This document shows positions 1-64,000 of a DNA stretch of 64,000 nucleotides, in pieces (the stretch's first letter is position 1; every line of letters begins with the position of its first letter). The translations under genes and the position numbers were made by a program. Origin of the DNA: Barnesiella sp. An22 (GTDB lineage: Bacteria > Bacteroidota > Bacteroidia > Bacteroidales > Barnesiellaceae); assembly GCF_002159975.1 (NCBI RefSeq), contig NZ_NFJR01000007.1:1-64000 (forward strand), in the 5' to 3' direction. Below the pieces are notes generated by a model. That model searched no databases, was not told the origin of the DNA, and saw only the letters and a list, made by a program, of their open reading frames with translations.

Positions 1-162
1 GGAGTAGTCCCTGGATTCTCAGACCTTGAAATAATGGCATTGAATATGACATCAGAAACTGTTGGTATTGACAGTAAGCCATTGTTGTTTGCAAAGCTAC
101 AGGAATATAGGATTGAAATTTTCAATCTTATTTCCCGCAGACGATACAATAATGGAAATTAA
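1..162 (+). pseudogene. IS982-like transposase remnant (N-terminal part)
   Basis: Frame 1 is open from the window edge to a TAA at 160-162. It reads like the N-terminal region of IS982-family transposases of Bacteroidota: a GVVPGFSDLEIMALNMTSE stretch, then an IDS motif and a basic SRRRYN segment. That family is normally about 300 residues, so only about 53 are seen here and the catalytic DDE part is absent. The stop overlaps the start of the next gene (ATG at 152), so this is a decayed fragment that may supply upstream sequence to it. The family call is from remembered motif similarity. The part left of the window is not visible. Confidence 0.5.
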
Positions 163-382
163 AGTTTTAGGAACCGGCTGTGCCGGGTGCAAAGCATTGT
201 ATGAACGAGTAGAACAAGCCCTCGCCGAGCTGGGTATGACGGCCACCCTCACCAAAGAGGAGGACTTGATAAAAATCATGGCCTACAACGTGATGACCCT
301 TCCGGCTCTTGTCGTCGACGGAAAGGTGGTAGCCAAAGGCAAAATATCGACCGACGAGATAAAAAGCATTCTCACCCGATAA
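152..382 (+). CDS. Small thioredoxin-fold redox protein (CxxC, 76 aa)
   Basis: This 76-residue protein has the redox motif TGCAGCK (Cys10 and Cys13) near its N-terminus and a cis-Pro loop region (MTLPALVVDG). These are the hallmarks of the small 'redox-active disulfide protein 2' type of thioredoxin fold. Such proteins usually sit beside COG0701 permeases, and one is found at 809. The start at 152 is chosen because family members begin MEIKVLG; the open frame reaches back to 62 but that part overlaps the transposase remnant. It probably passes electrons to the following ArsF-like protein or to a metalloid/metal permease. That role is inferred from context. Confidence 0.8.
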   Translation: MEIKVLGTGCAGCKALYERVEQALAELGMTATLTKEEDLIKIMAYNVMTLPALVVDGKVVAKGKISTDEIKSILTR

Positions 383-393
383 ACGCAGCAGCC

Positions 394-757
394 ATGAAAC
401 CGATACTCCTCACCCTTTCGTTCCTGCTCTACCTGACGGCGAGCCTGGCACAAACCACACCCGATACCTATGTCGAGGTGCTCTACTTTCACGGCAAACA
501 GCGCTGTGTCACCTGCAAAGCCATCGAGAGCTGCACCCGCGAAGTTATAGACGAACAGTTTAACGCTCAAGTCAAAGAGGGAAAAGTACGATTCCGGGCC
601 ATCGACATTTCGACCCCCGACGGTGAAAAACTGGCCGACCGAGACGATAAAGCAAGCCTTTGTCCAGGCCCGCGACCAGATAAAAGAGAGGTTCTCCCGA
701 TTCTATCTGACCGAGATTCTGGGGAAAGAACTGCCCCGATGTGCCTGTGAACGATAA
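394..757 (+). pseudogene. ArsF-like thioredoxin-fold protein, frame-broken after about 84 residues
   Basis: The N-terminus has a signal peptide (about residues 1-19) and a YFHGKQRCVTCKAIE segment (Cys38, Cys41). This is typical of the nitrophenyl-nitroreductase subunit ArsF family found in Bacteroidota arsenic loci. Family-like sequence continues to GEKLAD. After that the frame gives low-complexity residues and stops at 750, where relatives carry a further conserved half. From about 641 the +1 frame becomes protein-like (it includes KERFSRFYLTEILGKELP) and stops at 755-757. This suggests a deletion or frameshift that joined two gene ends. The protein is probably non-functional, although the CxxC half could still be made. 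ArsF identity is fairly sure; the origin of the tail is unknown. Confidence 0.6.
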
Positions 758-808
758 ATTTTTAAACGTAACGTTCGTAATATTACAAACAAAAAAACTT
801 AGCCTGTT

Positions 809-1777
809 ATGATACAACAATTTGCCGACTGGCTGGTATACGACCTGTTCGGGTTGAATGCCGCCACCCCGCTCGGCAGCTCCCTCAACTTCTTTTTCTA
901 CGATTCGATAAAGATTATTATCCTGCTTTTCTTCATCAGTGCGATTATGGGTATCGTCAATGCCTACTTCCCCATCGAACGGCTGCGCGACTACCTCACC
1001 TCGCGGCGCCTCTACGGACTGCAATATCTGTTCGCCTCGCTTTTCGGAGCCATCACCCCCTTCTGCTCCTGCTCGTCGATACCGCTCTTCATCGGGTTTG
1101 TCAAGGGAGGCATTCCTCTGGGGGTTACCTTTGCCTTCCTCATCACCTCGCCGCTGGTCAACGAGGTGGCCGTGGCCATGTTTCTCGGCACCTTCGGGTT
1201 GCGCATCACCCTCGTCTATGTGGTGAGCGGCATCCTGCTGGGCATGATTGGCGGCTTCGTGCTGGGCCGGTTGAAGCTGGAGCCCTACCTGAGCGACTGG
1301 GTAAAGCAGATACAACAAAACGCCTCGGCCGACTTCAACACCTGGGAGCGCGAACAGACCCCCTTCGTGAAACGGTTGCCCTCCATCCTGCGCGAAGCGT
1401 GGGGCATCGTGAAAGGGGTACTCCTCTACATCGTCATAGGCATAGGCATCGGGGCCGCCATGCACGGGTATGTGCCCGAAGGATTTTTCGAGCACTACAT
1501 GTCGCGCGTCAACGTGTGGGCCGTACCCCTCTCGGTTGTGCTGGCCGTACCCATGTATGCCAATGCCGCCGGCATCGTGCCCATCATCGAGGTATTTGTA
1601 GCCAAGGGCATACCCATCGGTACCGCTCTGGCTTTCATGATGGCCGTCGTGGGGCTCTCGCTCCCCGAAGCCACCCTGCTGAAAAAGGTGATGACCTGGC
1701 GACTTATTGGTATCTTCTTCGGCATCATCACCCTTTTTATTATCTTGTCGGGATACCTGTTTAACGCCATCCTGTAA
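809..1777 (+). CDS. Permease of the COG0701 (ArsP/DUF318) family
   Basis: This 322-residue membrane protein has about eight hydrophobic segments and the family signature FCSCSS (Cys86 and Cys88), followed by IPLFIGFVKGGIPLGV and a TSPLVNE motif. COG0701 permeases export organoarsenicals or other thiol-reactive metalloids, or are of unknown substrate. The two cysteines are thought to take part in substrate binding. It lies downstream of two thioredoxin-fold genes, the usual arrangement, so a thiol-coupled metal or metalloid export role is inferred. The start is the first ATG after an AT-rich stretch of about 50 nt. The gene looks intact, unlike its ArsF-like neighbour. Confidence 0.88.
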   Translation: MIQQFADWLVYDLFGLNAATPLGSSLNFFFYDSIKIIILLFFISAIMGIVNAYFPIERLRDYLTSRRLYGLQYLFASLFGAITPFCSCSSIPLFIGFVKGGIPLGVTFAFLITSPLVNEVAVAMFLGTFGLRITLVYVVSGILLGMIGGFVLGRLKLEPYLSDWVKQIQQNASADFNTWEREQTPFVKRLPSILREAWGIVKGVLLYIVIGIGIGAAMHGYVPEGFFEHYMSRVNVWAVPLSVVLAVPMYANAAGIVPIIEVFVAKGIPIGTALAFMMAVVGLSLPEATLLKKVMTWRLIGIFFGIITLFIILSGYLFNAIL

Positions 1778-1789
1778 CCGACAGCAATC

Positions 1790-1845
1790 GGGGAGAGTGA
1801 GCCGGGATTCCTTCATCTCGACTCCCCTCCCCGTTTCTCCTTTTT
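1790..1845 (+). terminator. Possible terminator after the permease gene
   Basis: CGGGGAG at 1790-1796 pairs with CTCCCCG at 1827-1833 across a 30-nt loop, and is followed by a T-rich run (TTTCTCCTTTTT). The loop is long, so efficiency is uncertain. It sits just after the permease stop and before the convergent DUF190 gene. Confidence 0.4.
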
Positions 1846-1898
1846 ACCGGCACGGCGAAGATAGCGGTACCGACTGCTGCGGGCACTGCATCGTGTAT

Positions 1899-2261
1899 CT
1901 ACCGAACGGCCGGTCTGTCCCCCTTTTTCAGGAAGAGAACCTCGACATCCTGGCAGGTAACCAAACAGCCTTTAGGCAACGATTCGAACCACGGAGCCAT
2001 TTGCTCGACAAAGGCATCGATCTTGCTCTCTTCATCGATCATCTCGACCACTACCGGCACCTTCTCGGTAAACTCCCAAAACTTGACCGGAGTCAGTTCG
2101 CTACTGGTTCCGTAACCCATGAGACCTTTATATACGGTAGCTCCTGCCAAGCCAGATTGCCGGGCCTTGTAGGCAATCGTCTCATAAGCCGATGCGTGAT
2201 CTACCTTATCGGTATTGCTCAAATAGACCCGCAATGCCTTATACTTTTTTCCCAATTCCAT
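1899..2261 (-). CDS. DUF190 protein, CrcB-associated
   Basis: This 120-residue soluble protein matches the DUF190 family: N-terminal KALRVYLS, then YKGLMGYG and a VPVVVEMID segment near the middle. DUF190 proteins resemble PII-type alpha/beta folds and are repeatedly encoded next to crcB fluoride channels, where a regulatory or accessory role is assumed. The ATG lies one base after the crcB stop, so the two are translationally linked and share the fluoride riboswitch upstream. No catalytic residues are evident. Confidence 0.85.
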   Translation of the reverse strand: MELGKKYKALRVYLSNTDKVDHASAYETIAYKARQSGLAGATVYKGLMGYGTSSELTPVKFWEFTEKVPVVVEMIDEESKIDAFVEQMAPWFESLPKGCLVTCQDVEVLFLKKGDRPAVR

Positions 2262-2262
2262 A

Positions 2263-2640
2263 TCACAACCATTTTACAAGGGAATACCCCACATACAACA
2301 TGAAAAGGCCGCCCAACAAACTCAACCCCACATAGAGAAACAGGTAAAAGAAGTTGGCATCCCTGATCATCTGGAAACTCTCATTGATAAATGTCGAAAA
2401 GGTGGTAAAGCCGCCGCACAGTCCTACGGTAAGAAACAGGCGTAGATTCGCACTCATCAGGTTGTTCCGTTCAAACAGTCCGTAAAAGAGTCCTATGGCC
2501 AGACAGCCCAGAATATTTACACAAAAGGTGCCGACCGGGAACGAGTGAAAGCCCCAGCTTTGTATCGCTTTGGAAAGAAGATAGCGCAGCGCACCCCCGG
2601 TAAAACTGCCGGCCCCTACAATCAGCAATGTCTTCAGCAT
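2263..2640 (-). CDS. crcB: Fluoride channel CrcB/Fluc
   Basis: This 125-residue protein has four predicted membrane helices and the Fluc signatures [15 protein letters not shown] near the N-terminus and GGFTTFSTF in the third helix. It works as a dual-topology homodimer that lets F- leave the cytoplasm. Only one crcB copy is present, consistent with a homodimeric channel. A fluoride riboswitch and a clear promoter lie directly upstream, and the DUF190 gene follows with a 1-nt gap. Together they form a two-gene fluoride-resistance operon. Confidence 0.93.
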
Positions 2641-2663
2641 AAAATGTCATTTTATTATTGTAT

Positions 2664-2720
2664 CACAAGTAGGGATCATCAGCACATAAAGGCGGTTAAA
2701 GGCTAATCCCATAGCCGGTG
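2664..2720 (-). promoter_or_regulatory. Fluoride (crcB) riboswitch
   Basis: On the minus strand the leader contains GGCTATGGGATTAGCC, then TTTAACCGCC, then GCTGATGATCCCTACTTG. This follows the fluoride aptamer pattern: a GGC-ATG hairpin, an AACYGCC strand, and GCTGATG-CCTACT. GGGAT in the first loop can pair with ATCCC after GCTGATG as the expected pseudoknot. It lies between the -7 box and the crcB start, which is about 24 nt beyond its 3' end. No strong terminator is visible, so control may act on translation. The match is by eye against the known consensus, with function supported by the adjacent crcB. Confidence 0.9.
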
Positions 2721-2751
2721 CAAAGATAGTGAAAGGTGAGCGACAAGCAAA
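2721..2751 (-). promoter_or_regulatory. Promoter of the crcB operon
   Basis: On the minus strand the -7 box TATCTTTG (2721-2728) is preceded 19 nt upstream by a TTTG -33 element (2748-2751). This is the Bacteroidota housekeeping promoter pattern. Transcription would start just before the riboswitch aptamer. Confidence 0.8.
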
Positions 2752-2851
2752 GATGCTTGCATTATTTGCTTGGCCGAACCGCATCCTATCTTCTGTAAAA
2801 AGAGGATAAAGGCGCGGCCTCATACCGTCTCAAACAGAAAATCCACCGGCC

Positions 2852-3199
2852 TCACTTGCCGTACTTCCGCTCAAACAGCTCTTTGTTTTTCGTACCCCAC
2901 TCGAGCATGGCGTCGATGATGGGAATCAGGGTCATGCCCAGCGGCGTGATGGAGTATTGCGAACGCGGCGGCAACTCGGCATAGATGGTCTTTTCGACCA
3001 GGCCATCCTCGACCAGTTCCTTCAACTGCAGGTCGAGCACCCGCGGAGTTGCCTCGGGCAAAGCCTTGTGCAGTTCACTGGGGCGCATCGACCGGTACCG
3101 GAGTTCGTCCAGAATACACGATTTCCACTTCGAGTCGATCAGACTCATGGTCAGCCGCAAGGGACAATCCAAATCGACAGGTATCTTACGCTCATACAT
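2852..3199 (-). CDS. HxlR-family winged-helix transcriptional regulator
   Basis: The 115-residue protein shows the HxlR layout: N-terminal CPLRLTMSLIDSKWKSCILDEL, RPSELHKALPEATPRVL as the recognition region, and a wing with SQYSITPLGMTL. HxlR proteins act as dimers and many sense electrophiles or redox stress through cysteines. Here Cys12 and Cys28 are candidates. It is divergent from an NTF2-like and a flavodoxin-fold gene, with an inverted repeat between them (3276-3300), so it probably regulates that pair. The inducer is unknown. Confidence 0.88.
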   Translation of the reverse strand: MYERKIPVDLDCPLRLTMSLIDSKWKSCILDELRYRSMRPSELHKALPEATPRVLDLQLKELVEDGLVEKTIYAELPPRSQYSITPLGMTLIPIIDAMLEWGTKNKELFERKYGK

Positions 3200-3226
3200 A
3201 ATCGCACTCCTTTCTGATTACAAAGA

Positions 3227-3234
3227 CAAATGTA
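3227..3234 (-). promoter_or_regulatory. -7 box of the HxlR gene
   Basis: TACATTTG on the minus strand matches the TAnnTTTG consensus and lies about 28 nt upstream of the HxlR start. No convincing -33 element was found. Confidence 0.55.
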
Positions 3235-3275
3235 CAACATACTGCCCAAAATGGCGATATACCGAAAAAATTTTC

Positions 3276-3300
3276 AGTACCCGAATAATTTTACGGTACT
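3276..3300. promoter_or_regulatory. Candidate HxlR operator (inverted repeat)
   Basis: AGTACC (3276-3281) and GGTACT (3295-3300) form perfect inverted arms with a 13-nt spacer in the divergent intergenic region. The right arm abuts the -33 region of the plus-strand promoter, so binding there would block RNA polymerase. HxlR-type regulators are known to bind GTAC/AGTA-rich palindromes. Assignment to this HxlR protein is inferred from position. Confidence 0.55.
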
Positions 3301-3330
3301 TGTAGAAACAAGGATTACCCCATAGCTTTG
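3299..3330 (+). promoter_or_regulatory. Promoter of the NTF2-like/flavodoxin pair
   Basis: TAGCTTTG (3323-3330) matches TAnnTTTG. A CTTG at 3299-3302 lies 20 nt upstream as a weak -33. The start codon at 3356 follows by 25 nt. Confidence 0.65.
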
Positions 3331-3355
3331 CAACAAACATAAAACCCAACCGAAT

Positions 3356-3739
3356 ATGAGAGCAAGTATAGCAGAGTACAAGGCAGTCGAAGCGGCTGCC
3401 ATGAAGTTTGTCAAGAGTGTGGCAGAGGGCAACAGCCGCTATGCCAAAGAGTTGTTTGTCGACGAGGCCGTGCTCTTCGGCTTTCTGGACGGTAAACTGG
3501 AACATGGCTCCATCGAGCAGTTCTACCACAACGTCGATACCGTGGGCGCCGGCGAGAACTTCGATGCCCGCATCGACATCGTCGCCCTCGAAGAGACGGT
3601 AGCCGTCGTGCGCGTGCTCGAAGAGAAGTGGGGCGGACGCATCGACTTTACCGACTACCTGCTGCTGTTGAAAATCAATGGCGAGTGGAAATGTGTAGCC
3701 AAAGCCTATAACCAAAATTCCGATACGATTCAACAATAA
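3356..3739 (+). CDS. NTF2-like / lumazine-binding-type protein
   Basis: This 127-residue protein has the cone-shaped NTF2-like pattern: an N-terminal helix pair (AVEAAAMKFVKSVAEG), then LFVDEAVLFGFLDGKL, a central helix, and a C-terminal sheet ending in DYLLLLKINGEWKCVAKAY. That ending is typical of the 'putative lumazine-binding' or SnoaL-like group. Such proteins bind small hydrophobic ligands or act as scaffolds; no catalytic residue is obvious. It is first in a two-gene unit with a flavodoxin-fold reductase, 18 nt apart, under probable HxlR control. A role in handling quinone-like compounds is inferred. Confidence 0.75.
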   Translation: MRASIAEYKAVEAAAMKFVKSVAEGNSRYAKELFVDEAVLFGFLDGKLEHGSIEQFYHNVDTVGAGENFDARIDIVALEETVAVVRVLEEKWGGRIDFTDYLLLLKINGEWKCVAKAYNQNSDTIQQ

Positions 3740-3757
3740 GAAAGGAGAAAAACAACC

Positions 3758-4297
3758 ATGAAAATAGTAGTCATCACCGGCAGCCCCCGCAAAAACGGCA
3801 ACAGCTTTGCCATGACCGAAGCCTTTATCCACGAAGCCGAGCAACGGGGCCACTCGGTACGCCGGTTCGATGCCGCCTTCCTGAAGATAGGCGGTTGCCA
3901 CGCCTGCATGACCTGTTACAAAACGGGCAAAGCCTGCTCGTTCGACGACGATTTCAACGACATCGCCCCCGCCATACTCGAGGCCGATGCCGTGGTATTC
4001 ACCATGCCGGTCTATTGGTATTCGATTCCGGCCCAGATCAAAGGAGCCATCGACCGCCTCTTCTCGCTCGTGGTGGGCGGCAAAGAGGTAGCCGGCAAGA
4101 AATGGGGCTTGATTGCCTGCTGCGAAGAGGACGACACCACCGTACTCGACGGCGTACGCATCCCCATGGAGCGCACCGCAGCCCTGCTGCAGTGGGAGAT
4201 GGTAGGCGAAGTCCTCATCCCCGGCGTGCTCAACGTGGGCGACATCGACCACACCGACGGCTGCCAGCAAGCTGCTGCCCTAGCCGACAAATTCTGA
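3758..4297 (+). CDS. Flavodoxin-fold NAD(P)H-dependent oxidoreductase
   Basis: The 179-residue protein starts with the FMN phosphate-binding loop GSPRKNGNS (about residues 8-16). It has a GGCHACMTCYK cysteine cluster and the FTMPVYWYSIPAQIKGAIDR segment that lines the flavin in the FMN_red/NADPH-dependent reductase family. It probably reduces quinones or other electrophiles using FMN. A GAAAGGAG purine tract precedes the ATG, stronger than is usual in this window. It shares a transcript with the NTF2-like gene and ends at a strong terminator. The CxxC may bind metal or respond to redox state. Confidence 0.85.
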   Translation: MKIVVITGSPRKNGNSFAMTEAFIHEAEQRGHSVRRFDAAFLKIGGCHACMTCYKTGKACSFDDDFNDIAPAILEADAVVFTMPVYWYSIPAQIKGAIDRLFSLVVGGKEVAGKKWGLIACCEEDDTTVLDGVRIPMERTAALLQWEMVGEVLIPGVLNVGDIDHTDGCQQAAALADKF

Positions 4298-4320
4298 TTA
4301 CCCTCTTCATTTACACGCAC

Positions 4321-4362
4321 TCCCCGGCCCTTGCATCACCGCAGGGCCCGGGGATTTTTTTT
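4321..4362 (+). terminator. Rho-independent terminator after the flavodoxin-fold gene
   Basis: A GC-rich stem of about 12-13 bp with a small bulge (CCCCGGCCC against GGGCCCGGGG) and a six-base loop is followed by eight Ts (4355-4362). Between here and the tRNA terminator at 4531 I see no gene. Confidence 0.85.
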
Positions 4363-4530
4363 GTGCCGCACCTCGTGCCGGAATATCGCTCATGCCACAA
4401 CAAAAAAGAGCCTTTCTCCCGATTCTGGGGCGTCAACATGTATACTTGATTTCATAGGGCCCCATCCGCTTTTGACGTCGATTCATTCCGTCCCCTGGGG
4501 CTCCTCCGCCCCACCTTTTGCCGGAGCTTT

Positions 4531-4568
4531 AAAAAAGAATGAGCGACCGACTTGAAAGTCAATCGCTC
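4531..4568 (-). terminator. Terminator downstream of tRNA-Lys
   Basis: On the minus strand GAGCGA pairs with TCGCTC and an inner GACTT with AAGTC. The stem is followed by ATTCTTTTTT. It lies 10 nt beyond the tRNA 3' end. Confidence 0.75.
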
Positions 4569-4577
4569 GTCTTTCGG

Positions 4578-4650
4578 TGATCCGCCTGGGGCTCGAACCC
4601 AGGACCCCAACATTAAAAGTGTTGTGCTCTACCAGCTGAGCTAGCGAATC
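4578..4650 (-). tRNA. tRNA-Lys (anticodon TTT)
   Basis: The minus strand folds into a full cloverleaf of 73 nt. The acceptor stem is GATTCGC against GCGGATC with discriminator A, followed by a D-arm with AGCTGGTAG, an anticodon arm CAACA-CTTTTAA-TGTTG, and a T-arm CTGGG-TTCGAGC-CCCAG. The anticodon is TTT, so it reads Lys codons. CCA is not encoded (ACCG follows), so it must be added after transcription. It is a single-gene unit with its own promoter and terminator. Confidence 0.96.
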
Positions 4651-4679
4651 TAACCTTGGTGCTTTTTGTAAAAGCGATG

Positions 4680-4710
4680 CAAAGGTAAGGCTAATTTTTG
4701 ATTCTACAAA
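4680..4710 (-). promoter_or_regulatory. Promoter of tRNA-Lys
   Basis: TACCTTTG (4680-4687, minus strand) is the -7 box and TTTG (4707-4710) the -33 element, with the ideal 19-nt spacing. The tRNA begins about 29 nt downstream. Confidence 0.8.
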
Positions 4711-4748
4711 ACGATACCTCCGCAAATTTATGTTAAAGAACAGTTTTT

Positions 4749-5894
4749 TTACTCTTTCTCAGGCTTCACCTCTTCATCCGGGGCCGACGAACCAGCCGAC
4801 GCCTCGGGCGGAGTTTCCGGCTCGTCACCTATCACATAGCGCTCGTAATACGACAGGAACAACGTGGTGAGCGGCAGGGCGATAATCATGCCCACAAAGC
4901 CGAGCAGCGTGCCCCAAATCGAGAGTGAGAGCAAGATGATGGCGGGGTTCAGCCCCGTAACCTTACCCATCACCCGGGGCACGATGAATATGTCCTCGAT
5001 CAATTGCACCACGATAAAGACCAGAATACAGGCCCCGAAGAGCAACCAGAAGTTGGTGCCGGTCTCCGATGCCGAAACCAGACACAACAGGATGGTGGGG
5101 ATGAAGCCGACAAGCTGCAGATAGGGGACCATATTGAGCAACCCGATGAAGAGCCCCAGCACGATAGCCATGGGCAACCCCACGATGAGGAAGCCGATGC
5201 AGAAGAGGATGCCCACCAGCCCGGCCACGACGGCCTGACCGCGGAAGTAGCGGTTCATGCTCACCTCGATGTCGTTGACAATCGAGACCACCGTAGGGCG
5301 GTACTTCTGCGGAATCATCCGTTGGAACCCGACCAATATCTTGTCGTAGTCGAGCAGAATAAAGACAATGTAGAGCAGCACGATGAGCCAGCTGACGATG
5401 TTGATAATCTCGCCCACCGAACCGGTGATGAATCCCCAGGCCCCCGAGAAACTATCCTCGATAATCGAGAGCCACTGCTCCCGGCTGAGCAGGCTCGACA
5501 ACTGGCTGAAGTCGATATTTTGCTGGATGAAGTCGTGCACCTCCTGCGGCACGAAGGGGATGCTTGACGAGTTGTAGACGTAGTCGCTCAACAGCTTGCG
5601 CATGACGCCTATCTCGTCGATAACCGACGGCAGCACCAGCACACACAGCAGCGCAAAGGTAATAATCACCTCGACAAAGGTGAGTGTAATGGCCAGCACG
5701 CGCCCCTTCAGCTTGAAGACCCGTTTGTTATACTCGACCAGCGGGTTGAGCATATAGGCCACAATCCAGGCCACGAGAAAAGGGAGCAACGCCCCGCGGA
5801 GGATATAGATGAGGTAGAACAACCCCACGACAAAAACGGCTCCGAACAAAATACGGACGACCCGGTCGAAGGTGTATGGCTGGCGTTCGGTCAT
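4749..5894 (-). CDS. AI-2E family transporter (PF01594-type permease)
   Basis: The 381-residue membrane protein has N-terminal helix pairs, a soluble central helical region, and a C-terminal bundle with VGLPMAIVLGLFIGLLNM and a PYLQLVGFIPTILL segment. This is the arrangement of the AI-2E/TqsA/YdiK family. Members have been linked to autoinducer-2 export or Na+(Li+)/H+ antiport, so the substrate here is open. The C-terminus is a charged, disordered tail (PEASAGSSAPDEEVKPEKE). The start at 5894 (MTERQPYTFDRVVRI) matches relatives; an ATG eight codons upstream (5918) is also possible. It lies 58 nt after tdk and may be co-transcribed with it. Confidence 0.85.
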   Translation of the reverse strand: MTERQPYTFDRVVRILFGAVFVVGLFYLIYILRGALLPFLVAWIVAYMLNPLVEYNKRVFKLKGRVLAITLTFVEVIITFALLCVLVLPSVIDEIGVMRKLLSDYVYNSSSIPFVPQEVHDFIQQNIDFSQLSSLLSREQWLSIIEDSFSGAWGFITGSVGEIINIVSWLIVLLYIVFILLDYDKILVGFQRMIPQKYRPTVVSIVNDIEVSMNRYFRGQAVVAGLVGILFCIGFLIVGLPMAIVLGLFIGLLNMVPYLQLVGFIPTILLCLVSASETGTNFWLLFGACILVFIVVQLIEDIFIVPRVMGKVTGLNPAIILLSLSIWGTLLGFVGMIIALPLTTLFLSYYERYVIGDEPETPPEASAGSSAPDEEVKPEKE

Positions 5895-5952
5895 GGCTAC
5901 TCTATTTTTGTGTATCAATATTTTTATCTAACAATCTCGGAGCGGTTGCGGT

Positions 5953-6555
5953 TTACCCTTCGTGATGTTTCTCTTTACGCTCCTGTATCTCTTGCAGGTA
6001 GCAACGGCGGCACAAGGGCTGGTACTCGTTCTTCTCGCCCAGGAGCACCCGCTTGTCGTTATCGACCAACCGATAGGAGTAGTTGGCCAGATGGCCGCAC
6101 TTCACACAGATGGCGTGCACCTTGTACACATCGTCGGCGATGGCCAGCAGGGCCGGCATGGGGCCGAAAGGTACCCGGCGGAAATCCATGTCGAGACCGG
6201 CCACAATCACCCGTGTACCGTTGTTGGCCAGTTCGGAGCAGACCTCGACGATACCGTCGTCGAAAAACTGGGCCTCGTCGATGCCCACCACATCGACCCC
6301 CGACGCCATGAGCAGAATGCTGTGCGAATTGTCTACCGGGGTCGAGAGTATCGAGGTGCTGTCGTGCGAAACGATATTCTCTTCGGAGTAGCGCACATCG
6401 ATGGCGGGTTTGAATATCTCGACTTTCTGACGGGCAATCTTCGCCCGTTTCAAGCGTCGTATCAGCTCTTCGGTCTTCCCCGAGAACATCGAGCCGCATA
6501 TCACTTCGATGCTTCCGCGGCGGCTGGTCTCGTAGTTATTTTCGGTCAAAACCAT
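5953..6555 (-). CDS. tdk: Thymidine kinase, type II
   Basis: The 200-residue enzyme phosphorylates thymidine to dTMP in the salvage pathway. It has a P-loop [11 protein letters not shown] (Gly21 to about residue 31), a Walker-B-like [10 protein letters not shown], and the C-terminal lasso with two zinc CxxC pairs (CVKC and CRRC). The YSYRLV segment that contacts the base is present. Length and motifs are standard for type II bacterial enzymes. It has its own promoter, divergent from the PBP4-type gene. Confidence 0.95.
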
Positions 6556-6595
6556 AGTTGTCGTTCTCTTTTTTCTTTCTGTTTAAATGATGCAA

Positions 6596-6626
6596 CAAAA
6601 GTAAAAAGATAGTTCGACTTTGCCAA
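6596..6626 (-). promoter_or_regulatory. Promoter of tdk
   Basis: The minus strand carries TACTTTTG (6596-6603) as -7 and TTG (6624-6626) as -33, 20 nt apart. The start codon follows about 40 nt downstream. Confidence 0.65.
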
Positions 6627-6666
6627 CCTTTACTCCGGCTATTTATCTCAAAAGCAGCCGACAAAA

Positions 6667-6698
6667 TTTGCCTCTGAAATTCTCATCGCCTATCTTTG
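6667..6698 (+). promoter_or_regulatory. Promoter of the dacB-like gene
   Basis: TTTG (6667-6670) and TATCTTTG (6691-6698) are separated by 20 nt, matching the Bacteroidota promoter. The chosen start codon is at 6731. Confidence 0.78.
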
Positions 6699-6730
6699 CA
6701 AAGACAATACTCATACATTACCAAGACATT

Positions 6731-8137
6731 ATGCAACGAATCTTCCTGTCAGGACTGCTCACGCTATTCATGCTCCTGCATACGCCCGCACGGGCCCAAA
6801 GCCTCGAATCGTTTCTGGCCGACCCGGCCTTTACGCCCGCCTCGATAGGCATCTGCATCACCGATGTGGCTACGGGCGAAACCCTCGTGTCGCACAACGA
6901 CCGGCAAGCCATCATTCCCGCCTCGACCGTCAAGGTCATCACCTCGGCTACCGCCCTGCGGCTGCTGGGGAGCGACTACCGCACCTCGACTACCGTGGGA
7001 TACACCGGACAAATCGACTCTGCGGGGACCCTGCACGGCACGCTGGTGATACGAGGCGGAGGCGACCCCTCGCTGGGTTCGGCCTACGGCAGCCGCCCGG
7101 CCGAAGAGTTTGTCGACCGGGTAATCGACGCCCTGCAAACGCAAGGCATCCGGGCCATCGAGGGACCCATCGTGGTCGACAATTCGCTCTTCGACGGACC
7201 GGCCGTTTCGCCCAAGTGGATGCTCGAGGATCTCATCTGGTACTACGCCACCGGGTGCCACGCCTTTTCGTACCGCGACAACCAGGTACGCATCGAGGTG
7301 CGATACAACGGACACAACTACAAGACCGCCCGCATCACGCCGCCGCACAGCATCGACCTCGACAGCTGGCTCCTGCCCGGCGACCGGGAAGAGGTATCGG
7401 TCACCCACATCGGCAACCGCTACACCCTCACCGGCACCATTCCCCGTCAGTGGGCGCGCTATCGGCTCGACCTGGCCGTCGACCATCCCGACAGCCTGTT
7501 CCTGCGCGAATTGCACAAACAGTTGAAACAGGCCGGCATTGCCTGTACCGAAGCAGGCCAAACGACCGAGGGAGGCCCCGAAACCCAACTGCTCGACTAC
7601 CCCTCGGAGTCGCTCGCCCAGCTGGCCCGCAGCCTCAACGTGCACAGCCTCAACCTCTATGCCGAGAGCCTGCTGCGGCACATCGCTCTCGCCTCGGCTC
7701 CCCGGGGCAGTGCCGAGAAAGGTCTCGAAACGATACGCAGCTACTGGCAACCCCTCGGGGCCGACTCGACCGAGCTCTTCCTCTACGACGGCTCGGGACT
7801 GGCCCGCAACAACCGGGTGTCGGCCCGCTATCTGACCCAGGTACTCGCCGCCACGGCCCGCGACCCGCAGGTAGGCGAAACCTTCGTGCAGTCACTGCCC
7901 CTGGCCGGGAGCGAAGGCTCGGTAGCCTCGTTCATGCGCAACAGTCCCCTGCCCGGCGAACTGCGGCTGAAGAGCGGCACCATGAGCGATGTCCACGCCT
8001 ATGCCGGCTACTACACCGCCCCCTCGGGCAAACGGTATACAATCGTGCTGATGTTCAACAACTATACCTGCACCCGCACCCAGTTGAAGGAGAAAATTGC
8101 CGCATGGCTCACCGCAACACTCTCTAAAAAAGAGTAA
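6731..8137 (+). CDS. dacB: D-alanyl-D-alanine carboxypeptidase/endopeptidase (PBP4 type)
   Basis: The 468-residue precursor has a signal peptide cut near ARAQ (about residue 23). It carries the three penicillin-binding motifs of the S13 peptidase family: SxxK as STVK (Ser65-Lys68), SxN as SLN (Ser306-Asn308), and KTG as KSG (Lys414-Gly416). It trims or cleaves peptidoglycan cross-links in the periplasm. A large domain inserted between the first two motifs is typical of PBP4. The start at 6731 is chosen because the signal peptide follows it and the promoter TATCTTTG at 6691 would lie inside any longer version. Confidence 0.93.
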   Translation: MQRIFLSGLLTLFMLLHTPARAQSLESFLADPAFTPASIGICITDVATGETLVSHNDRQAIIPASTVKVITSATALRLLGSDYRTSTTVGYTGQIDSAGTLHGTLVIRGGGDPSLGSAYGSRPAEEFVDRVIDALQTQGIRAIEGPIVVDNSLFDGPAVSPKWMLEDLIWYYATGCHAFSYRDNQVRIEVRYNGHNYKTARITPPHSIDLDSWLLPGDREEVSVTHIGNRYTLTGTIPRQWARYRLDLAVDHPDSLFLRELHKQLKQAGIACTEAGQTTEGGPETQLLDYPSESLAQLARSLNVHSLNLYAESLLRHIALASAPRGSAEKGLETIRSYWQPLGADSTELFLYDGSGLARNNRVSARYLTQVLAATARDPQVGETFVQSLPLAGSEGSVASFMRNSPLPGELRLKSGTMSDVHAYAGYYTAPSGKRYTIVLMFNNYTCTRTQLKEKIAAWLTATLSKKE

Positions 8138-8186
8138 CCGACCTCTAAATTTTTTCGGCTCTCGGCGTACATCTGTTATTTTTGTA

Positions 8187-8194
8187 TATCTTTG
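8187..8194 (+). promoter_or_regulatory. -7 box upstream of the acidic-protein gene
   Basis: TATCTTTG matches the consensus, but no clear -33 was found. It would give a leader of about 100 nt before the ATG at 8301, with no recognised structure. Confidence 0.55.
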
Positions 8195-8300
8195 TGGAAG
8201 ATAGAAGGCCGTCAGGCACAGGCAAGTGTCGAAAACCGTGTTTCCCGTTTGCCGCTGCACTTGTCCCCCGCTATCCTTGAATAACCAAAATACCGAATTT

Positions 8301-9284
8301 ATGTCACGAGACAGTCGCATCGCATATATCATCGGCCAACTGGGCGAACTGCGGGAGCTCCTGCTCGTCATCGAGCAGGCAGGCAATGCCGCTCCCGGTA
8401 TCCTGCTGAAGCTGGCCCGGGAGAAAGCCGAGTCGATAGACCGTTCGACCCGCGAACTGAGGTCGCCCCAATTCTGGACCGAATTGCAGAACCACGAACC
8501 TTTTGCCGATACTGCCCCGGCCGACGAGGCAACCCCCTATACTCCGGAGAGCGGCGTAGAGCGTCCCGCTCACGAAGCGGAAGCCTCGGCGACCAACGAG
8601 GCTTTCGACGATCAGGAGGAGCCGTGGAACATACCGGTAACTCCGTCTGCCCCAACCTCCGAAGCAGAAGAACCGGCTGATACGTGGGCTGAAGGGAAGC
8701 ACGAAACGCCCATCGAACCCACCCCCCTTCACGAGGCCGAAACAGCCGAAGAGGACAAGAACGAACCCGATACGGACGTCTTCCTCGAACCGGCCGACGA
8801 ATCGCACGAATCGCATCAACCCCAACCCGAGCCAGAAACCCCGGCCGAGCCGGAACCGCAACCCGAAGAGCCGCTCTACCCCTGGGAGCAGTTGAGCGAC
8901 GAGGAGCGGTCGGCTGCACAGGACGACAAACTCGTCGACTATGACGACGAAGAGACCGACGACTACGACGAGACCGACTACGAGGATACCCCCGCGGCCG
9001 ACCTCCCTGCCGACGAACCCTCCACCCCGGTCACCCTCGAAGAGGCACTGCAACGCCAGCAGGCCAAGGAGCTGCGCAAGGCGCTGAGTCTGAACGACCG
9101 CTTCCGCTTCCGCCGCGAGCTCTTCGGCAACAGCGACATCCGCATGAACGAAACCCTGGCCCTCATCGACGCCATGCACTCCTACGACGAGGCCGAGGAC
9201 TACATACTCAACGACCTGAACTGGGACCTCGACAATCCCGAAGTGGCCGAGTTTATGAAAATCGTACAGAAACATTTCCTATAA
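8301..9284 (+). CDS. Uncharacterised highly acidic protein with disordered centre
   Basis: I do not recognise a named family. The 327 residues form three parts. An N-terminal helical segment (about 1-60) includes YIIGQLGELRELLLVIEQAG. A long Glu/Asp/Pro/Thr-rich region that should be disordered spans about 70-240. A compact C-terminal helical domain covers about 250-327, with RFRRELFGNSDIRMNETLAL and a YILNDLNWDLDNPEVAEFMK segment. There is no signal peptide or membrane helix, so it is cytoplasmic. It begins at the ATG downstream of a TATCTTTG box and is only 9 nt from rsmI, suggesting co-transcription. The C-terminal domain looks conserved enough to be a protein-protein interaction module. 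Confidence 0.8.
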   Translation: MSRDSRIAYIIGQLGELRELLLVIEQAGNAAPGILLKLAREKAESIDRSTRELRSPQFWTELQNHEPFADTAPADEATPYTPESGVERPAHEAEASATNEAFDDQEEPWNIPVTPSAPTSEAEEPADTWAEGKHETPIEPTPLHEAETAEEDKNEPDTDVFLEPADESHESHQPQPEPETPAEPEPQPEEPLYPWEQLSDEERSAAQDDKLVDYDDEETDDYDETDYEDTPAADLPADEPSTPVTLEEALQRQQAKELRKALSLNDRFRFRRELFGNSDIRMNETLALIDAMHSYDEAEDYILNDLNWDLDNPEVAEFMKIVQKHFL

Positions 9285-9293
9285 TCCTGCACC

Positions 9294-10019
9294 ATGGCTA
9301 AGCTCTATGTAGTACCTACTCCGGTAGGAAATCTCGAAGACATGACATTCCGGGCCATCGCCGTGCTGCGGGAGGTCGACTGCATTCTGGCCGAGGATAC
9401 CCGCACCAGCGGCATCCTGCTCAAACACTACGACATACGCACCCGCATGCAGTCGCACCACAAGTTCAACGAGCACCAGACCGTCGAGGGTATCGTGACG
9501 CGCATCGAGGGGGGCGAGACCATCGCCCTCATCTCCGACGCCGGCACACCGGCCATCTCCGACCCCGGCTTCCTGCTGGTCCGCGAGTGCCGCCGGCGGG
9601 GTATCCCCGTCGAGTGTCTGCCCGGTGCCACCGCCTTCGTGCCGGCCCTGGTGGCTTCGGGTCTGCCCAACGAGAAATTCTGCTTCGAGGGCTTCCTCCC
9701 CCAGAAGAAGGGGCGGGCCACCCGGCTGGCCCAACTGGCCGACGAACTCCGCACAATCATCTTCTACGAGTCGCCCTTCCGCCTGCTCAAGACCCTGGTG
9801 CAGTTCAAGGATACCTTCGGCGGCGAACGCGAAGCCTCGGTGAGCCGCGAAATCTCCAAGATTCACGAAGAGACGGTGCGAGGCACCCTCGACGAACTCA
9901 TCGCCCACTTTACCGAACACGAGCCCAAGGGCGAAATCGTCATCGTCGTGGCCGGCGCCCCCGAAAAGCCCAAGGAGAAAAAGAGAGACAAATATCCCAA
10001 AAGCGATACACAACTATAA
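9294..10019 (+). CDS. rsmI: 16S rRNA (cytidine-1402-2'-O)-methyltransferase
   Basis: The 241-residue protein begins YVVPTPVGNLEDMTFRA and has LAEDTRTSGILLKHY and LISDAGTPAISDPG. These are signature motifs of RsmI, a tetrapyrrole-methylase-fold enzyme. It methylates the ribose of C1402 in the ribosomal P site, using S-adenosylmethionine. Its length is shorter than the E. coli protein (about 286), as in other Bacteroidota that lack the C-terminal extension. The C-terminal tail is Lys-rich. It sits between the acidic-protein gene and a coiled-coil lipoprotein with short gaps. Confidence 0.95.
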   Translation: MAKLYVVPTPVGNLEDMTFRAIAVLREVDCILAEDTRTSGILLKHYDIRTRMQSHHKFNEHQTVEGIVTRIEGGETIALISDAGTPAISDPGFLLVRECRRRGIPVECLPGATAFVPALVASGLPNEKFCFEGFLPQKKGRATRLAQLADELRTIIFYESPFRLLKTLVQFKDTFGGEREASVSREISKIHEETVRGTLDELIAHFTEHEPKGEIVIVVAGAPEKPKEKKRDKYPKSDTQL

Positions 10020-10037
10020 TTTTAATTTAAAACCATT

Positions 10038-10913
10038 ATGAAAAAGGCTATTACCGCTGCCATCGCAGCATCTGTATTGATGATCGGTTGTACCAACCAA
10101 TCGACCGAAGTGAAAAGACTGCAGGCCGAAAACGATTCGTTACTCCAAGTCAACGCACAGACGACGGCCGACTTCAACGAAATGATTCAACTGATGAACG
10201 ACGTAGAAGAGGGATTCCGCCAAATCAAAGAGGCCGAAAACTATCTGGTTACCCAGAAGGACGCCAACGGCGAAGTCTCGCTTACGACCCGCGAACAGAT
10301 TAAAAACGATATGACCCTGGTGGCCGAGACCTTGCAGAAGAACAAGGAGCGGCTCGACAAACTGCAAAAACAGCTCAACCAGAGCAAGAACCAGTCGGCT
10401 GCCCTGCAAAAGACCATTACCCGCCTGCAAGGCGAAATTGCCGAAAAGACCGAAATGATTACCTCGCTGCAGGAGTCGCTCGCCAAACGCGACGTGCGCA
10501 TTGCCGAACTCGACGAAGCTGTCAACAACCTCACCGGTCAGGTAGAGAACCTCACCACCGAAAACCAGCAACAGAAAGAGGTGCTGATGACTCAAGACGA
10601 GGCCCTCAATACCGTATACTATGCCCTGGGTACCAACAAGGAACTGAAGGAGCAGAAGATTGTCGAGGGAGGCGGTCTCTTCTCGTCGAAGAAGGTGATG
10701 GAAGGTGAATACAACAAAGACTACTTCACCACGGCCGACATGCGCAAACTGCGCGACATCCCCTTCGACAGCAAGAAGGCCAAGCTGCTGACCAAGCACC
10801 CCGAAGGTACCTACGAAATGCAGAAGGACAACGAGGGCTACATCACGCTGGTCATCACCAACCCCGAGAGTTTCTGGAGCCTGAGCCGCTATCTGGTAGT
10901 CGAGCTCAACTAA
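10038..10913 (+). CDS. Coiled-coil lipoprotein resembling the Cbp1 collagen-binding adhesin family
   Basis: The 291-residue precursor has a lipobox ending at Cys18 (VLMIGC). A long heptad-rich coiled coil (about residues 25-190) follows, then a compact C-terminal domain with FNKDYFT-like NKDYFTTADMRKL and ESFWSLSRYLVV. This layout matches a Bacteroidales lipoprotein family that includes the B. fragilis adhesin Cbp1. Family assignment is from memory, and collagen binding here is not shown. It is 18 nt after rsmI and likely in the same transcript, followed by a hairpin. It is probably anchored in the outer membrane. Confidence 0.75.
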   Translation: MKKAITAAIAASVLMIGCTNQSTEVKRLQAENDSLLQVNAQTTADFNEMIQLMNDVEEGFRQIKEAENYLVTQKDANGEVSLTTREQIKNDMTLVAETLQKNKERLDKLQKQLNQSKNQSAALQKTITRLQGEIAEKTEMITSLQESLAKRDVRIAELDEAVNNLTGQVENLTTENQQQKEVLMTQDEALNTVYYALGTNKELKEQKIVEGGGLFSSKKVMEGEYNKDYFTTADMRKLRDIPFDSKKAKLLTKHPEGTYEMQKDNEGYITLVITNPESFWSLSRYLVVELN

Positions 10914-10936
10914 CCGGGACATTAACCCCATTTACC

Positions 10937-10980
10937 CCGACGGGGCCGGAGGCAACGCCTCGGGCCTCGTCGGCTGTTCT
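10937..10980 (+). terminator. Hairpin after the coiled-coil lipoprotein gene
   Basis: CCGACG (10937-10942) pairs with CGTCGG (10968-10973), with further GGCC/GGCC and AGGC/GCCT pairing inside. The tail is only weakly T-rich (CTGTTCTT), so it may be an inefficient terminator. Confidence 0.55.
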
Positions 10981-11006
10981 TACCTAAACACCCACGACTT
11001 GTACCC

Positions 11007-11651
11007 ATGACCCGCTACCTGCCTACCCTGCTGGCGCTACTGCTGTTCACCTCGTGCGACAGCTTCTTTGAAAAGGAATCGGCCTTGCCGCACAACCCCG
11101 AGCGCCCCGAGCTGCCCCCGGCTCGCGACCGCCGCTTTGTCGTCGACAGTATCCGATACTACTTCGACTATTGGAGCAGCAAGACCACCCAACTGGCCGA
11201 CGAGACCTGTATCGTCATCATCTCAAACTCGCTCGACCAGGAATGGTACGATACACCCTCGCCCCCACAAGACCCGCTCTACAACTACTCCTACTTCTCC
11301 AGCGAAGACCCCGTGCTGGCCCAAATCTACACCGACACCCTGCGGGTGAGAACCCCCTGTTATGTCGATGACGACAACCACATCGTGCTGGGAGATTCGC
11401 TGTACAGCTTTCAGTCCTTCACGGCTGAGGTGACCTTGGCCGAAATAGACCGGACCATCGACGAGATATGTATCCCGCCTCACACCGAGACCTACGTCTA
11501 CGGCCGGTACAGCATCAACTACTACAACATAGCCTACACCGCCTGGCTCACCGAATTGACAAGCAACACCCCCATCACCATCGAGGGCATGTGGGAGGGC
11601 AGTATCGTCAACGACGACTTCACGACACGCACCGAGTCGCACCCGCTGTAA
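11007..11651 (+). CDS. Uncharacterised lipoprotein, 214 aa
   Basis: No family was recognised. The N-terminus is a lipoprotein signal with lipobox LLFTSC (Cys17). The mature part is rich in Tyr, Asp and Thr. It contains DSIRYYFDYWSSKTTQLAD, a long predicted beta-rich middle, and a C-terminal YGRYSINYYNIAYTAWL segment, suggesting a small beta-sandwich or barrel-like periplasmic domain. It follows a hairpin and ends before a perfect bidirectional terminator, so it is probably a single-gene unit. Codon use resembles its neighbours. Confidence 0.75.
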   Translation: MTRYLPTLLALLLFTSCDSFFEKESALPHNPERPELPPARDRRFVVDSIRYYFDYWSSKTTQLADETCIVIISNSLDQEWYDTPSPPQDPLYNYSYFSSEDPVLAQIYTDTLRVRTPCYVDDDNHIVLGDSLYSFQSFTAEVTLAEIDRTIDEICIPPHTETYVYGRYSINYYNIAYTAWLTELTSNTPITIEGMWEGSIVNDDFTTRTESHPL

Positions 11652-11704
11652 CCCGTCGGCCGGCATAGCCGCAACCCGAGGGATAGAGACACGCCATAAA
11701 CAAG

Positions 11705-11743
11705 AATCCCCGCAAAAGCCCTTTACAGAGCCTTGCGGGGATT
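11705..11743. terminator. Bidirectional terminator between the lipoprotein gene and ribBA
   Basis: AATCCCCGCAA (11705-11715) and TTGCGGGGATT (11733-11743) are perfect inverted arms of 11 bp with a 17-nt loop. A T-rich tail follows on the plus strand. It lies between two convergent genes. Confidence 0.8.
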
Positions 11744-11811
11744 GTTTGTATATCATCTCATGGGACAGACATCCCGGTCTTCCCGAGGGACAAACGCACC
11801 AGAGTCAACCA

Positions 11812-13032
11812 CTACTTTTCTTCGACATGCAGCGTGTGGCCCATGCGTTTCTCTTTGGTGAGCAGGTAGCGGCGGTTGTATTCGTTGGGAGTCACCTCGA
11901 TAGGCACGTTCTCGACAATCTCCAGACCGTAAGCCTCGAGGCCGATACGCTTCACGGGATTGTTGGTCATCAGCCGTAACTTGTGCACACCTATGTCGCG
12001 CAGGATGCTGGCCCCCACGCCATAGTCACGCTCATCGGCCTGATGGCCCAGGCACAGATTGGCATCGACCGTATCCATACCCTCTTCCTGGAGCTTGTAA
12101 GCCTTCATCTTCTCCATCAGACCTATTCCACGGCCCTCCTGGTTCAGATAGATAATGGCGCCTTTACCCTCCTTTTCGATCTGCTGCATGGCCTTGTGAA
12201 GCTGCTCGCCACAGTCGCAACGCATCGACCCGAATATGTCGCCCGTGGCACAAGAGGAGTGTACCCGCACCAAAACGGGTTCGTCCTTCTCGAACGAGCC
12301 TTTAATCAAGGCAATGTGTTCGAGCCCGTTGCTCTTTTGGCGGAAGGGAATCAGGCGGAAGTGTCCGTACTCGGTAGGCATGTCTACCTCGACACCTCTC
12401 TCGATCAGCGACTCCTGTTTCAACCGATAGGCAATCAGGTCGCGAATGGCGATAATCTTGATGCCGAACTTCTGGGCCACCTGCGTCAACTGCGGCAAGC
12501 GGGCCATGGTACCGTCTTCGTTGAGAATCTCGATAAGGGCGGCAGCCGGATAGAGCCCGGCCAGGCGAGCCAAGTCGACGGCAGCCTCGGTATGACCGGC
12601 CCGTTTCAACACACCCTTGTCTTGCGCATAGAGGGGATTGATGTGACCGGGACGTCCGAAGGTCTCGGGAGTCGAAGCGGGGTCGGCCAAAGCCCGTATC
12701 GTAGCGGCACGGTCGTGGCTCGATACACCGGTGGTGCACCCCTCCAGCTTGTCGATGGTCACGGTGAAGGGAGTCCCCAACATCGAGGTATTGTGGCTCA
12801 CCTGGCGGTAGAGTTGAAGCTCTTCGCAACGCTTCTGCGTAATGGGAGCACACAAGACACCCCGGCCGTTGGTGAGCATGAAGTTCACCTTCTCGGGGGT
12901 GATGGCCTCGGCGGCGATGATGAAATCGCCCTCGTTTTCGCGGTCCTCATCGTCGACGACAATCAAAAACTTGCCCTGTCTAAAATCTTCGACAGCCTCG
13001 TCTATTGTACTTAAAATGGTCTCTTTGTTCAT
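11812..13032 (-). CDS. ribBA: Bifunctional DHBP synthase / GTP cyclohydrolase II
   Basis: This 406-residue enzyme makes both early riboflavin precursors. The N-terminal half is 3,4-dihydroxy-2-butanone-4-phosphate synthase, with [14 protein letters not shown] and the [13 protein letters not shown] region. The C-terminal half is GTP cyclohydrolase II, with the zinc site [18 protein letters not shown] and [16 protein letters not shown]. The start at 13032 is chosen because relatives begin just before [16 protein letters not shown] and the ATG sits 4 nt after the lptF stop. No FMN riboswitch was seen, so it is probably expressed from the lptF promoter. Confidence 0.96.
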
Positions 13033-13036
13033 ATCC

Positions 13037-14983
13037 TTATATAGTTTTATCTTCATCGTTCATTCGATCGGCCTCATCCTTCTCGAGCAGAGCCTGCAAC
13101 TCGCCATTGGTGCGAATCACCCCTTCTACCTCGTTGCGCAACAGACGCTGCTGGTGCGCCCCTACCCCGTAAAGCAACAATCCCAGGGGGAAAAAGATGG
13201 CCAGCACATAGCCCCATTTGGGCGAAGGAGCCGGACGATAGACCCAGAGGTTACGCAACACGGGATAATCCATCAGCTTACTGATAACCAGCTGACTGTG
13301 ACTATTCGACGTGTAGTTGACCAAATCGTCGATCTGGGCTCCCAGGGCCGTAATATCCTCCTTGGCATATCCATACAGACAATACCTCCAATACGACTGT
13401 CGCTTGCGCCCCACCTTGTCGAGATACCGGTTGCAGGCTACCGACAACTGTTCGGCCTTCTCAATGGCCACCCGGGGAAACATATCTTCGATAATCACCT
13501 CCTTCAAAACCACCTTGCGCAGCTCTTGCCGCCCAATCAGTTTCCGGAAGAAGTTGACATAGACGTCGGGGTTGAATACGGCCGAATCCTTCACCGCCTT
13601 GTAGGTGAGGAAGATACCCAATGGCAAAAGCACCGCCGAGCTGAGCCACATGCCTTCCCAAACCTCCCAGCGGCCATCACGGGCCAGCTTGTAGCCGGTG
13701 TTGTCGATGATGTAGTAGAAGATAAACATGAACACCGACACCACCACCGGCATACCCAGTCCACCCTTGCGGATGATAGCCCCCAGCGGAGCCCCTATGA
13801 AGAAGAAGATGATGCAGGCAAACGAGAGGGTAAACTTCTTGTACATCTCGATTTGGTGACGTCTGATTACCTTGTTCTCCTCCTTCATCGTGTAGCTGCG
13901 GAACTCGTAATCCGACCGATAGCGTTCGGCCCGGGCCAAGGCCCGGTCGAGGTAGAGCTGCTTGCGCTGCAGACTGCCGCCGTTGAACACGCTGTCGAGG
14001 TCGAGCGTAGCCGCCTCGGCCAATGCCGCCTGCTCCCGCACCGAATCGTTGGCGGGTATCTTGGCCCCCGGCCGGTCGTAGAGCGAGAAGTAGCCCGACG
14101 ACCGCAGGCTGCGGGCATAGTTGTCGCCGATGCTGTCGACCCGGGTCGTCATCGAGTCTATCGACAGTTGCAGGGCATTCAGGTCCTTACCGATATACTG
14201 GTTCTGCATGATGCCGTCGTCCATGCGGTTGAAGTTGGCATCGAAGGCAATCATGATCTCTTTCAGCGAAAAGGTCTCCCGACGATAGGGAATGTTGGTG
14301 GCACTGGTGCGCTGGTCGCGCAGGTTCTCAAACGACTCGCCGTTGTAGAGGGTGAGGAATAGGTGCTGCTTGTCGTCGGTCATCTTCAGCTTGCCCGAGT
14401 CGGCCAGAATAATCATGGCGTTGTCAAAACCGGCCGACATGTCGTAAATCATCACGTCGTAGAGCATGCCGGTCTTGTGATCTTTCTTTTTTACATAGAG
14501 GTTGTAGCCGCTTATCTGGTCGTAGAATACCCCCTCGGGAATATCGAGCTCGGGCGACTTCTGCCGCATCGAGTAGAGCAGGGTCCACATCTTCACCTGC
14601 GACTTGGGCAGTACGTTGTTCTGGAAAAAGAAGGCACCGATGGCCACAAAGATAAGGAAGATAACCAACGGCCGCATGATTTGCAGCAGCGAGATACCGG
14701 CCGCCTTGATGGCCAGCAGCTCCAGCCGCTCGCCCAGATTGCCGAAGGTCATCAGCGAAGCCAGCAGGATGGCCAGCGGCAGGGCCATGGGCACCATGGT
14801 CACGGCAGCATAGAAAAACAGTTCGGCCAGAACCGACATTTCGAGACCCTTCCCTACCATCTCATCGACGTACCGCCACAAAAACTGCATGAGTACGATG
14901 AAGAGGCAGATGAAGAATGTCATCAGAAACAGGGGTAAGAAGCTCTTCAGGATAAACCTGTATAGTCGTTTGATATAGAACAT
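13037..14983 (-). CDS. lptF: LptF/LptG-family lipopolysaccharide export permease (extended)
   Basis: The 648-residue protein is a YjgP/YjgQ-type permease of the LPS transporter that moves LPS from the inner membrane onto the Lpt bridge. N-terminal helices include [16 protein letters not shown] and the [24 protein letters not shown] region. A periplasmic domain follows, then C-terminal helices with [21 protein letters not shown]. coli LptF/G are about 360 residues. The extra length is in a large periplasmic or linker insert (about residues 290-400) and a C-terminal cytosolic region of about 150 residues with one more helix near the end. It is first in a unit with ribBA. Confidence 0.9.
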
Positions 14984-15005
14984 TCTTTTGCCGATTATCA
15001 GAATG

Positions 15006-15013
15006 CAAAAGTA
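15006..15013 (-). promoter_or_regulatory. -7 box of the lptF-ribBA unit
   Basis: TACTTTTG on the minus strand matches TAnnTTTG and lies about 22 nt upstream of the lptF start. The -33 region is T-rich but not exact. Confidence 0.55.
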
Positions 15014-15095
15014 AAGCAAAAAAATGAATTTCCGAAAAGGCTATAACCTTTATTGGGAAGAATCGTCGAAAAGAGACCTCTCTCTACCCTCCGCG

Positions 15096-15479
15096 TCACA
15101 CACCCAGCTTGCGGCGCAAGGTCTCGATCTGGTGATCCCACAGGTCGCGGCTGTCGGCCATCTCGTCGGGATAGGCAAAATCGGTAACGACCAGCATGGT
15201 GGCACCCGTCAGCTCCGAGGTGGTGATGCGAAGCTCGAAGTAGCTCCGGCTCTCCTCGTCGTCCACCCAGTGAAAGCGGATATAGAGCCCCGTGCGCACA
15301 GCTATCTGGTGGGCCTCCTGCGATGTCTTGTTCCAGAAAAAAGTAAACTGTTTGCCGTCGCTCTGCACATCGTCGGCAAACCAGTCGGCCAACCCGTTTT
15401 TGGTCCCTATATACGGCCACAGTAAAGCAGGTGAAACGCTTTTCAACTCATATTCAATCACAAACTTTTCCTTATTCAT
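15096..15479 (-). CDS. START-like domain protein of Bacteroidota
   Basis: The 127-residue protein reads as a small SRPBCC/START-like helix-grip fold: SVSPALLWPYIGTKNGLADWFADDV, then a beta-rich FTFFWNKTSQEAHQ section, and a C-terminal amphipathic helix DSRDLWDHQIETLRRKLGV. Members bind hydrophobic ligands, but this subfamily has no known substrate. It is conserved across Bacteroidota and is often near lptF or ribosomal genes. It is 112 nt upstream of lptF on the same strand, but lptF has its own -7 box. Confidence 0.82.
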   Translation of the reverse strand: MNKEKFVIEYELKSVSPALLWPYIGTKNGLADWFADDVQSDGKQFTFFWNKTSQEAHQIAVRTGLYIRFHWVDDEESRSYFELRITTSELTGATMLVVTDFAYPDEMADSRDLWDHQIETLRRKLGV

Positions 15480-15667
15480 AAACCTCTCTATATTATAGCA
15501 TTTCCCTCTTCAGACAAAGGAAAATTTTTCTCTTTCCGACGGCGAATATAGAGATATTATTCTTATCTTTAGCAGTAAAACCTGAAAAAATGGAGTGAAA
15601 ACAAAAATTCGAGCTATTTTATATAATATTTACCCAGAATTGCAAACTGGATATTACATTTTATTGC

Positions 15668-15675
15668 TACATTTG
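15668..15675 (+). promoter_or_regulatory. -7 box of pta-ackA
   Basis: TACATTTG lies about 35 nt upstream of the pta start. A correctly spaced TTTG is not obvious, so the -33 is uncertain. Confidence 0.55.
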
Positions 15676-15710
15676 CAGGTATAAAAAACAACATAAAAAC
15701 CAATCCGACT

Positions 15711-16718
15711 ATGAATTTGATGGAACGAATGGTAGAACAAGCCCGAGCAAACAAACAACGTATTGTTTTACCGGAAGGAACTGAAGATCGTACCTTACAG
15801 GCTGCCGACCGCATTCTGGCCGACAACATCGCCGATGTGATTCTTATTGGCAACCCCGACGAGATCAAGGCTCTTGCCAATCAATATCACTTGACCCATA
15901 TCGACAAGGCTACGCTGGTAAACCCCGCATGCCACGACAAGAAAGAGACCTATACCCAACTGCTTTACGAATTGAGAAAAGCCAAGGGAATGACTATGGA
16001 GAAGGCTCAGAAACTGGTCGAAGACCCCTTGTACCTGGGTTGCCTCATGATTAAGAACGGCGATGCCGACGGCGAAGTGGCCGGAGCCCGCAATACCACC
16101 GGCAACGTGCTGCGTTCGGCTTTCCAGATTATCAAGACCGTACCCGGCGTGAAAGTGGTATCGGGTGCCTTCCTGATGTTCATCCCCGACACCTCGTACG
16201 GCGAAGAGGGACTGATGGTATTTGCCGATTGTGCCGTAGTACCCAACCCCACGGCCGAAGAGCTGGCTCAGATTGCCGTATCGACCGCCAAAACGGCCCG
16301 CGACATCGCCGGTATCGACCCCCGCATCGCCATGCTCAGCTTCTCGACCAAAGGCAGCGCCAGCCACGAGATGGTCGACAAGGTAGTCGAGGCTACCCGC
16401 CTGGCCCGCGAAATGGAACCTACGCTGAAGATCGACGGCGAACTGCAAACCGATGCCGCCATCGTTCCCGCCGTAGGAGCCAGCAAAGCTCCCGGAAGCG
16501 ATATAGCCGGCCATGCCAATGTGCTGGTATTCCCCTCGCTCGAGGTAGGGAACATCGCCTACAAACTGGTTCAACGGCTGGCTCACGCCGAAGCCGTGGG
16601 TCCTATCCTCCAAGGCATCGCCGCTCCGGTCAACGACCTCTCGCGCGGCTGCTCGGTCGACGACGTGTACAAGATGATTACCATCACCTGCAACCAGGCC
16701 ATCAGCTTGAAAAAATAA
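15711..16718 (+). CDS. pta: Phosphate acetyltransferase
   Basis: The 335-residue enzyme interconverts acetyl-CoA and acetyl phosphate. Typical PTA_PTB motifs are present: RIVLPEGTEDRTLQAADRIL at the N-terminus, AGARNTTGNVLRSAFQIIKT in the middle, and GELQTDAAIVP, HANVLVFPSLEVGNIAYKL and a GPILQGIAAPVNDLSRG segment at the C-terminus. This is the short single-domain form, without the N-terminal regulatory domains of E. coli Pta. It is 18 nt ahead of ackA, so acetate formation with ATP gain is one operon. Confidence 0.97.
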   Translation: MNLMERMVEQARANKQRIVLPEGTEDRTLQAADRILADNIADVILIGNPDEIKALANQYHLTHIDKATLVNPACHDKKETYTQLLYELRKAKGMTMEKAQKLVEDPLYLGCLMIKNGDADGEVAGARNTTGNVLRSAFQIIKTVPGVKVVSGAFLMFIPDTSYGEEGLMVFADCAVVPNPTAEELAQIAVSTAKTARDIAGIDPRIAMLSFSTKGSASHEMVDKVVEATRLAREMEPTLKIDGELQTDAAIVPAVGASKAPGSDIAGHANVLVFPSLEVGNIAYKLVQRLAHAEAVGPILQGIAAPVNDLSRGCSVDDVYKMITITCNQAISLKK

Positions 16719-16736
16719 CCTTAATACACATACCTT

Positions 16737-17945
16737 ATGAAAATCTTAGTATTAAATTGCGGCAGTTCGTCGGTTAAATACAAACTGTTCGACATCGATA
16801 CCAAAACCGTATTGGCTCAAGGCGGTGCCGAGAAAATCGGCCTGGAAGACTCGTTCCTGAAACTCACCTTGCCCAGCGGCGAGAAGGTGATTCTCAAGAG
16901 CCCCATGCCCGAGCACCACTCGGCCATACAAAACATACTCAACGTACTTACCAGCAAAGAGTACGGCTGCATCAAATCGTTCGACGAAATCGATGCCGTA
17001 GGTCACCGCGTGGTTCACGGCGGCGAAAAATTCAACGCCAGCGTCCTCATCACCGACGAAGTGATTGAGAAGATAAAGGAGTGCTACGACATAGCCCCCC
17101 TGCACAACCCGGTAAACATGGCCGGCATCGAGGCCATCTCGCAACTGATGCCTTCGGTTCCCCAGGTAGGCGTATTCGACACGGCTTTCCACCAGACCAT
17201 GCCGGCTCACGCCTACATGTATGCCCTGCCTTACGACCTTTACACCAAGTACGGTGTGCGCCGCTACGGATTCCACGGCACCAGCCACCGCTACGTGTCG
17301 CGTCGGGCTTGCGAATTTCTGGGCGTGCCCTACGAACAACAACGCATCATCACCTGCCACATCGGTAACGGAGCTTCCATCACAGCTATCAAGGACGGCA
17401 AGTCGGTCGATACCTCCATGGGTATGACCCCCGTCGAGGGACTGATGATGGGTACTCGCTCGGGCGATGTCGACGCCGGTGTACTCACCTACCTTATGGA
17501 TAAAGAGCACCTCGACTCGGCCGGTATCGCCAACCTCGTGAACAAGAAGAGCGGTGTAGCCGGTATCTCGGGCATCTCGTCCGACATGCGCGACATCGAA
17601 GCCGGTGTAGCCGCCGGTAACGAGCACGCCATCCTGGCCCTGCAGATGTATGAATACCGCATCACCAAATACATCGGTGCCTATGCTGCCGCTCTGGGTG
17701 GCGTCGACATCATCGTATTCACCGGCGGTGTAGGCGAAAACCAGACCCAGACCCGCGAAGCCGTGTGCAAACCGCTCGCCTTCATGGGTGTGGAAATCGA
17801 TGCCGAACTGAACAAAACGATTCGGGGCACCGAATGCCTCATCAGCACCCCGGCTTCGAAGGTGAAGGTAGTCGTTATCCCCACCGACGAGGAGTATATG
17901 ATTGCCTCCGACACGAAAGCCGTACTCGACAGTCTGAAGAAATAA
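16737..17945 (+). CDS. ackA: Acetate kinase
   Basis: The 402-residue enzyme converts acetyl phosphate and ADP to acetate and ATP. It belongs to the ASKHA fold: LNCGSSSVKYKLF at the N-terminus binds nucleotide, GHRVVHGGEKF and FDTAFHQTMP line the active site, and HIGNGASITAI and FTGGVGENQ complete the phosphate and adenosine pockets. Length is standard. It follows pta closely and ends at a strong bidirectional terminator. Confidence 0.97.
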   Translation: MKILVLNCGSSSVKYKLFDIDTKTVLAQGGAEKIGLEDSFLKLTLPSGEKVILKSPMPEHHSAIQNILNVLTSKEYGCIKSFDEIDAVGHRVVHGGEKFNASVLITDEVIEKIKECYDIAPLHNPVNMAGIEAISQLMPSVPQVGVFDTAFHQTMPAHAYMYALPYDLYTKYGVRRYGFHGTSHRYVSRRACEFLGVPYEQQRIITCHIGNGASITAIKDGKSVDTSMGMTPVEGLMMGTRSGDVDAGVLTYLMDKEHLDSAGIANLVNKKSGVAGISGISSDMRDIEAGVAAGNEHAILALQMYEYRITKYIGAYAAALGGVDIIVFTGGVGENQTQTREAVCKPLAFMGVEIDAELNKTIRGTECLISTPASKVKVVVIPTDEEYMIASDTKAVLDSLKK

Positions 17946-18029
17946 CAGACCCATACAGCTGGCCGACACCCCTGCACACCCCGTAAAAGCGGGCCCCCAC
18001 CGTGCAGGGCGCAACCGGCAGTTTACAAC

Positions 18030-18073
18030 AAGCGCCCTGTCGCCTGCCCTCAACGGGTTGCGACAGGGCGCTT
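18030..18073. terminator. Bidirectional terminator between ackA and the efflux operon
   Basis: AAGCGCCCTGTCGC (18030-18043) and GCGACAGGGCGCTT (18060-18073) form a perfect 14-bp stem with a 16-nt loop. It lies between convergent genes and can serve both. Confidence 0.85.
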
Positions 18074-18102
18074 TCCTATGAAAGAAGAATAAAATAGTCT
18101 CT

Positions 18103-19419
18103 CTACTCGAGCCTTCCCGTAGCCCGCAGATAGGCTGTCTCGTAAATCTTGTATTGGGTCTGAGCCTCAATTAGGTTGCTCTCGGCCTGTTGCCACTGCG
18201 ACTGGGCATCGAGCAAATCGGTGAGCGTGGCCATCGACGCGGCATAGCGGTTGCGCATCACCCGCAAATTCTCGACGGCCTGCTGCAACCCAATCTGCGC
18301 CGTGCCTATCAGGCGATAACCATCCTGCACATTGCGCATGGCCTGCTGCACCTCGAGGTTGAGCAACCGTCTGTTTTTCTGCAGGTCCAACTCGGCACTG
18401 CGCAACTCGTAGCGGGCCTTACGCACCTTTTTGTGCACCTCGCCCCAATGGAACAGGGGCACCTTTACGGCCAGCATCACCATGCCTATACCGTCGCGGA
18501 ACTCCTCCGAATAGGGCATCATCGTGCCGTTACCCACATCGACCAGGCTGTTGAGCTTGATGTTGCCATAGTAGGTATACCCGGCCGACAACCCCACGGT
18601 GGGGAGCATCTCGGCCCGGGCATTCTTGATTTGCAACTTGCCTATCTCGACCTGCTGCTTGAGCAGGGAGAGTTCGGGACGGTTGTCGATTTCGGCCGTG
18701 AGCAGACCGGGTTCGGTAGCAACCCACGCCGTATCGGTAGGCACGATGGCCGTGGTGTCGTCGACCCCAATCAGCCGGCACAGCGACAACCGGCACAGGT
18801 CGGCCCCGTTGCGGGCCTTTTGCAACTGGTAGTGGATCTCGCTCTGCTTGGCCTGGATGCGCAGCAGGTCGTTCTCGATAATCATGCCCGCCGAGAGCGA
18901 ACCGCTCATCTGGCTGAACAACGTGTCCATCTGCTCGCAATAGCTCTCGAGCATATACACCTTTCGCCCGACCGCCAGATAGGTCCAATAGGCATTATCG
19001 GCATCGACCAGAATATCCATGCGGGCCATGCGCAACTGCTCGCCGGCCGCCGCCTCGCCAATGCGGGCCATACGTTTGCCGGCCGTGATTTTCCCGCCGG
19101 TATAGATGGGTTGGGTCAGCGTAATGCCGGCCATATACATGCCCCGCATGCGCAGGTCCATGCCCATCATGTCGATGTCGGGGAATACATAGGCCCCCGT
19201 GGCCGACCCCTCGAGTTTGGGCAGATAGGCCGTCGTGGCTATTCGGTTGTCGAGTTCGGCCTGACGCAACCGGATATCGGCCTGCTCGAGCTCCTCGCTG
19301 TGAGCCAGCGCCATCTCGCGGCACTGGCTGTGCGAAAGCAGCAGCGGCTGGGCCATTGCGCTACCGGTACCGGCCAGCCCCACAGCGCAAACTATCGTAT
19401 ATATCGTTTTCAGATTCAT
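18103..19419 (-). CDS. TolC-family outer membrane efflux protein
   Basis: The 438-residue precursor has a signal peptide cut near AMAQ and two repeats of the long alpha-helical OEP domain. Recognisable parts are EQADIRLRQAELDNRIA in repeat one and an AVENLRVMRNRYAASMATLTDLLDAQ segment in repeat two. It forms the trimeric outer-membrane duct of a tripartite RND pump. It is the third gene of an adaptor-pump-duct operon, 13 nt after the pump. The start at 19419 is chosen as the first ATG that opens a proper signal peptide. Confidence 0.93.
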   Translation of the reverse strand: MNLKTIYTIVCAVGLAGTGSAMAQPLLLSHSQCREMALAHSEELEQADIRLRQAELDNRIATTAYLPKLEGSATGAYVFPDIDMMGMDLRMRGMYMAGITLTQPIYTGGKITAGKRMARIGEAAAGEQLRMARMDILVDADNAYWTYLAVGRKVYMLESYCEQMDTLFSQMSGSLSAGMIIENDLLRIQAKQSEIHYQLQKARNGADLCRLSLCRLIGVDDTTAIVPTDTAWVATEPGLLTAEIDNRPELSLLKQQVEIGKLQIKNARAEMLPTVGLSAGYTYYGNIKLNSLVDVGNGTMMPYSEEFRDGIGMVMLAVKVPLFHWGEVHKKVRKARYELRSAELDLQKNRRLLNLEVQQAMRNVQDGYRLIGTAQIGLQQAVENLRVMRNRYAASMATLTDLLDAQSQWQQAESNLIEAQTQYKIYETAYLRATGRLE

Positions 19420-19432
19420 CGTCTTTTTGGTT

Positions 19433-22400
19433 TTATGCGTTAACTGGTTTCTTGATATGGAACATCGCCGCATAGAAGAGCGGCAACAACACGAGCGTGA
19501 TGATGGTCCCCACGGTGAGGCCGCCCATGATGGTAATGGCCATCGAACTGTACATGGGGTCGGTCACGAGCGGAATCATACCCACAATGGTCGTGAGCGA
19601 TGCCATCAGCACCGGACGCACACGCGACACCGTGGCCTCGACTACCGCCGTATAGGGCGACTGTTTCTCCTCGGTCTGCAACCGGTTGATTTCGTCGACC
19701 AGCACGATGGCATTCTTCACCATCATGCCTATCAGGCCCATCATGCCGATGATGGCCATGAAGGTGAAGGGCTGACCGCTCACCAACAGCACCGGTGTAA
19801 TGCCGCAGAAGATAAAGGGGATGCAGAGGAGAATCAGTATCACCTTGCGCCAACTGTTGAAGAGGAGCAGCAGGATGGCCAGAATGATAAATATCGTAAG
19901 CGGTACGAACTTCATCAGATTGCCTATGGCCTCACCCTGCAACTCACCCTCGCCTACCCAGCGCATGCGATACCCTTCGGGCAGGCCGATAGCCTCGATT
20001 TCGTCCTTGATCGACTCCACCACCTTGGCTGGCGTCGCCTCGTCGCAATAGGGGTTGGGGTCGCACTCGGCCTCGATAACCCGCCGGCCGTTCTGGCGCA
20101 GCACCACATCCTCGTCCCAGTCGAGCCGGATATGGTGGGCCACATTGCTCAACGGAGTGGCCTTGAAAAGTTGGTCCTGCAGGTCGCTCATGCTCTGCCC
20201 GCCCGACAAGGCACTCTGCAACGCCTCGTTCGAGAGGTGGAAGTTGAGCATGCTCCACACCGGTATATCCGCGAGATTACGGATGGTCGTGCCGTCGTCG
20301 TTGCGCACCTGGAGGTTGAGCATCACCATACGGTCCTGGTCGTTGAGCACACCCACCGGCATGCCGTCGGTAGCGGCCAGCAGGGCATTGGCCACGTCGC
20401 CGCGCCCGACACCCGAACGCAAGGCGTCCTGCTGGTCATACTCGGCCACCAGCACCTTTCCCCGCGGCTTCCAGTTGTTCTGCACCGAATAGGCATCGAC
20501 ATAGGGCGAACGGCGCATAATCTCCTCGGCCTGGGCACTCAACCGGCGCAATACGGCCGGGTCGGGACCCGAGAACTCCACCTCGACGGTATGCGAGGTA
20601 GAAATCGAAAAGTTGTATTTGCGGATGCGGATATAGGCTTCGGGATACTCGCGACGCAACTGCTCCCGCACCACGGGTATCTGCTCGACCACCGTGCGGT
20701 AATCCTTGCAATCGACAATCAGCTCGCCGTAGCAGTCACCGCCCGAGGTCATGGGGCGTACCAGACAGTAGTGGGCCGGAGCACTGCCCTGGCTGACGGC
20801 CACCCGCTCGATCTGCGGATTCTGCGACACCCGGTCGCTCATCTCCAACAGGCGGGCACACACCGTATCGGCATTGGCTTCCGCAGGGAAAAAGCACTCG
20901 ACCACAAACTGTTTGTAGTCAAAGTCGGGGAAGAAGAGGTTCTTCACCTGCCTCATACCCACCAGACAAACGACCAGCAGCGCCACGGCTACGGCAATCG
21001 TAACCCGCTTGTACCCGATCAGTAGTGAAATGGTCTTGCGCACGAACCGGTGTACCGGCGAGTTCATCACCGCCCCGGTGGTATCGCCGCCCCGCCTCTT
21101 CTCGCGGCGCGGCAGCCACGAGTGGGCGCAAACGGGTACCTGCACAAGGGCCAGCACCCAACTGGCCAACAGGCTCACACACAGTACCAGAAAGAGGTCT
21201 CCGGCATATTCTCCGGCCGAATCGGGCGAGAGGTAGACACAGAGGAAGGTCGAGGCGGCAATAATCGTAGCCCCGAGCAGCGGCATGGCCGTGTTGCGCC
21301 CGATACGGTAGAGGTAGGTCTCGGGCGGGAGGCCCCGCTTCTTGTCTATCAGGATACCGTCCATAATCACCACGGCGTTGTCGACCAGCATGCCCATCGC
21401 CACGATAAAGGCCCCCAGCGAAATGCGTTGCAGCGTAGTACCGCACATGAGCAGGATGGGGAACGAGAGACATACCGTGAGCACCAGACCGAAGCCGATG
21501 ATGAGCCCGCTGCGCCACCCCATCGTGAAGATGAGCACCAGAATGACGATAACGACCGACTCGACCAGATTCCACATGAACGACGAGATGGCCTCGTCGA
21601 CCTTGTCGGGCTGGAAGAATATCTTGTCGGTCTCAAAGCCGGCCGGCAAATTCTTCATGGCCTCGGCCAACCGGGCATCGACCGCCCGGCCCACATCGGG
21701 CACAATGGCCGACGACTCCATGGCTATACAGATGGCCAGTGCCGGCTTGCCGTCGACAAAGAAACCGTTGCGCTGCGGCGAGGCATATCCCCGCTCCACC
21801 CGGGCCACATCGCCTATGCGCAGGGTCTTGCCGTCGAGGGTCTGTATCTGCAGGTTGCGAATGTCCTCCTCGTCCTTGACCGGCGAGTCGACATAGAGGG
21901 CAATGCGCTCGCCGTCGCTCCCGTAGCGGCCGGCATTGACCGTCTTGCCGGCACTTTGCAGGGCCGCCATGATTTGGGTGGGGATAATGCCGTTGCGGGC
22001 AATCTGCCCTTTCGAGAGGACGATGTTGATTACCTCGTCGCGGTTCCCCACGATATTGATGCGCTTCACCCCCTTCACGTCGAGCAACTCGCGCTGCAGG
22101 TAGCGGGCATAGCGATACATCTCGGGGTAGTCGTAGCCGTCGGCCGTGAGGGCATAGAAGATGCCGTAGACATCCATCATGTCGTCGATGACGATGGGCT
22201 CGTAACACCCTTGCGGCAGTCGCGACGCCGCATCGTTGACCTTGCGCCGCAACAGGTCGAAGTGCTGTTCGAGGTCCCGGTTCAGCACCGTCATCTGAAA
22301 CTCGACGGTAAACAGGGCCGCACTGTTCTGACACTCGCTCCTCACCTTCTTGACATTGGGGAGCGCCCGCAGCTCATCTTCCATGAGTTGGGCCACCTTC

Positions 22401-22585
22401 AGCTCCATCTCGTGGGCACTGGCTCCAGGCCACGACACCACGACCATGGCCTGCTTGGCCGACACGGCCGGGTCTTCGAGCTTGGGCATCTGCACAAACG
22501 ACAAGACTCCGGCGATGATAATCGCTACCATCAGCGACCAGAAGAGGACTGGCCGCCGCATGAAAAACTCGGTCATCTTCATCAC
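19433..22585 (-). CDS. RND efflux pump inner-membrane subunit (AcrB/HAE1 type)
   Basis: The 1050-residue protein has the standard RND layout: a first membrane helix (FFMRRPVLFWSLMVAIIIAG), a large periplasmic loop, helices 2-6 with the GMLVDNAVVIMDGI motif, a second periplasmic loop, and helices 8-12 with GMMGLIGMMVKNAIVLVDEI. The pump exchanges drugs or other amphiphiles for protons. The SWPGASAHEMELKVAQLMEDELR segment is typical of the porter domain. Its start overlaps the end of the adaptor gene by 4 nt. The substrate cannot be told from sequence. Confidence 0.95.
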   Translation of the reverse strand: MMKMTEFFMRRPVLFWSLMVAIIIAGVLSFVQMPKLEDPAVSAKQAMVVVSWPGASAHEMELKVAQLMEDELRALPNVKKVRSECQNSAALFTVEFQMTVLNRDLEQHFDLLRRKVNDAASRLPQGCYEPIVIDDMMDVYGIFYALTADGYDYPEMYRYARYLQRELLDVKGVKRINIVGNRDEVINIVLSKGQIARNGIIPTQIMAALQSAGKTVNAGRYGSDGERIALYVDSPVKDEEDIRNLQIQTLDGKTLRIGDVARVERGYASPQRNGFFVDGKPALAICIAMESSAIVPDVGRAVDARLAEAMKNLPAGFETDKIFFQPDKVDEAISSFMWNLVESVVIVILVLIFTMGWRSGLIIGFGLVLTVCLSFPILLMCGTTLQRISLGAFIVAMGMLVDNAVVIMDGILIDKKRGLPPETYLYRIGRNTAMPLLGATIIAASTFLCVYLSPDSAGEYAGDLFLVLCVSLLASWVLALVQVPVCAHSWLPRREKRRGGDTTGAVMNSPVHRFVRKTISLLIGYKRVTIAVAVALLVVCLVGMRQVKNLFFPDFDYKQFVVECFFPAEANADTVCARLLEMSDRVSQNPQIERVAVSQGSAPAHYCLVRPMTSGGDCYGELIVDCKDYRTVVEQIPVVREQLRREYPEAYIRIRKYNFSISTSHTVEVEFSGPDPAVLRRLSAQAEEIMRRSPYVDAYSVQNNWKPRGKVLVAEYDQQDALRSGVGRGDVANALLAATDGMPVGVLNDQDRMVMLNLQVRNDDGTTIRNLADIPVWSMLNFHLSNEALQSALSGGQSMSDLQDQLFKATPLSNVAHHIRLDWDEDVVLRQNGRRVIEAECDPNPYCDEATPAKVVESIKDEIEAIGLPEGYRMRWVGEGELQGEAIGNLMKFVPLTIFIILAILLLLFNSWRKVILILLCIPFIFCGITPVLLVSGQPFTFMAIIGMMGLIGMMVKNAIVLVDEINRLQTEEKQSPYTAVVEATVSRVRPVLMASLTTIVGMIPLVTDPMYSSMAITIMGGLTVGTIITLVLLPLFYAAMFHIKKPVNA

Positions 22586-23640
22586 AACAGCCCTCCTACA
22601 TTGGTACTACTGGGGGCGTCGATTACGCGTACCTTCTCCCCCTCCTGCAACACATGCACACCAGCCCGCACAATCTGCTCGTCGCCGGTGAGGCCGCCGA
22701 GAACGACAGCACGACCCTCGGGGTCGACATCGCCCAGCTCGACCTGCCGGCGGGTCACCGTAGAGTCGGGATTGAAAACCCACACGCACGACGAGTCACC
22801 CGCCTGGAAGAGACACTGCAAGGGCACGGCAAAGCCACGGGCCGATGCCGTATCGCCCACGACAATACCCACCTCGACATTCTGTCCGGCCGTCAACTTG
22901 CGGTCGGGGCGCTGCTCGAAGGCCAACTGCAACCGATACAGCTGGTTGCCGTCGGCCTTAGGGGTAAGGCTCGAGAGTGTGAGGGGCATAGCCTCATCGA
23001 CACCCGATGCCCGGCAAAAGAAGCGCACGAACTCTCCCCGCTGCCGGTAGAGGCTACCCGGAATGTCGAGCGTCACCTCCATCTGCGACACATCCATGAG
23101 GGTAAAGACCGCCGTGCCGGCATCGACCATCTCGGCCGGCGAGAAGTTCACGGCCTGTATGTACCCGTCGGCCGGAGCATAGAGTTTCGTATAGTTGAGT
23201 TTGTTCTTGTTGGCCTGCAACTGTACCTCCAGTTGCTTCAGTCCGGCCGAAGCCTTTTCGTAGTCGTTGGGCGACACGCTCTTCTGCTCCAGCAACCGCT
23301 CGGTGCGCTTCACCTCGTCGCGCACCTGGTCGTACTGCACCTGCAACGCCTCGACCCCCAGCCGGTAGTCGGCATCGTCGAGTTCGGCCAGCAACTGGCC
23401 GCGACGCACCCGGTCGCCCTCCGCAACATGGATGCGGGCTATCTGTCCCGCCGTCTTGAACCCGAGGCTTATCTCGTGCGCCTCCTTCACAATTCCCGAA
23501 TAGAGCTTTACCGTCTCCTCGCTCAATGCCTCGGGGCGGGTCAAACAGACACTCCGTTCACGGGCAGCCTCTCGGTCTCCGCCGGAACAGGCACACAACA
23601 GCAGGGCGGCCGCCACCATACACACATTCGTTTTCATCAT
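22582..23640 (-). CDS. RND efflux periplasmic adaptor lipoprotein
   Basis: The 352-residue protein begins with a lipoprotein signal (LLLCAC, Cys16 or Cys18). It has the membrane-fusion-protein pattern: lipoyl half-motifs (RIHVAEGDRVRRGQLLAELDD and LYAPADGYIQAVNFSPAEMV), a central alpha-hairpin, and a beta-barrel C-terminus. It bridges the RND pump and the TolC duct. It is the first gene of the operon, divergent from an AraC regulator. No consensus -7 box was found just upstream, which fits dependence on an activator. Confidence 0.93.
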   Translation of the reverse strand: MMKTNVCMVAAALLLCACSGGDREAARERSVCLTRPEALSEETVKLYSGIVKEAHEISLGFKTAGQIARIHVAEGDRVRRGQLLAELDDADYRLGVEALQVQYDQVRDEVKRTERLLEQKSVSPNDYEKASAGLKQLEVQLQANKNKLNYTKLYAPADGYIQAVNFSPAEMVDAGTAVFTLMDVSQMEVTLDIPGSLYRQRGEFVRFFCRASGVDEAMPLTLSSLTPKADGNQLYRLQLAFEQRPDRKLTAGQNVEVGIVVGDTASARGFAVPLQCLFQAGDSSCVWVFNPDSTVTRRQVELGDVDPEGRAVVLGGLTGDEQIVRAGVHVLQEGEKVRVIDAPSSTNVGGLL

Positions 23641-23754
23641 ATACTGGTTTTAGTTGATTTCACAGTTGCAAATTTCTCTTTTTTCAGCGACAGCAATTTG
23701 TTGCACTCTACGAGCATATTGTTCAAAAAGTCGATAAGTAACCCTATTTAACAA

Positions 23755-23796
23755 GTATATCGCCCTATTTATTATTCAAATAGGTATATTCGCCCT
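23755..23796. promoter_or_regulatory. Candidate AraC-type operator (direct repeats plus palindrome)
   Basis: GTATATCGCCCT (23755-23766) is repeated as GTATATTCGCCCT (23784-23796), about three helical turns apart. Between them CCTATTT (23764-23770) and AAATAGG (23778-23784) form a palindrome. Direct repeats are the usual AraC-family target. The site is 20 nt before the araC-like start and about 115 nt from the adaptor start, so it could serve autoregulation and activation of the efflux operon. Confidence 0.5.
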
Positions 23797-23815
23797 CGAA
23801 AAACGACAAGAGACT

Positions 23816-24742
23816 ATGCCACAAGATTCGACTCTCAACACGCTGAACTTAAACATGCTGCCCTTCAACGAGCAGACCTGCGCCTACCATAACGAACTGT
23901 TTCTGGCCGACAACTTCGACGCCCCCAATCACCTACCCGACCTGCTGAACAATCCCGAGATTCTCGCCTTCATCACCTCACCCTACCCGTTTAAAGTACA
24001 GTTTGCCATGATGCACCTTTGCCTCGACGGTTACATAAGAATCAGTCAGAACCTGAAAGAGCATACGTTGCAGCGTAATTGCCTGCTTATTGTCACACCA
24101 GGCTCTATCGGGCAGTGTCTCGAGATTTCGCCCGACTGCCGCATAGCCATCATTGCATTTGCCACCGTCAACAATTTGCCCGAAGGTAACCCGCAAAGCG
24201 CCCTTATCATGCGCAAGTTCCTCATCGACAACGCCATGTTGCAACTCTCCGACCGAGAGATGGGCGAGATGATAGGGTTCTATCACCAAATACGCCAACA
24301 GCTTGTTCAACCCGAAAGACTCTTTACTCACGAGATTATCAACAGTTACATACAAATATTCTATTACAGCTTATGTCAACTGATGAGCCCCTATATCGAG
24401 CAGCAAGATACCCAGTATGTTTCGCGCAAGAAACAGATTTTCGACCAGTTTACCCTCTTGCTCAGGCAGCACTATACCCAGGAGCGGAGCATCGGCTTCT
24501 ATGCCGACCAGCTGTGCCTAACTCCCAAATATCTATCGCAAGTCGTACGAAATTTCAGCGGCAGGCATGCCGGCGAATGGATTCGCGACTATGTCATTCT
24601 CGAAGCGAAAGCGCTGTTGAAAAGCGGGCAATACAATGTACAGCAAGTGAGCGACATGCTCAACTTTGCCAACCAATCGTTCTTTGGCGTTTATTTCAAA
24701 AAAGCCGTGGGCTGCTCGCCGTCGGCCTATCAAAATTCATAG
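23816..24742 (+). CDS. AraC-family transcriptional regulator
   Basis: The 308-residue protein has an N-terminal ligand or dimer domain of about 200 residues with a cupin-like beta stretch (GYIRISQNLKEHTLQRNCLLIV). The C-terminal AraC DNA-binding pair of helix-turn-helix units follows, with RSIGFYADQLCLTPKYLSQVV and the NVQQVSDMLNFANQSFFGVYF signature ending in GCSPSAYQ. It is divergent from the RND operon and most likely its activator. The effector is unknown. An internal ATG at codon 15 is an alternative start. Confidence 0.92.
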   Translation: MPQDSTLNTLNLNMLPFNEQTCAYHNELFLADNFDAPNHLPDLLNNPEILAFITSPYPFKVQFAMMHLCLDGYIRISQNLKEHTLQRNCLLIVTPGSIGQCLEISPDCRIAIIAFATVNNLPEGNPQSALIMRKFLIDNAMLQLSDREMGEMIGFYHQIRQQLVQPERLFTHEIINSYIQIFYYSLCQLMSPYIEQQDTQYVSRKKQIFDQFTLLLRQHYTQERSIGFYADQLCLTPKYLSQVVRNFSGRHAGEWIRDYVILEAKALLKSGQYNVQQVSDMLNFANQSFFGVYFKKAVGCSPSAYQNS

Positions 24743-24864
24743 CATCAAGGCTTTTTCACTCACACACAAACCACACCGGCATCTACCTCGCTCATACATA
24801 GTACGATTCTATCCCCCACACCTCGCCGGACAGATAGAATCGCCGGACTCTCTTTTACCTAAAA

Positions 24865-24904
24865 AATACCAATTTCAACTTTTTTTTACTAAATTGTAGG
24901 TATT
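24865..24904. promoter_or_regulatory. Inverted repeat upstream of the porin gene
   Basis: AATACCAATTT (24865-24875) is mirrored by AAATTGTAGGTATT (24891-24904), with one 3-nt insertion in the second arm. It overlaps the -33 region of the porin promoter, so it may be an operator, possibly for a metal or redox sensor. No matching regulator is encoded in the window with certainty. Confidence 0.4.
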
Positions 24905-24933
24905 GCCCGCCCTAAACCGACCCTCTAATTTTG
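24903..24933 (+). promoter_or_regulatory. Promoter of the porin-imelysin-dihaem operon
   Basis: TTG (24903-24905) and TAATTTTG (24926-24933) are 20 nt apart and match the Bacteroidota pattern. The chosen start is at 24960. Confidence 0.65.
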
Positions 24934-24959
24934 CATTGAAAATCAAAAAAAGAGAATCC

Positions 24960-26426
24960 ATGCAATACAAATGTCTATGGCTTGCGGTGGCCCTGTGGCT
25001 CGCCCTGCCTGCCGAGGCAGAGAACCGTAAAACGGTCGATGCCGTATCGGGAGCTACCGAGCACCCGGATACCACAAGAGCGCAACTGAAGGCCGAACTG
25101 AAGGCCGAAATTCTGGAAGAGCTACGCCAAGAGTCGAAAACCTCAAGGGGAACCTCAAACACGACACCTGCCGAGCCCCCGAAACCCCGCCTCACCATAG
25201 GGGGATATGGCGAAGCGGTAGCCTCGCGCAACTTTTTCAGCGACGACTACAAGAAATATCAAGACGCTCATCTGCATAAAGGCGAAAGCCACGGGCGGTT
25301 CGACCTGCCTCATGTCGTCATCTTCCTCGGATATGACTTCGGCCGGGGCTGGAGTATGGGTAGCGAAATCGAGTTTGAACATGGCGGAACCGAAAGCGCC
25401 GTTGAAATCGAAGAGGAGGAAGCCGGCGAATACGAGTCGGAAATCGAACGTGGCGGCGAAGTCGCCCTCGAACAGTTCTGGATTCAAAAAAGTTTCTCGC
25501 CCGCTCTCAACCTGCGCATGGGGCACATCATCGTACCGGTAGGCGCGACCAACATGCACCACATGCCCACCGAGTTCTTCGGAGTCTACCGACCCGAGGG
25601 TGAAAACACGATCCTCCCCTGCACCTGGCACGAGACGGGCATCAGCCTGTGGGGCATGCTGGGGCGGCAGTGGCGCTACGAGGTGATGTTCCTGCCGGGC
25701 CTCGACTCCGACCGCTTCAACAGCAAAGGGTGGATACACGACGGAGCCGGGAGTCCCTATGAGTTCAAGATAGGAAACGCCTATGCCGGCGCTTTCCGCA
25801 TCGACAATTTCTCGGTACCGGGATTGCGCCTGAGCGTGAGCGGATACGGCGGCAACAGCTTTTCCAATACGCTCTACCCGCAGACCAACAGCCGCTACAA
25901 GGGGGTGAAGGGGACGGTACTCGTCGGGGCCTTCGACTTTGCCTATGACGCCCACCACTGGATTGTGCGGGGTAACTTCGACTACGGCCACCTCTCCGAC
26001 GCCGATATGATTACCGCCTTCAACGGCAGCATGCCGGCCTCGTCGGTATCGGCCAAACAGGCCGTCGCCTCCGACGCCATAGCCACCGGCATCGAGGCGG
26101 GCTACAACTTTTTCTCGCTCTCGCCCACCCTGCAGGCCCGGGGACAGAAGTTCTACCTCTTCGGCCGCTACGAATACTACGACTCGATGTTCAAGACCCC
26201 GGCCCGCGTGCAGCACTACAAATGGTGCGGACGCCAACGGCTGGCCGCCGGCATCAACTACTGCCCCCTGAAGTCGATTGTCATCAAGGCCGAGTACAGC
26301 ATCGGGCTGCTCAATGCCAACTCCTACACCTATACCGACTCCAGCGGTGCCACCTGCATCGGCCACTACAACAACGAGCCCGCCGTGTCGATAGGCATCG
26401 CCTACTCGGGGGTATTCACGCGATAA
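24960..26426 (+). CDS. Outer-membrane porin of Bacteroidota (phosphate-porin-like)
   Basis: The 488-residue precursor has a signal peptide cut near PAEAE, then a short coiled-coil-like charged segment (AQLKAELKAEILEELRQE). A beta-barrel with many alternating aromatic strands follows (GYGEAVASRNFFSD at the first strand; barrel ends with Tyr/Gly-rich strands and GIAYSGVFTR). Porins of this kind sit with imelysin and di-haem genes. The acidic patch at about residues 140-165 (EIEEEEAGEYESEIE) may face a pore or bind cations. The start at 24960 is set by the signal peptide and the promoter at 24926. The substrate is unknown; a cation is inferred. Confidence 0.82.
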   Translation: MQYKCLWLAVALWLALPAEAENRKTVDAVSGATEHPDTTRAQLKAELKAEILEELRQESKTSRGTSNTTPAEPPKPRLTIGGYGEAVASRNFFSDDYKKYQDAHLHKGESHGRFDLPHVVIFLGYDFGRGWSMGSEIEFEHGGTESAVEIEEEEAGEYESEIERGGEVALEQFWIQKSFSPALNLRMGHIIVPVGATNMHHMPTEFFGVYRPEGENTILPCTWHETGISLWGMLGRQWRYEVMFLPGLDSDRFNSKGWIHDGAGSPYEFKIGNAYAGAFRIDNFSVPGLRLSVSGYGGNSFSNTLYPQTNSRYKGVKGTVLVGAFDFAYDAHHWIVRGNFDYGHLSDADMITAFNGSMPASSVSAKQAVASDAIATGIEAGYNFFSLSPTLQARGQKFYLFGRYEYYDSMFKTPARVQHYKWCGRQRLAAGINYCPLKSIVIKAEYSIGLLNANSYTYTDSSGATCIGHYNNEPAVSIGIAYSGVFTR

Positions 26427-26465
26427 TCAAACCGTATTGTTTCAATCATAAAACCATTTATTACA

Positions 26466-27689
26466 ATGAAAAGAGTTTTCAGAAATTCGTTACAACTATT
26501 TGCTTTGTCGGCCCTGCTGCTCGGCGGTGTGTCCTGCACGGAAGAAGAGAAAGATTTCTCTTGGGAAGAACAACGCGAAACCGAATTGCAGGCGGCGGCT
26601 ACCGCTTTTGTCGAAAAGACCGTAATCCCCACCTACTCCTCGCTGGCCGATGCCAGCCTCGAACTGGCCGACCTCTGCGCCCAAATCGAAACCTCGGCCC
26701 AAGCCAATGCCTCGACCGACATCGCTGCCTCGGGCTCGTTGAGCGACGCTACAAAAGCCATTGTCGAGCAAGCCTGCTCCAAATGGTACGAGGCTCGCAA
26801 ACAATGGGAGTTGAGCGAGGCATTCCTCTATGGCGCCGCCGGTGACTACAACATCGACCCGCACATCGACTCGTGGCCGCTCAATGCGACCGACCTGCAA
26901 GCATTGCTCGACGACCCGGTGCGCATGGGCATGATGGACGCCGAGTATGCCGCCGGATTGGGCTACGGCCTGCTGGGATTCCATGCGATCGAGTACATGC
27001 TGTTCGACCACCAGATCGACGCCTCTTCGACTACGGGGAAAGCCCGTTCGGGCGCTTTCAACCGCAAAGAAGAGTTGGTCTACCTCACCGCCGTGGCCGG
27101 CGACTTAGCCAACCAGTGCGTGCGTTTGGAAGCCTCGTGGAAAGGCTTTGACAACGTGTCGGCCGAGAAACAGACAATGCTTACCGAGGCCGAACTCGAA
27201 CCCTCCTTCGACTATGGCGAGAGCATGAAAAACGCCGGTAAAGGAGGCAGTAAATACAAGAGCTATCTCGAAGCCGCCCAAGAAATTATTCAAGGCTGCT
27301 CGGACATCGCCGACGAGGTGGGTAACCAAAAAATAGGACGCCCCAACGAAGCAGCCGCCGGAGCTTCGGAAGACCTCAGCTACATCGAATCGCCCTATGC
27401 CAAAAACTCCAAAGTCGATTTCTACGACAATATCGTCAGCATCAAGAACGCCTATCTGGGCATGAACGTGGGCGACCCGTCGGTGAGCAACTACCTGGCC
27501 AGCATCAACCCCACGGCCGACACAGCCGTACGCAATGCCATCGAGGCGGCATTGAACGCCATCGATGCAGCTCCAGCCCCCTTTGTCAACTACGCCGGCT
27601 CGCACAACGAGCTGTGGAAAAAGGCCACGACGGCTTGCAACGACTTGAAAAAGGCTCTCGACGAAGCACAATCGGCCATAGGACAATAA
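26466..27689 (+). CDS. Imelysin-family periplasmic lipoprotein (M75)
   Basis: The 407-residue precursor has a lipobox at Cys24 (LLLGGVSC). It is an imelysin/IrpA-like protein with the GxHxxE signature in LLGFHAIEYMLFD (about residues 178-182), which coordinates a metal-like site in related proteins. Imelysins are iron-regulated and linked to iron uptake, although peptidase activity was claimed early and is doubtful. It lies 39 nt after the porin and 22 nt before the di-haem gene, so all three should be co-expressed. A role in binding or delivering iron is inferred. Confidence 0.9.
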   Translation: MKRVFRNSLQLFALSALLLGGVSCTEEEKDFSWEEQRETELQAAATAFVEKTVIPTYSSLADASLELADLCAQIETSAQANASTDIAASGSLSDATKAIVEQACSKWYEARKQWELSEAFLYGAAGDYNIDPHIDSWPLNATDLQALLDDPVRMGMMDAEYAAGLGYGLLGFHAIEYMLFDHQIDASSTTGKARSGAFNRKEELVYLTAVAGDLANQCVRLEASWKGFDNVSAEKQTMLTEAELEPSFDYGESMKNAGKGGSKYKSYLEAAQEIIQGCSDIADEVGNQKIGRPNEAAAGASEDLSYIESPYAKNSKVDFYDNIVSIKNAYLGMNVGDPSVSNYLASINPTADTAVRNAIEAALNAIDAAPAPFVNYAGSHNELWKKATTACNDLKKALDEAQSAIGQ

Positions 27690-27711
27690 ACAACACATAA
27701 TTTCAAAAGCT

Positions 27712-29334
27712 ATGAAATCTTATCCCTTTTTACTGGCTTTTGCAACGGCGGCGCTGTGCGTCGCCGGTTGCACAGATGACAACCCCGACGACACACCCCG
27801 TCCCGTTACACCGCAGTTGTCGGAAGAGTATTACACGGGCGGCCAGCTGGGTACCGCCTTCAACACCACCTCATCGGCCTTCGAACAACCGTCGGCCGCC
27901 GTCGAGAATGCCGGCATGAGCACCTCGTTCAAGAACGGTGAAGCCCTGTTCGAAAAGATTTTCACCCCGGCCTCCGACGGTTCGGTTCGCGGCGGACTGG
28001 GACCGCTCTATATCCGCACCTCCTGCATGCACTGCCACCCGGGTTACGGCCACGGCAAACGTCAGGAAGGAACCTTCAATGCCACCGAGATAGGCAACGG
28101 ATACCTGCTGGTCATCTATGACGACAACGACAACTACATCGCCTCGCTCACAGGCATGCCGCAACTCTTTGCCGTCGAGCCTTTCAAGGCGCCGATAAAT
28201 CCGGATAAAATCAAGATTACATGGAAAAACCACACCGACAGCTGGAACAACACCTTCCCCGACGGTACCACCTATGAACTGGTCTACCCCGAAGTGGCCA
28301 TTCCCGCCGACGCCTATTATGTAGACCTCATCACCACCGACGGCCGCACGCTGTCGCCCGACCAAGTGAATATCCGGCTCGAATCCACCATCGGTATCTA
28401 CGGGACAGGGCTGCTCGACGCCATCGACGACGACGATTTGAAAGCCGAATATGCCAAACAGGAAAACGACAACTACTTCGAATTGAATCCCAAAATTTTC
28501 CAAAACGGCGAATGGGTGAGCCAATACAGCAACACCAAACCCAGCGATGGCGGTACGGGCGAGAAACACCCTTTCCGCTTCACCTACGCCCTTAGCCGGG
28601 GTCCCTTGCAAGACGCAGCCGGTGCTAACGCTATTTGGAACATCACCAACGTGACCCGCTCGAACCGTCGCTATCACTACATGACAACGGCATACGCCGA
28701 AAAGGCTTCGAAAGATCCCGAGGTACAAGCCCGGTTCTATGACTATTTTCCCGACCGGAAAACCGACGCCGGCGTCGAACAGGACATCTACAACTACCTG
28801 ATGGCGACCGACCTCCCGGTAGAGATGAGCGACGAGTATTACACCGACTTGATGATATGGCACCGTGGATTGGCCGTGCCGGCTGCCCGCAACCTCGACG
28901 ATCCTACCATACAACGGGGCAAACAACTCTTCACCGAAATGGGGTGCAGCTACTGCCATCGCCCCACCTGGACCACCGGCGACGACCATTACAGCGACCC
29001 CAGCGGATTCTTCACCCGGGGTACCGAGCTGCCGCGCTATCCCCACCAGAAGATATGGCCCTACACCGACCTGGTACAACACCGCTTGCACATGGCCAAC
29101 GACATACGCACCGGCTGGTGCCGCACCACGCCCCTGTGGGGTAGAGGCCTGCACCAGAAATGTACCGGTTCGTTCGAGAGCGACAGGCTGCACGATTGCC
29201 GCGCGCGCAATGTGATCGAAGCGATCATGTGGCACGGAGCGCCCGAAAGCGACGCCCGCCAATCGGTCGAGAAATTCCGGACATTGAGCAAAGAAGATCG
29301 TGATGCCGTGGTCAAATTCATCGACGCGATTTAA
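27712..29334 (+). CDS. Di-haem oxidoreductase-family c-type cytochrome lipoprotein
   Basis: The 540-residue precursor has a lipobox Cys20. It carries two CxxCH haem sites, CMHCH (Cys105-His109) and CSYCH (Cys412-His416), in the di-haem oxidoreductase fold (DUF1111/'thiol oxidoreductase'). The C-terminal GRGLHQKCTGSFESDRLHD and VIEAIMWHGAPESDA segments are family-conserved. Its neighbours in other bacteria are imelysins, and a redox role in metal uptake is suspected. It would need haem attachment in the periplasm, which the next gene can provide. The reaction is not known. Confidence 0.9.
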   Translation: MKSYPFLLAFATAALCVAGCTDDNPDDTPRPVTPQLSEEYYTGGQLGTAFNTTSSAFEQPSAAVENAGMSTSFKNGEALFEKIFTPASDGSVRGGLGPLYIRTSCMHCHPGYGHGKRQEGTFNATEIGNGYLLVIYDDNDNYIASLTGMPQLFAVEPFKAPINPDKIKITWKNHTDSWNNTFPDGTTYELVYPEVAIPADAYYVDLITTDGRTLSPDQVNIRLESTIGIYGTGLLDAIDDDDLKAEYAKQENDNYFELNPKIFQNGEWVSQYSNTKPSDGGTGEKHPFRFTYALSRGPLQDAAGANAIWNITNVTRSNRRYHYMTTAYAEKASKDPEVQARFYDYFPDRKTDAGVEQDIYNYLMATDLPVEMSDEYYTDLMIWHRGLAVPAARNLDDPTIQRGKQLFTEMGCSYCHRPTWTTGDDHYSDPSGFFTRGTELPRYPHQKIWPYTDLVQHRLHMANDIRTGWCRTTPLWGRGLHQKCTGSFESDRLHDCRARNVIEAIMWHGAPESDARQSVEKFRTLSKEDRDAVVKFIDAI

Positions 29335-29364
29335 CCGTCTGTGTGCTATAACATCACAAAACCT

Positions 29365-29397
29365 ACGAAATGCCGGCGTACCGCACGTCGGCATTTC
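29365..29397. other. Strong hairpin between the di-haem and ccs genes
   Basis: CGAAATGCCG (29365-29374) and CGGCATTTCG (29388-29397) are perfect arms, with CGT/ACG pairing inside. No T tract follows on the plus strand, so it may be an mRNA processing or attenuation element that sets lower expression of the haem-export gene. Confidence 0.5.
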
Positions 29398-29427
29398 GAG
29401 GTATAAAGAAACCCTATCCCAAGAACG

Positions 29428-31611
29428 ATGAAACTTCTCAAACGTATTACATTCGTCCTGCTGGCCGCCATACTGTGTGTACTCACCGCGGCGACGATCA
29501 TCGAAAAAGAGTTTGGCTCACCATTTGTCTCGCGCCATATCTACCAATCTCCCACATTCGTAGCCCTCTGGTTAACCTTTGCCCTCTCTGCGGCGATCTA
29601 CCTCCTCCGCCGCCGTCGGGCATTGCGACCCGCCTCATGTCTGCTGCACATCGCCCTCCTCATCATTCTATGCGGAGCTTTCGTCACCTACCTGACCGGC
29701 CGGCAAGGCTCCCTGCACCTGCGATTAGGCGACAAACCCACCTCGGTATATCTCGACAACGAGGGGCGGGAAGAACAGTTGCCATTTGCTGTCGCCCTTG
29801 AAGAATTTCATATTGAATACTATCCGGGTACCCGGGCGCCCCTCGACTTCGTGAGTTGCGTAACCCTCATCGACGGTGACCAGACAAGGAGCGAGACGGT
29901 CGCCATGAACCGCATCGCCCGGTATCGGGGCTACCGCTTCTACCAATCGTCCTACGACTCCGACGGAGCCGGCACACGCTTGTCGGTGGCTCACGACCCG
30001 TGGGGTATCGCCATCACCTACACAGGCTATCTATTGCTGTTTTTGGCAATGGCCGCTCATCTCATCGATCGAATGGGAACTTTCCGCCGACTGCTACATA
30101 ATTGCGCCCTGCGGGGAATCGGCCTCGGTACCGTAATCCTGCTTGCCTCCTTATTCCCGGCACAAGCCACCGAAACGGCTCCCCCCACCCTTCCCCGGGA
30201 ACAATCATCACAACTGGGAGAGCTCTGTGTATATTACAACCAACGCATTTGCCCACTCTCCACACTGGCTCGCGACTTCACCACAAAGCTCTATGGAAAA
30301 AGCCGTTACCGTGGACTCACACCTGAGCAAGTTCTGGCGGGCTGGCTGTTCTATTACGACGAATGGAAACAAGAGCCCATGATCAAGATAAAAAGTCACG
30401 AAGCTCGGCGACTGTTGGGAATAGAAGGCCGATATGCCCGACTCACCGACTTCAACCGGGCACTGAGAGACTACACCGGAAATAGCGACAACCGGGGTGT
30501 GAACGAAGCTAACGAAAAATTCAACCTCGTGGCGATGCTTTGTACCGGCTCCATGTTGCAAATTTTCCCCTATCGGTTGAACGACACCCTACACTGGGCT
30601 TCTCAGGTCGATATACTCCCCCGTGAATTGCCTTACGAGCAAGGCGTATTTATCAGACAATCGATGAACTATGTAAACGAACTGGTCGCCAAACGCGACT
30701 ACACCGCACTATCGCAGGTCTTCACCAAAATAAGCCGGTACCAGCAAAAGTGCTGTGGCGAAGATTTCCCTTCGGCGACCCGGCTGCAAGCCGAGCGACT
30801 CTATAACCGCATGAACTATTCGCTGGCTCTGGCCATACTCCTCATCATCACCGGGACGGCAGCCTTTGTCTACATATGCCGTCGTATCACCCGGGGAACC
30901 CCGGGCTCGACTCTTGTGCGACGGCTATTGCCGGCAGGGATTGCTCTCGGTTTTATCTACCTCACAATCATACTGCTCCTGCGAGGCTACATCGCCGAGC
31001 ACTGGCCTCTCTCCAACGGATTCGAAACCATGCAGTTCATGGCATGGTGCGCCTTGGGTATCACGATGCTGTGTTACCGTCGGTTCATACTGATCCTACC
31101 AGCCGGCTACCTCGTCGGCGGGCTGGCCATGATGGTCTCGGTGATGGGCGAATCCAATCCCCAGATTACCCCGCTCATGCCGGTACTCACCTCGCCGTTG
31201 CTCTCAATACATGTTGTCCTCGTCATGGCCGCCTACACCCTGTTGGCCTTCGTCATGTTCAATGGCATAGCCGGCCTCCTACTATACCGGCGACACCCCC
31301 GGCAGTCCGAGCAATTGCAAGTCGTGGGGCGCATACTGCTCTATCCCGCTATATTCGCTTTGGCCGCCGGAATCTTTGTGGGAGCCATTTGGGCCAATAT
31401 CTCGTGGGGCCGCTACTGGGGGTGGGACCCCAAAGAGGTATGGGCGCTTATCACATGGCTCGTCTACGCTTTGGCTCTACACACAGAATCGCTGCCCCTG
31501 TTTAGAAAGCCCCTCTTTTTCCACGGCTTTTGTGTGGCAGCCTTCTGTTGCGTACTCATCACTTATTTCGGAGTTAATTTCCTACTGGGAGGCATGCACA
31601 GCTACGCCTGA
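29428..31611 (+). CDS. ccsA: ResB-CcsA fusion, cytochrome c maturation (system II)
   Basis: The 727-residue membrane protein has N-terminal ResB-like helices and a periplasmic domain (about 1-250), a middle region of about 190 residues, then a CcsA domain of about 8 helices. The CcsA part has the haem-handling WGRYWGWDPKEVWALITW motif near residue 665. Fusion of ResB and CcsA is usual in Bacteroidota and some other groups. It exports haem and joins it to CxxCH cysteines. Here it lies directly after a di-haem cytochrome gene and is probably dedicated to it. No CcsX or DsbD-type reductase is seen beside it. Confidence 0.9.
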   Translation: MKLLKRITFVLLAAILCVLTAATIIEKEFGSPFVSRHIYQSPTFVALWLTFALSAAIYLLRRRRALRPASCLLHIALLIILCGAFVTYLTGRQGSLHLRLGDKPTSVYLDNEGREEQLPFAVALEEFHIEYYPGTRAPLDFVSCVTLIDGDQTRSETVAMNRIARYRGYRFYQSSYDSDGAGTRLSVAHDPWGIAITYTGYLLLFLAMAAHLIDRMGTFRRLLHNCALRGIGLGTVILLASLFPAQATETAPPTLPREQSSQLGELCVYYNQRICPLSTLARDFTTKLYGKSRYRGLTPEQVLAGWLFYYDEWKQEPMIKIKSHEARRLLGIEGRYARLTDFNRALRDYTGNSDNRGVNEANEKFNLVAMLCTGSMLQIFPYRLNDTLHWASQVDILPRELPYEQGVFIRQSMNYVNELVAKRDYTALSQVFTKISRYQQKCCGEDFPSATRLQAERLYNRMNYSLALAILLIITGTAAFVYICRRITRGTPGSTLVRRLLPAGIALGFIYLTIILLLRGYIAEHWPLSNGFETMQFMAWCALGITMLCYRRFILILPAGYLVGGLAMMVSVMGESNPQITPLMPVLTSPLLSIHVVLVMAAYTLLAFVMFNGIAGLLLYRRHPRQSEQLQVVGRILLYPAIFALAAGIFVGAIWANISWGRYWGWDPKEVWALITWLVYALALHTESLPLFRKPLFFHGFCVAAFCCVLITYFGVNFLLGGMHSYA

Positions 31612-31641
31612 CACTCCCCCCCTCTCATACCCCACAAAAAG

Positions 31642-31676
31642 CAACGGCCGAGGAGCAAATCGCTCTTCGGCCGTTG
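31642..31676 (-). terminator. Terminator of the nuo cluster (after nuoN)
   Basis: CAACGGCCGA (31642-31651) and TCGGCCGTTG (31667-31676) are perfect arms with an extra GAGC/GCTC inside. On the minus strand CTTTTTG follows. It also sits after the convergent ccs gene. Confidence 0.8.
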
Positions 31677-31703
31677 TCTGTATGGAATAAGATTTTCGTT
31701 CGA

Positions 31704-33137
31704 TCAGATACCCAGCATGCTGAGGTCGGCAAAGTAACCGTAAACACAGCTGGCAATACCCAGCAGCACGATGCCGGCTACACAAACCACGAGGCTCACA
31801 CGCGATGCGTTGTCGCTGCGGAAGGCAGGAATCACGCACTCGTTCTCGGTGTTGATGAACATGGCCTTTACTACCAGCAGATAGTAGTAGAGCGAGATAA
31901 TCGTATTCAACAAGGCGATGAGCACCAGGATATAGAAGCCCGAGTGAATGGCCGAAGCAAAGATGAAGAACTTGCTGAAGAATCCGGCAAAGGGAGGAAT
32001 ACCGGCCAGCGAGAACATGGCCAGCATCATGATTACACTCAGTTTGGGGTTGGTCTTGTACAAGCCGTTGTAGTCGTCCATGCTCAGCTTGCCGCTGTTA
32101 CGCTCGATCGACGAGATAACACCAAAGGCAGCCAGGTTGGAGAAGATGTATACCAGCACGTAGTAAACCAAAGCCGTCATACCTTGAGCCGAACCCGAGA
32201 TAATACCCAGCATGATGTAACCGGCTTGCGAGATAGACGAGAAGGCCAGGAATCGTTTCAGGTTCTTCTGACGGATGGCAAACAGGTTACCGATGGTAAT
32301 CGTCAGCACAATCAAGGCCCACAGGATGCCCTGCCAGATAGCCGGGTCTAGGAAGAAGACCTTGTAGAGAACCAGCAACAGGGCAAAGGCAGCCGCACCC
32401 TTCGAGATAACCGACAGATAAGAGGTTACCTGCGTGGGAGCACCTTCGTAAACGTCGGCCGTCCACAAGTGGAAGGGAACCAGCGAAAGTTTGAATCCCA
32501 TACCGGCCAGCACGAATACAATCGTGGCGATGAGCAGCGGCGTGCGGTTGGCCGAGATGGCTACGGCAATATCGCCGAAGTAGAGCGAACCCGAAACTCC
32601 GTAGAGGAACGAGAGGCCCAGCAGGAAGAGAGCCGACGAAAAGACAGCTGTAAAGAGGTATTTGGCACCGGCCTCATACGACTCGCTGTCTTTCTTGGTA
32701 ATGGCGATGAGTGCAGCCATAGGCAGCGAAGCGGTCTCGAGCCCGATAAAGAAGAGCAGGAAGTGACCGGCCGAAACCATCAGGTACATACCGAAGAGGG
32801 TTATCAGCAACAATTCGTAGAACTCGCCCCGACGCACTTTCACATCGGGATTCTCGCTCCACGATACCGACTGCAGCAACACGATGAAGGTACCTATATT
32901 GAGCACGGTCTTTACCATCGAGGCCATGGGCGAAGTTTGATACATGCCGCCAAAAGCCGAGGTCGTCTCGACCGGTATGATGTTCCAGATCGTATGCAAG
33001 GCAAACAAGACACACGCTGTAATCGATAATCCTTTGAGGGTTTTCTTCCCGCCAAAGGTGTCTGCGAAAAATATCAGCAAGAATACAATCAGCAGCGATA
33101 TTTCCGAGCGCATAACTAAAAACTGTGAATAATCCAT
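31704..33137 (-). CDS. nuoN: NADH-quinone oxidoreductase subunit N (NuoN)
   Basis: The 477-residue protein is one of the three antiporter-like membrane subunits of complex I (Mrp/NuoN family). It has about 14 helices, the [15 protein letters not shown] segment near residue 145 and the central [21 protein letters not shown] segment whose Lys and His form the proton path. The [17 protein letters not shown] segment of helix 10 is present. It is last in the nuo cluster, directly before a terminator, and 11 nt after nuoM. Confidence 0.96.
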
Positions 33138-33148
33138 ATACTATATGA

Positions 33149-34639
33149 TTAAAGAGCTTGAGACAACAAATTAGTAATAGGTTCTACACCTTCACGAATG
33201 AGGTCGGAAATCCAGTGCGGGAAGCTACCGATGGCAACCACACACACGATGAGTGTGATGACCGAGAGGCGTTCCCACCATTCGGCATCCTTCAACTCGC
33301 GATGATGCTCGTTTTGTACGGCACCATAGAGCAGTTTTCCAACCACGCGCAAAATATAAACCGCAGTAATCACAATCGAAGTACAAGCTACGATAGTCAG
33401 TACCCGATGGAACGTATCGGTATGCTCGAACGAGCCGACGAAGATGGTCATCTCGGCCACGAAACCGCTCAAGCCCGGAAGACCCAGCGAAGCCAAACCG
33501 GCAATCACGTAACCTACCGAGAGGAAAGGCATGATTTGCATCAAGCCGCCCATCTCGCGAATGTCACGCGTGTGGGTACGACCGTAAATCATACCGATGA
33601 GGGCAAAGAAGAGGGCCGTCATCAAACCGTGCGAGAGCATCTGCATCACGGCACCGGTCATGGCCGTCGTGTTGAGCATGAGGATGGCAAACAGTACCAG
33701 ACCGCAGTGGCTTACCGAAGAGTAGGCGTTGATGTATTTCAAGTCGGTTTGAACGCAAGCGCTGAAGGCACCGTAAACCACGCTGATACCGGTCAAAATC
33801 AAGAATATCCAAGCCAGTTCGTTAGCAGCCTGAGGCATCAGGTAGATAGCTACGCGGAAGCAGCCGTAACCTCCCAGCTTCATCAGCACACCGGCGTGCA
33901 ACATCGACACGGCCGTAGGCGCCGAAGCGTGACCGTCGGGCGACCAGGTGTGGAACGGGAACATGGCGCCCAGCACACCGAATCCCACGAAAGTCATCGG
34001 GAAGAGGAAGTATTGCCAATTCATGGGGATATTGCCGTGCTCGGCGATTTCTACCACGTTCATCGAGTGGAGACCCGACTGGTAGTAGATACCCAGAATA
34101 CCAATCATCAACAAGGCCGAACCACCCATCAGCATCAGGGTCAGCTTCATGGCCGAATAGTTTTTGCGACCGCTACCCCAAACGCCAATCAACAGGTACA
34201 TGGGGATAAGAGCCACCTCGTAGAACATGAACATCGTGAAGAGGTCGACCGAGATAAAGAATCCGAATACACCGGTCGACAGCAGCATGAACCACAAGAA
34301 GAACTCCTTGGGCAGCGGGTTGATCTTCCACGAAGCGAAGACTCCGGCAAAGACAATAATAGACGAGAGCAGCAACATGGCCACCGATACACCGTCTACG
34401 CCCACGGCATAGTGGATATTGAGCGGCGCATACCACATGCGGCTGTCGGTGAACAACATCGTCGCTGTATTTCCAGCAGCGCGTTCGGCCAGAAACTCAA
34501 CGAGAGTATATACGGACAACGCCAACAATAAGGTTGAACCAATAACCGCTACCGTTCGTATCTGTTTCATATCTCTTGAGATCCAGAGACCCAGCATCAT
34601 CAAGAGAGGGATAAGCACAAATAATGATAGAAAATTCAT
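33149..34639 (-). CDS. nuoM: NADH-quinone oxidoreductase subunit M (NuoM)
   Basis: The 496-residue protein is the second antiporter-like proton-pumping subunit. Conserved features include DLFTMFMFYEVALIPMYLLIG (with the pump Glu in the fifth helix region), the GAMFPFHTWSPDGHASAPTA segment, and KYINAYSSVSHCGLVLFAI. The start at 34639 (MNFLSLFVLIPLLMM) matches relatives; a longer start at 34666 is possible. It lies between nuoL and nuoN with short gaps. Confidence 0.95.
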   Translation of the reverse strand: MNFLSLFVLIPLLMMLGLWISRDMKQIRTVAVIGSTLLLALSVYTLVEFLAERAAGNTATMLFTDSRMWYAPLNIHYAVGVDGVSVAMLLLSSIIVFAGVFASWKINPLPKEFFLWFMLLSTGVFGFFISVDLFTMFMFYEVALIPMYLLIGVWGSGRKNYSAMKLTLMLMGGSALLMIGILGIYYQSGLHSMNVVEIAEHGNIPMNWQYFLFPMTFVGFGVLGAMFPFHTWSPDGHASAPTAVSMLHAGVLMKLGGYGCFRVAIYLMPQAANELAWIFLILTGISVVYGAFSACVQTDLKYINAYSSVSHCGLVLFAILMLNTTAMTGAVMQMLSHGLMTALFFALIGMIYGRTHTRDIREMGGLMQIMPFLSVGYVIAGLASLGLPGLSGFVAEMTIFVGSFEHTDTFHRVLTIVACTSIVITAVYILRVVGKLLYGAVQNEHHRELKDAEWWERLSVITLIVCVVAIGSFPHWISDLIREGVEPITNLLSQAL

Positions 34640-34673
34640 ATGTTTCTTTAATTTTTTATCGTTCAACCATCAG

Positions 34674-36581
34674 TTAAAAGCACATGGCCAATACGGCAAT
34701 CAGCAATGCACCCATAATGAATACCCATACATACCACTGGATGTAACCCGACTGCAACTTGCGGATGCCGTAGGAAACACCGTTGGTCACGGTAGCCAAC
34801 ATATTCATCGTACCGTCGACGATGTGACGGTCGAACCAGGCAATGGGTCGGCAGATATGCTGGAAGATTACCTTGTGGGTAACCCACATGTAGAGTTCGT
34901 CCATATAGAAGCGGTGATAAGCGGCCGTGTGCAGAGCACGGAACTTGTCGGCCAGAGCTTTGGGTTTGGAGTTCTCCGAGAAGTACATCCAGGTAGCCAG
35001 CGCAATGGCGGCAACGGCCACGATGATGCTCGTCGTAGCTACCGACCAGTCGAGGTGAATGTGATAAGCCTCGCCGTTTACCGATACAAATTCGCCGAAG
35101 GGAATGAAACCGGCCACGCAGGTAACCAGAGCCAGGAATACCAACGGCAGATACATGGTGGCAGGAGCCTCGTGCGGTGTGTGGTGACCGTAGTCGGGTT
35201 TGCTCCACCAGAAGATGCGGTAGTACAACCGGAACATGTAGAAGGCGGTGAGACCGGCCACAGCCGTCATCCAAACGCCCCAAAGGGTGCTCTTTTCAAA
35301 AGCGGCCGTGAGGATTTCGTCCTTACTGAAGAAGCCCGAGAAGGGAGGAATACCGGCGATAGCCAAGCAGGCAATGAGGAAGGTGATGTGAGTCACCGGC
35401 ATATACTTGTGCAAGTTACCCATGGCCGACATCTCGTTGGAGTGAACGGCGTGGATAATACAACCGGCACCGAGGAAGAGCAGAGCCTTGAACATGGCGT
35501 GCGTGAAGAGGTGGAACATAGAGGCCATGTAGCCGAGACCGGCGTGCAGGTCACTATCGAATGCCACACCCAGAGCCACCATCATAAAGGCGATTTGCGA
35601 GATGGTCGAGAAGGCAAGTACACGTTTGATGTCGGTTTGTACACAGGCAACGACAGCCGCATAGAGAGCCGTGATGGCACCCACCCAGGTAATGAGGTCG
35701 AGCACCTCGGGCACGGCGCAATACATGGGGAAGAGCCGGGCTACCAGATAAACACCGGCTACCACCATGGTGGCGGCGTGGATCAGGGCCGATACGGGAG
35801 TAGGACCCTCCATGGCATCGGGCAACCAAATGTGCAACGGGAACATGGCCGACTTACCGGCACCACCCATGAAGATGAGTGCCATGGCCCAGGCGGCTAC
35901 CGAGCAACCCATGAAGGTCATGCCGGCCGTCTCGGTTACCAGCGACGTGGGATTCGACATCAGCGTCTGGAAGTCGAACGTCTGGGTAAAGAACGAGAGG
36001 ATAAGGATACCGATCAGGAAGCCCAAGTCGGCAAAACGGGTCACGATAAAGGCCTTTTTCGAAGCCGATACCGCAGCCGGTTTCGTATAGTAGAATCCGA
36101 TAAGCAGGTAAGACGAAACACCCACCAGCTCCCAGAAGATATACATCTGGAAAATGTTGGTAGCTACCACCAGACCCAGCATCGAGAAGCTGAAGAGCGA
36201 CAGGAAAGCGTAGTAACGCTGGAAGCCCTTCTCGCCGTGCATGTAGCCCATACTGTAGATATGAACCATGAGCGAGACTGTCGTAATCACAACCAGCATC
36301 ATCACCGAAATAGGATCGAGCAAGATACCCAGATCGATATGCAGGTGCTCGGTAAAGCGCAACCACTCAAAATTGACCGGCTGCAAGGTTTCAAAAACGC
36401 CTTCGGCATTGCGCGGCATAGTAAAATAGTTGAACGCTACCACATAGGCCAGCACGGCCGTTACGGTCAGCCCGAGGGTTCCCAGAATACCGGCTACACG
36501 CTCGCTCAACTTATGCCCCACAAGTCCCAGAAAGAGGAACATGCAAAGCGGAAGTAAAAGTATTATCACTGAATATTCCAT
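34674..36581 (-). CDS. nuoL: NADH-quinone oxidoreductase subunit L (NuoL)
   Basis: The 635-residue protein is the distal antiporter-like subunit. It has a VGVSSYLLIGFYYTKPAAVSASKKAF stretch typical of NuoL, the GGAGKSAMFPLHIWLPDAMEGPTPVS segment with the pump Lys, and FSTISQIAFMMVALG in helix 11. A long C-terminal part provides the lateral helix that clamps NuoM and NuoN. The start at 36581 (MEYSVIILLLPL) matches relatives. It begins 5 nt after the nuoK stop. Confidence 0.96.
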   Translation of the reverse strand: MEYSVIILLLPLCMFLFLGLVGHKLSERVAGILGTLGLTVTAVLAYVVAFNYFTMPRNAEGVFETLQPVNFEWLRFTEHLHIDLGILLDPISVMMLVVITTVSLMVHIYSMGYMHGEKGFQRYYAFLSLFSFSMLGLVVATNIFQMYIFWELVGVSSYLLIGFYYTKPAAVSASKKAFIVTRFADLGFLIGILILSFFTQTFDFQTLMSNPTSLVTETAGMTFMGCSVAAWAMALIFMGGAGKSAMFPLHIWLPDAMEGPTPVSALIHAATMVVAGVYLVARLFPMYCAVPEVLDLITWVGAITALYAAVVACVQTDIKRVLAFSTISQIAFMMVALGVAFDSDLHAGLGYMASMFHLFTHAMFKALLFLGAGCIIHAVHSNEMSAMGNLHKYMPVTHITFLIACLAIAGIPPFSGFFSKDEILTAAFEKSTLWGVWMTAVAGLTAFYMFRLYYRIFWWSKPDYGHHTPHEAPATMYLPLVFLALVTCVAGFIPFGEFVSVNGEAYHIHLDWSVATTSIIVAVAAIALATWMYFSENSKPKALADKFRALHTAAYHRFYMDELYMWVTHKVIFQHICRPIAWFDRHIVDGTMNMLATVTNGVSYGIRKLQSGYIQWYVWVFIMGALLIAVLAMCF

Positions 36582-36586
36582 ATCGA

Positions 36587-36898
36587 TCAATATTTCATTT
36601 TATCAAGGTTATGCACGTCAACATTCCGGATGTGGCGGAAGATGTTGATAATGATCGCAATGGCAAGCGCTGTCTCGGCAGCGGCAATACCTATTGCAAA
36701 GAGGGTGAAAAAGAATCCCTCCAATGCCTCGGGAAAAAGGTAACGGTTGAACACCACAAAGTTGATGTCGGCCGCATTGAGCATCAATTCGAGCGAAATG
36801 AGCATCGCCAGCATATTCTTACGCGTAACGAACCCGTAAACCCCGGCAAAAAACATGATGGTACTTACCACCAAATAGGCAATCATTGGTATTTCCAT
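36587..36898 (-). CDS. nuoK: NADH-quinone oxidoreductase subunit K (NuoK)
   Basis: The 103-residue protein has three membrane helices and the NuoK signature NMLAMLISLELMLNAADINFVVF. It carries one of the conserved glutamates, with a second in the third helix (AAAETALAIAI). It is part of the proton channel at the junction with NuoL. Length is standard for the subunit, and it is 5 nt after nuoJ. Confidence 0.96.
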   Translation of the reverse strand: MEIPMIAYLVVSTIMFFAGVYGFVTRKNMLAMLISLELMLNAADINFVVFNRYLFPEALEGFFFTLFAIGIAAAETALAIAIIINIFRHIRNVDVHNLDKMKY

Positions 36899-36903
36899 AG
36901 TTC

Positions 36904-37422
36904 TTATCTTTTACGGGCAATCATAATGCCACCGATGATACAAGCCAATAACAACACACTGAGCGCTTCGAACGGCAACAGGTACTGGAACTTGTCCATA
37001 CCCATGAGCGCATGTCCTATCTCCTTCATCTCTACCTCGCCGGTGATGACACTGGTGAGCGGTTTGGTGAAGAACGGATAGGTGAGCAGCGTATAGCCGC
37101 ACACGATGGTACCGAATATCGAAGCAATGAGCCCGACCACACGTCTCTTCGAGGTGAGCAACGGGGCCTTGTCGCCGGGATGACTCGTCAACAAGATCGA
37201 GAAGACAAACAGCACGACGATACCACCGGCATAGACGGCTAACTGTACTGCTCCCAAGAAGGTGAAGTCAAGCTGAAAGTAAATACCGGCTGTCGCAAAC
37301 AGAACGAACAGGAGGTACGTGGCTGCCCGCAAAATGCGTCGCGTGGTGACTGTCAAGATCGAGCACACCACGATGACCAATGCCAGCAAGCCAAAAATAA
37401 CTTGATTTGCTATTTGTTCCAT
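36904..37422 (-). CDS. nuoJ: NADH-quinone oxidoreductase subunit J (NuoJ)
   Basis: The 172-residue protein has five membrane helices. Conserved parts are RRILRAATYLLFVLFATAG and VQLAVYAGGIVVLFVFSILL (third helix, with the pi-bulge Tyr/Gly). A C-terminal YLLPFEALSVLLLACIIGGIMIARK helix follows. It sits at the centre of the proton path next to NuoK and NuoH. Confidence 0.95.
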   Translation of the reverse strand: MEQIANQVIFGLLALVIVVCSILTVTTRRILRAATYLLFVLFATAGIYFQLDFTFLGAVQLAVYAGGIVVLFVFSILLTSHPGDKAPLLTSKRRVVGLIASIFGTIVCGYTLLTYPFFTKPLTSVITGEVEMKEIGHALMGMDKFQYLLPFEALSVLLLACIIGGIMIARKR

Positions 37423-37434
37423 AATGTTAATCTA

Positions 37435-37899
37435 TTATTTTTCGGTTGGGTTATCGGTATGATTGAGAATCTTCACCAGTTTCTCGCGCCGGAATACGGC
37501 GTGTTCAAATTCGTTGGTGAACTTGATGGCATGGTGAGGACATGTAGTCACACACATCTGACAGAAGGTGCAACTGCCCAGGTCATACACATATTTATCT
37601 AACACTCGCTTGGTCTTACCATCTTCGGTGGTAATCTTCGACGCCTCGATCTTAATCGTCCCGTTGGGGCAATTCATCTGACAAATACCGCAAGCCACAC
37701 ATTTGTGCTGCCCGTTTTCATCGTAAATCAAGGTCAACGTACCTCTGAAACGCTCGGGGATTTTCAAGGTCGCCCGGTTTTCGGGATACTGTTCGGTAAC
37801 TTTCCGGCTCAAGAAGTATTTACCGGTAACCCCCATTCCTTGAAGAAGGCTCAGCAATCCTTTCCAGAAAGATGTCATGTAATTTTTTAAACTTCCCAT
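37435..37899 (-). CDS. nuoI: NADH-quinone oxidoreductase subunit I, 2x[4Fe-4S] (NuoI)
   Basis: The 154-residue ferredoxin-like protein carries two [4Fe-4S] cluster motifs, CVACGICQMNCP (about residues 67-78) and CTFCQMCVTTCP (about 111-122). It connects the peripheral arm to the quinone site. The N-terminal amphipathic helix anchors it to the membrane. It is the first gene of nuo part two, but it follows atpG instead of nuoH; the gap of 97 nt has a terminator-like hairpin and no clear promoter. Confidence 0.96.
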   Translation of the reverse strand: MGSLKNYMTSFWKGLLSLLQGMGVTGKYFLSRKVTEQYPENRATLKIPERFRGTLTLIYDENGQHKCVACGICQMNCPNGTIKIEASKITTEDGKTKRVLDKYVYDLGSCTFCQMCVTTCPHHAIKFTNEFEHAVFRREKLVKILNHTDNPTEK

Positions 37900-37957
37900 A
37901 AATTTCTTTATAGAACTCTTATTTTATTAGTTAACACTATGGTTTATTTCGTTCGTC

Positions 37958-37982
37958 AAAAAGAGCCTGGCACACCAAGCTC
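37958..37982 (-). terminator. Terminator-like hairpin between atpG and nuoI
   Basis: On the minus strand GAGCTTGG pairs with CCAGGCTC (one G-T pair) around a TGTG loop, followed directly by TTTTT. It lies 14 nt after the atpG stop and about 58 nt before nuoI. It is small, so it could give partial read-through. Confidence 0.65.
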
Positions 37983-37996
37983 CCAATCTCGATATA

Positions 37997-38884
37997 TCAA
38001 TCTTGTGCGCCTTGTCCTCCTGCAATATCCAACAACTCGGAAGTAATGCTTTGCTGACGCAACTTGTTGTATTCCAGCTGCAAATCGTCCAACAATTCTT
38101 TTGCATTATCGTTTGCCGACTGCATGGCCATCACCCGTGCCGCCTGTTCCGAAACCCGGTTCGAACTGATAGCTTCCTGCATATTTGCCAAGACATAAAG
38201 CGGCAGTACCTCATTATAGATGGTATTCACATCGGGCTCGAACAAGTAGGGCTTATTGCGCTCGACCTTCTCGCCGGTAACCAAATCGCCGGCCGAGATA
38301 GGCAATAGCTTGCGCGTAGCCAACAGTTGTTTACTGGCACTCTTGTAATGGGTATATACGACCTCTATTTCGTCGATTTTGCCTGCCAGGAAGTCGCGGG
38401 TAAGTTCGCTCGTGAAACGGGCAATCTCTTCGCCCGAACTCTTGGCCGTCATGTAATCGACTACGGCAATCTCCACACCCTTGCCCACCAGTTTACGGGC
38501 AAATTGAGAGGCTTTCTTTCCTACCGGATAAACAACAAACATCACGGAATTACCGGCCTCTTCACGCCCCCGGTTTATCAGCTCGAGTGTGCGTTTAAAC
38601 AGATTCATGTTGAATGCGCCACACAATCCCTCGTCCGAACTGAGCAAGACTACGGCCCTCCGCTTCACGGGACGTGCCTCGGTGAGCGGAGAACTGTATT
38701 CTGCATCGGCAGAAATAAGATGATTGATAGTACGCTGAATCTGATCCCGGAACGGCCGAACACGGCGCAAAGCCATATCGGCTTTGTGCATCTTGGCCGA
38801 CGAAATCATCTTCATCGCACCGGTTATTTTTTCGGAAGAAGCGACCGAGCCGATTCTTCCTTTCAAGTCGCGCATTGATGCCAT
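37997..38884 (-). CDS. atpG: ATP synthase F1 subunit gamma
   Basis: The 295-residue central-shaft subunit has the N-terminal coiled coil (KGRIGSVASSEKITGAMKMISSAKM) and the C-terminal one (MAMQSANDNAKELLDDLQLEYNKLRQQSITSELLDI). These are the two ends that contact the alpha/beta ring. The middle Rossmann-like domain has SSDEGLCGAFNMNLF. It is last in the atp block and 3 nt after atpA. Confidence 0.96.
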   Translation of the reverse strand: MASMRDLKGRIGSVASSEKITGAMKMISSAKMHKADMALRRVRPFRDQIQRTINHLISADAEYSSPLTEARPVKRRAVVLLSSDEGLCGAFNMNLFKRTLELINRGREEAGNSVMFVVYPVGKKASQFARKLVGKGVEIAVVDYMTAKSSGEEIARFTSELTRDFLAGKIDEIEVVYTHYKSASKQLLATRKLLPISAGDLVTGEKVERNKPYLFEPDVNTIYNEVLPLYVLANMQEAISSNRVSEQAARVMAMQSANDNAKELLDDLQLEYNKLRQQSITSELLDIAGGQGAQD

Positions 38885-38887
38885 AGT

Positions 38888-40465
38888 TTATGCCTTAAAT
38901 CGGTTAGCCACCTCGGTAGCGACTTCGGTCATCAGGGCGGCAATCTTGTCGTCGAGATGTCCTATACGCAGTTCGTCCAGGACCTCGTGGCTATATTTTG
39001 ATTTCAATATCTGCAAATACAATTTCTCAAATTCGGCTACCTTCTCGAGGGGTACATTGTGCAACAGGCCTTGCGTACCGCAATAGATGATGGCAATCTC
39101 CTCCTCGACAGGTATCGGCGAGTATTGGGGCTGAATGAGGATTCGCTCGTTCTTGCGACCCTTGTCGATGGTCATGGCCGTTACGGGGTCTACATCGCCA
39201 CCAAACTTGGTGAACGACTCGAGCTCGCGGAACTGGGCCTGGTCGATCTTCAGGGTACCGGCAATCTTCTTCATGGCCTTCACCTGAGCATCGCCACCTA
39301 CACGCGATACCGATATACCTACGTTGATGGCGGGGCGCACACCCTGGTTGAAGAGGGCGGTCTCCAGGAATATCTGACCGTCGGTAATCGAAATTACGTT
39401 GGTAGGAATATAGGCCGATACGTCGCCGGCTTGAGTCTCGATGATAGGCAATGCCGTGAGCGAACCGCCACCTTTTACCATCGGTTTCAAAACCTCGGGC
39501 AGGTCGTTCATCGAAGCGGCAACCTCGTCGTTGTCGATAATCTTGGCTGCACGCTCGAGCAGACGGGAGTGCAGATAGAAAATATCGCCCGGATAGGCTT
39601 CACGACCCGACGGACGGCGAAGAATCAGCGAAATTTCACGATAGGCCACAGCCTGTTTCGAGAGGTCGTCGTAGATGACCAGAGCGTGACAGCCACGGTC
39701 TCTGAAGTATTCGCCGATAGCGGCTCCGGCAAACGGTGCATAGTAGCGCATCGCAGCCGAGTCGGAGGCGTTGGCCGCCAACACAACCGTATAGTCGAGC
39801 GCGCCATGCTCCCGCAACGTATTGACCAAGGCAGCTACCGACGAGGCTTTCTGTCCGATAGCTACATAGATACAGTACAAGGGGTCGCCGTTTTTGTAAT
39901 TTTCTCGTTGGTTGATAATCGTATCGATGGCGATAGCCGTTTTACCGATCTGGCGGTCGCCGATAATCAACTCACGCTGTCCGCGGCCTATGGGCACCAT
40001 CGAGTCGATGGCCTTGATACCGGTCTGCAAAGGCTGGTTCACAGGCTGACGGAAGATTACACCCGGAGCCTTGCGCTCGAGGGGCAATCGGATGAGATCG
40101 CCCTGGATAGGCCCTGCACCGTCGATAGGTTCACCCAACGTGTTGATAACTCGACCAAGCAAACCTTCGCCTACGGGCAGAGAAGCAATTTCGCCGGTAC
40201 GGCGAGCCGTCATATTCTCGGTAACCTTATCGACATTATCGAGCAAAATGACACCCACATTACTCTCCTCCAGGTTCATGGCCACGCCGTGCACGCCGTT
40301 TTCAAACTCGATCAGTTCGTTGGAGCGCACATTGTCGAGCCCGTACACATGGGCCACACCATCACCGACTTCGAGAACAGTACCTACTTCTTCGAAATTG
40401 ATTTTGGAATCGACCTCGTCGAGTTGTTTTTTCAATATATCCGATATTTCACTGGGTTTTATCAT
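38888..40465 (-). CDS. atpA: ATP synthase F1 subunit alpha
   Basis: The 525-residue non-catalytic nucleotide-binding subunit has a Walker A loop GDRQIGKT (Gly169-Thr176) and an N-terminal beta-barrel with [15 protein letters not shown]. The arginine-finger region [20 protein letters not shown] is present. Length and motifs are standard. It starts 1 nt after the atpH stop. Confidence 0.97.
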
Positions 40466-40466
40466 A

Positions 40467-41009
40467 TCACTTGCTGTTTAGCAATTTCAAACGCAATTTT
40501 TTTAATTCACTATTGACCGAAGCATCTAATTGCATCGAATCTACGCGCAAAATAAATCCGCCGATAAGGGTGGGATCTATTTCATAAACAAATTCCAGCG
40601 TCTTGTCCGTTTGCTTTTTCATAAGGTCACCGATACGGCCCAGCACCTCTTTAGGCAAAGCGGTAGCCGTGGTTATCGTCACCCGGGCAATGTGATTGGC
40701 CCGACGGTAGATATCCTGATAGGCCAACCCGATAGACCTTACAAACGTTTCGCGACGGTTCTTGATAACTAACTGAACAAAACGGAGCAGGTAGTCGTCG
40801 GGCTTTTCACCGAAAGCCGATGACAACACCCGTACCTTGTCCGATGGAGATAGAGCCGGGTTACCCAATATCTTGGAAAACTCTGGATGTGTCTTGAAGG
40901 CATCATCAAAGCGTTTCATCTCTTCATAAATTGCCTCGGCTACACCATGTTCCCGGGCATATTTATAAAGAGCCTTCGCATATCTATTCGGTATTAACCC
41001 CTCGTTCAT
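40467..41009 (-). CDS. atpH: ATP synthase F1 subunit delta
   Basis: The 180-residue stator subunit starts [18 protein letters not shown], the delta N-terminal helical bundle that binds alpha, and ends [25 protein letters not shown], the conserved C-terminal segment. It links F1 to the b-subunit stalk. Spacing to atpF (6 nt) and atpA (1 nt) shows tight coupling. Confidence 0.94.
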
Positions 41010-41015
41010 GTTCTA

Positions 41016-41513
41016 TTAGTTTTGATTCTCAATTTCATTCAACAGTTTGTCGACCATTTCGACCTGGGTCTTGTCATCGGAGAGTTGCTTACGCACCATC
41101 TTCTCGGCAATTTGCAGGGCAAACTGGCTCACCTCGCGACGGAACTGGAGTTCCGACTCTTTGCGAGCCTGCTCGATCGACACGGCCGCAGCGTCCATCA
41201 CTTTTTTAGCTTCTACCGAGGCAGCCTGACGAGCTTCTTCTATAATCTGAGTCTTCATCTGGGCTGCTTCGTGCAGAATCTCCATTTGTTGTTTCTGCGC
41301 TTCGACCAAAAGAGCTTTGGCTTCGGCCTGTGCGTTGTCCAGGTGCGATTTTGCCTCTTGGGCATACTCGACCCCTTTGTCAATGAACTCGGCTCGTTCG
41401 TCGAGGCTGCGCAAGATGTACGGCCAGCCAAACTTGGCGAGTATGACAAACAGGATGACGAAGACAACGAACATCCAGAATACCAACCCTATTTCGGGCG
41501 TGAACAGTTCCAT
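41016..41513 (-). CDS. atpF: ATP synthase F0 subunit b
   Basis: The 165-residue subunit has one N-terminal membrane helix (PEIGLVFWMFVVFVILFVILAKFGW) followed by a long charged helix that forms the peripheral stalk (ERAEFIDKGVEYAQEAKSHLDNAQAEAKALL). A C-terminal SELQFRREVSQFALQIAEKM region follows. Only one b gene is present, so the stalk should be a homodimer. Confidence 0.95.
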   Translation of the reverse strand: MELFTPEIGLVFWMFVVFVILFVILAKFGWPYILRSLDERAEFIDKGVEYAQEAKSHLDNAQAEAKALLVEAQKQQMEILHEAAQMKTQIIEEARQAASVEAKKVMDAAAVSIEQARKESELQFRREVSQFALQIAEKMVRKQLSDDKTQVEMVDKLLNEIENQN

Positions 41514-41522
41514 ATCTTATGA

Positions 41523-41789
<267 letters not shown>

Positions 41790-41809
41790 TTAGAGATTAT
41801 ACACTTATT

Positions 41810-42892
41810 TTATTTTTCTACTTTTTCTGTTTTTCCTTCATGATGCCCCTCGACCTGTGCCAACGAAATGAACAGCGTCGAAAGCATCGTAAATACATAG
41901 GCCTGGATAAACGATACCAGGGTGTCTATCATCAGCATGAAGAGCGAGAAGAGCACCGATATGACGGTTATGCCGCCTACGACCACGGCACCAAAAGCGC
42001 CGAAGATAAAGATGAGCGAGATGAGCGACAGGATAATCATGTGACCACCCATCATGTTGGCAAAGAGACGGACCATGAGGGCCGCCGGTTTGGTGAAGAT
42101 ACCAAACACCTCGATGAGCGGCATGATGGGAAGCGGGAACTTCAACCACAGAGGCACATCGGGCCAGAAGGTCTCTTTCCAGTACTCCTTGGTTCCTTTC
42201 ACATTCACCACGATAAAGGTACACAAGGCCAACACCATGGTGACGGCGATATTGCCTGTCAGGTTGGCTCCACCGGGGAAGATGACTATCAGCCCCAGCA
42301 GGTTCATCAACAAGATGAAGAAGAATATCGTAAGCAGGTAGGGGGCAAAACGGGGGGCCTTGTCGCCCAGCGTGCTCTTGATGACTCCCGTATAGATAAA
42401 CTCGATGAGGAACTCGATGGCTCCTACCCCCTTACGAGGTGCCTTGTAGTGCTTCTTCTTGTACCAGCGAGCTACCGAGAGCACACACCAGAGGCACAAC
42501 AGAGCGGCGATAATCAGGGCCAACACGTTTTTCGTAATCGACAAATCGAGCGGCCGGTAACGGTTGCCCTGGTCGTCGACACTCTCGACCTTGCCCTTGT
42601 TGGGGCCGTCTTGAGCAATATAGAAACCCTCGTACTGCTGCCCGTGTTCGAGACGGCTCGACCAGAAGATGTTCCAGTCGCCCTTATAGTCTCTCACAAT
42701 AACCGGAAGCGAGATCTTGTGCTCGTGCGAGAAAGGCAACTCCCAGCTATATTCATCGAGCAGGTGCTTAAAAATCGTCTCTTTCGGGTTAAAGGCTTTC
42801 TCCTCTTCCGTGCCGCTCGTCTCTTGAGCCGACAGGTTGAACGAAAAGGCCATCAACAAAAAAGCTACTATGTATGCGATTTGTTTTCTCAT
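41810..42892 (-). CDS. atpB: ATP synthase F0 subunit a, with secreted N-terminal extension
   Basis: The 360-residue subunit forms the proton half-channels with the c ring. The essential arginine is Arg275 in ALMVRLFANMMGG. About 120 residues precede the first core helix: a signal-peptide-like stretch (IAYIVAFLLMAFSFNLSAQ) and then a soluble region of about 95 residues. This extension is common in Bacteroidota and is absent in E. coli AtpB (271 aa). It is 18 nt after atpC; no atpI-like gene lies between. Confidence 0.95.
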   Translation of the reverse strand: MRKQIAYIVAFLLMAFSFNLSAQETSGTEEEKAFNPKETIFKHLLDEYSWELPFSHEHKISLPVIVRDYKGDWNIFWSSRLEHGQQYEGFYIAQDGPNKGKVESVDDQGNRYRPLDLSITKNVLALIIAALLCLWCVLSVARWYKKKHYKAPRKGVGAIEFLIEFIYTGVIKSTLGDKAPRFAPYLLTIFFFILLMNLLGLIVIFPGGANLTGNIAVTMVLALCTFIVVNVKGTKEYWKETFWPDVPLWLKFPLPIMPLIEVFGIFTKPAALMVRLFANMMGGHMIILSLISLIFIFGAFGAVVVGGITVISVLFSLFMLMIDTLVSFIQAYVFTMLSTLFISLAQVEGHHEGKTEKVEK

Positions 42893-42910
42893 CTCTTTTT
42901 ACTCCAGCAA

Positions 42911-43144
42911 TTACCGTATGCACACAGCCACACGGTTGTTATCCACATCGACAAACCCGCCACCGACAGGTACCGAATGGCGTTCGCCTGCCGTCACATA
43001 TTCAATGGTACCGGCATCGAGCGTCGAAATCAGCGATGCATGATTTTCAAGAACGGTAAACGAACCTTGGGCACCCGGCAAGGTGACCGATTCGACCTCT
43101 CCCTGGAAAAGGATTTGTTCCGAAGATATAATTTCAAGTACCAT
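42911..43144 (-). CDS. atpC: ATP synthase F1 subunit epsilon (short form)
   Basis: The 77-residue protein contains only the N-terminal beta-sandwich domain (EIISSEQILFQGEVESVTLPG, then TVLENHASLISTLDAG). It lacks the C-terminal two-helix inhibitor domain of the about 135-residue E. coli subunit. It connects gamma to the c ring. The missing part means ATPase inhibition by epsilon is not expected. Short forms are usual in Bacteroidota. Confidence 0.93.
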   Translation of the reverse strand: MVLEIISSEQILFQGEVESVTLPGAQGSFTVLENHASLISTLDAGTIEYVTAGERHSVPVGGGFVDVDNNRVAVCIR

Positions 43145-43159
43145 AATTCATTCCTCTTT

Positions 43160-44707
<1,548 letters not shown>

Positions 44708-45784
44708 TTAAAAGTGCAGCCCGTAAATCACGATGAGCACCATTACAAAGAGATTTATCAAGTTCAGCGGTAACAAGTATTTCCACTCGAGACGCAACAG
44801 CTGGTCGATTCTCAAACGAGGGAAAGTCCACTTGAACCAAATGATTATAAACGAAATCACAATGGCTTTACCAAAGAACCAAACCACCGACGGGATATAG
44901 TCCATAACGTGGTTGAAGCTCTCCCATCCGGGAATATGCAACGGCATCCAACCTCCCAGGAAGAGCAGCGAGGCTACACCCGAAACAATGAACAGGTTCA
45001 AATACTCGGCCAGATAGAAGAAACCGAAGTGGATACCCGAATACTCGGTGTGATAACCTGCCGTCAACTCACTCTCGGCCTCGGGCAAGTCGAACGGGCC
45101 ACGGTTGGTCTCGGCCGTACCGGCAACCAGGTAAATGAGGAAAGCCACGATGGCGGGGATATGACCCGTGAAGATGAACCAGCCGTTGTTCTGTGCCTCG
45201 ACGATACCGGTAATCGACATCGTACCGGCAAAGACTACCATCGTCAACACCGACAACCCGATGGAGAGCTCATAGCTCACCATTTGAGCACCGCTTCGGA
45301 TGGCACCGATCAGGGTGTATTTGTTGTGGCTCGACCAACCGGCCAGCAGGATACCCAGCACGCCAATCGACGATACGGCTATCAGGAAGAAGATACCGAT
45401 GTTGAAATCGATCACCTGCAACCCTTTACCGAAAGGCAAGCAGCCGAAGGCCAACATCGAGGCCACAATAACCAGATAAGGAGCCAGATTGAACAGGAAC
45501 TTATCGATGTGGTTCAACGAGATCAACTCTTTGATCAGAATCTTGAACATATCGGCCACGCTCTGGAATATACCGTAGGGGCCTACTCGATTGGGACCCA
45601 GACGGCATTGGAAGAAGGCGCACACCTTACGCTCGAAATAGATGTAGAACAGGGCCAACACCGCATACAACAGCAGCAGCGCCACGCCTACCAGTACAAA
45701 TTCAATCAGCAAAGCTCCCCAGCCGGGCATTACACTCCTCAACAAATTATCTATCCAGTGGGTAACTATCGAAAAGTCGAACAT
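44708..45784 (-). CDS. nuoH: NADH-quinone oxidoreductase subunit H (NuoH)
   Basis: The 358-residue membrane subunit forms the quinone channel roof and the start of the proton path. Signatures are [30 protein letters not shown], the [25 protein letters not shown] segment with conserved carboxylates, and the C-terminal [25 protein letters not shown]. It is normally followed by nuoI; here the ATP synthase genes follow instead. Confidence 0.97.
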
Positions 45785-45816
45785 AACTTATTCTTTAATT
45801 TATTTTTGATTACTAA

Positions 45817-47439
45817 TTATCTGTCCATATCGGGGATTACATAGTCGAGCGAACCGCCGATGGCAATGAGGTCGGCAATTTTACCACCACGACACATCGG
45901 GTCGAGCCCGCCGACCAGCGGCAAGCAGGCCGAGTTGATTTTCAACCGATACGGATTCTTATCCCCATGACTCTCGATAAAGATACCTATCGGGCCACGA
46001 CTGGCCTCGACCTGACGGAAGTAACGGCCTTCGGGCAGTTTGATAATAGGTTTCATCTTCAGTGCATAATCGCCCTCGGGGATATTGTCGATGAGTTGTT
46101 CGATGATGTGGATCGACTCCAGTATTTCATCCATACGCACCATGTAGCGGGCAAATACATCGCCCTCGGTGCGGACAATCTCTTTGAACTCTACCTTGTC
46201 GTACATGGCATAGGGGTGGTTCTTGCGCACGTCGCAGGCCCAGCCCGAAGCACGGCCCGACGGGCCGGCAATGCCGTACGAGATAGCATCCTCGCGAGAG
46301 AGCAGACCTACGCCTTTCATACGTTGCTGTGCAATCACGTTGCCCGTAAAGAGGGTGTGATAGTCTTTCAGCATGCCGGGCAAGTAGGCGCAAAACTCTT
46401 TCACCTTGCGTTGGAAGTCGGGATGAATGTCGGCCATAAGACCGCCAATCGTATAGTAGTTGAAGGTCATGCGGGCACCGCAAGTCTCTTCAAAGATGTC
46501 GAGTATTTTCTCACGATCGCGGAAACCGTAGAAGAAAGCCGTCGTTGCACCCAAGTCCATGCAAAAGGTTGCATAGAAGAGCAAGTGCGACGAGATACGC
46601 ATCAACTCATCCATGATGGTGCGCACATATTGTGCACGGGCCGGGATTTCGAGTTGAAGGGCATCCTCGATACAGAGGCACACGGCGTGACGGTTTTGCT
46701 GAGCCGACAGATAGTCGAGACGGTCGGCAAAGTGGAGTGTCTGCGGATAGGTGAGCGATTCGCACAACTTCTCGATTCCGCGGTGTACATAACCGCAATA
46801 GACATCGATTTTCTTGACAATCTCACCCTCGAGCGAGGTGCGCAGACGCAATACACCGTGCGTAGCGGGGTGTTGGGGACCGATGTTCACGACGAACTCT
46901 TCGGGTGCGAATATCGTGTTGGTGCGCTCCTCGAGTTTACCGTCGGGAGTCTCGACAATAGCGTGCGTTACATCGTCGACAGCCTCGTGCTCAAGCCGAA
47001 TGGGGTTAACCTCGGGGCTGGCATCGTAGTCTTTGCGCAGGGGGTATCCCACCCAGTCGTTGCGCAGGAACAACCGGCGCATGTCGGGGTGGTTGATGAA
47101 GCGGATGCCGAAGAAGTCGTAGACCTCACGTTCGTACAGATAGGCCGATTTCCAAAGGTCGGTAACCGAATGGAGCAACGGGTTTTCGCGGTCGGCCGTT
47201 TCGACTTTTACCGAAATTTGAGAATTGTCGGCCGTGCATGTGAAATAATAGACACAACCTAAGGTCTCGCCCCAGTCCATGCCTACGATAGAAACCAAAT
47301 AGTCGAAGTGCAGTTTGTCGTGCAAATAGAGTGCCAAATCGTGCCACTTGGCATCGGGAACCGACACTTCCAGAATGGTTCCTTCTACAAAGGTAGCCTC
47401 CGGCAGAAAACTGCTTATTTCTTGCTGTATGTTTGCCAT
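45817..47439 (-). CDS. nuoCD: NADH-quinone oxidoreductase fused subunits C and D (NuoCD)
   Basis: The 540-residue protein fuses the 30-kDa subunit NuoC (about residues 1-140, with REVYDFFGIRFINHPDMRRL and GYPLRKDY) to the 49-kDa subunit NuoD (from about 180, with VVNIGPQHPATHGVLRL). NuoD carries the quinone-site His in the GPQHPATHG loop and a C-terminal PMCRGGKIADLIAIGGSLDYVIPDMDR. The fusion is usual in this phylum and E. coli. It lies between nuoB and nuoH. Confidence 0.97.
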   Translation of the reverse strand: MANIQQEISSFLPEATFVEGTILEVSVPDAKWHDLALYLHDKLHFDYLVSIVGMDWGETLGCVYYFTCTADNSQISVKVETADRENPLLHSVTDLWKSAYLYEREVYDFFGIRFINHPDMRRLFLRNDWVGYPLRKDYDASPEVNPIRLEHEAVDDVTHAIVETPDGKLEERTNTIFAPEEFVVNIGPQHPATHGVLRLRTSLEGEIVKKIDVYCGYVHRGIEKLCESLTYPQTLHFADRLDYLSAQQNRHAVCLCIEDALQLEIPARAQYVRTIMDELMRISSHLLFYATFCMDLGATTAFFYGFRDREKILDIFEETCGARMTFNYYTIGGLMADIHPDFQRKVKEFCAYLPGMLKDYHTLFTGNVIAQQRMKGVGLLSREDAISYGIAGPSGRASGWACDVRKNHPYAMYDKVEFKEIVRTEGDVFARYMVRMDEILESIHIIEQLIDNIPEGDYALKMKPIIKLPEGRYFRQVEASRGPIGIFIESHGDKNPYRLKINSACLPLVGGLDPMCRGGKIADLIAIGGSLDYVIPDMDR

Positions 47440-47453
47440 ATAGGTAACTTATA

Positions 47454-48038
47454 TTATTTTCCTAATACTTTCTCTCGTTTTTCCTGACGATTTACGCCAC
47501 CGAAGAATTTCTCCACTTTCACCTTACGTTGCAACTGCATCAAGCCGTAGAACATGGCTTCGGGTCTCGGAGGACACCCCGGGATATAGACATCGACCGG
47601 AAGAATTTCGTCAACTCCTTTCAATACGTGATACGATTTTCTGAACGGCCCGCCCGATACGGCACAACCACCCACGGCTACCACATACTTGGGCTCGGCC
47701 AGCTGGTCGTACAACCGGCGCAATACAGGCGCCATGCGGTGTACGATGGTACCGGCTACCATCACAAAGTCGGCCTGACGCGGACTGGCACGAGCTACTT
47801 CAAACCCGAAACGGGCCATGTCGTACCGCGCTGCGCCGAGCGACATAAACTCGATACCGCAGCAACTTGTCGCAAAGGTAAGAGGCCACAGCGAGTTGGA
47901 GCGGCCCCAGTTGATAACCTCGTCAAGGCATCCCACCACCACATTGGTATTGGACGCTTTGAGTTCATTGATAAGCTGTTCAATATATTCATTGTCTTTG
48001 AAGTCTTCATACTTCATCGATTTGATTTTCACTTCCAT
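47454..48038 (-). CDS. nuoB: NADH-quinone oxidoreductase subunit B (NuoB), N2 cluster
   Basis: The 194-residue protein binds the N2 [4Fe-4S] cluster next to the quinone site. Cysteines lie in [22 protein letters not shown] and [11 protein letters not shown], the standard set including the tandem pair. Its start overlaps the nuoA end by 10 nt. The N-terminus (about 25 residues) is longer and charged, as in other Bacteroidota. Confidence 0.97.
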
Positions 48039-48379
48039 TCGAGTGCTCCTTTCTTCCAGGCATATACCAATCCCAGGATAAGTACTACCATGAAAAATAA
48101 AATATTAAATAATCCGGCTACACCTAAATCTTTCAATATAACCGCCCAGGGGAACAAGAATACCGTTTCGACGTCGAACATCAGATACAGAATGGCAAAC
48201 AGATAATAGCCTACCTTGAACTGCATCCACGATTCTCCTCGCGAGGGGATACCACACTCATAGGGCTCTCCCTTTTGCGGATTGAACGAGCGTGGCGAAA
48301 TGAGGCCGGCTATCAACAGAGCCGCTCCTACCAGCGCCAATCCGGTAATCAATACAACTACAAATAGTGCAGAATTCAT
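48029..48379 (-). CDS. nuoA: NADH-quinone oxidoreductase subunit A (NuoA)
   Basis: The 116-residue protein has three membrane helices and the conserved loop [46 protein letters not shown]; the Cys in the loop is the one whose exposure reports complex state. It is the first gene of the nuo-atp-nuo run. A leader of about 310 nt separates it from its nearest consensus -7 box. Confidence 0.96.
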
Positions 48380-48692
48380 ACGTTAATTTAGTTTGTATTT
48401 ATTTTTTATTTTCCTTTCCAAATAACAAAGCCCCGTATTGTCACGAATGCAATACAAGGCCCGGTTGATAATTGTTATACACGAATCCCGAAAAAGAGAT
48501 ACGACACGGCCCTGCCATACAACCCTTCGTGCAGTTCCATATCGCCTTATTCCATTCCGAGACTTGCATATAAATTCTATTTTATTTCTATTCAAGGGGT
48601 TAATGCCGCAATTTCAGATATTCCCGAGCAGCGTTGTCCGTCCAGAAATCCTTCGTTTTACTGCAAATTATCCCTCGAAAATTTTTGTCGCA
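48380..48692 (-). other. Long leader region upstream of nuoA
   Basis: No convincing gene is seen here. On the minus strand a hairpin of GTATTG (48435-48440) and CAATAC (48450-48455), extended by GGCC/GGGGC-like pairing, lies about 55 nt before nuoA. The rest is AT-rich or unstructured by eye. If the -7 box at 48693 is used, this is a 5' UTR of about 310 nt, long enough to hold a regulatory element or small RNA. Confidence 0.45.
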
Positions 48693-48700
48693 CAAATATA
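48693..48700 (-). promoter_or_regulatory. Candidate -7 box of the nuo-atp cluster
   Basis: TATATTTG on the minus strand matches TAnnTTTG. A TTTG lies about 16 nt further upstream, slightly closer than the usual 19 nt. Confidence 0.5.
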
Positions 48701-48794
48701 CAAATTTTATTTTCAACAAAAGGCCAAGGGTCTGTTCTTTTTTATTTTTATCTGCATTTGGAGCCGAATTATCCGGGATTTGGGACAGTCCCAT

Positions 48795-48833
48795 AAAAAA
48801 GCCGAGCGACAGCCTTATGGCTGCCGCTCGGGC
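48795..48833 (-). terminator. Terminator of the TonB operon (after the TPR gene)
   Basis: On the minus strand GCCCGAGCGGCAGCC and GGCTGTCGCTCGGC form a stem of about 14 bp with one mismatch and a TTAT/ATAA loop, followed by TTTTTT. It lies 24 nt beyond the TPR gene stop. Confidence 0.88.
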
Positions 48834-48856
48834 ATATATCGAGCGAGTCGATTCGA

Positions 48857-50527
48857 TTACAAGGTATCGAGTGTCTTGAGGGCCTCGATAATCTCGGTAT
48901 TCTGCGGATCCAGTTCGAGCATCTTGTTCCAATAGTCTTTGGTAGCAGCGATGGCCTCGTTTTTCTTGGCGGGATTGGTTGTCTGCAGATAGTTGTAGTA
49001 ACCCAGGTATTTGTAAGCCTCGATGTAAACACGTTTCGTAGCGGCCTTCTCTTTGTTGGTAGCATCCTGGTCGAGGATACCCAGCGTCTCTTCATAGAGC
49101 GGTTTGGCCAAGCCCTCTTTCAGTTCGGGGTCACGCACGGCGGCGGCACGGGCACGCCACAGATAACCGCGGTAGTCCGTCGGAGAACGCTCTACAACCA
49201 CCTGGAACATCGAGTCGGCTTTAATCAGATACATGTCGCGCAAGGGGATGCTGTCCATGGCAGCCTGTCCGGCGCTGTAACAGATCTGACCCAGCAGATA
49301 GTAGTCCATCACGCGTTGGTTGTTTACGGTGTCGGCAGCCATGTATTGCTCGTATACGCTGATGGCATTTACATAGTCTTTGTTGCGCTCGTAGGTATCG
49401 CTCAACACTTTGAGAATGTCGGTACGGGTGTTGTCCAGTTCGTAGGCTTTCTCGTATTGTACGATAGCCTCGGCATATTTTTTCTCTTTCGAGAGGATGT
49501 CGCCATAGGTCAGGTAATCACGAGCGGTGAATACGTTGTCGCCGGGGTTCATGCCCAGGAACTCGATGGCAGCCTGCTCGGCAGCCTCCATGTTGCCCAA
49601 CTCGTAGTTGTCGTACATGACGATACGGCGGATTACGAAGTTCTCGGGGTCGTGAGCCAAAATCTCTTTGGCCAGCTCCAGCGACTCGTCATAGCGCTTG
49701 CCGTAGAAGAGCAGCGTAGCCAGACGGGGACGGTCGGTCTGGAAGTGGTTGGGATTCTGCATATACTTCTCATAAGCGGCAGCGGCCTTGGTGTATTGCG
49801 AGTTTTTGTAATAGGCTTCGGCCATTTCGCGCTGTGCAATAGCCGAGTTGGGAGCGATCTCCTGCAACTCCTCGAGTTTCTGGATAGCCAGCGTGGGGTT
49901 GATGTCGAAGTAGATGTGCGAATACTTTACATAAGCCTCGATACAGTTGGGGTCGAAATAGATTGCGTTTTCATAGCGTCCGCAAGCGTCGCCATACTTC
50001 TGTTGGTCTACCAGCACATCGCCCTCGAACATGAAATAGTCGGGGTATTTCTTATCGGCCTTGTACGATTTCTTCATATACTCTTCGTAGCCGGGGGTAC
50101 CGGTTTCGTAGTAGGCTTTGGCAATTGCCAGATTGATACCGGCATCTTTCTTGTTCTTGCCTTTGAGAGCCTCCTTGAAATATTTCTCGGCCTCTTTTTC
50201 GGCAGCTTCCTTGTCCGAACCGGTCAAAGCGAGTTTACCTTGGCCTACGATATTGTAGGCATAGAGGGGATCTTCGGTGAGACCTTTCTTGTAATATTCG
50301 GCAGCCGTGGTGTAGTCTTTGTTACCGAAAGCGATTTCGCCCAGGTAATAATACGATTCTGCCTTATTGGTTCCTGCATCGTCGAGCGTACGCTCCAACA
50401 GGATTTTTGCCCGATCGGGCTGACCTGCTTTGAAATACTCTATTCCATCGGTGTAGCTGGCAGCAAAAGCGGTCAACGTGCCGGCAGCAAGGAACAGTGA
50501 AAATACGAATTTAAGACTTGATTTCAT
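48857..50527 (-). CDS. TPR-repeat periplasmic protein of the TonB operon
   Basis: The 556-residue precursor has a signal peptide cut near TAFA and at least ten tetratricopeptide-like helical repeats, for example AESYYYLGEIAFGNKDYTTAAEYYKKGL and AEAIVQYEKAYELDNTRTDILK. It is a scaffold protein in the periplasm. It is last in the exbB-exbD-exbD-tonB operon, after the PstS-like gene, a conserved order in Bacteroidota. It may organise the TonB complex or bind the PstS-like protein, but its partner is not known. Confidence 0.88.
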   Translation of the reverse strand: MKSSLKFVFSLFLAAGTLTAFAASYTDGIEYFKAGQPDRAKILLERTLDDAGTNKAESYYYLGEIAFGNKDYTTAAEYYKKGLTEDPLYAYNIVGQGKLALTGSDKEAAEKEAEKYFKEALKGKNKKDAGINLAIAKAYYETGTPGYEEYMKKSYKADKKYPDYFMFEGDVLVDQQKYGDACGRYENAIYFDPNCIEAYVKYSHIYFDINPTLAIQKLEELQEIAPNSAIAQREMAEAYYKNSQYTKAAAAYEKYMQNPNHFQTDRPRLATLLFYGKRYDESLELAKEILAHDPENFVIRRIVMYDNYELGNMEAAEQAAIEFLGMNPGDNVFTARDYLTYGDILSKEKKYAEAIVQYEKAYELDNTRTDILKVLSDTYERNKDYVNAISVYEQYMAADTVNNQRVMDYYLLGQICYSAGQAAMDSIPLRDMYLIKADSMFQVVVERSPTDYRGYLWRARAAAVRDPELKEGLAKPLYEETLGILDQDATNKEKAATKRVYIEAYKYLGYYNYLQTTNPAKKNEAIAATKDYWNKMLELDPQNTEIIEALKTLDTL

Positions 50528-50561
50528 TGATATATATTTAAGTTGATAATTTTCTGCTTAG

Positions 50562-51530
50562 TTAAAAATTTTCGGTAATGCTTACATCTCTTTTTAACGC
50601 GATATTGGCTTGCCAAGGTACAATACCTGTCTTAAAAATTATTAACTGACCACGTTGCGAAGAGACAAACTTGGTAAAACCGGTGGGCAGTCCGTTGCGC
50701 GGATCTGTCGTAATCATGTAAATCGGACGGGTGAGCGGATAGTCGCCCGTAGCTATGTAGTATTGATAAGGTTTGTAGGGATCGTATCCCGGAGCCTTGC
50801 GAACGGCCATCACTTTGACCACATCGGTAAACGAGGTGTTGGTCGAGTCGGCCTCATTGCCTATCCAACTGGCACCTATCACACCTATCGCATTGGGGGT
50901 TTGTGCCACATAGTCGATAACAGCCTGATTGGATTTCTGGGCATACAGCCCTTGGTACAGAGGTTTGCCCTGACACAAGGAGTCTATGGCATAGCGCATG
51001 GAACTGGAGCCCTGATTGTCGAACACGAAATTGATTTTGCCCAGCGACGAACCGGGATAGATCTGATTCCAGGCCGTAGCCTCGCCGGTCACAATCTTGC
51101 GCAACTCATCGACCGAGATGACGTCGTGCTTGTTGTTCTTGTTCACAATAAAAGCGATGCCGTCGAGAGCAATCTGTACGGTACGTACCCGCAACTGACG
51201 CGACTTGAACGACGCCTCTTCCTGCGGAGTGAGCTTGCGGGTGGCTACAGCCAACCGCACACTGTCTTGCAGCAACATGTTCAACGCCTCGGCTTCGCTC
51301 ACATAATAGGGAATAATCGAAGCCTTGGGATAAGCGGCCTCAAATACGGTAATCTCTTGCTCCATGATGGGCTCGAAACTTTCGTCACAACTAATGTCGA
51401 TTACCCCCGAGGTGATGGTCTCCTTCACTTTGCGCTCGCCCTTCTCATCTTCACTGTTTTGGCACGACGAGCACGACGAAACGAGGGCTGCAAGAAGCAC
51501 GACAAACGAAAATGACAGCAACTTATTCAT
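50562..51530 (-). CDS. PstS-like substrate-binding lipoprotein of the TonB operon
   Basis: The 322-residue precursor has a lipobox (LVSSC, Cys20). It shows the type-2 periplasmic binding protein fold of the PstS family: GVIDISCDESFEPIMEQEI, LAVATRKLTPQE, VFDNQGSSSMRYAIDSL, and the C-terminal FVSSQRGQLIIFKTGIVPW. A real Pst uptake system would need pstCAB, which is not nearby. Its place between tonB and the TPR gene suggests a structural or sensory role in outer-membrane energisation. This role is inferred only. Confidence 0.85.
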   Translation of the reverse strand: MNKLLSFSFVVLLAALVSSCSSCQNSEDEKGERKVKETITSGVIDISCDESFEPIMEQEITVFEAAYPKASIIPYYVSEAEALNMLLQDSVRLAVATRKLTPQEEASFKSRQLRVRTVQIALDGIAFIVNKNNKHDVISVDELRKIVTGEATAWNQIYPGSSLGKINFVFDNQGSSSMRYAIDSLCQGKPLYQGLYAQKSNQAVIDYVAQTPNAIGVIGASWIGNEADSTNTSFTDVVKVMAVRKAPGYDPYKPYQYYIATGDYPLTRPIYMITTDPRNGLPTGFTKFVSSQRGQLIIFKTGIVPWQANIALKRDVSITENF

Positions 51531-51542
51531 AATCCCATTTTT

Positions 51543-51782
51543 TTATTTCATTCCTACGAACAATCGGTATCCCCTGAAAACTCCATATACAGCAAACACG
51601 ACCCCCATAATATAGCGCACAATGTCATACAAGTTGGAAAAGAAGGTGGTGAAAAGCAACAAATAAGCCATACTCAGATAGATGGCTATCATAATCATGC
51701 CCAAAACGACATTCATACCCAGCGGACGCCGTTTTGCCTCGGCGTTCTCTTCTTCGTCATAGCGGCCGTATTTCTGTTCCAT
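51543..51782 (-). CDS. Small two-helix membrane protein of the TonB operon
   Basis: The 79-residue protein has a charged N-terminus (EQKYGRYDEEENAEAKRRPLG) and two membrane helices (NVVLGMIMIAIYLSMAYLLLF and YDIVRYIMGVVFAVYGVF). A start at 51782 is preferred to the longer 51812. No family name is recalled. It lies between tonB and the PstS-like gene, in an order seen in other Bacteroidota, and may be an accessory of the ExbBD motor. Confidence 0.75.
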   Translation of the reverse strand: MEQKYGRYDEEENAEAKRRPLGMNVVLGMIMIAIYLSMAYLLLFTTFFSNLYDIVRYIMGVVFAVYGVFRGYRLFVGMK

Positions 51783-51881
51783 AAATATTGATTTTTTATA
51801 AAATACCCGCAACCTAAAATCATGGGATAATAGGCTGCGAGTATTATATTCACGAATCTCTTGATTAAAACAATCGAGAGA

Positions 51882-52700
51882 TTACAAAAGTTTAAATACA
51901 ACGGGCAATGTGAAGTATACCGGCACGTTGTTACCGTTTTGCTTACCGGGAATCCACTTGGGCATGCTCTTCACAACGCGGATAGCCTCCTTGTCGCAAG
52001 TGGGGTCCAAACTACGCAATACAGTCACGTTGTCGATGGTACCGGTCTTCGATACGACGAATCGCAGAATTACACGACCCTGAATACCGTTTTCCTGAGC
52101 GATAACCGGGTATTTGAGGTTATCACGGATAAACTTCATCAGCTCGGCTTCGCCACCGGGGAAGGTAGGCATCTGCTCTACAGCTTCGTAGGGTTTCTCT
52201 TCCTCTACGACAGGTTCGGCAATCACTTCGCGGAAGTCGGCAATATCCTGACCGTGTTCTTCGTCATTACCTTTTACGTCGGCGATAGAGATGTTTACTT
52301 TCGACTGAGTCAACTCGTCTTGCGACTTCAACTCTTCTTCGTCAGAAACCTCTTCGTCTTTCTTGATTACAGGTGCGGTAAATTTGATAGAACTCTTCAA
52401 GGGAGGGGGGGGAGGCGTTTCTACCAAGGGTTGAACCTCTTGTTTCTCTACCTCGGCCTCGGGCAGTTGCGACATTTCTACTACGGTAGAAATCTCTTCT
52501 TCAGCTTCACCAATCTTGAAAGAATCCACAATATACGGGAGCGCAAAGGCAAAAGCTACAACACAGATAACACCTACGGTGGCCCATGTGTAACGCTTAG
52601 GCGAATTTACCCGCAACAGGTATGCGCCGAATGCTTTGTTTTTCCCGACAAAAACTAAGTCGCACCATTCTTTCGAAGTTAAATCTACATTCTTTGACAT
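51882..52700 (-). CDS. tonB: Energy transducer TonB
   Basis: The 272-residue protein has a cytoplasmic N-terminus of about 35 residues (KEWCDLVFVGKNKAFGAYLLR), one membrane helix (WATVGVICVVAFAFALPYIV) and a Pro/Glu-rich spanning region with PPPPPLK. The C-terminal TonB domain follows, with YPVIAQENGIQGRVILRFVVSKTGTIDN and a KAIRVVKSMPKW-like end. It transfers proton-motive energy to outer-membrane receptors. It follows two exbD genes. Confidence 0.95.
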   Translation of the reverse strand: MSKNVDLTSKEWCDLVFVGKNKAFGAYLLRVNSPKRYTWATVGVICVVAFAFALPYIVDSFKIGEAEEEISTVVEMSQLPEAEVEKQEVQPLVETPPPPPLKSSIKFTAPVIKKDEEVSDEEELKSQDELTQSKVNISIADVKGNDEEHGQDIADFREVIAEPVVEEEKPYEAVEQMPTFPGGEAELMKFIRDNLKYPVIAQENGIQGRVILRFVVSKTGTIDNVTVLRSLDPTCDKEAIRVVKSMPKWIPGKQNGNNVPVYFTLPVVFKLL

Positions 52701-52725
52701 TTTTCTTCTCCTTTAATGTGTACTA

Positions 52726-53409
52726 TTAGTTCTTCAATGCGGTGTCTATCTGATCGGAAAGAGCACCCTTCTTCTCGTAATTCTCTATCAGGAACAGGTC
52801 GCCTTCGGTGATATCGACGATGGCATAACGGCCAATATCGCAGATAATCATCTCGTCGAGGGCATCGATCAGGTTGCGGTACGAAGCACCGTTTTTACCA
52901 TTCTCATCAGCCAGTTTGGCCTTGATCATCACCACAGGCGAACCTTTGGTTTTCTTGGCCTCGGTAACCAGCGAATCGAAAGTCACCTCGTCGATCTCTT
53001 TTCTCTTTTTACGTTCCTTCAAATCTTTCACCTTGTTCACAACGGTCTTGTTGCGTTCAAGGAGGAGAGCTCTCAGACCATCAGCTCCATAAGACGATTC
53101 AACCAGCGAGGTATAATCTTCGTATTTGGGTTGTCCCAGGTAGTAGAATACCCGGTCGTTGTCGCCCAACAGGATGGTTATAGCCTCCGATTCCTTCACC
53201 TTATTTTGCTCTTCTTCTGTTACCTTGTCGTTGGTAGGCATACTGATCTCCATTGTCTGGGGTTTGCTCAACGTCGTACAGAACATGAAGAAGGTGATCA
53301 AAAGCATGTTCATATCAACCATGGGAGTAAAGTCCACATGGATTTTCATTTTCTTCTGTTGTCCTTTCTTCCCGCCTTTACCCGAGTCTTTTACTTCTAC
53401 TTCTGCCAT
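52726..53409 (-). CDS. exbD: ExbD/TolR-family biopolymer transporter (second copy)
   Basis: The 227-residue protein has an N-terminal charged stretch, one membrane helix (PMVDMNMLLITFFMFCTTLSKP) with the conserved Asp of the proton path, and a periplasmic domain of about 150 residues. It is larger than E. coli ExbD (141 aa) because of a Lys-rich insert (KTVVNKVKDLKERKKRKEIDEV). It pairs with the first ExbD copy, 21 nt upstream, in the same motor. Confidence 0.92.
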   Translation of the reverse strand: MAEVEVKDSGKGGKKGQQKKMKIHVDFTPMVDMNMLLITFFMFCTTLSKPQTMEISMPTNDKVTEEEQNKVKESEAITILLGDNDRVFYYLGQPKYEDYTSLVESSYGADGLRALLLERNKTVVNKVKDLKERKKRKEIDEVTFDSLVTEAKKTKGSPVVMIKAKLADENGKNGASYRNLIDALDEMIICDIGRYAIVDITEGDLFLIENYEKKGALSDQIDTALKN

Positions 53410-53430
53410 AATTCAATTCCTTTCATGACT

Positions 53431-54048
53431 TTAGTTATTTTCTTCTTCTGCGGGTAAACTCTTCAATGAAGTAAGCAGATTGTAACGGTTTTCCTTGATG
53501 TCCTGCAACGAACTCATCACGTTTTTGATTTTGTCATAGGGGGTCGACTGGTCGGCCTTGATGGCAATCTTCAAATCGGGATTGTTCTTGCGGGCAGCAC
53601 GTACCCACTCTTTAAACTCGTTGTTGGTACTGTCGCAGGGGATACCGTAGTTTTTGAGGGTCTTATCCTGGATATCGGATTTCAGATCAAGGAAACCCGG
53701 CATCTGTTTGATAGGTACACCAAACGAGTTTGCCAATCTGAACTTATTTATTTGCTCGGGAGTAAACGAGACTCCGTACATACTACTCATTGCGTTCAAT
53801 ACATTCACCCTATCCTCTTGTTTGTCGAGACTGATAAAGATTTTCCCGGACGGCTCGATCAACACCTGAAGCACATTGATTTCAGGGATTTTGATTTCGG
53901 ATACCGAAGAGGGGGTACTCACTTGCACAGGCTCTTTCTGAACGAAGGTCGATGTCAGCATGAAGAAAGTAAGCAGAAGCACGGTAACGTCACTCATCGC
54001 GGTCATATCGATGAGCGTACTCTTCTTTTTTACTTTTACTTTAGCCAT
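53431..54048 (-). CDS. exbD: ExbD/TolR-family biopolymer transporter (first copy)
   Basis: The 205-residue protein has one membrane helix (AMSDVTVLLLTFFMLTSTFV) with the conserved Asp. A periplasmic domain follows with VLQVLIEPSGKIFISLDKQED and AIKADQSTPYDKIKNVMSSLQ. It differs clearly in sequence from the second copy, so the two may form a hetero-dimer in the ExbB channel. Confidence 0.92.
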   Translation of the reverse strand: MAKVKVKKKSTLIDMTAMSDVTVLLLTFFMLTSTFVQKEPVQVSTPSSVSEIKIPEINVLQVLIEPSGKIFISLDKQEDRVNVLNAMSSMYGVSFTPEQINKFRLANSFGVPIKQMPGFLDLKSDIQDKTLKNYGIPCDSTNNEFKEWVRAARKNNPDLKIAIKADQSTPYDKIKNVMSSLQDIKENRYNLLTSLKSLPAEEENN

Positions 54049-54075
54049 ATAATGGTCCTTTCGATTTTATGCCGA

Positions 54076-54885
54076 TTACTTGTGAGTAGCAGCGAATGTG
54101 TTAACAATGCAGAAACCTACCTCGTCGATAGCGTAGGTGATGTTGTCGATTCTGTTAGAGAAATAGTTATACGAAATTACAGCGAGTGCACCAGTTGCGA
54201 TACCGAATGCCGTGTTTACAAGGGCCTCGGAAATACCGGTCGACAGGGCAACCGAGTCAGGAGCACCGGCAGTGGCCAGAGCCTGGAACGATTTGATCAT
54301 ACCCAACACAGTACCGAGAAGTCCGACCAGCGTACCCAGCGTCGTCATGGTAGCAACGATAGGCAAGTTCTGTTGCATGGCAGGCATTTCGAGAGCAGCA
54401 GCCTCTTCGAGTTGTTTTTGGATAGCCTCGATTTTTTGTTCTTTCGACAGCGTGTCGTCGTGTTCAACTTCGCCGTAGCGGATAAGAGCCGAAGCAACTA
54501 CGCTGGCAACCGTACCACGTTGTTTTTCGCAGAGAGCTTGAGCACCGGCGATGTCGCCTTTTTCCAAAGCAGCTTTTACAGCGGCAACGAATTTGTCGAC
54601 ACTACCTTTACCTTTAACGCTCAACATGGCGATGAAACGCTCAACCGAGAGAACGATTACCGTCAACAGCAAAGTTTGCAGAATAGGTACGATGAAACCA
54701 CCTTTATAGATTGTACCCAGCAGATTCAGAGGATGTCCACCCTCGGGATCGCCACCTTCAAAGTTTGTAGGAGCACCAAGTACTTGAGTAAATACCACCA
54801 ATGCGATGATAAAACAGATGATGATTACAATAAATGCGTTTTTTATACCGCGCACCTTGTTCTTTTTAGCTTTTTTAGCTTCCAT
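54076..54885 (-). CDS. exbB: ExbB/TolQ/MotA proton-channel protein
   Basis: The 269-residue protein has an N-terminal helix, a cytoplasmic loop, and the two conserved membrane helices. The signature MQQNLPIVATMTTLGTLVGLLGTVLGMIKSF and the ALVNTAFGIATGALAVISYN segment line the pore. It is the pentameric channel of the TonB motor. It is first in the operon, with a leader of about 210 nt after its -7 box. Confidence 0.94.
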   Translation of the reverse strand: MEAKKAKKNKVRGIKNAFIVIIICFIIALVVFTQVLGAPTNFEGGDPEGGHPLNLLGTIYKGGFIVPILQTLLLTVIVLSVERFIAMLSVKGKGSVDKFVAAVKAALEKGDIAGAQALCEKQRGTVASVVASALIRYGEVEHDDTLSKEQKIEAIQKQLEEAAALEMPAMQQNLPIVATMTTLGTLVGLLGTVLGMIKSFQALATAGAPDSVALSTGISEALVNTAFGIATGALAVISYNYFSNRIDNITYAIDEVGFCIVNTFAATHK

Positions 54886-55102
54886 AATTAAATAAAATCT
54901 AAGTGTTTGTATTAGTTATTTAGTTCAGTTCAATCCTTTATTTCACCCGTTCGGCACTGTATCCCGCGAAATTATCCTCGCTCGCACACTGCCTATTTCA
55001 TAAAACGTATACACTCCTACATTTATTATATGCAAAGGGCTCTTTCCGAGGGCTCATCCCTTCTTTTCGAGTCCAATTGTTACCTTTTTTGCATTTGTGC
55101 GT

Positions 55103-55110
55103 CAAATGTA
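55103..55110 (-). promoter_or_regulatory. -7 box of the exbB-tonB operon
   Basis: TACATTTG on the minus strand matches TAnnTTTG. The upstream -33 is only TTTC-like. It would give a leader of about 210 nt. Confidence 0.5.
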
Positions 55111-55456
55111 GCACATTATTTCGAGAGAAAAAAATAATTCTCTTTTTTTTTCTGTGACACTTTGTTCTCTATTTCCGATGTAGACAGGGAATCACAACCG
55201 CTTTACAATGAGTTTTTTTGCCCCTTTGCCCGACTGTCTGCGGCCGCAATCGAGAGCCCGAATCGGCCACCGGCATTCCGGCATCCCGGGCCGGCCATTC
55301 GGCCGAACGTCTCTGGTCGAACGCCTTATCGAAAAGCAGGGATACCCCACCCTCTACACCCGGCACCACCCCTTACGCCCCCCTCGAGAAGCGTGCACAA
55401 CAAACACCGCTTTAAAAAAATAGAGATAAGTTTCTATCAGAAACCGAAAAGAATTG

Positions 55457-55464
55457 TAATTTTG
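55457..55464 (+). promoter_or_regulatory. -7 box of the nqr operon
   Basis: TAATTTTG matches TAnnTTTG, 25 nt ahead of the first ATG at 55489. A TTTC about 22 nt upstream is a weak -33. Confidence 0.6.
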
Positions 55465-55488
55465 CCAAAAATTTCATTTTCTACATCC

Positions 55489-56841
55489 ATGATGAATCAT
55501 GTAGTCAAAATCAAAAAAGGGCTCGACATTCAGTTGGAAGGTGCTCCAGCCCTTGAAATATCCAACTCGACAAACAGTCAGCTATACGCCATTATCCCCG
55601 ACGATTTTACGGGATTGACTCCCAAGGTCGACGTCAAACCGGGCGACAAGGTTCTGGCCGGTTCGCCAGTCATGCACGACAAGACGCTCACCGATGTAGT
55701 GGTCACTTCGCCCGTAAGCGGCGAGGTAGTTGCCGTAGAGCGCGGCGAACGGCGCAAGGTGATGAAGATCACCATCAAGCCCGACGCCACACAACAAGCC
55801 GTCGAGTTCGGTAAAGTATCGCCCGACACGATGCAGGCAAGCGACCTGAAGGCGCTGCTGCTGAAGTCGGGCACGTTTGCATTTATCAAGCAACGTCCCT
55901 ACGACATTATCGCCAACCCCAACACGACGCCGCGCGACATCTTCGTGACGGCATTCGACTCGGCCCCGCTGGCCCCCGACTATGCCTTTGTGCTGAAAGA
56001 CGAGATGCACCACCTCGAAACGGGGTTGAAGGCGCTGGCACGGCTCACCCCGGGCAAGGTCTATGTGGGTGTCTCCAAACGGTCGCCCATCGAGGTCAAG
56101 AACGGCGAAACGGTCGTATTCGACGGTCCCCACCCCGCCGGCAACGTAGGGGTGCAGATCAACCACATCTCCCCCATCAACAAGGGTGAAATCGTGTGGA
56201 CCATCAACGCCCTCGACCTGCTGTTCATCGGACGACTGCTCGAGACGGGTCATGTCGACTTCTCGCGGCTGGTGGCCGTCACCGGTGCAGAGGTGAACAA
56301 GCCCCACTATGTGCGCACCTGCGCCGGAGCGTCTATTGCCTCGATTACCCAGGGCATGGTCAAGCCGGCCCACTATGAGCGCCGCTACATCAGCGGCAAC
56401 GTACTCACCGGGTTCAACGCCGGAGCCGACGGCTATCTGGGTGCCCGACAGGCCCAGGTGACCGTAATCCCCGAAGGCAACAACTGCAACGAGTTCATGG
56501 GCTGGGCCTCGCTCAATCCCCACAAATACAGCATGAGCCACTCGTACCTCTCGTGGCTGCTGGGCAAGAAACGTCGCTACGACATCGACGCCCGTATACG
56601 AGGCGGCGAGCGGGCCATCATCATGTCCGACGAGTACGACCGGGTATTCCCCATGGACATCTATCCCGAATACCTCATCAAGGCCATCCTGGCGTTCGAC
56701 ATCGACAAGATGGAGAATCTGGGTATCTACGAAGTGGCTCCCGAGGATTTTGCCCTGTGCGAATTTGTCGACACCTCGAAACTCGAGTTGCAGAAAATCG
56801 TGCGTAACGGCCTCGACCACCTGATGAAAGAGATGAACTAA
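55489..56841 (+). CDS. nqrA: Na+-translocating NADH-quinone reductase subunit A
   Basis: The 450-residue soluble subunit starts NHVVKIKKGLDIQLEGAP and has PKVDVKPGDKVLAGSPV, a barrel-sandwich-like fold. The C-terminus includes GANVGV-like AGNVGVQINHISPI and VTVIPEGNN. It binds quinone on the cytoplasmic side of Nqr. Two adjacent ATGs (55489 and 55492) are possible starts. A longer in-frame stretch back to 55162 is not conserved in character and lies before the promoter. It is first of six genes. Confidence 0.95.
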   Translation: MMNHVVKIKKGLDIQLEGAPALEISNSTNSQLYAIIPDDFTGLTPKVDVKPGDKVLAGSPVMHDKTLTDVVVTSPVSGEVVAVERGERRKVMKITIKPDATQQAVEFGKVSPDTMQASDLKALLLKSGTFAFIKQRPYDIIANPNTTPRDIFVTAFDSAPLAPDYAFVLKDEMHHLETGLKALARLTPGKVYVGVSKRSPIEVKNGETVVFDGPHPAGNVGVQINHISPINKGEIVWTINALDLLFIGRLLETGHVDFSRLVAVTGAEVNKPHYVRTCAGASIASITQGMVKPAHYERRYISGNVLTGFNAGADGYLGARQAQVTVIPEGNNCNEFMGWASLNPHKYSMSHSYLSWLLGKKRRYDIDARIRGGERAIIMSDEYDRVFPMDIYPEYLIKAILAFDIDKMENLGIYEVAPEDFALCEFVDTSKLELQKIVRNGLDHLMKEMN

Positions 56842-56874
56842 GAGAAACAATAACCATTTTAATACAAAACAACT

Positions 56875-58095
56875 TTGAAAGCTTTAAAGAATTATATAGA
56901 CAAAATCAAACCCCACTTCGAACCGGGCGGGAAATTGTCTATGTTCCAATCGGTATTCGAAGGGTTTGAATCATTCCTGTTTGTTCCCAACACCACCTCG
57001 CGTTCGGGAGTACACATTCACGACAGCATAGACTCGAAACGGACGATGACGGTCGTTATCGTCGCCCTGCTGCCGGCCCTGCTCTTCGGTATGTACAATG
57101 TGGGCTATCAGCACTACCTGGCCATAGGCGAGCTGGCACAGACGTCGTTCTGGTCGGTCTTCCTCTTCGGATTCCTGGCCGTGCTGCCCAAAATCGTGGT
57201 ATCGTATGTGGTGGGTCTGGGCATCGAGTTTACCGCCGCACAGCTGCGTCACCACGAAATCCAGGAGGGCTTCCTGGTATCGGGTATGCTCATCCCCATG
57301 ATTGTGCCGGTCGACACCCCGCTGTGGATGATTGCCGTGGCTACGGCCTTTGCCGTCATCTTTGCCAAAGAGGTATTCGGCGGTACGGGTATGAATATCT
57401 TCAACATCGCACTGGTAACGCGTGCGTTCCTCTTCTTTGCCTACCCCTCCAAGATGTCGGGCGACGAGGTGTTCGTACGCACGGGCGATACCTTCGGCCT
57501 GGGTGCCGGACAGGTTGTCGAGGGCTTCTCGGGAGCTACCCCGCTGGGGCAGGCTGCTACCCACACGGGCGGCGGTGCCCTGCAGCTGACCGACATTCTG
57601 GGTAACACGCTCTCGCTGCACGACATGTTCCTCGGGTTCATTCCCGGCTCCATCGGCGAGACTTCGACGCTAGCCATCCTCATCGGTGCCGTCATTCTAC
57701 TGGCTACGGGCATTGCCAGCTGGCGCGTGATGCTTTCGGTATTCGCCGGCGGTATCGTGATGAGCCTCATCTGCAACTGGTTCGCCAACCCCGACATCTA
57801 TCCGGCTGCACAACTCTCGCCCCTCGAGCAGATTTGCCTGGGCGGTTTTGCCTTTGCCGCCGTATTCATGGCTACCGACCCGGTAACGGGCGCACGTACC
57901 AATACGGGTAAATACATCTTCGGTTTCCTGGTGGGTGTGCTGGCCATCCTCATCCGGGTATTCAACAGCGGATACCCCGAAGGCGCCATGCTGGCCGTGC
58001 TGCTTATGAACGCATTCGCCCCGCTCATCGACTACTTCGTGGTCGAGGCCAATATCCGCCACCGTCTCAAACGAGCCAAAAACTTGACAAAATAG
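56875..58095 (+). CDS. nqrB: Na+-translocating NADH-quinone reductase subunit B (TTG start)
   Basis: The 406-residue membrane subunit carries the covalent FMN threonine in the SGAT motif (Thr222 in FSGATPLGQ), and a riboflavin-binding region. About ten helices carry the Na+ path. The reading frame starts at a TTG (56875); relatives begin KALKNYIDKIKPHF-like, so the TTG is supported, while the next ATG (56941) would remove 22 conserved residues. It is 33 nt after nqrA. Confidence 0.95.
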   Translation: MKALKNYIDKIKPHFEPGGKLSMFQSVFEGFESFLFVPNTTSRSGVHIHDSIDSKRTMTVVIVALLPALLFGMYNVGYQHYLAIGELAQTSFWSVFLFGFLAVLPKIVVSYVVGLGIEFTAAQLRHHEIQEGFLVSGMLIPMIVPVDTPLWMIAVATAFAVIFAKEVFGGTGMNIFNIALVTRAFLFFAYPSKMSGDEVFVRTGDTFGLGAGQVVEGFSGATPLGQAATHTGGGALQLTDILGNTLSLHDMFLGFIPGSIGETSTLAILIGAVILLATGIASWRVMLSVFAGGIVMSLICNWFANPDIYPAAQLSPLEQICLGGFAFAAVFMATDPVTGARTNTGKYIFGFLVGVLAILIRVFNSGYPEGAMLAVLLMNAFAPLIDYFVVEANIRHRLKRAKNLTK

Positions 58096-58105
58096 AATTA
58101 CAGCT

Positions 58106-58816
58106 ATGAACAAACAAGGTAATACATATACGCTCATCTATACCGCGGTTATGGTCATCGTCGTAGCCTTCATTCTGGCCTTCGCCGCCATTGGCCTCAA
58201 ACCGGCCCAGCAGAAGAATATCGCTATCGACAAGATGAGCCAGATACTCAACTCGGTCAATATCGTGTCGACTCCCGAGAATGCTCAGGAGCTGTACGGC
58301 AAATACATCGACGACTCGTTTGTAGTCGATGCCAACGGCCAACTGGTCAAGGGCGAATCGTTCTCGATGAATATCGCCGACCAGCTGAAGCTGCCCGAAA
58401 GCCAGCGCACGCTGCCCATCTTTATCTGCACCGACGACTCGGGCTCGCCCAAATACATCATCCCCCTGTCGGGTGCCGGTCTGTGGGGCCCCATCTGGGG
58501 ATACATCTCGATCGAGAACGACGGCAATACGGTCTACGGTGCCTACTTCGCTCACCAGAGCGAAACTCCGGGTCTGGGAGCCGAAATCGAGAAACCGCAG
58601 TTCCAGAAACAGTTCCAGGGCAAACACTTCTTCATCGACGGTGCCTTCATGCCCATCGCCGTGGAGAAGGCCGGACGGAAACCGCAAAACGGGGCCGACT
58701 ACGTCGATGCCGTATCGGGTGGAACCATCACGAGCAAAGGGGTACAGAGCATGCTGCAAAGTTGCGTGGAACCCTATGCCCAATTTTTAGAATCGCTCAA
58801 TTCAAAGAATATATAA
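58106..58816 (+). CDS. nqrC: Na+-translocating NADH-quinone reductase subunit C
   Basis: The 236-residue subunit has one N-terminal membrane helix (IYTAVMVIVVAFILAFAAIGL) and a periplasmic FMN domain. The flavin-attachment motif is SGGTIT (Thr207), close to the S/T-GAT consensus but with Gly in place of Ala. The GAGLWGPIWGYISI segment and ETPGLGAEIEKPQF are family-typical. It is 10 nt after nqrB. Confidence 0.95.
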   Translation: MNKQGNTYTLIYTAVMVIVVAFILAFAAIGLKPAQQKNIAIDKMSQILNSVNIVSTPENAQELYGKYIDDSFVVDANGQLVKGESFSMNIADQLKLPESQRTLPIFICTDDSGSPKYIIPLSGAGLWGPIWGYISIENDGNTVYGAYFAHQSETPGLGAEIEKPQFQKQFQGKHFFIDGAFMPIAVEKAGRKPQNGADYVDAVSGGTITSKGVQSMLQSCVEPYAQFLESLNSKNI

Positions 58817-58819
58817 GCC

Positions 58820-59440
58820 ATGTTGTCAAAAAAGAATAAAGAGATACTTTTAGGGCCGCTCTCCAAGAACAACCCGGTGATCGTGCAGATATTGGGTATC
58901 TGTTCGGCCCTGGCCGTAACGGCAAAACTCGAACCGGCACTCGTCATGGCCGTATCGGTGACTGCCGTCGTCGCTTTCGCCAACGTCATCATCTCGCTGC
59001 TGCGCAATACCATCCCCAACAGCATCCGCATCATTGTACAGCTGGTAGTGGTTGCGGCACTGGTTATCATCGTAGATCAGGTGCTCAAAGCCTATATGTA
59101 CCAGGTGAGCAAACAGCTCTCGGTCTTCGTGGGGCTCATCATTACCAACTGTATCCTTATGGGACGCCTCGAGGCCTTCGCGCTGAGCCATAAGCCCTGG
59201 GAGTCGTTCCTCGACGGTGTGGGCAACGGCGTAGGCTACGGCATCATCCTGGTCATCGTCGCCTTCTTCAGAGAGCTGCTGGGCTCGGGCACCCTCTTCG
59301 GGTACCAGGTTATCCCCCAACAACTCTACGACTGGGGCTACCAGAACAACGGCCTGATGATACTCCCGCCCATGGCGCTCATCACCGTGGCCTGCATCAT
59401 TTGGGTACACCGCTCCCGCAATAAAGATTTGCAACAATAA
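58820..59440 (+). CDS. nqrD: Na+-translocating NADH-quinone reductase subunit D
   Basis: The 206-residue membrane protein has six helices of the Nqr/Rnf D-E type. Conserved parts are [31 protein letters not shown] and [24 protein letters not shown]. The cysteine in NCILMGR contributes to the intramembrane [2Fe-2S] site shared with NqrE. It is 3 nt after nqrC. Confidence 0.96.
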
Positions 59441-59465
59441 GAAACCGCGATAAGCTACTTGATAT

Positions 59466-60080
59466 ATGGAAAATCTAAATCTGTTCGTCAGGTCTATCTT
59501 CATAGACAACATGATATTTGCCTACTTCCTCGGTATGTGCTCCTACCTGGCCGTATCGAAGAACGTGAAAACGGCATTCGGTCTGGGTATCGCCGTCACC
59601 TTCGTGCTGGCCATCACCCTGCCGGTCAACTATCTGCTCGAAACCTACGTGCTGAAAGCCGGCGCCCTCAAATGGCTGGGCCCCGAATATGCGCAACTCG
59701 ACCTGAGTTTCTTGAGTCTGATTATGTTTATCGCCATCATCGCCTCGATGGTGCAGCTCGTCGAGATGTTCGTCGAGAAATACTCGCCCTCGCTCTACGC
59801 CTCGCTGGGTATCTTCCTGCCGCTTATCGCCGTGAACTGTGCCATCCTGGGTGGTTCGCTCTTCATGCAGCAGCGCAACTTCCCCTCGGTAACGAGCGCT
59901 ACCGTCTACGGCATCGGTTCGGGTATAGGCTGGATGCTGGCCATCGTCTGCCTGGCCGCCATTCGCGAGAAGCTCAGCTACTCCAACATACCGGCACCGC
60001 TGCGGGGCATAGGCATCACCTTCATCATCACCGGCCTGATGGGTATCGCCTTCATGAGCTTTTTAGGAATCAAACTTTGA
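59466..60080 (+). CDS. nqrE: Na+-translocating NADH-quinone reductase subunit E
   Basis: The 204-residue membrane protein is the inverted partner of NqrD. It has [26 protein letters not shown] and [16 protein letters not shown]. The cysteines in FLGMCSYL and VNCAILGG face the shared iron site. It ends 13 nt before nqrF. Confidence 0.96.
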
Positions 60081-60093
60081 AAGGAGAGTCACG

Positions 60094-61383
60094 ATGTTAT
60101 TAGCAATAAGTTCCATGTCAACGACAATCATATCGAGCATTGTTTTATTCTTGGGCGTATCGCTCCTGCTGGTAGTGATTCTGCTCATCGCCAAGAAATA
60201 CCTGGTGCCGTCGGGCAAGGCGGTCATCACCATCAACGACGACAAAAAGGTCGAGGTCGACACGGGCGGCAGCCTGCTGAGCACCCTGGCCAACGAGAAA
60301 ATATTCCTCCCCTCGGCCTGCGGCGGAGGCGGATCGTGCGGACAGTGCCGCTGTCAGGTACTCGAGGGCGGCGGCGAAATTCTGCCCACCGAGCAGGTAC
60401 ACTTCTCGCGCAAGCAACAGATGAACCACTGGCGGCTGGGCTGCCAGGTGAAGGTGAAGAACGACATGAAAATCGTCGTTCCCGAATCGGTTCTGGGCGT
60501 GAAAGAGTGGGAGTGCGAGGTTATCTCGAACAAAAACGTGGCCACCTTCATCAAAGAGTTTATCGTGGCTCTGCCTCCCGGCGAGCACATGAACTTTATC
60601 CCCGGTTCGTATGCCCAAATCAAGATTCCTACCTTCGAGATGGACTACGACAAGGATATAGACAAGAGCCTCATCGGCGACGAATATTTGCCCTCGTGGG
60701 AGAAATTCGGACTCTTCGGCCTCAAGTGTAAAAACACCGAGCCCACCATCCGGGCCTACTCCATGGCCAACTATCCGGCCGAGGGCGACCGCATCATGCT
60801 GACGGTTCGTATCGCCACGCCGCCCTTCAAACCGAAACCTCAAGTGGGCTTCCAGGATGTGATGCCGGGTATCGCCTCGTCGTATATCTACACCCTGAAA
60901 CCGGGCGACAAGGTAATCATGAGCGGCCCTTACGGCGACTTCCATCCCATCTTCAACTCGAAACGCGAGATGATGTGGATCGGCGGTGGTGCCGGTATGG
61001 CTCCCCTGCGTTCGCAAATCATGCACATGACCAAGACCCTCCACACGACCGACCGCAAGATGTCTTACTTCTACGGTGCCCGTGCCCTCAACGAGGTCTT
61101 CTACCTGAACGACTTCCTCGAGCTGGAGAAGGAGTTCCCCAACTTCTCGTTCCACCTGGCCCTCGACCGGCCCGACCCGGCCGCCGATGCCGCCGGCGTG
61201 AAGTACACCCCGGGATTCGTTCATCAGGTCATCTACATCACCTATCTGAAGGACCACGAGGCTCCCGAAGACATCGAATACTACATGTGCGGCCCCGGCC
61301 CCATGTCGAAGGCCGTCGAGAAGATGCTGTGGGATTTGGGTGTACCCGAAGAGAACCTCATGTACGACAACTTCGGTGGCTAA
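60094..61383 (+). CDS. nqrF: Na+-translocating NADH-quinone reductase subunit F
   Basis: The 429-residue subunit takes electrons from NADH. It has an N-terminal membrane anchor (SIVLFLGVSLLLVVILLIAKKYL) and a [2Fe-2S] ferredoxin domain with ACGGGGSCGQCRC (Cys76, Cys82, Cys85; the fourth in LGCQV). The FAD domain has RAYSMANYP, and an NADH domain carries GGGAGMAPLRSQIMH and a YYMCGPGPM segment. An AGGAG-type ribosome-binding site precedes the ATG. It is last in the operon, before a strong terminator. Confidence 0.97.
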   Translation: MLLAISSMSTTIISSIVLFLGVSLLLVVILLIAKKYLVPSGKAVITINDDKKVEVDTGGSLLSTLANEKIFLPSACGGGGSCGQCRCQVLEGGGEILPTEQVHFSRKQQMNHWRLGCQVKVKNDMKIVVPESVLGVKEWECEVISNKNVATFIKEFIVALPPGEHMNFIPGSYAQIKIPTFEMDYDKDIDKSLIGDEYLPSWEKFGLFGLKCKNTEPTIRAYSMANYPAEGDRIMLTVRIATPPFKPKPQVGFQDVMPGIASSYIYTLKPGDKVIMSGPYGDFHPIFNSKREMMWIGGGAGMAPLRSQIMHMTKTLHTTDRKMSYFYGARALNEVFYLNDFLELEKEFPNFSFHLALDRPDPAADAAGVKYTPGFVHQVIYITYLKDHEAPEDIEYYMCGPGPMSKAVEKMLWDLGVPEENLMYDNFGG

Positions 61384-61410
61384 TCCATCAAGGCCACCCG
61401 TTCCATATCA

Positions 61411-61450
61411 CCCGCCGCAAAGCTCCCGAGCCTTTGCGGCGGGCTTTTTT
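61411..61450 (+). terminator. Rho-independent terminator of the nqr operon
   Basis: CCCGCCGCAAAG (61411-61422) and CTTTGCGGCGGG (61432-61443) are perfect 12-bp arms with a 9-nt loop, followed by CTTTTTT. Confidence 0.92.
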
Positions 61451-61530
61451 GGGCCCGTACGGCCACATCGGGAAGCCCGGCAGGTGTCGGTACCCGTCGG
61501 GAAAGAAAACAGACGAGAGGGCAAAAGAGA

Positions 61531-62088
61531 TTAGAAAGTGAGCGAGGCGTAGACCCCGAAAGAGGTACCGTCGGAGACGGGCGAGATGACCAACTGCTTG
61601 TCACGCGCAAAGGGACGGGTATAGATATAGGCACTGCCGGCACCGATAAGGGCTCCGGCGGCCACATCCCACCAGTCGTGCCGGCGGGCATAGGTACGGG
61701 CCCAGCCCACATAGGCAGCCACGGCATAGGCCGGAGCACCCCACGCCCAACCGTAGCGACGCTGCACGAAGGCCGCATTGGCAAAGGTAACCGAGGTGTG
61801 TCCCGAGGGGAACGAGAGGTTGTTGCTGTGGTCGGGCCGCTCCTTGTGGACGGCAAACTTGAGCAGATAGGTGGCACCCAGGGTAGTCAGCCCGGTAAAG
61901 GCAGCCTGCTTGAAACCGGTCCAGTCTTTCATGGCCAGCATGGCCGAAGCCGTGGCTACCGGCATGGCTACCAGCAATACATCGCTCGAGACCTTCACCG
62001 CCTGGCGGCTCCGGCTCAACCCTTCGGCCCGCACCGACTGGCCAACCACCAGCAATGCCAAGACCACAGAGAGAATAATACGTTTCAT
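61531..62088 (-). CDS. PAP2-family phosphatase
   Basis: The 185-residue precursor has a signal-like N-terminus (IILSVVLALLVVGQSVRAEG) and the three PAP2 motifs: KERPD (motif 1), FPSGHTS (motif 2), and RTYARRHDWWD (motif 3, with Arg, His and Asp). Such enzymes hydrolyse lipid phosphates or undecaprenyl pyrophosphate in the periplasm. The start at 62088 overlaps the dgkA-like stop (TGATG), so the pair is translationally coupled and probably acts in one lipid pathway. The frame reads further upstream, but that part is out of character. Confidence 0.88.
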   Translation of the reverse strand: MKRIILSVVLALLVVGQSVRAEGLSRSRQAVKVSSDVLLVAMPVATASAMLAMKDWTGFKQAAFTGLTTLGATYLLKFAVHKERPDHSNNLSFPSGHTSVTFANAAFVQRRYGWAWGAPAYAVAAYVGWARTYARRHDWWDVAAGALIGAGSAYIYTRPFARDKQLVISPVSDGTSFGVYASLTF

Positions 62089-62468
62089 CACGACCACAGG
62101 GTTATAAATTTGGGAACAAATATCAACAACCCCACCACGACCGACATGATGGCCACGATGAGCACGGCCCCGGCTGCCAGGTCCTTGGCATGCTTGATGG
62201 CCTCGTCGTAATCGGGCGACACCCGGTCGCACAGAGCTTCGATGGCCGAGTTGATGCCCTCGGCCGCCAGCACGACACCGATGCAGAGCACCACGGCCGC
62301 CCACTCGAGAGCCGACAGCCTCACCAACGCACCGACCACCACCACACACACGGCTACAAAACAGTGTATCCAGGCATTGTGCTCGCGGCTTATCAACCGG
62401 ACGATGCCGCGCCCGGCATACTTGAAGCTGCGGGCTCGAGCGGCAAGACTGAATTTTTTCTTTTCCAT
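62088..62468 (-). CDS. dgkA: Diacylglycerol kinase-family protein (DgkA type)
   Basis: The 126-residue membrane protein has three helices and the DgkA signature VLAAEGINSAIEALCDRVSPDYDEAIKHAKDLAAGAVLI, with the catalytic Glu in the AEGINSAIE stretch. It phosphorylates diacylglycerol or undecaprenol. The start at 62468 (EKKKFSLAARARSFKYA) is favoured over 62519. It has its own promoter and overlaps the PAP2 gene by one base. Undecaprenol substrate is possible, as in Gram-positive homologues. Confidence 0.9.
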   Translation of the reverse strand: MEKKKFSLAARARSFKYAGRGIVRLISREHNAWIHCFVAVCVVVVGALVRLSALEWAAVVLCIGVVLAAEGINSAIEALCDRVSPDYDEAIKHAKDLAAGAVLIVAIMSVVVGLLIFVPKFITLWS

Positions 62469-62488
62469 GGGCTTTTCTCTTTGAGGGA

Positions 62489-62519
62489 CAAAGATACGTC
62501 TTTTGCCCGCGAATCGCAA
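62489..62519 (-). promoter_or_regulatory. Promoter of the dgkA-PAP2 pair
   Basis: TATCTTTG (62489-62496, minus strand) is the -7 box; TTG (62517-62519) lies 20 nt upstream as -33. The start codon follows about 20 nt downstream. Confidence 0.72.
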
Positions 62520-62613
62520 TATACCGGGCGTCTGAAGTATTCATCCATATGACCGTACTCTTCCCTCTCCCACTCGGAACAAGGAAGGCGGCACCCTCGA
62601 AAGGTTCCGCCTG

Positions 62614-62646
62614 AAAACAAAATACCCCGGCCTGACGACCGGGGTA
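62614..62646 (-). terminator. Terminator of rpmE2
   Basis: On the minus strand TACCCCGG and CCGGGGTA form an 8-bp stem with a TCGTCAGG loop, followed by TTTTGTTTT. It is about 29 nt after the rpmE2 stop. Confidence 0.88.
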
Positions 62647-62674
62647 CTGTTTAATCCTATAATTGAACTGTCAA

Positions 62675-62926
62675 TTATTTCTTGCGATTGCCGTAACGGC
62701 TCATGAACTTGTCCACACGACCTGCGGTATCCACGAGTTTCTGTTTACCGGTGAAGAAGGGGTGCGACGAACTGGTGATTTCCAGCTTTACCAGAGGATA
62801 GGTAACGCCATCAATTTCGATTGTTTCTTTGGCTGCAACCGTTGAACGGGTGATAAAAATTTCGTCGTTCGACATGTCTTTGAAAACTACGGGACGGTAG
62901 TTATCAGGATGGATTCCTTTTTTCAT
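62675..62926 (-). CDS. rpmE2: 50S ribosomal protein L31, type B
   Basis: The 83-residue protein begins [18 protein letters not shown] and ends [32 protein letters not shown], matching type B L31. The CxxC zinc ligands of type A are missing (no Cys at all), so it is the zinc-independent form. It has its own -7 box and terminator. Confidence 0.97.
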
Positions 62927-62993
62927 TGTTATATCGTCTTTTTAATATTATCAAATGTTCACGTTGGTAGCGTGATTTTTTCGTAATGGCTTG

Positions 62994-63001
62994 CAAATGT
63001 A
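62994..63001 (-). promoter_or_regulatory. -7 box of rpmE2
   Basis: TACATTTG on the minus strand matches TAnnTTTG, about 68 nt upstream of the start. The -33 is weak (TTTC). Confidence 0.5.
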
Positions 63002-63044
63002 GGGATAAGTTTCGACTTAGAAAAATATTTACTTCACTTTTTCA

Positions 63045-63084
63045 CAAAAAAAGTCCGGCCGGCGCTTTTGGCACCGGCCGGGAC
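63045..63084 (-). terminator. Terminator of the oadA-like gene
   Basis: On the minus strand GTCCCGGCCGG and CCGGCCGGAC form a stem of about 10 bp with one bulge, followed by a run of seven Ts. It lies about 17 nt after the stop of the carboxyltransferase gene. Confidence 0.9.
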
Positions 63085-63100
63085 CTGATTTATTCGTCGA

Positions 63101-64000
63101 TTATTCAAATTCGATGAGCGGGTCGTTGGTACCTACCACGTCGTTCTCTTTTACGAGAATGCGTTTTACCTTACCGTTGAGGGTCGAGAGAATATCGTTC
63201 TCCATCTTCATGGCCTCGTATACGAGCACCACGTCGTCCTTCTTCACCTGGTCGCCTACTTTCACTTTGATTTCGACTACCTTGCCACCCATGGGAGCGT
63301 CGATGGTGGGGCCGGTGATGGGCTCAACGGGAGCAGCCTCCTGAACCTCTTCCTTCTTCTCTTCGACAGCCGGTTTCTTGGCCTCGTATTCGGCGGCACG
63401 CACGCCTTTCAAGAAGGTGGTAGCCACGTTGGGGAAGAGCTCGAGCAACAGGTATTCCTGTTCGTTCTCGGCCAGCTTCACACCACCGAACTCGGGCAGC
63501 ACGGGATTCTCGGGAGCCTTGTACGAATTGGTATCGTAGGGCGTCTCGATGGGGCTGCCGGTAATCTTCTCGCGGAACTTGGGATCGACGGGTACCGGCG
63601 TCTTACCGTACTCGCCTTTTACCAAGGCCTTGAACTGGTTCGAAACCGTCGTGTATTCGGGGTTGCCTTTCAGACGGTCGAGGGCGCAGCTTACAGCCTG
63701 GCTACCTACGATTTGGCTGGTAGGCGTAACCAGAGGCACCAGACCGGCATCGGAACGTACCTTCGGAATCAGCTTCATGGCGTCGTCGAGTACGTGCTCG
63801 GCCTTGAGCTGTTTGAGCTGAGCCACCATGTTGGAGTACATACCGCCGGGAACCTCGGCCTCTTTCACCAGTTCGTTGGGTTTGGGGAAACCGAAGTAGT
63901 TTTCGATGGCGTGGCAAGCGTCGAGCAATGCGGGCTCGTCGTTGCGTTTGGCCGCATCGATAGCCGTATCGAAAAGTTTATCAATGTTGTCGGGCAGCTT
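63101..64000 (-). CDS. oadA: Biotin-dependent carboxyltransferase alpha subunit (OadA/PycB-like), 3' part
   Basis: The frame is open from the window end (5' part missing), giving 299 residues. The first part is the PYC_OADA conserved carboxylase domain: GGMYSNMVAQLKQLK, LIPKVRSDAGLVPLVTPTSQIVGSQAV and KGEYGKTP. A linker rich in Glu/Lys/Pro follows, then a C-terminal biotinyl domain with the biotin lysine in YEAMKMEND. In Bacteroidota this can be the alpha subunit of a Na+ oxaloacetate decarboxylase, or part of pyruvate or methylmalonyl metabolism; the OadB and OadG genes are not in view. The symbol is therefore provisional. Confidence 0.85.
   Translation of the reverse strand, partial: KLPDNIDKLFDTAIDAAKRNDEPALLDACHAIENYFGFPKPNELVKEAEVPGGMYSNMVAQLKQLKAEHVLDDAMKLIPKVRSDAGLVPLVTPTSQIVGSQAVSCALDRLKGNPEYTTVSNQFKALVKGEYGKTPVPVDPKFREKITGSPIETPYDTNSYKAPENPVLPEFGGVKLAENEQEYLLLELFPNVATTFLKGVRAAEYEAKKPAVEEKKEEVQEAAPVEPITGPTIDAPMGGKVVEIKVKVGDQVKKDDVVLVYEAMKMENDILSTLNGKVKRILVKENDVVGTNDPLIEFE

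Follow-up and report, generated by a model that had tools for sequence, protein, structure and literature searches.

A conserved porin, imelysin, di-haem cytochrome and cytochrome maturation locus in Barnesiella and its probable relation to iron scarcity

Gene content and predicted products

The window, meaning the entire 64-kb stretch of Barnesiella sp. An22 DNA that was analysed, carries four consecutive plus-strand genes encoding a porin, an imelysin, a di-haem lipoprotein (DHOR) and a ResB-CcsA fusion (CcsBA), preceded by a promoter and a candidate operator (Table 1). The intergenic gaps are 39, 22 and 93 nt, and reading of the open reading frames reproduced exactly the four genes, coordinates and gaps claimed in an earlier note on this DNA.

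Table 1. Coordinates of the operon, its upstream elements and the neighbouring regulator gene
Feature	Positions	Strand	Details
AraC-family regulator, frequent but non-core neighbour of the operon	23816-24742	+	PF12833
Candidate lux-box-like operator, inverted repeat TTTTTACTAAATTGTAGGTATTG	24883-24905	+	Overlaps the -33 element
Bacteroidota-type promoter	24903-24935	+	TTG (24903-24905), 20-nt spacer, TAATTTTG (24926-24933), then CA
Outer-membrane porin, Glu-rich segment at residues 136-172	24960-26426	+	Open reading frame, 488 aa
Imelysin (M75) lipoprotein, GxHxxE, canonical (non-permuted) order	26466-27689	+	407 aa; PF09375
DHOR di-haem c-type lipoprotein, DUF1111-like	27712-29334	+	540 aa; PF06537
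ResB-CcsA fusion (CcsBA, System II cytochrome c maturation)	29428-31611	+	727 aa; PF05140 and PF01578

The porin, whose signal peptide was called by reading the sequence, matched no family in Pfam or NCBIfam, phosphate-selective porin O/P (PF07396) included. Its AlphaFold2 model is a beta barrel of about 16 strands (mean pLDDT 77) with 316 matches in the PDB at E <=0.001, the top ones all porins; solved porins including OprP and OprO gave a TM-score of about 0.45-0.49 of the query. The likeness to OprP/OprO is a match of the beta-barrel fold, whereas OprP has an arginine ladder where the window porin has its Glu-rich segment. That segment is the most acidic stretch of the protein (15 Glu among 37 residues), and its motif is conserved in two alignments, of 19 and 26 sequences; it is judged near-invariant, in support of the acidic patch noted earlier. 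It falls in a part of the model with pLDDT <50, and its position in the pore is therefore only putative.

The imelysin matches PF09375 at residues 87-398 (E 1.6e-45), has its GxHxxE motif as GFHAIE at residue 171, and is colinear with 4ECG; the circularly permuted structures 3N8U and 3OYV are matched in two swapped stretches. Imelysin structures speak against peptidase activity (PMC3143127); a BT_2479 mutant retained protease activity on EspB (PMC6282197). As for metals, neither zinc binding nor metal at the motif was observed in the Bacteroides ovatus imelysin (PMC3143127), and the M75-only protein EfeM binds Cu, Fe and Zn (PMC9174327); we counted the EfeM result for an iron-related reading of the locus and the B. 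ovatus result against it. DHOR matches PF06537 in two stretches (E 3e-35) and has CxxCH sites at residues 105 and 412, and the residues of both, CMHCH (Cys105/Cys108/His109) and CSYCH (Cys412/Cys415/His416), are invariant in 28 aligned sequences; its model (pLDDT 72) gave 3O5C as the best fold match, which was not significant (E 0.28). Both lipoproteins possess a lipobox (Cys24 and Cys20), the window sequences there being CTEEE and CTDDN; across about 75 homologues D/E is enriched at +3 to +5 after the cysteine, with a frequency of about 40-62% in the two families. These residues resemble the Bacteroides fragilis export signal SDDDD (PMC5080379); moreover, BT_2479, the imelysin of the Bacteroides thetaiotaomicron counterpart, was found in culture supernatant (PMC6282197), and its signal peptide has been employed for secretion in OMVs (PMC13192842). 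Of the surface or periplasmic placement envisaged in the earlier note, the surface is, on these signals, likely for both lipoproteins.

The ResB-CcsA fusion matches PF05140 (E 1.2e-19) and PF01578 (E 1.8e-31), resembles 25VK over its length (E 8e-94) and also 7S9Y, and carries WGRYWGWDPKEVW and four aligned histidines (74, 595, 685 and 724); against the NCBIfam CcsB equivalog TIGR03144 it scored 136 bits, below the 187.6-bit cut-off. Long similarity, the WWD motif and the four conserved histidines are common to the window protein and the CcsBA fusions 7S9Y/7S9Z and 25VK, but the window protein differs in being encoded beside its apparent client and in being the sole maturation system found in its genome, where family searches returned one ResB and one CcsA. 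A role in serving NrfA or CCP was rejected, since the same searches matched neither NrfA nor CCP_MauG in any genome of the genus. Within the genus CcsBA is effectively dedicated to the locus, being the only maturation system found and being lost together with it, and the earlier proposal of a dedicated cytochrome c maturation protein is to that extent correct.

Conservation and relatives of the locus

Among 295 Bacteroidales genomes, DHOR was found in 41 and imelysin in 38, with both in 37 and the two adjacent in 36; ResB adjoined the locus in at least 23. The exact order porin-imelysin-DHOR-CcsBA recurs in 70 of 80 named loci, which were the best DHOR matches and hence favour the compact arrangement (type A), so that the 295-genome counts are the unbiased figures. 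In Barnesiella, all four genes are present once in eight of nine genomes and all are absent from the ninth. Most of the loci are hosted by gut anaerobes. Since the identical four-gene order recurs across Bacteroidales, the locus is not a chance juxtaposition and constitutes a genuine, conserved unit; the co-occurrence of the four families in other genomes is the opposite of the absence that the earlier note had listed first among what would speak against it. That note had regarded the porin and the maturation protein as an unusual addition, but they belong to the normal composition of the locus in this order. An RND efflux pump that neighbours the operon in Barnesiella was rejected as part of the system, as it lies near only 5 of 100 loci; it is missing between ackA and the AraC gene in one Barnesiella genome (G005).

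The locus is not a new system and is already known as iron-regulated. Iron starvation raises the expression of BT2473-BT2482 of B. thetaiotaomicron 63- to 324-fold, and the locus is also induced in colitis (PMC10434189); it unites a porin, a thiol oxidoreductase (DHOR), a peptidase M75, CcsA and an HTH regulator, and the window locus likewise has porin, M75, DHOR and CcsA together. Iron limitation, one of the conditions under which the earlier note would look at expression, is the signal for this counterpart. Further entries of the B. thetaiotaomicron locus are a fimbrillin, hypothetical proteins and another gene annotated as CcsA. A circularly permuted imelysin has been reported for that species, and loci with such an imelysin (type B) carry, in the cases examined, an additional Porin_O_P porin along with an L-PSP-domain protein and a mono-haem lipoprotein; the second porin of one type B locus matches PF07396. 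The window locus, in contrast, is a compact four-gene type A with the canonical imelysin order. The B. thetaiotaomicron locus is probably a longer type B, and that iron induction was measured there was counted against its transfer to the window operon.

Iron loci of the imelysin-DUF1111 kind have been on record since 2011 (PMC3143127). Pseudomonas aeruginosa PA4370-PA4373 resembles the window unit in placing a GxHxxE imelysin beside a di-haem DUF1111/DHOR protein, in lacking an EfeU permease and in being linked to iron, but it has a second imelysin-like protein (GxxxxE) and no porin is mentioned there (PMC3143127), whereas the window unit includes a porin and CcsBA. EfeUOB shares an M75 domain and a haem redox protein; the window locus differs in lacking the EfeU (FTR1) permease, the cupredoxin domain and the DyP-type EfeB, and in having outer-membrane parts where those of EfeUOB are in the inner membrane. 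No EfeU/FTR1 permease was present in the window operon, and none was recognised among the mapped loci.

Promoter, palindrome and candidate regulators

Upstream of the porin, 58 of 74 loci have the promoter motif TAnnTTTG, where 6.7 would be expected, and 42 of the 44 anchored promoters have a 20-nt spacing. The palindrome overlapping it aligns in all eight genomes of the genus that possess the locus; each of these genomes has a single copy of its genus form, located at the operon, the genome devoid of the locus has no exact match, and in the 64-kb window the copy at the operon was the only site above threshold. Across the order, 41 palindrome sites showed stronger palindromic symmetry than did 71 other promoters (Mann-Whitney p 2e-9), and it is this comparison that carries the case, because column-shuffle covariation inside the palindrome was weak (z 1.9).

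Genes for a hemerythrin-LuxR (CdhR-type) regulator adjoin about 16 loci, and in loci other than that of the window the palindrome motif precedes 11 of the 16 adjoining regulator genes; BT0519-20 is the same gene pair and is itself iron-induced. The window's 141-kb contig carries no hemerythrin-LuxR gene, which we counted against the regulator model. New here are the order-wide conserved lux-box-like palindrome overlapping the promoter, the occurrence of that motif ahead of CdhR-type regulator genes, which sit next to the operon at about 16 loci, and the near-invariant glutamate-rich segment of the porin. The AraC gene, adjacent in six of the eight genus genomes, was rejected as the cognate regulator and is not core, since two genomes (G002 and G006) lack it upstream of the porin and retain the operator. 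A Fur box was likewise rejected, the palindrome not resembling the classical Fur consensus; the titles and abstracts read in a literature search gave no Bacteroidota motif.

A putative iron-starvation operon and competing explanations

By analogy with the B. thetaiotaomicron counterpart, the Barnesiella operon is very probably switched on under iron scarcity, and we lean towards regarding it as an iron-starvation operon that serves to acquire iron at the outer membrane. Low iron would act through a regulator, most plausibly of the hemerythrin-LuxR (CdhR) type, activating transcription from the palindrome centred near -43. CcsBA would attach both haems of DHOR while that protein is still in the periplasm, before it is exported, and the imelysin and DHOR lipoproteins would be displayed outside the cell by means of their export-like signals; there the imelysin may bind iron, either as such or in a complex, and DHOR may alter the redox state of the bound iron, probably from Fe(III) to Fe(II), after which the acidic porin could admit the cation to the periplasm for a separate inner-membrane importer. 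The locus contains no such importer, and this was counted against the acquisition reading. Of the metal oxidation or uptake suggested earlier, oxidation found no evidence in our analysis and iron uptake fits better. A bolder and decidedly tentative proposal is that the hemerythrin-LuxR protein is a direct iron sensor of Bacteroidales, activating the operon, its own gene and probably the flavodoxin operon through one conserved, lux-box-like palindrome, and that the operon specifies a surface iron-reductase complex of imelysin, DHOR and acidic porin for which Barnesiella keeps a whole cytochrome c maturation pathway.

In a model gut commensal this locus is one of those under strong iron regulation, and colitis induces it; a conserved core, a candidate operator and a likely regulator make directly testable how gut Bacteroidales sense iron, and also why haem iron goes into a cytochrome exactly as iron runs out. 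Barnesiella offers a simple system, as the operon apparently encodes the only c-type cytochrome together with the only maturation enzyme found by family searches.

Pfam names PF06537 a putative peroxidase, and the best, though insignificant, fold match of DHOR is a cytochrome c peroxidase (3O5C); DHOR might remove H2O2 at the surface while the imelysin sequesters free iron, giving protection from oxidative stress in the inflamed gut rather than import. Colitis induction of the B. thetaiotaomicron counterpart (PMC10434189) and the mention of imelysin and thiol oxidoreductase in papers on the Leptospira peroxide response agree with such a role, but the strong induction of that counterpart was measured under iron depletion (PMC10434189), the P. 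aeruginosa imelysin-DUF1111 operon is Fur-regulated (PMC3143127), CCP_MauG is unmatched throughout the genus and most loci reside in gut anaerobes; we consider peroxidase defence unlikely. Uptake of haem- or metallophore-bound iron, in which the imelysin would bind an organic iron complex, DHOR would free the iron reductively and the porin would import the metal or a small ligand, seems to us similarly improbable. The metal-free GxHxxE site of the B. ovatus imelysin (PMC3143127) may mean that the ligand is a complex and not a bare ion, and induction of the counterpart goes along with that of Hmu and xenosiderophore loci, but the type A core has no TonB-dependent receptor or haem-binding protein, and porins of this fold are expected to pass small solutes only.

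Very improbable, in our judgement, is an electron conduit in which surface DHOR sends electrons to extracellular iron minerals for respiration. The encoding of a porin together with a c-type cytochrome and the export-like signals of both lipoproteins are in keeping with it; DHOR, however, has two haems only, the core contains neither a multihaem partner nor a quinol oxidase, and expression of the counterpart rises when iron is scarce (PMC10434189), the opposite of what mineral respiration would need.

Composition of the operon and its cytochrome maturation protein

The four genes that the earlier note had reported in a single locus of Barnesiella sp. An22 lie where it placed them, and the intergenic gaps obtained from the open reading frame coordinates are 39, 22, and 93 nt, exactly as claimed. 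In Pfam, the imelysin matched PF09375, the di-haem c-type lipoprotein (DHOR) matched PF06537, and the ResB-CcsA fusion (CcsBA) matched PF05140 and PF01578; the porin had no family match in Pfam or NCBIfam, but AlphaFold2 predicts a beta barrel for it, matched in structure by solved porins. The imelysin carries GFHAIE, the haem motifs of the DHOR are CMHCH and CSYCH, and both proteins have a lipobox. CcsBA, a System II cytochrome c maturation protein, should be functional, because it is similar to 25VK across nearly its full length and to 7S9Y and retains four aligned histidines (74, 595, 685, and 724) as well as the WWD motif WGRYWGWDPKEVW.

Features of the operon, its surroundings, and candidate regulator genes
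Feature	Position	Strand	Remark
TolC, RND, and membrane-fusion efflux genes	window 18103-23640	-	adjoin AraC gene
AraC gene	window 23816-24742	+	5' neighbour of porin
Palindrome	window 24883-24935		before porin; palindrome (24883-24905) overlaps -33 element of promoter (24903-24935); candidate operon-specific operator
Porin	window 24960-26426	+	
Imelysin	window 26466-27689	+	
DHOR	window 27712-29334	+	
CcsBA	window 29428-31611	+	
CdhR-type (hemerythrin plus LuxR) genes	L115, L116, L121, L124, L125, L150, L177, L123, L128, L135		homologous loci; fused or split, beside operon

Porin, imelysin, DHOR, and CcsA were present as one copy each in eight of nine genus genomes and were all missing from the ninth (G003), in which the entire acetate kinase-to-nuo stretch is swapped for other genes; a ResB search of four genus genomes found one copy in each, and neither NrfA nor CCP_MauG was found in any of the nine. 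The sole maturation enzyme found in the genus is operon encoded, and this, together with the all-or-none linkage, supports the proposal that the operon has its own haem-attachment machine within the genus. In G003, the place of the operon is filled by an unrelated 621-amino-acid protein and another AraC gene (L210, G003:C3:326000-342000). An RND/membrane-fusion protein pair is also found near L101 and L107.

Conservation across Bacteroidales

The genome of the window comprises 3.35 Mb in 56 contigs, the family is represented in our sample by one genus, and the nearest named locus is CALUJQ010000018.1 (uncultured Barnesiella sp.; 91% identity). Among 295 Bacteroidales genomes, 41 had a DHOR and 38 an imelysin; 37 had both, a co-occurrence with a hypergeometric p of ~2e-41 when relatedness is ignored. 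Imelysin was followed by an adjacent DHOR in 36 of these 37 genomes, with ResB at most 3 kb after the pair in at least 22 of the 36. The order porin, imelysin, DHOR held in all 20 fully read loci, with CcsBA nearby in 18, and the exact four-gene order held in 70 of 80 named loci; contig ends truncate several of the other 10. Median gaps between the genes are 39, 30, and 73.5 nt. The four-gene finding is real, conserved, and functionally coherent.

Two locus types were distinguished. Type A, which includes the window, is a four-gene unit with a canonical imelysin. Type B loci carry a further porin, which matched Porin_O_P in the single case tested; in most of them, genes for an L-PSP-domain protein and a mono-haem lipoprotein are present as well. 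The imelysin is circularly permuted in four of the five loci classed as type B, as reported for B. thetaiotaomicron (PMC3143127); the fifth, L112, has the extra genes and the canonical order. The L-PSP-domain protein (PF01042; ~370 amino acids) adjoins CcsBA in several loci (L142:13122-14267, L103:11090-12232, L162, type B loci). Two DHOR genes stand in tandem at L108:7534-10834, the second without most of the conserved RGPLQDGPGANAIWN stretch, and L144 is a Bacteroidales-type locus titled as a Staphylococcus sp. MAG, a record that is probably mislabelled.

Promoter palindrome and candidate regulator

A block 5' of the porin is common to all eight genus genomes with the operon, ending in the window as TTTTACTAAATTGTAGGTATTG-N20-TAATTTTGCA, and the genus pattern occurs exactly once per operon-bearing genome, always upstream of the porin. 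Across the order, TAnnTTTG lies upstream in 58 of 74 loci (6.7 expected). At 41 sites anchored on TTG-N20-TAnnTTTG, the palindrome takes the form AATACC-N-GGTATT, AATCACC-N-GGTGATT, or ATCCCC-N-GGGGAT, and palindromy is 0.67 versus 0.44 at 71 other promoters of the same loci (p 2e-9); the 64-kb window has one above-threshold site. Half-sites of the pre-porin palindrome vary across Bacteroidales (L113-L192). Its centre lies at about -43, counted from an assumed start site, and LuxR-type activators sit near -43. We suggest, from sequence comparison, that this order-wide palindrome may be an operator specific to the operon.

Hemerythrin and LuxR (GerE) proteins, fused or paired, are encoded near ~16 of 100 loci, often divergently from the porin, and are the candidate regulator. 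The palindrome motif beat all shuffles before 11 of 16 such genes, a count in which the scored stretch may cover the porin's own site in some divergent loci; four have an N20-spaced promoter, and regulator-side sites with their own promoter are present at L115, L128, L150, and L177. The same gene pair in B. thetaiotaomicron, BT0519-20, is iron-induced 16- to 20-fold and lies close to fldA (326-fold). CdhR, the P. gingivalis member, activates hmu, and iron binding by CdhR is stated not to have been shown (PMC10434189). The window's own 141-kb contig has no hemerythrin-LuxR gene, so the link is indirect for Barnesiella. At L123 (Bacteroides sp. 51), a flavodoxin gene and its partner (DUF2023-like by position; L123:5389-6316) are oriented divergently from the hemerythrin gene and are followed by the porin operon, an arrangement that joins loci separate in B. 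thetaiotaomicron.

Iron response of the counterpart locus and probable surface placement

The earlier note had proposed testing expression under iron limitation, and an answer exists for the counterpart locus BT2473-82, which iron depletion raises 63- to 324-fold (PMC10434189), in B. thetaiotaomicron rather than in Barnesiella. In the same study, the listed BT2473-82 genes are up 14- to 33-fold in colitis, and the nrfAH locus falls about 30-fold (PMC10434189). Iron acquisition at the outer membrane during iron starvation is the best-supported function, and we infer that the lipoproteins and porin would bind iron, reduce it, and then allow its entry. Iron regulation of the counterpart was already known; our analysis adds the conserved core, the candidate operator, and the link to a candidate hemerythrin-LuxR regulator.

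Porin residues 136 to 172 (EIEFEHGGTESAVEIEEEEAGEYESEIERGGEVALEQ) include 15 Glu and one Arg among 37 positions; ten Glu are invariant across 26 type A sequences, and eleven were invariant in a first set of 19 sequences that included type B. Because most of the segment is modelled as a loop with a pLDDT of <50, we can only infer that it may form a cation path.

Asp or Glu makes up ~40 to 62% of residues at positions +3 to +5 past the lipobox Cys of imelysins and DHORs, an acidic stretch that resembles SDDDD, a surface signal of B. fragilis (PMC5080379). BT_2479, the M75 (imelysin) protein of B. thetaiotaomicron, was detected in culture supernatant (PMC6282197), and its signal peptide has been used as an OMV-secretion tag (PMC13192842). 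EspB-cleaving activity was retained in a BT_2479 mutant (PMC6282197), in agreement with the report that imelysins are not peptidases (PMC3143127).
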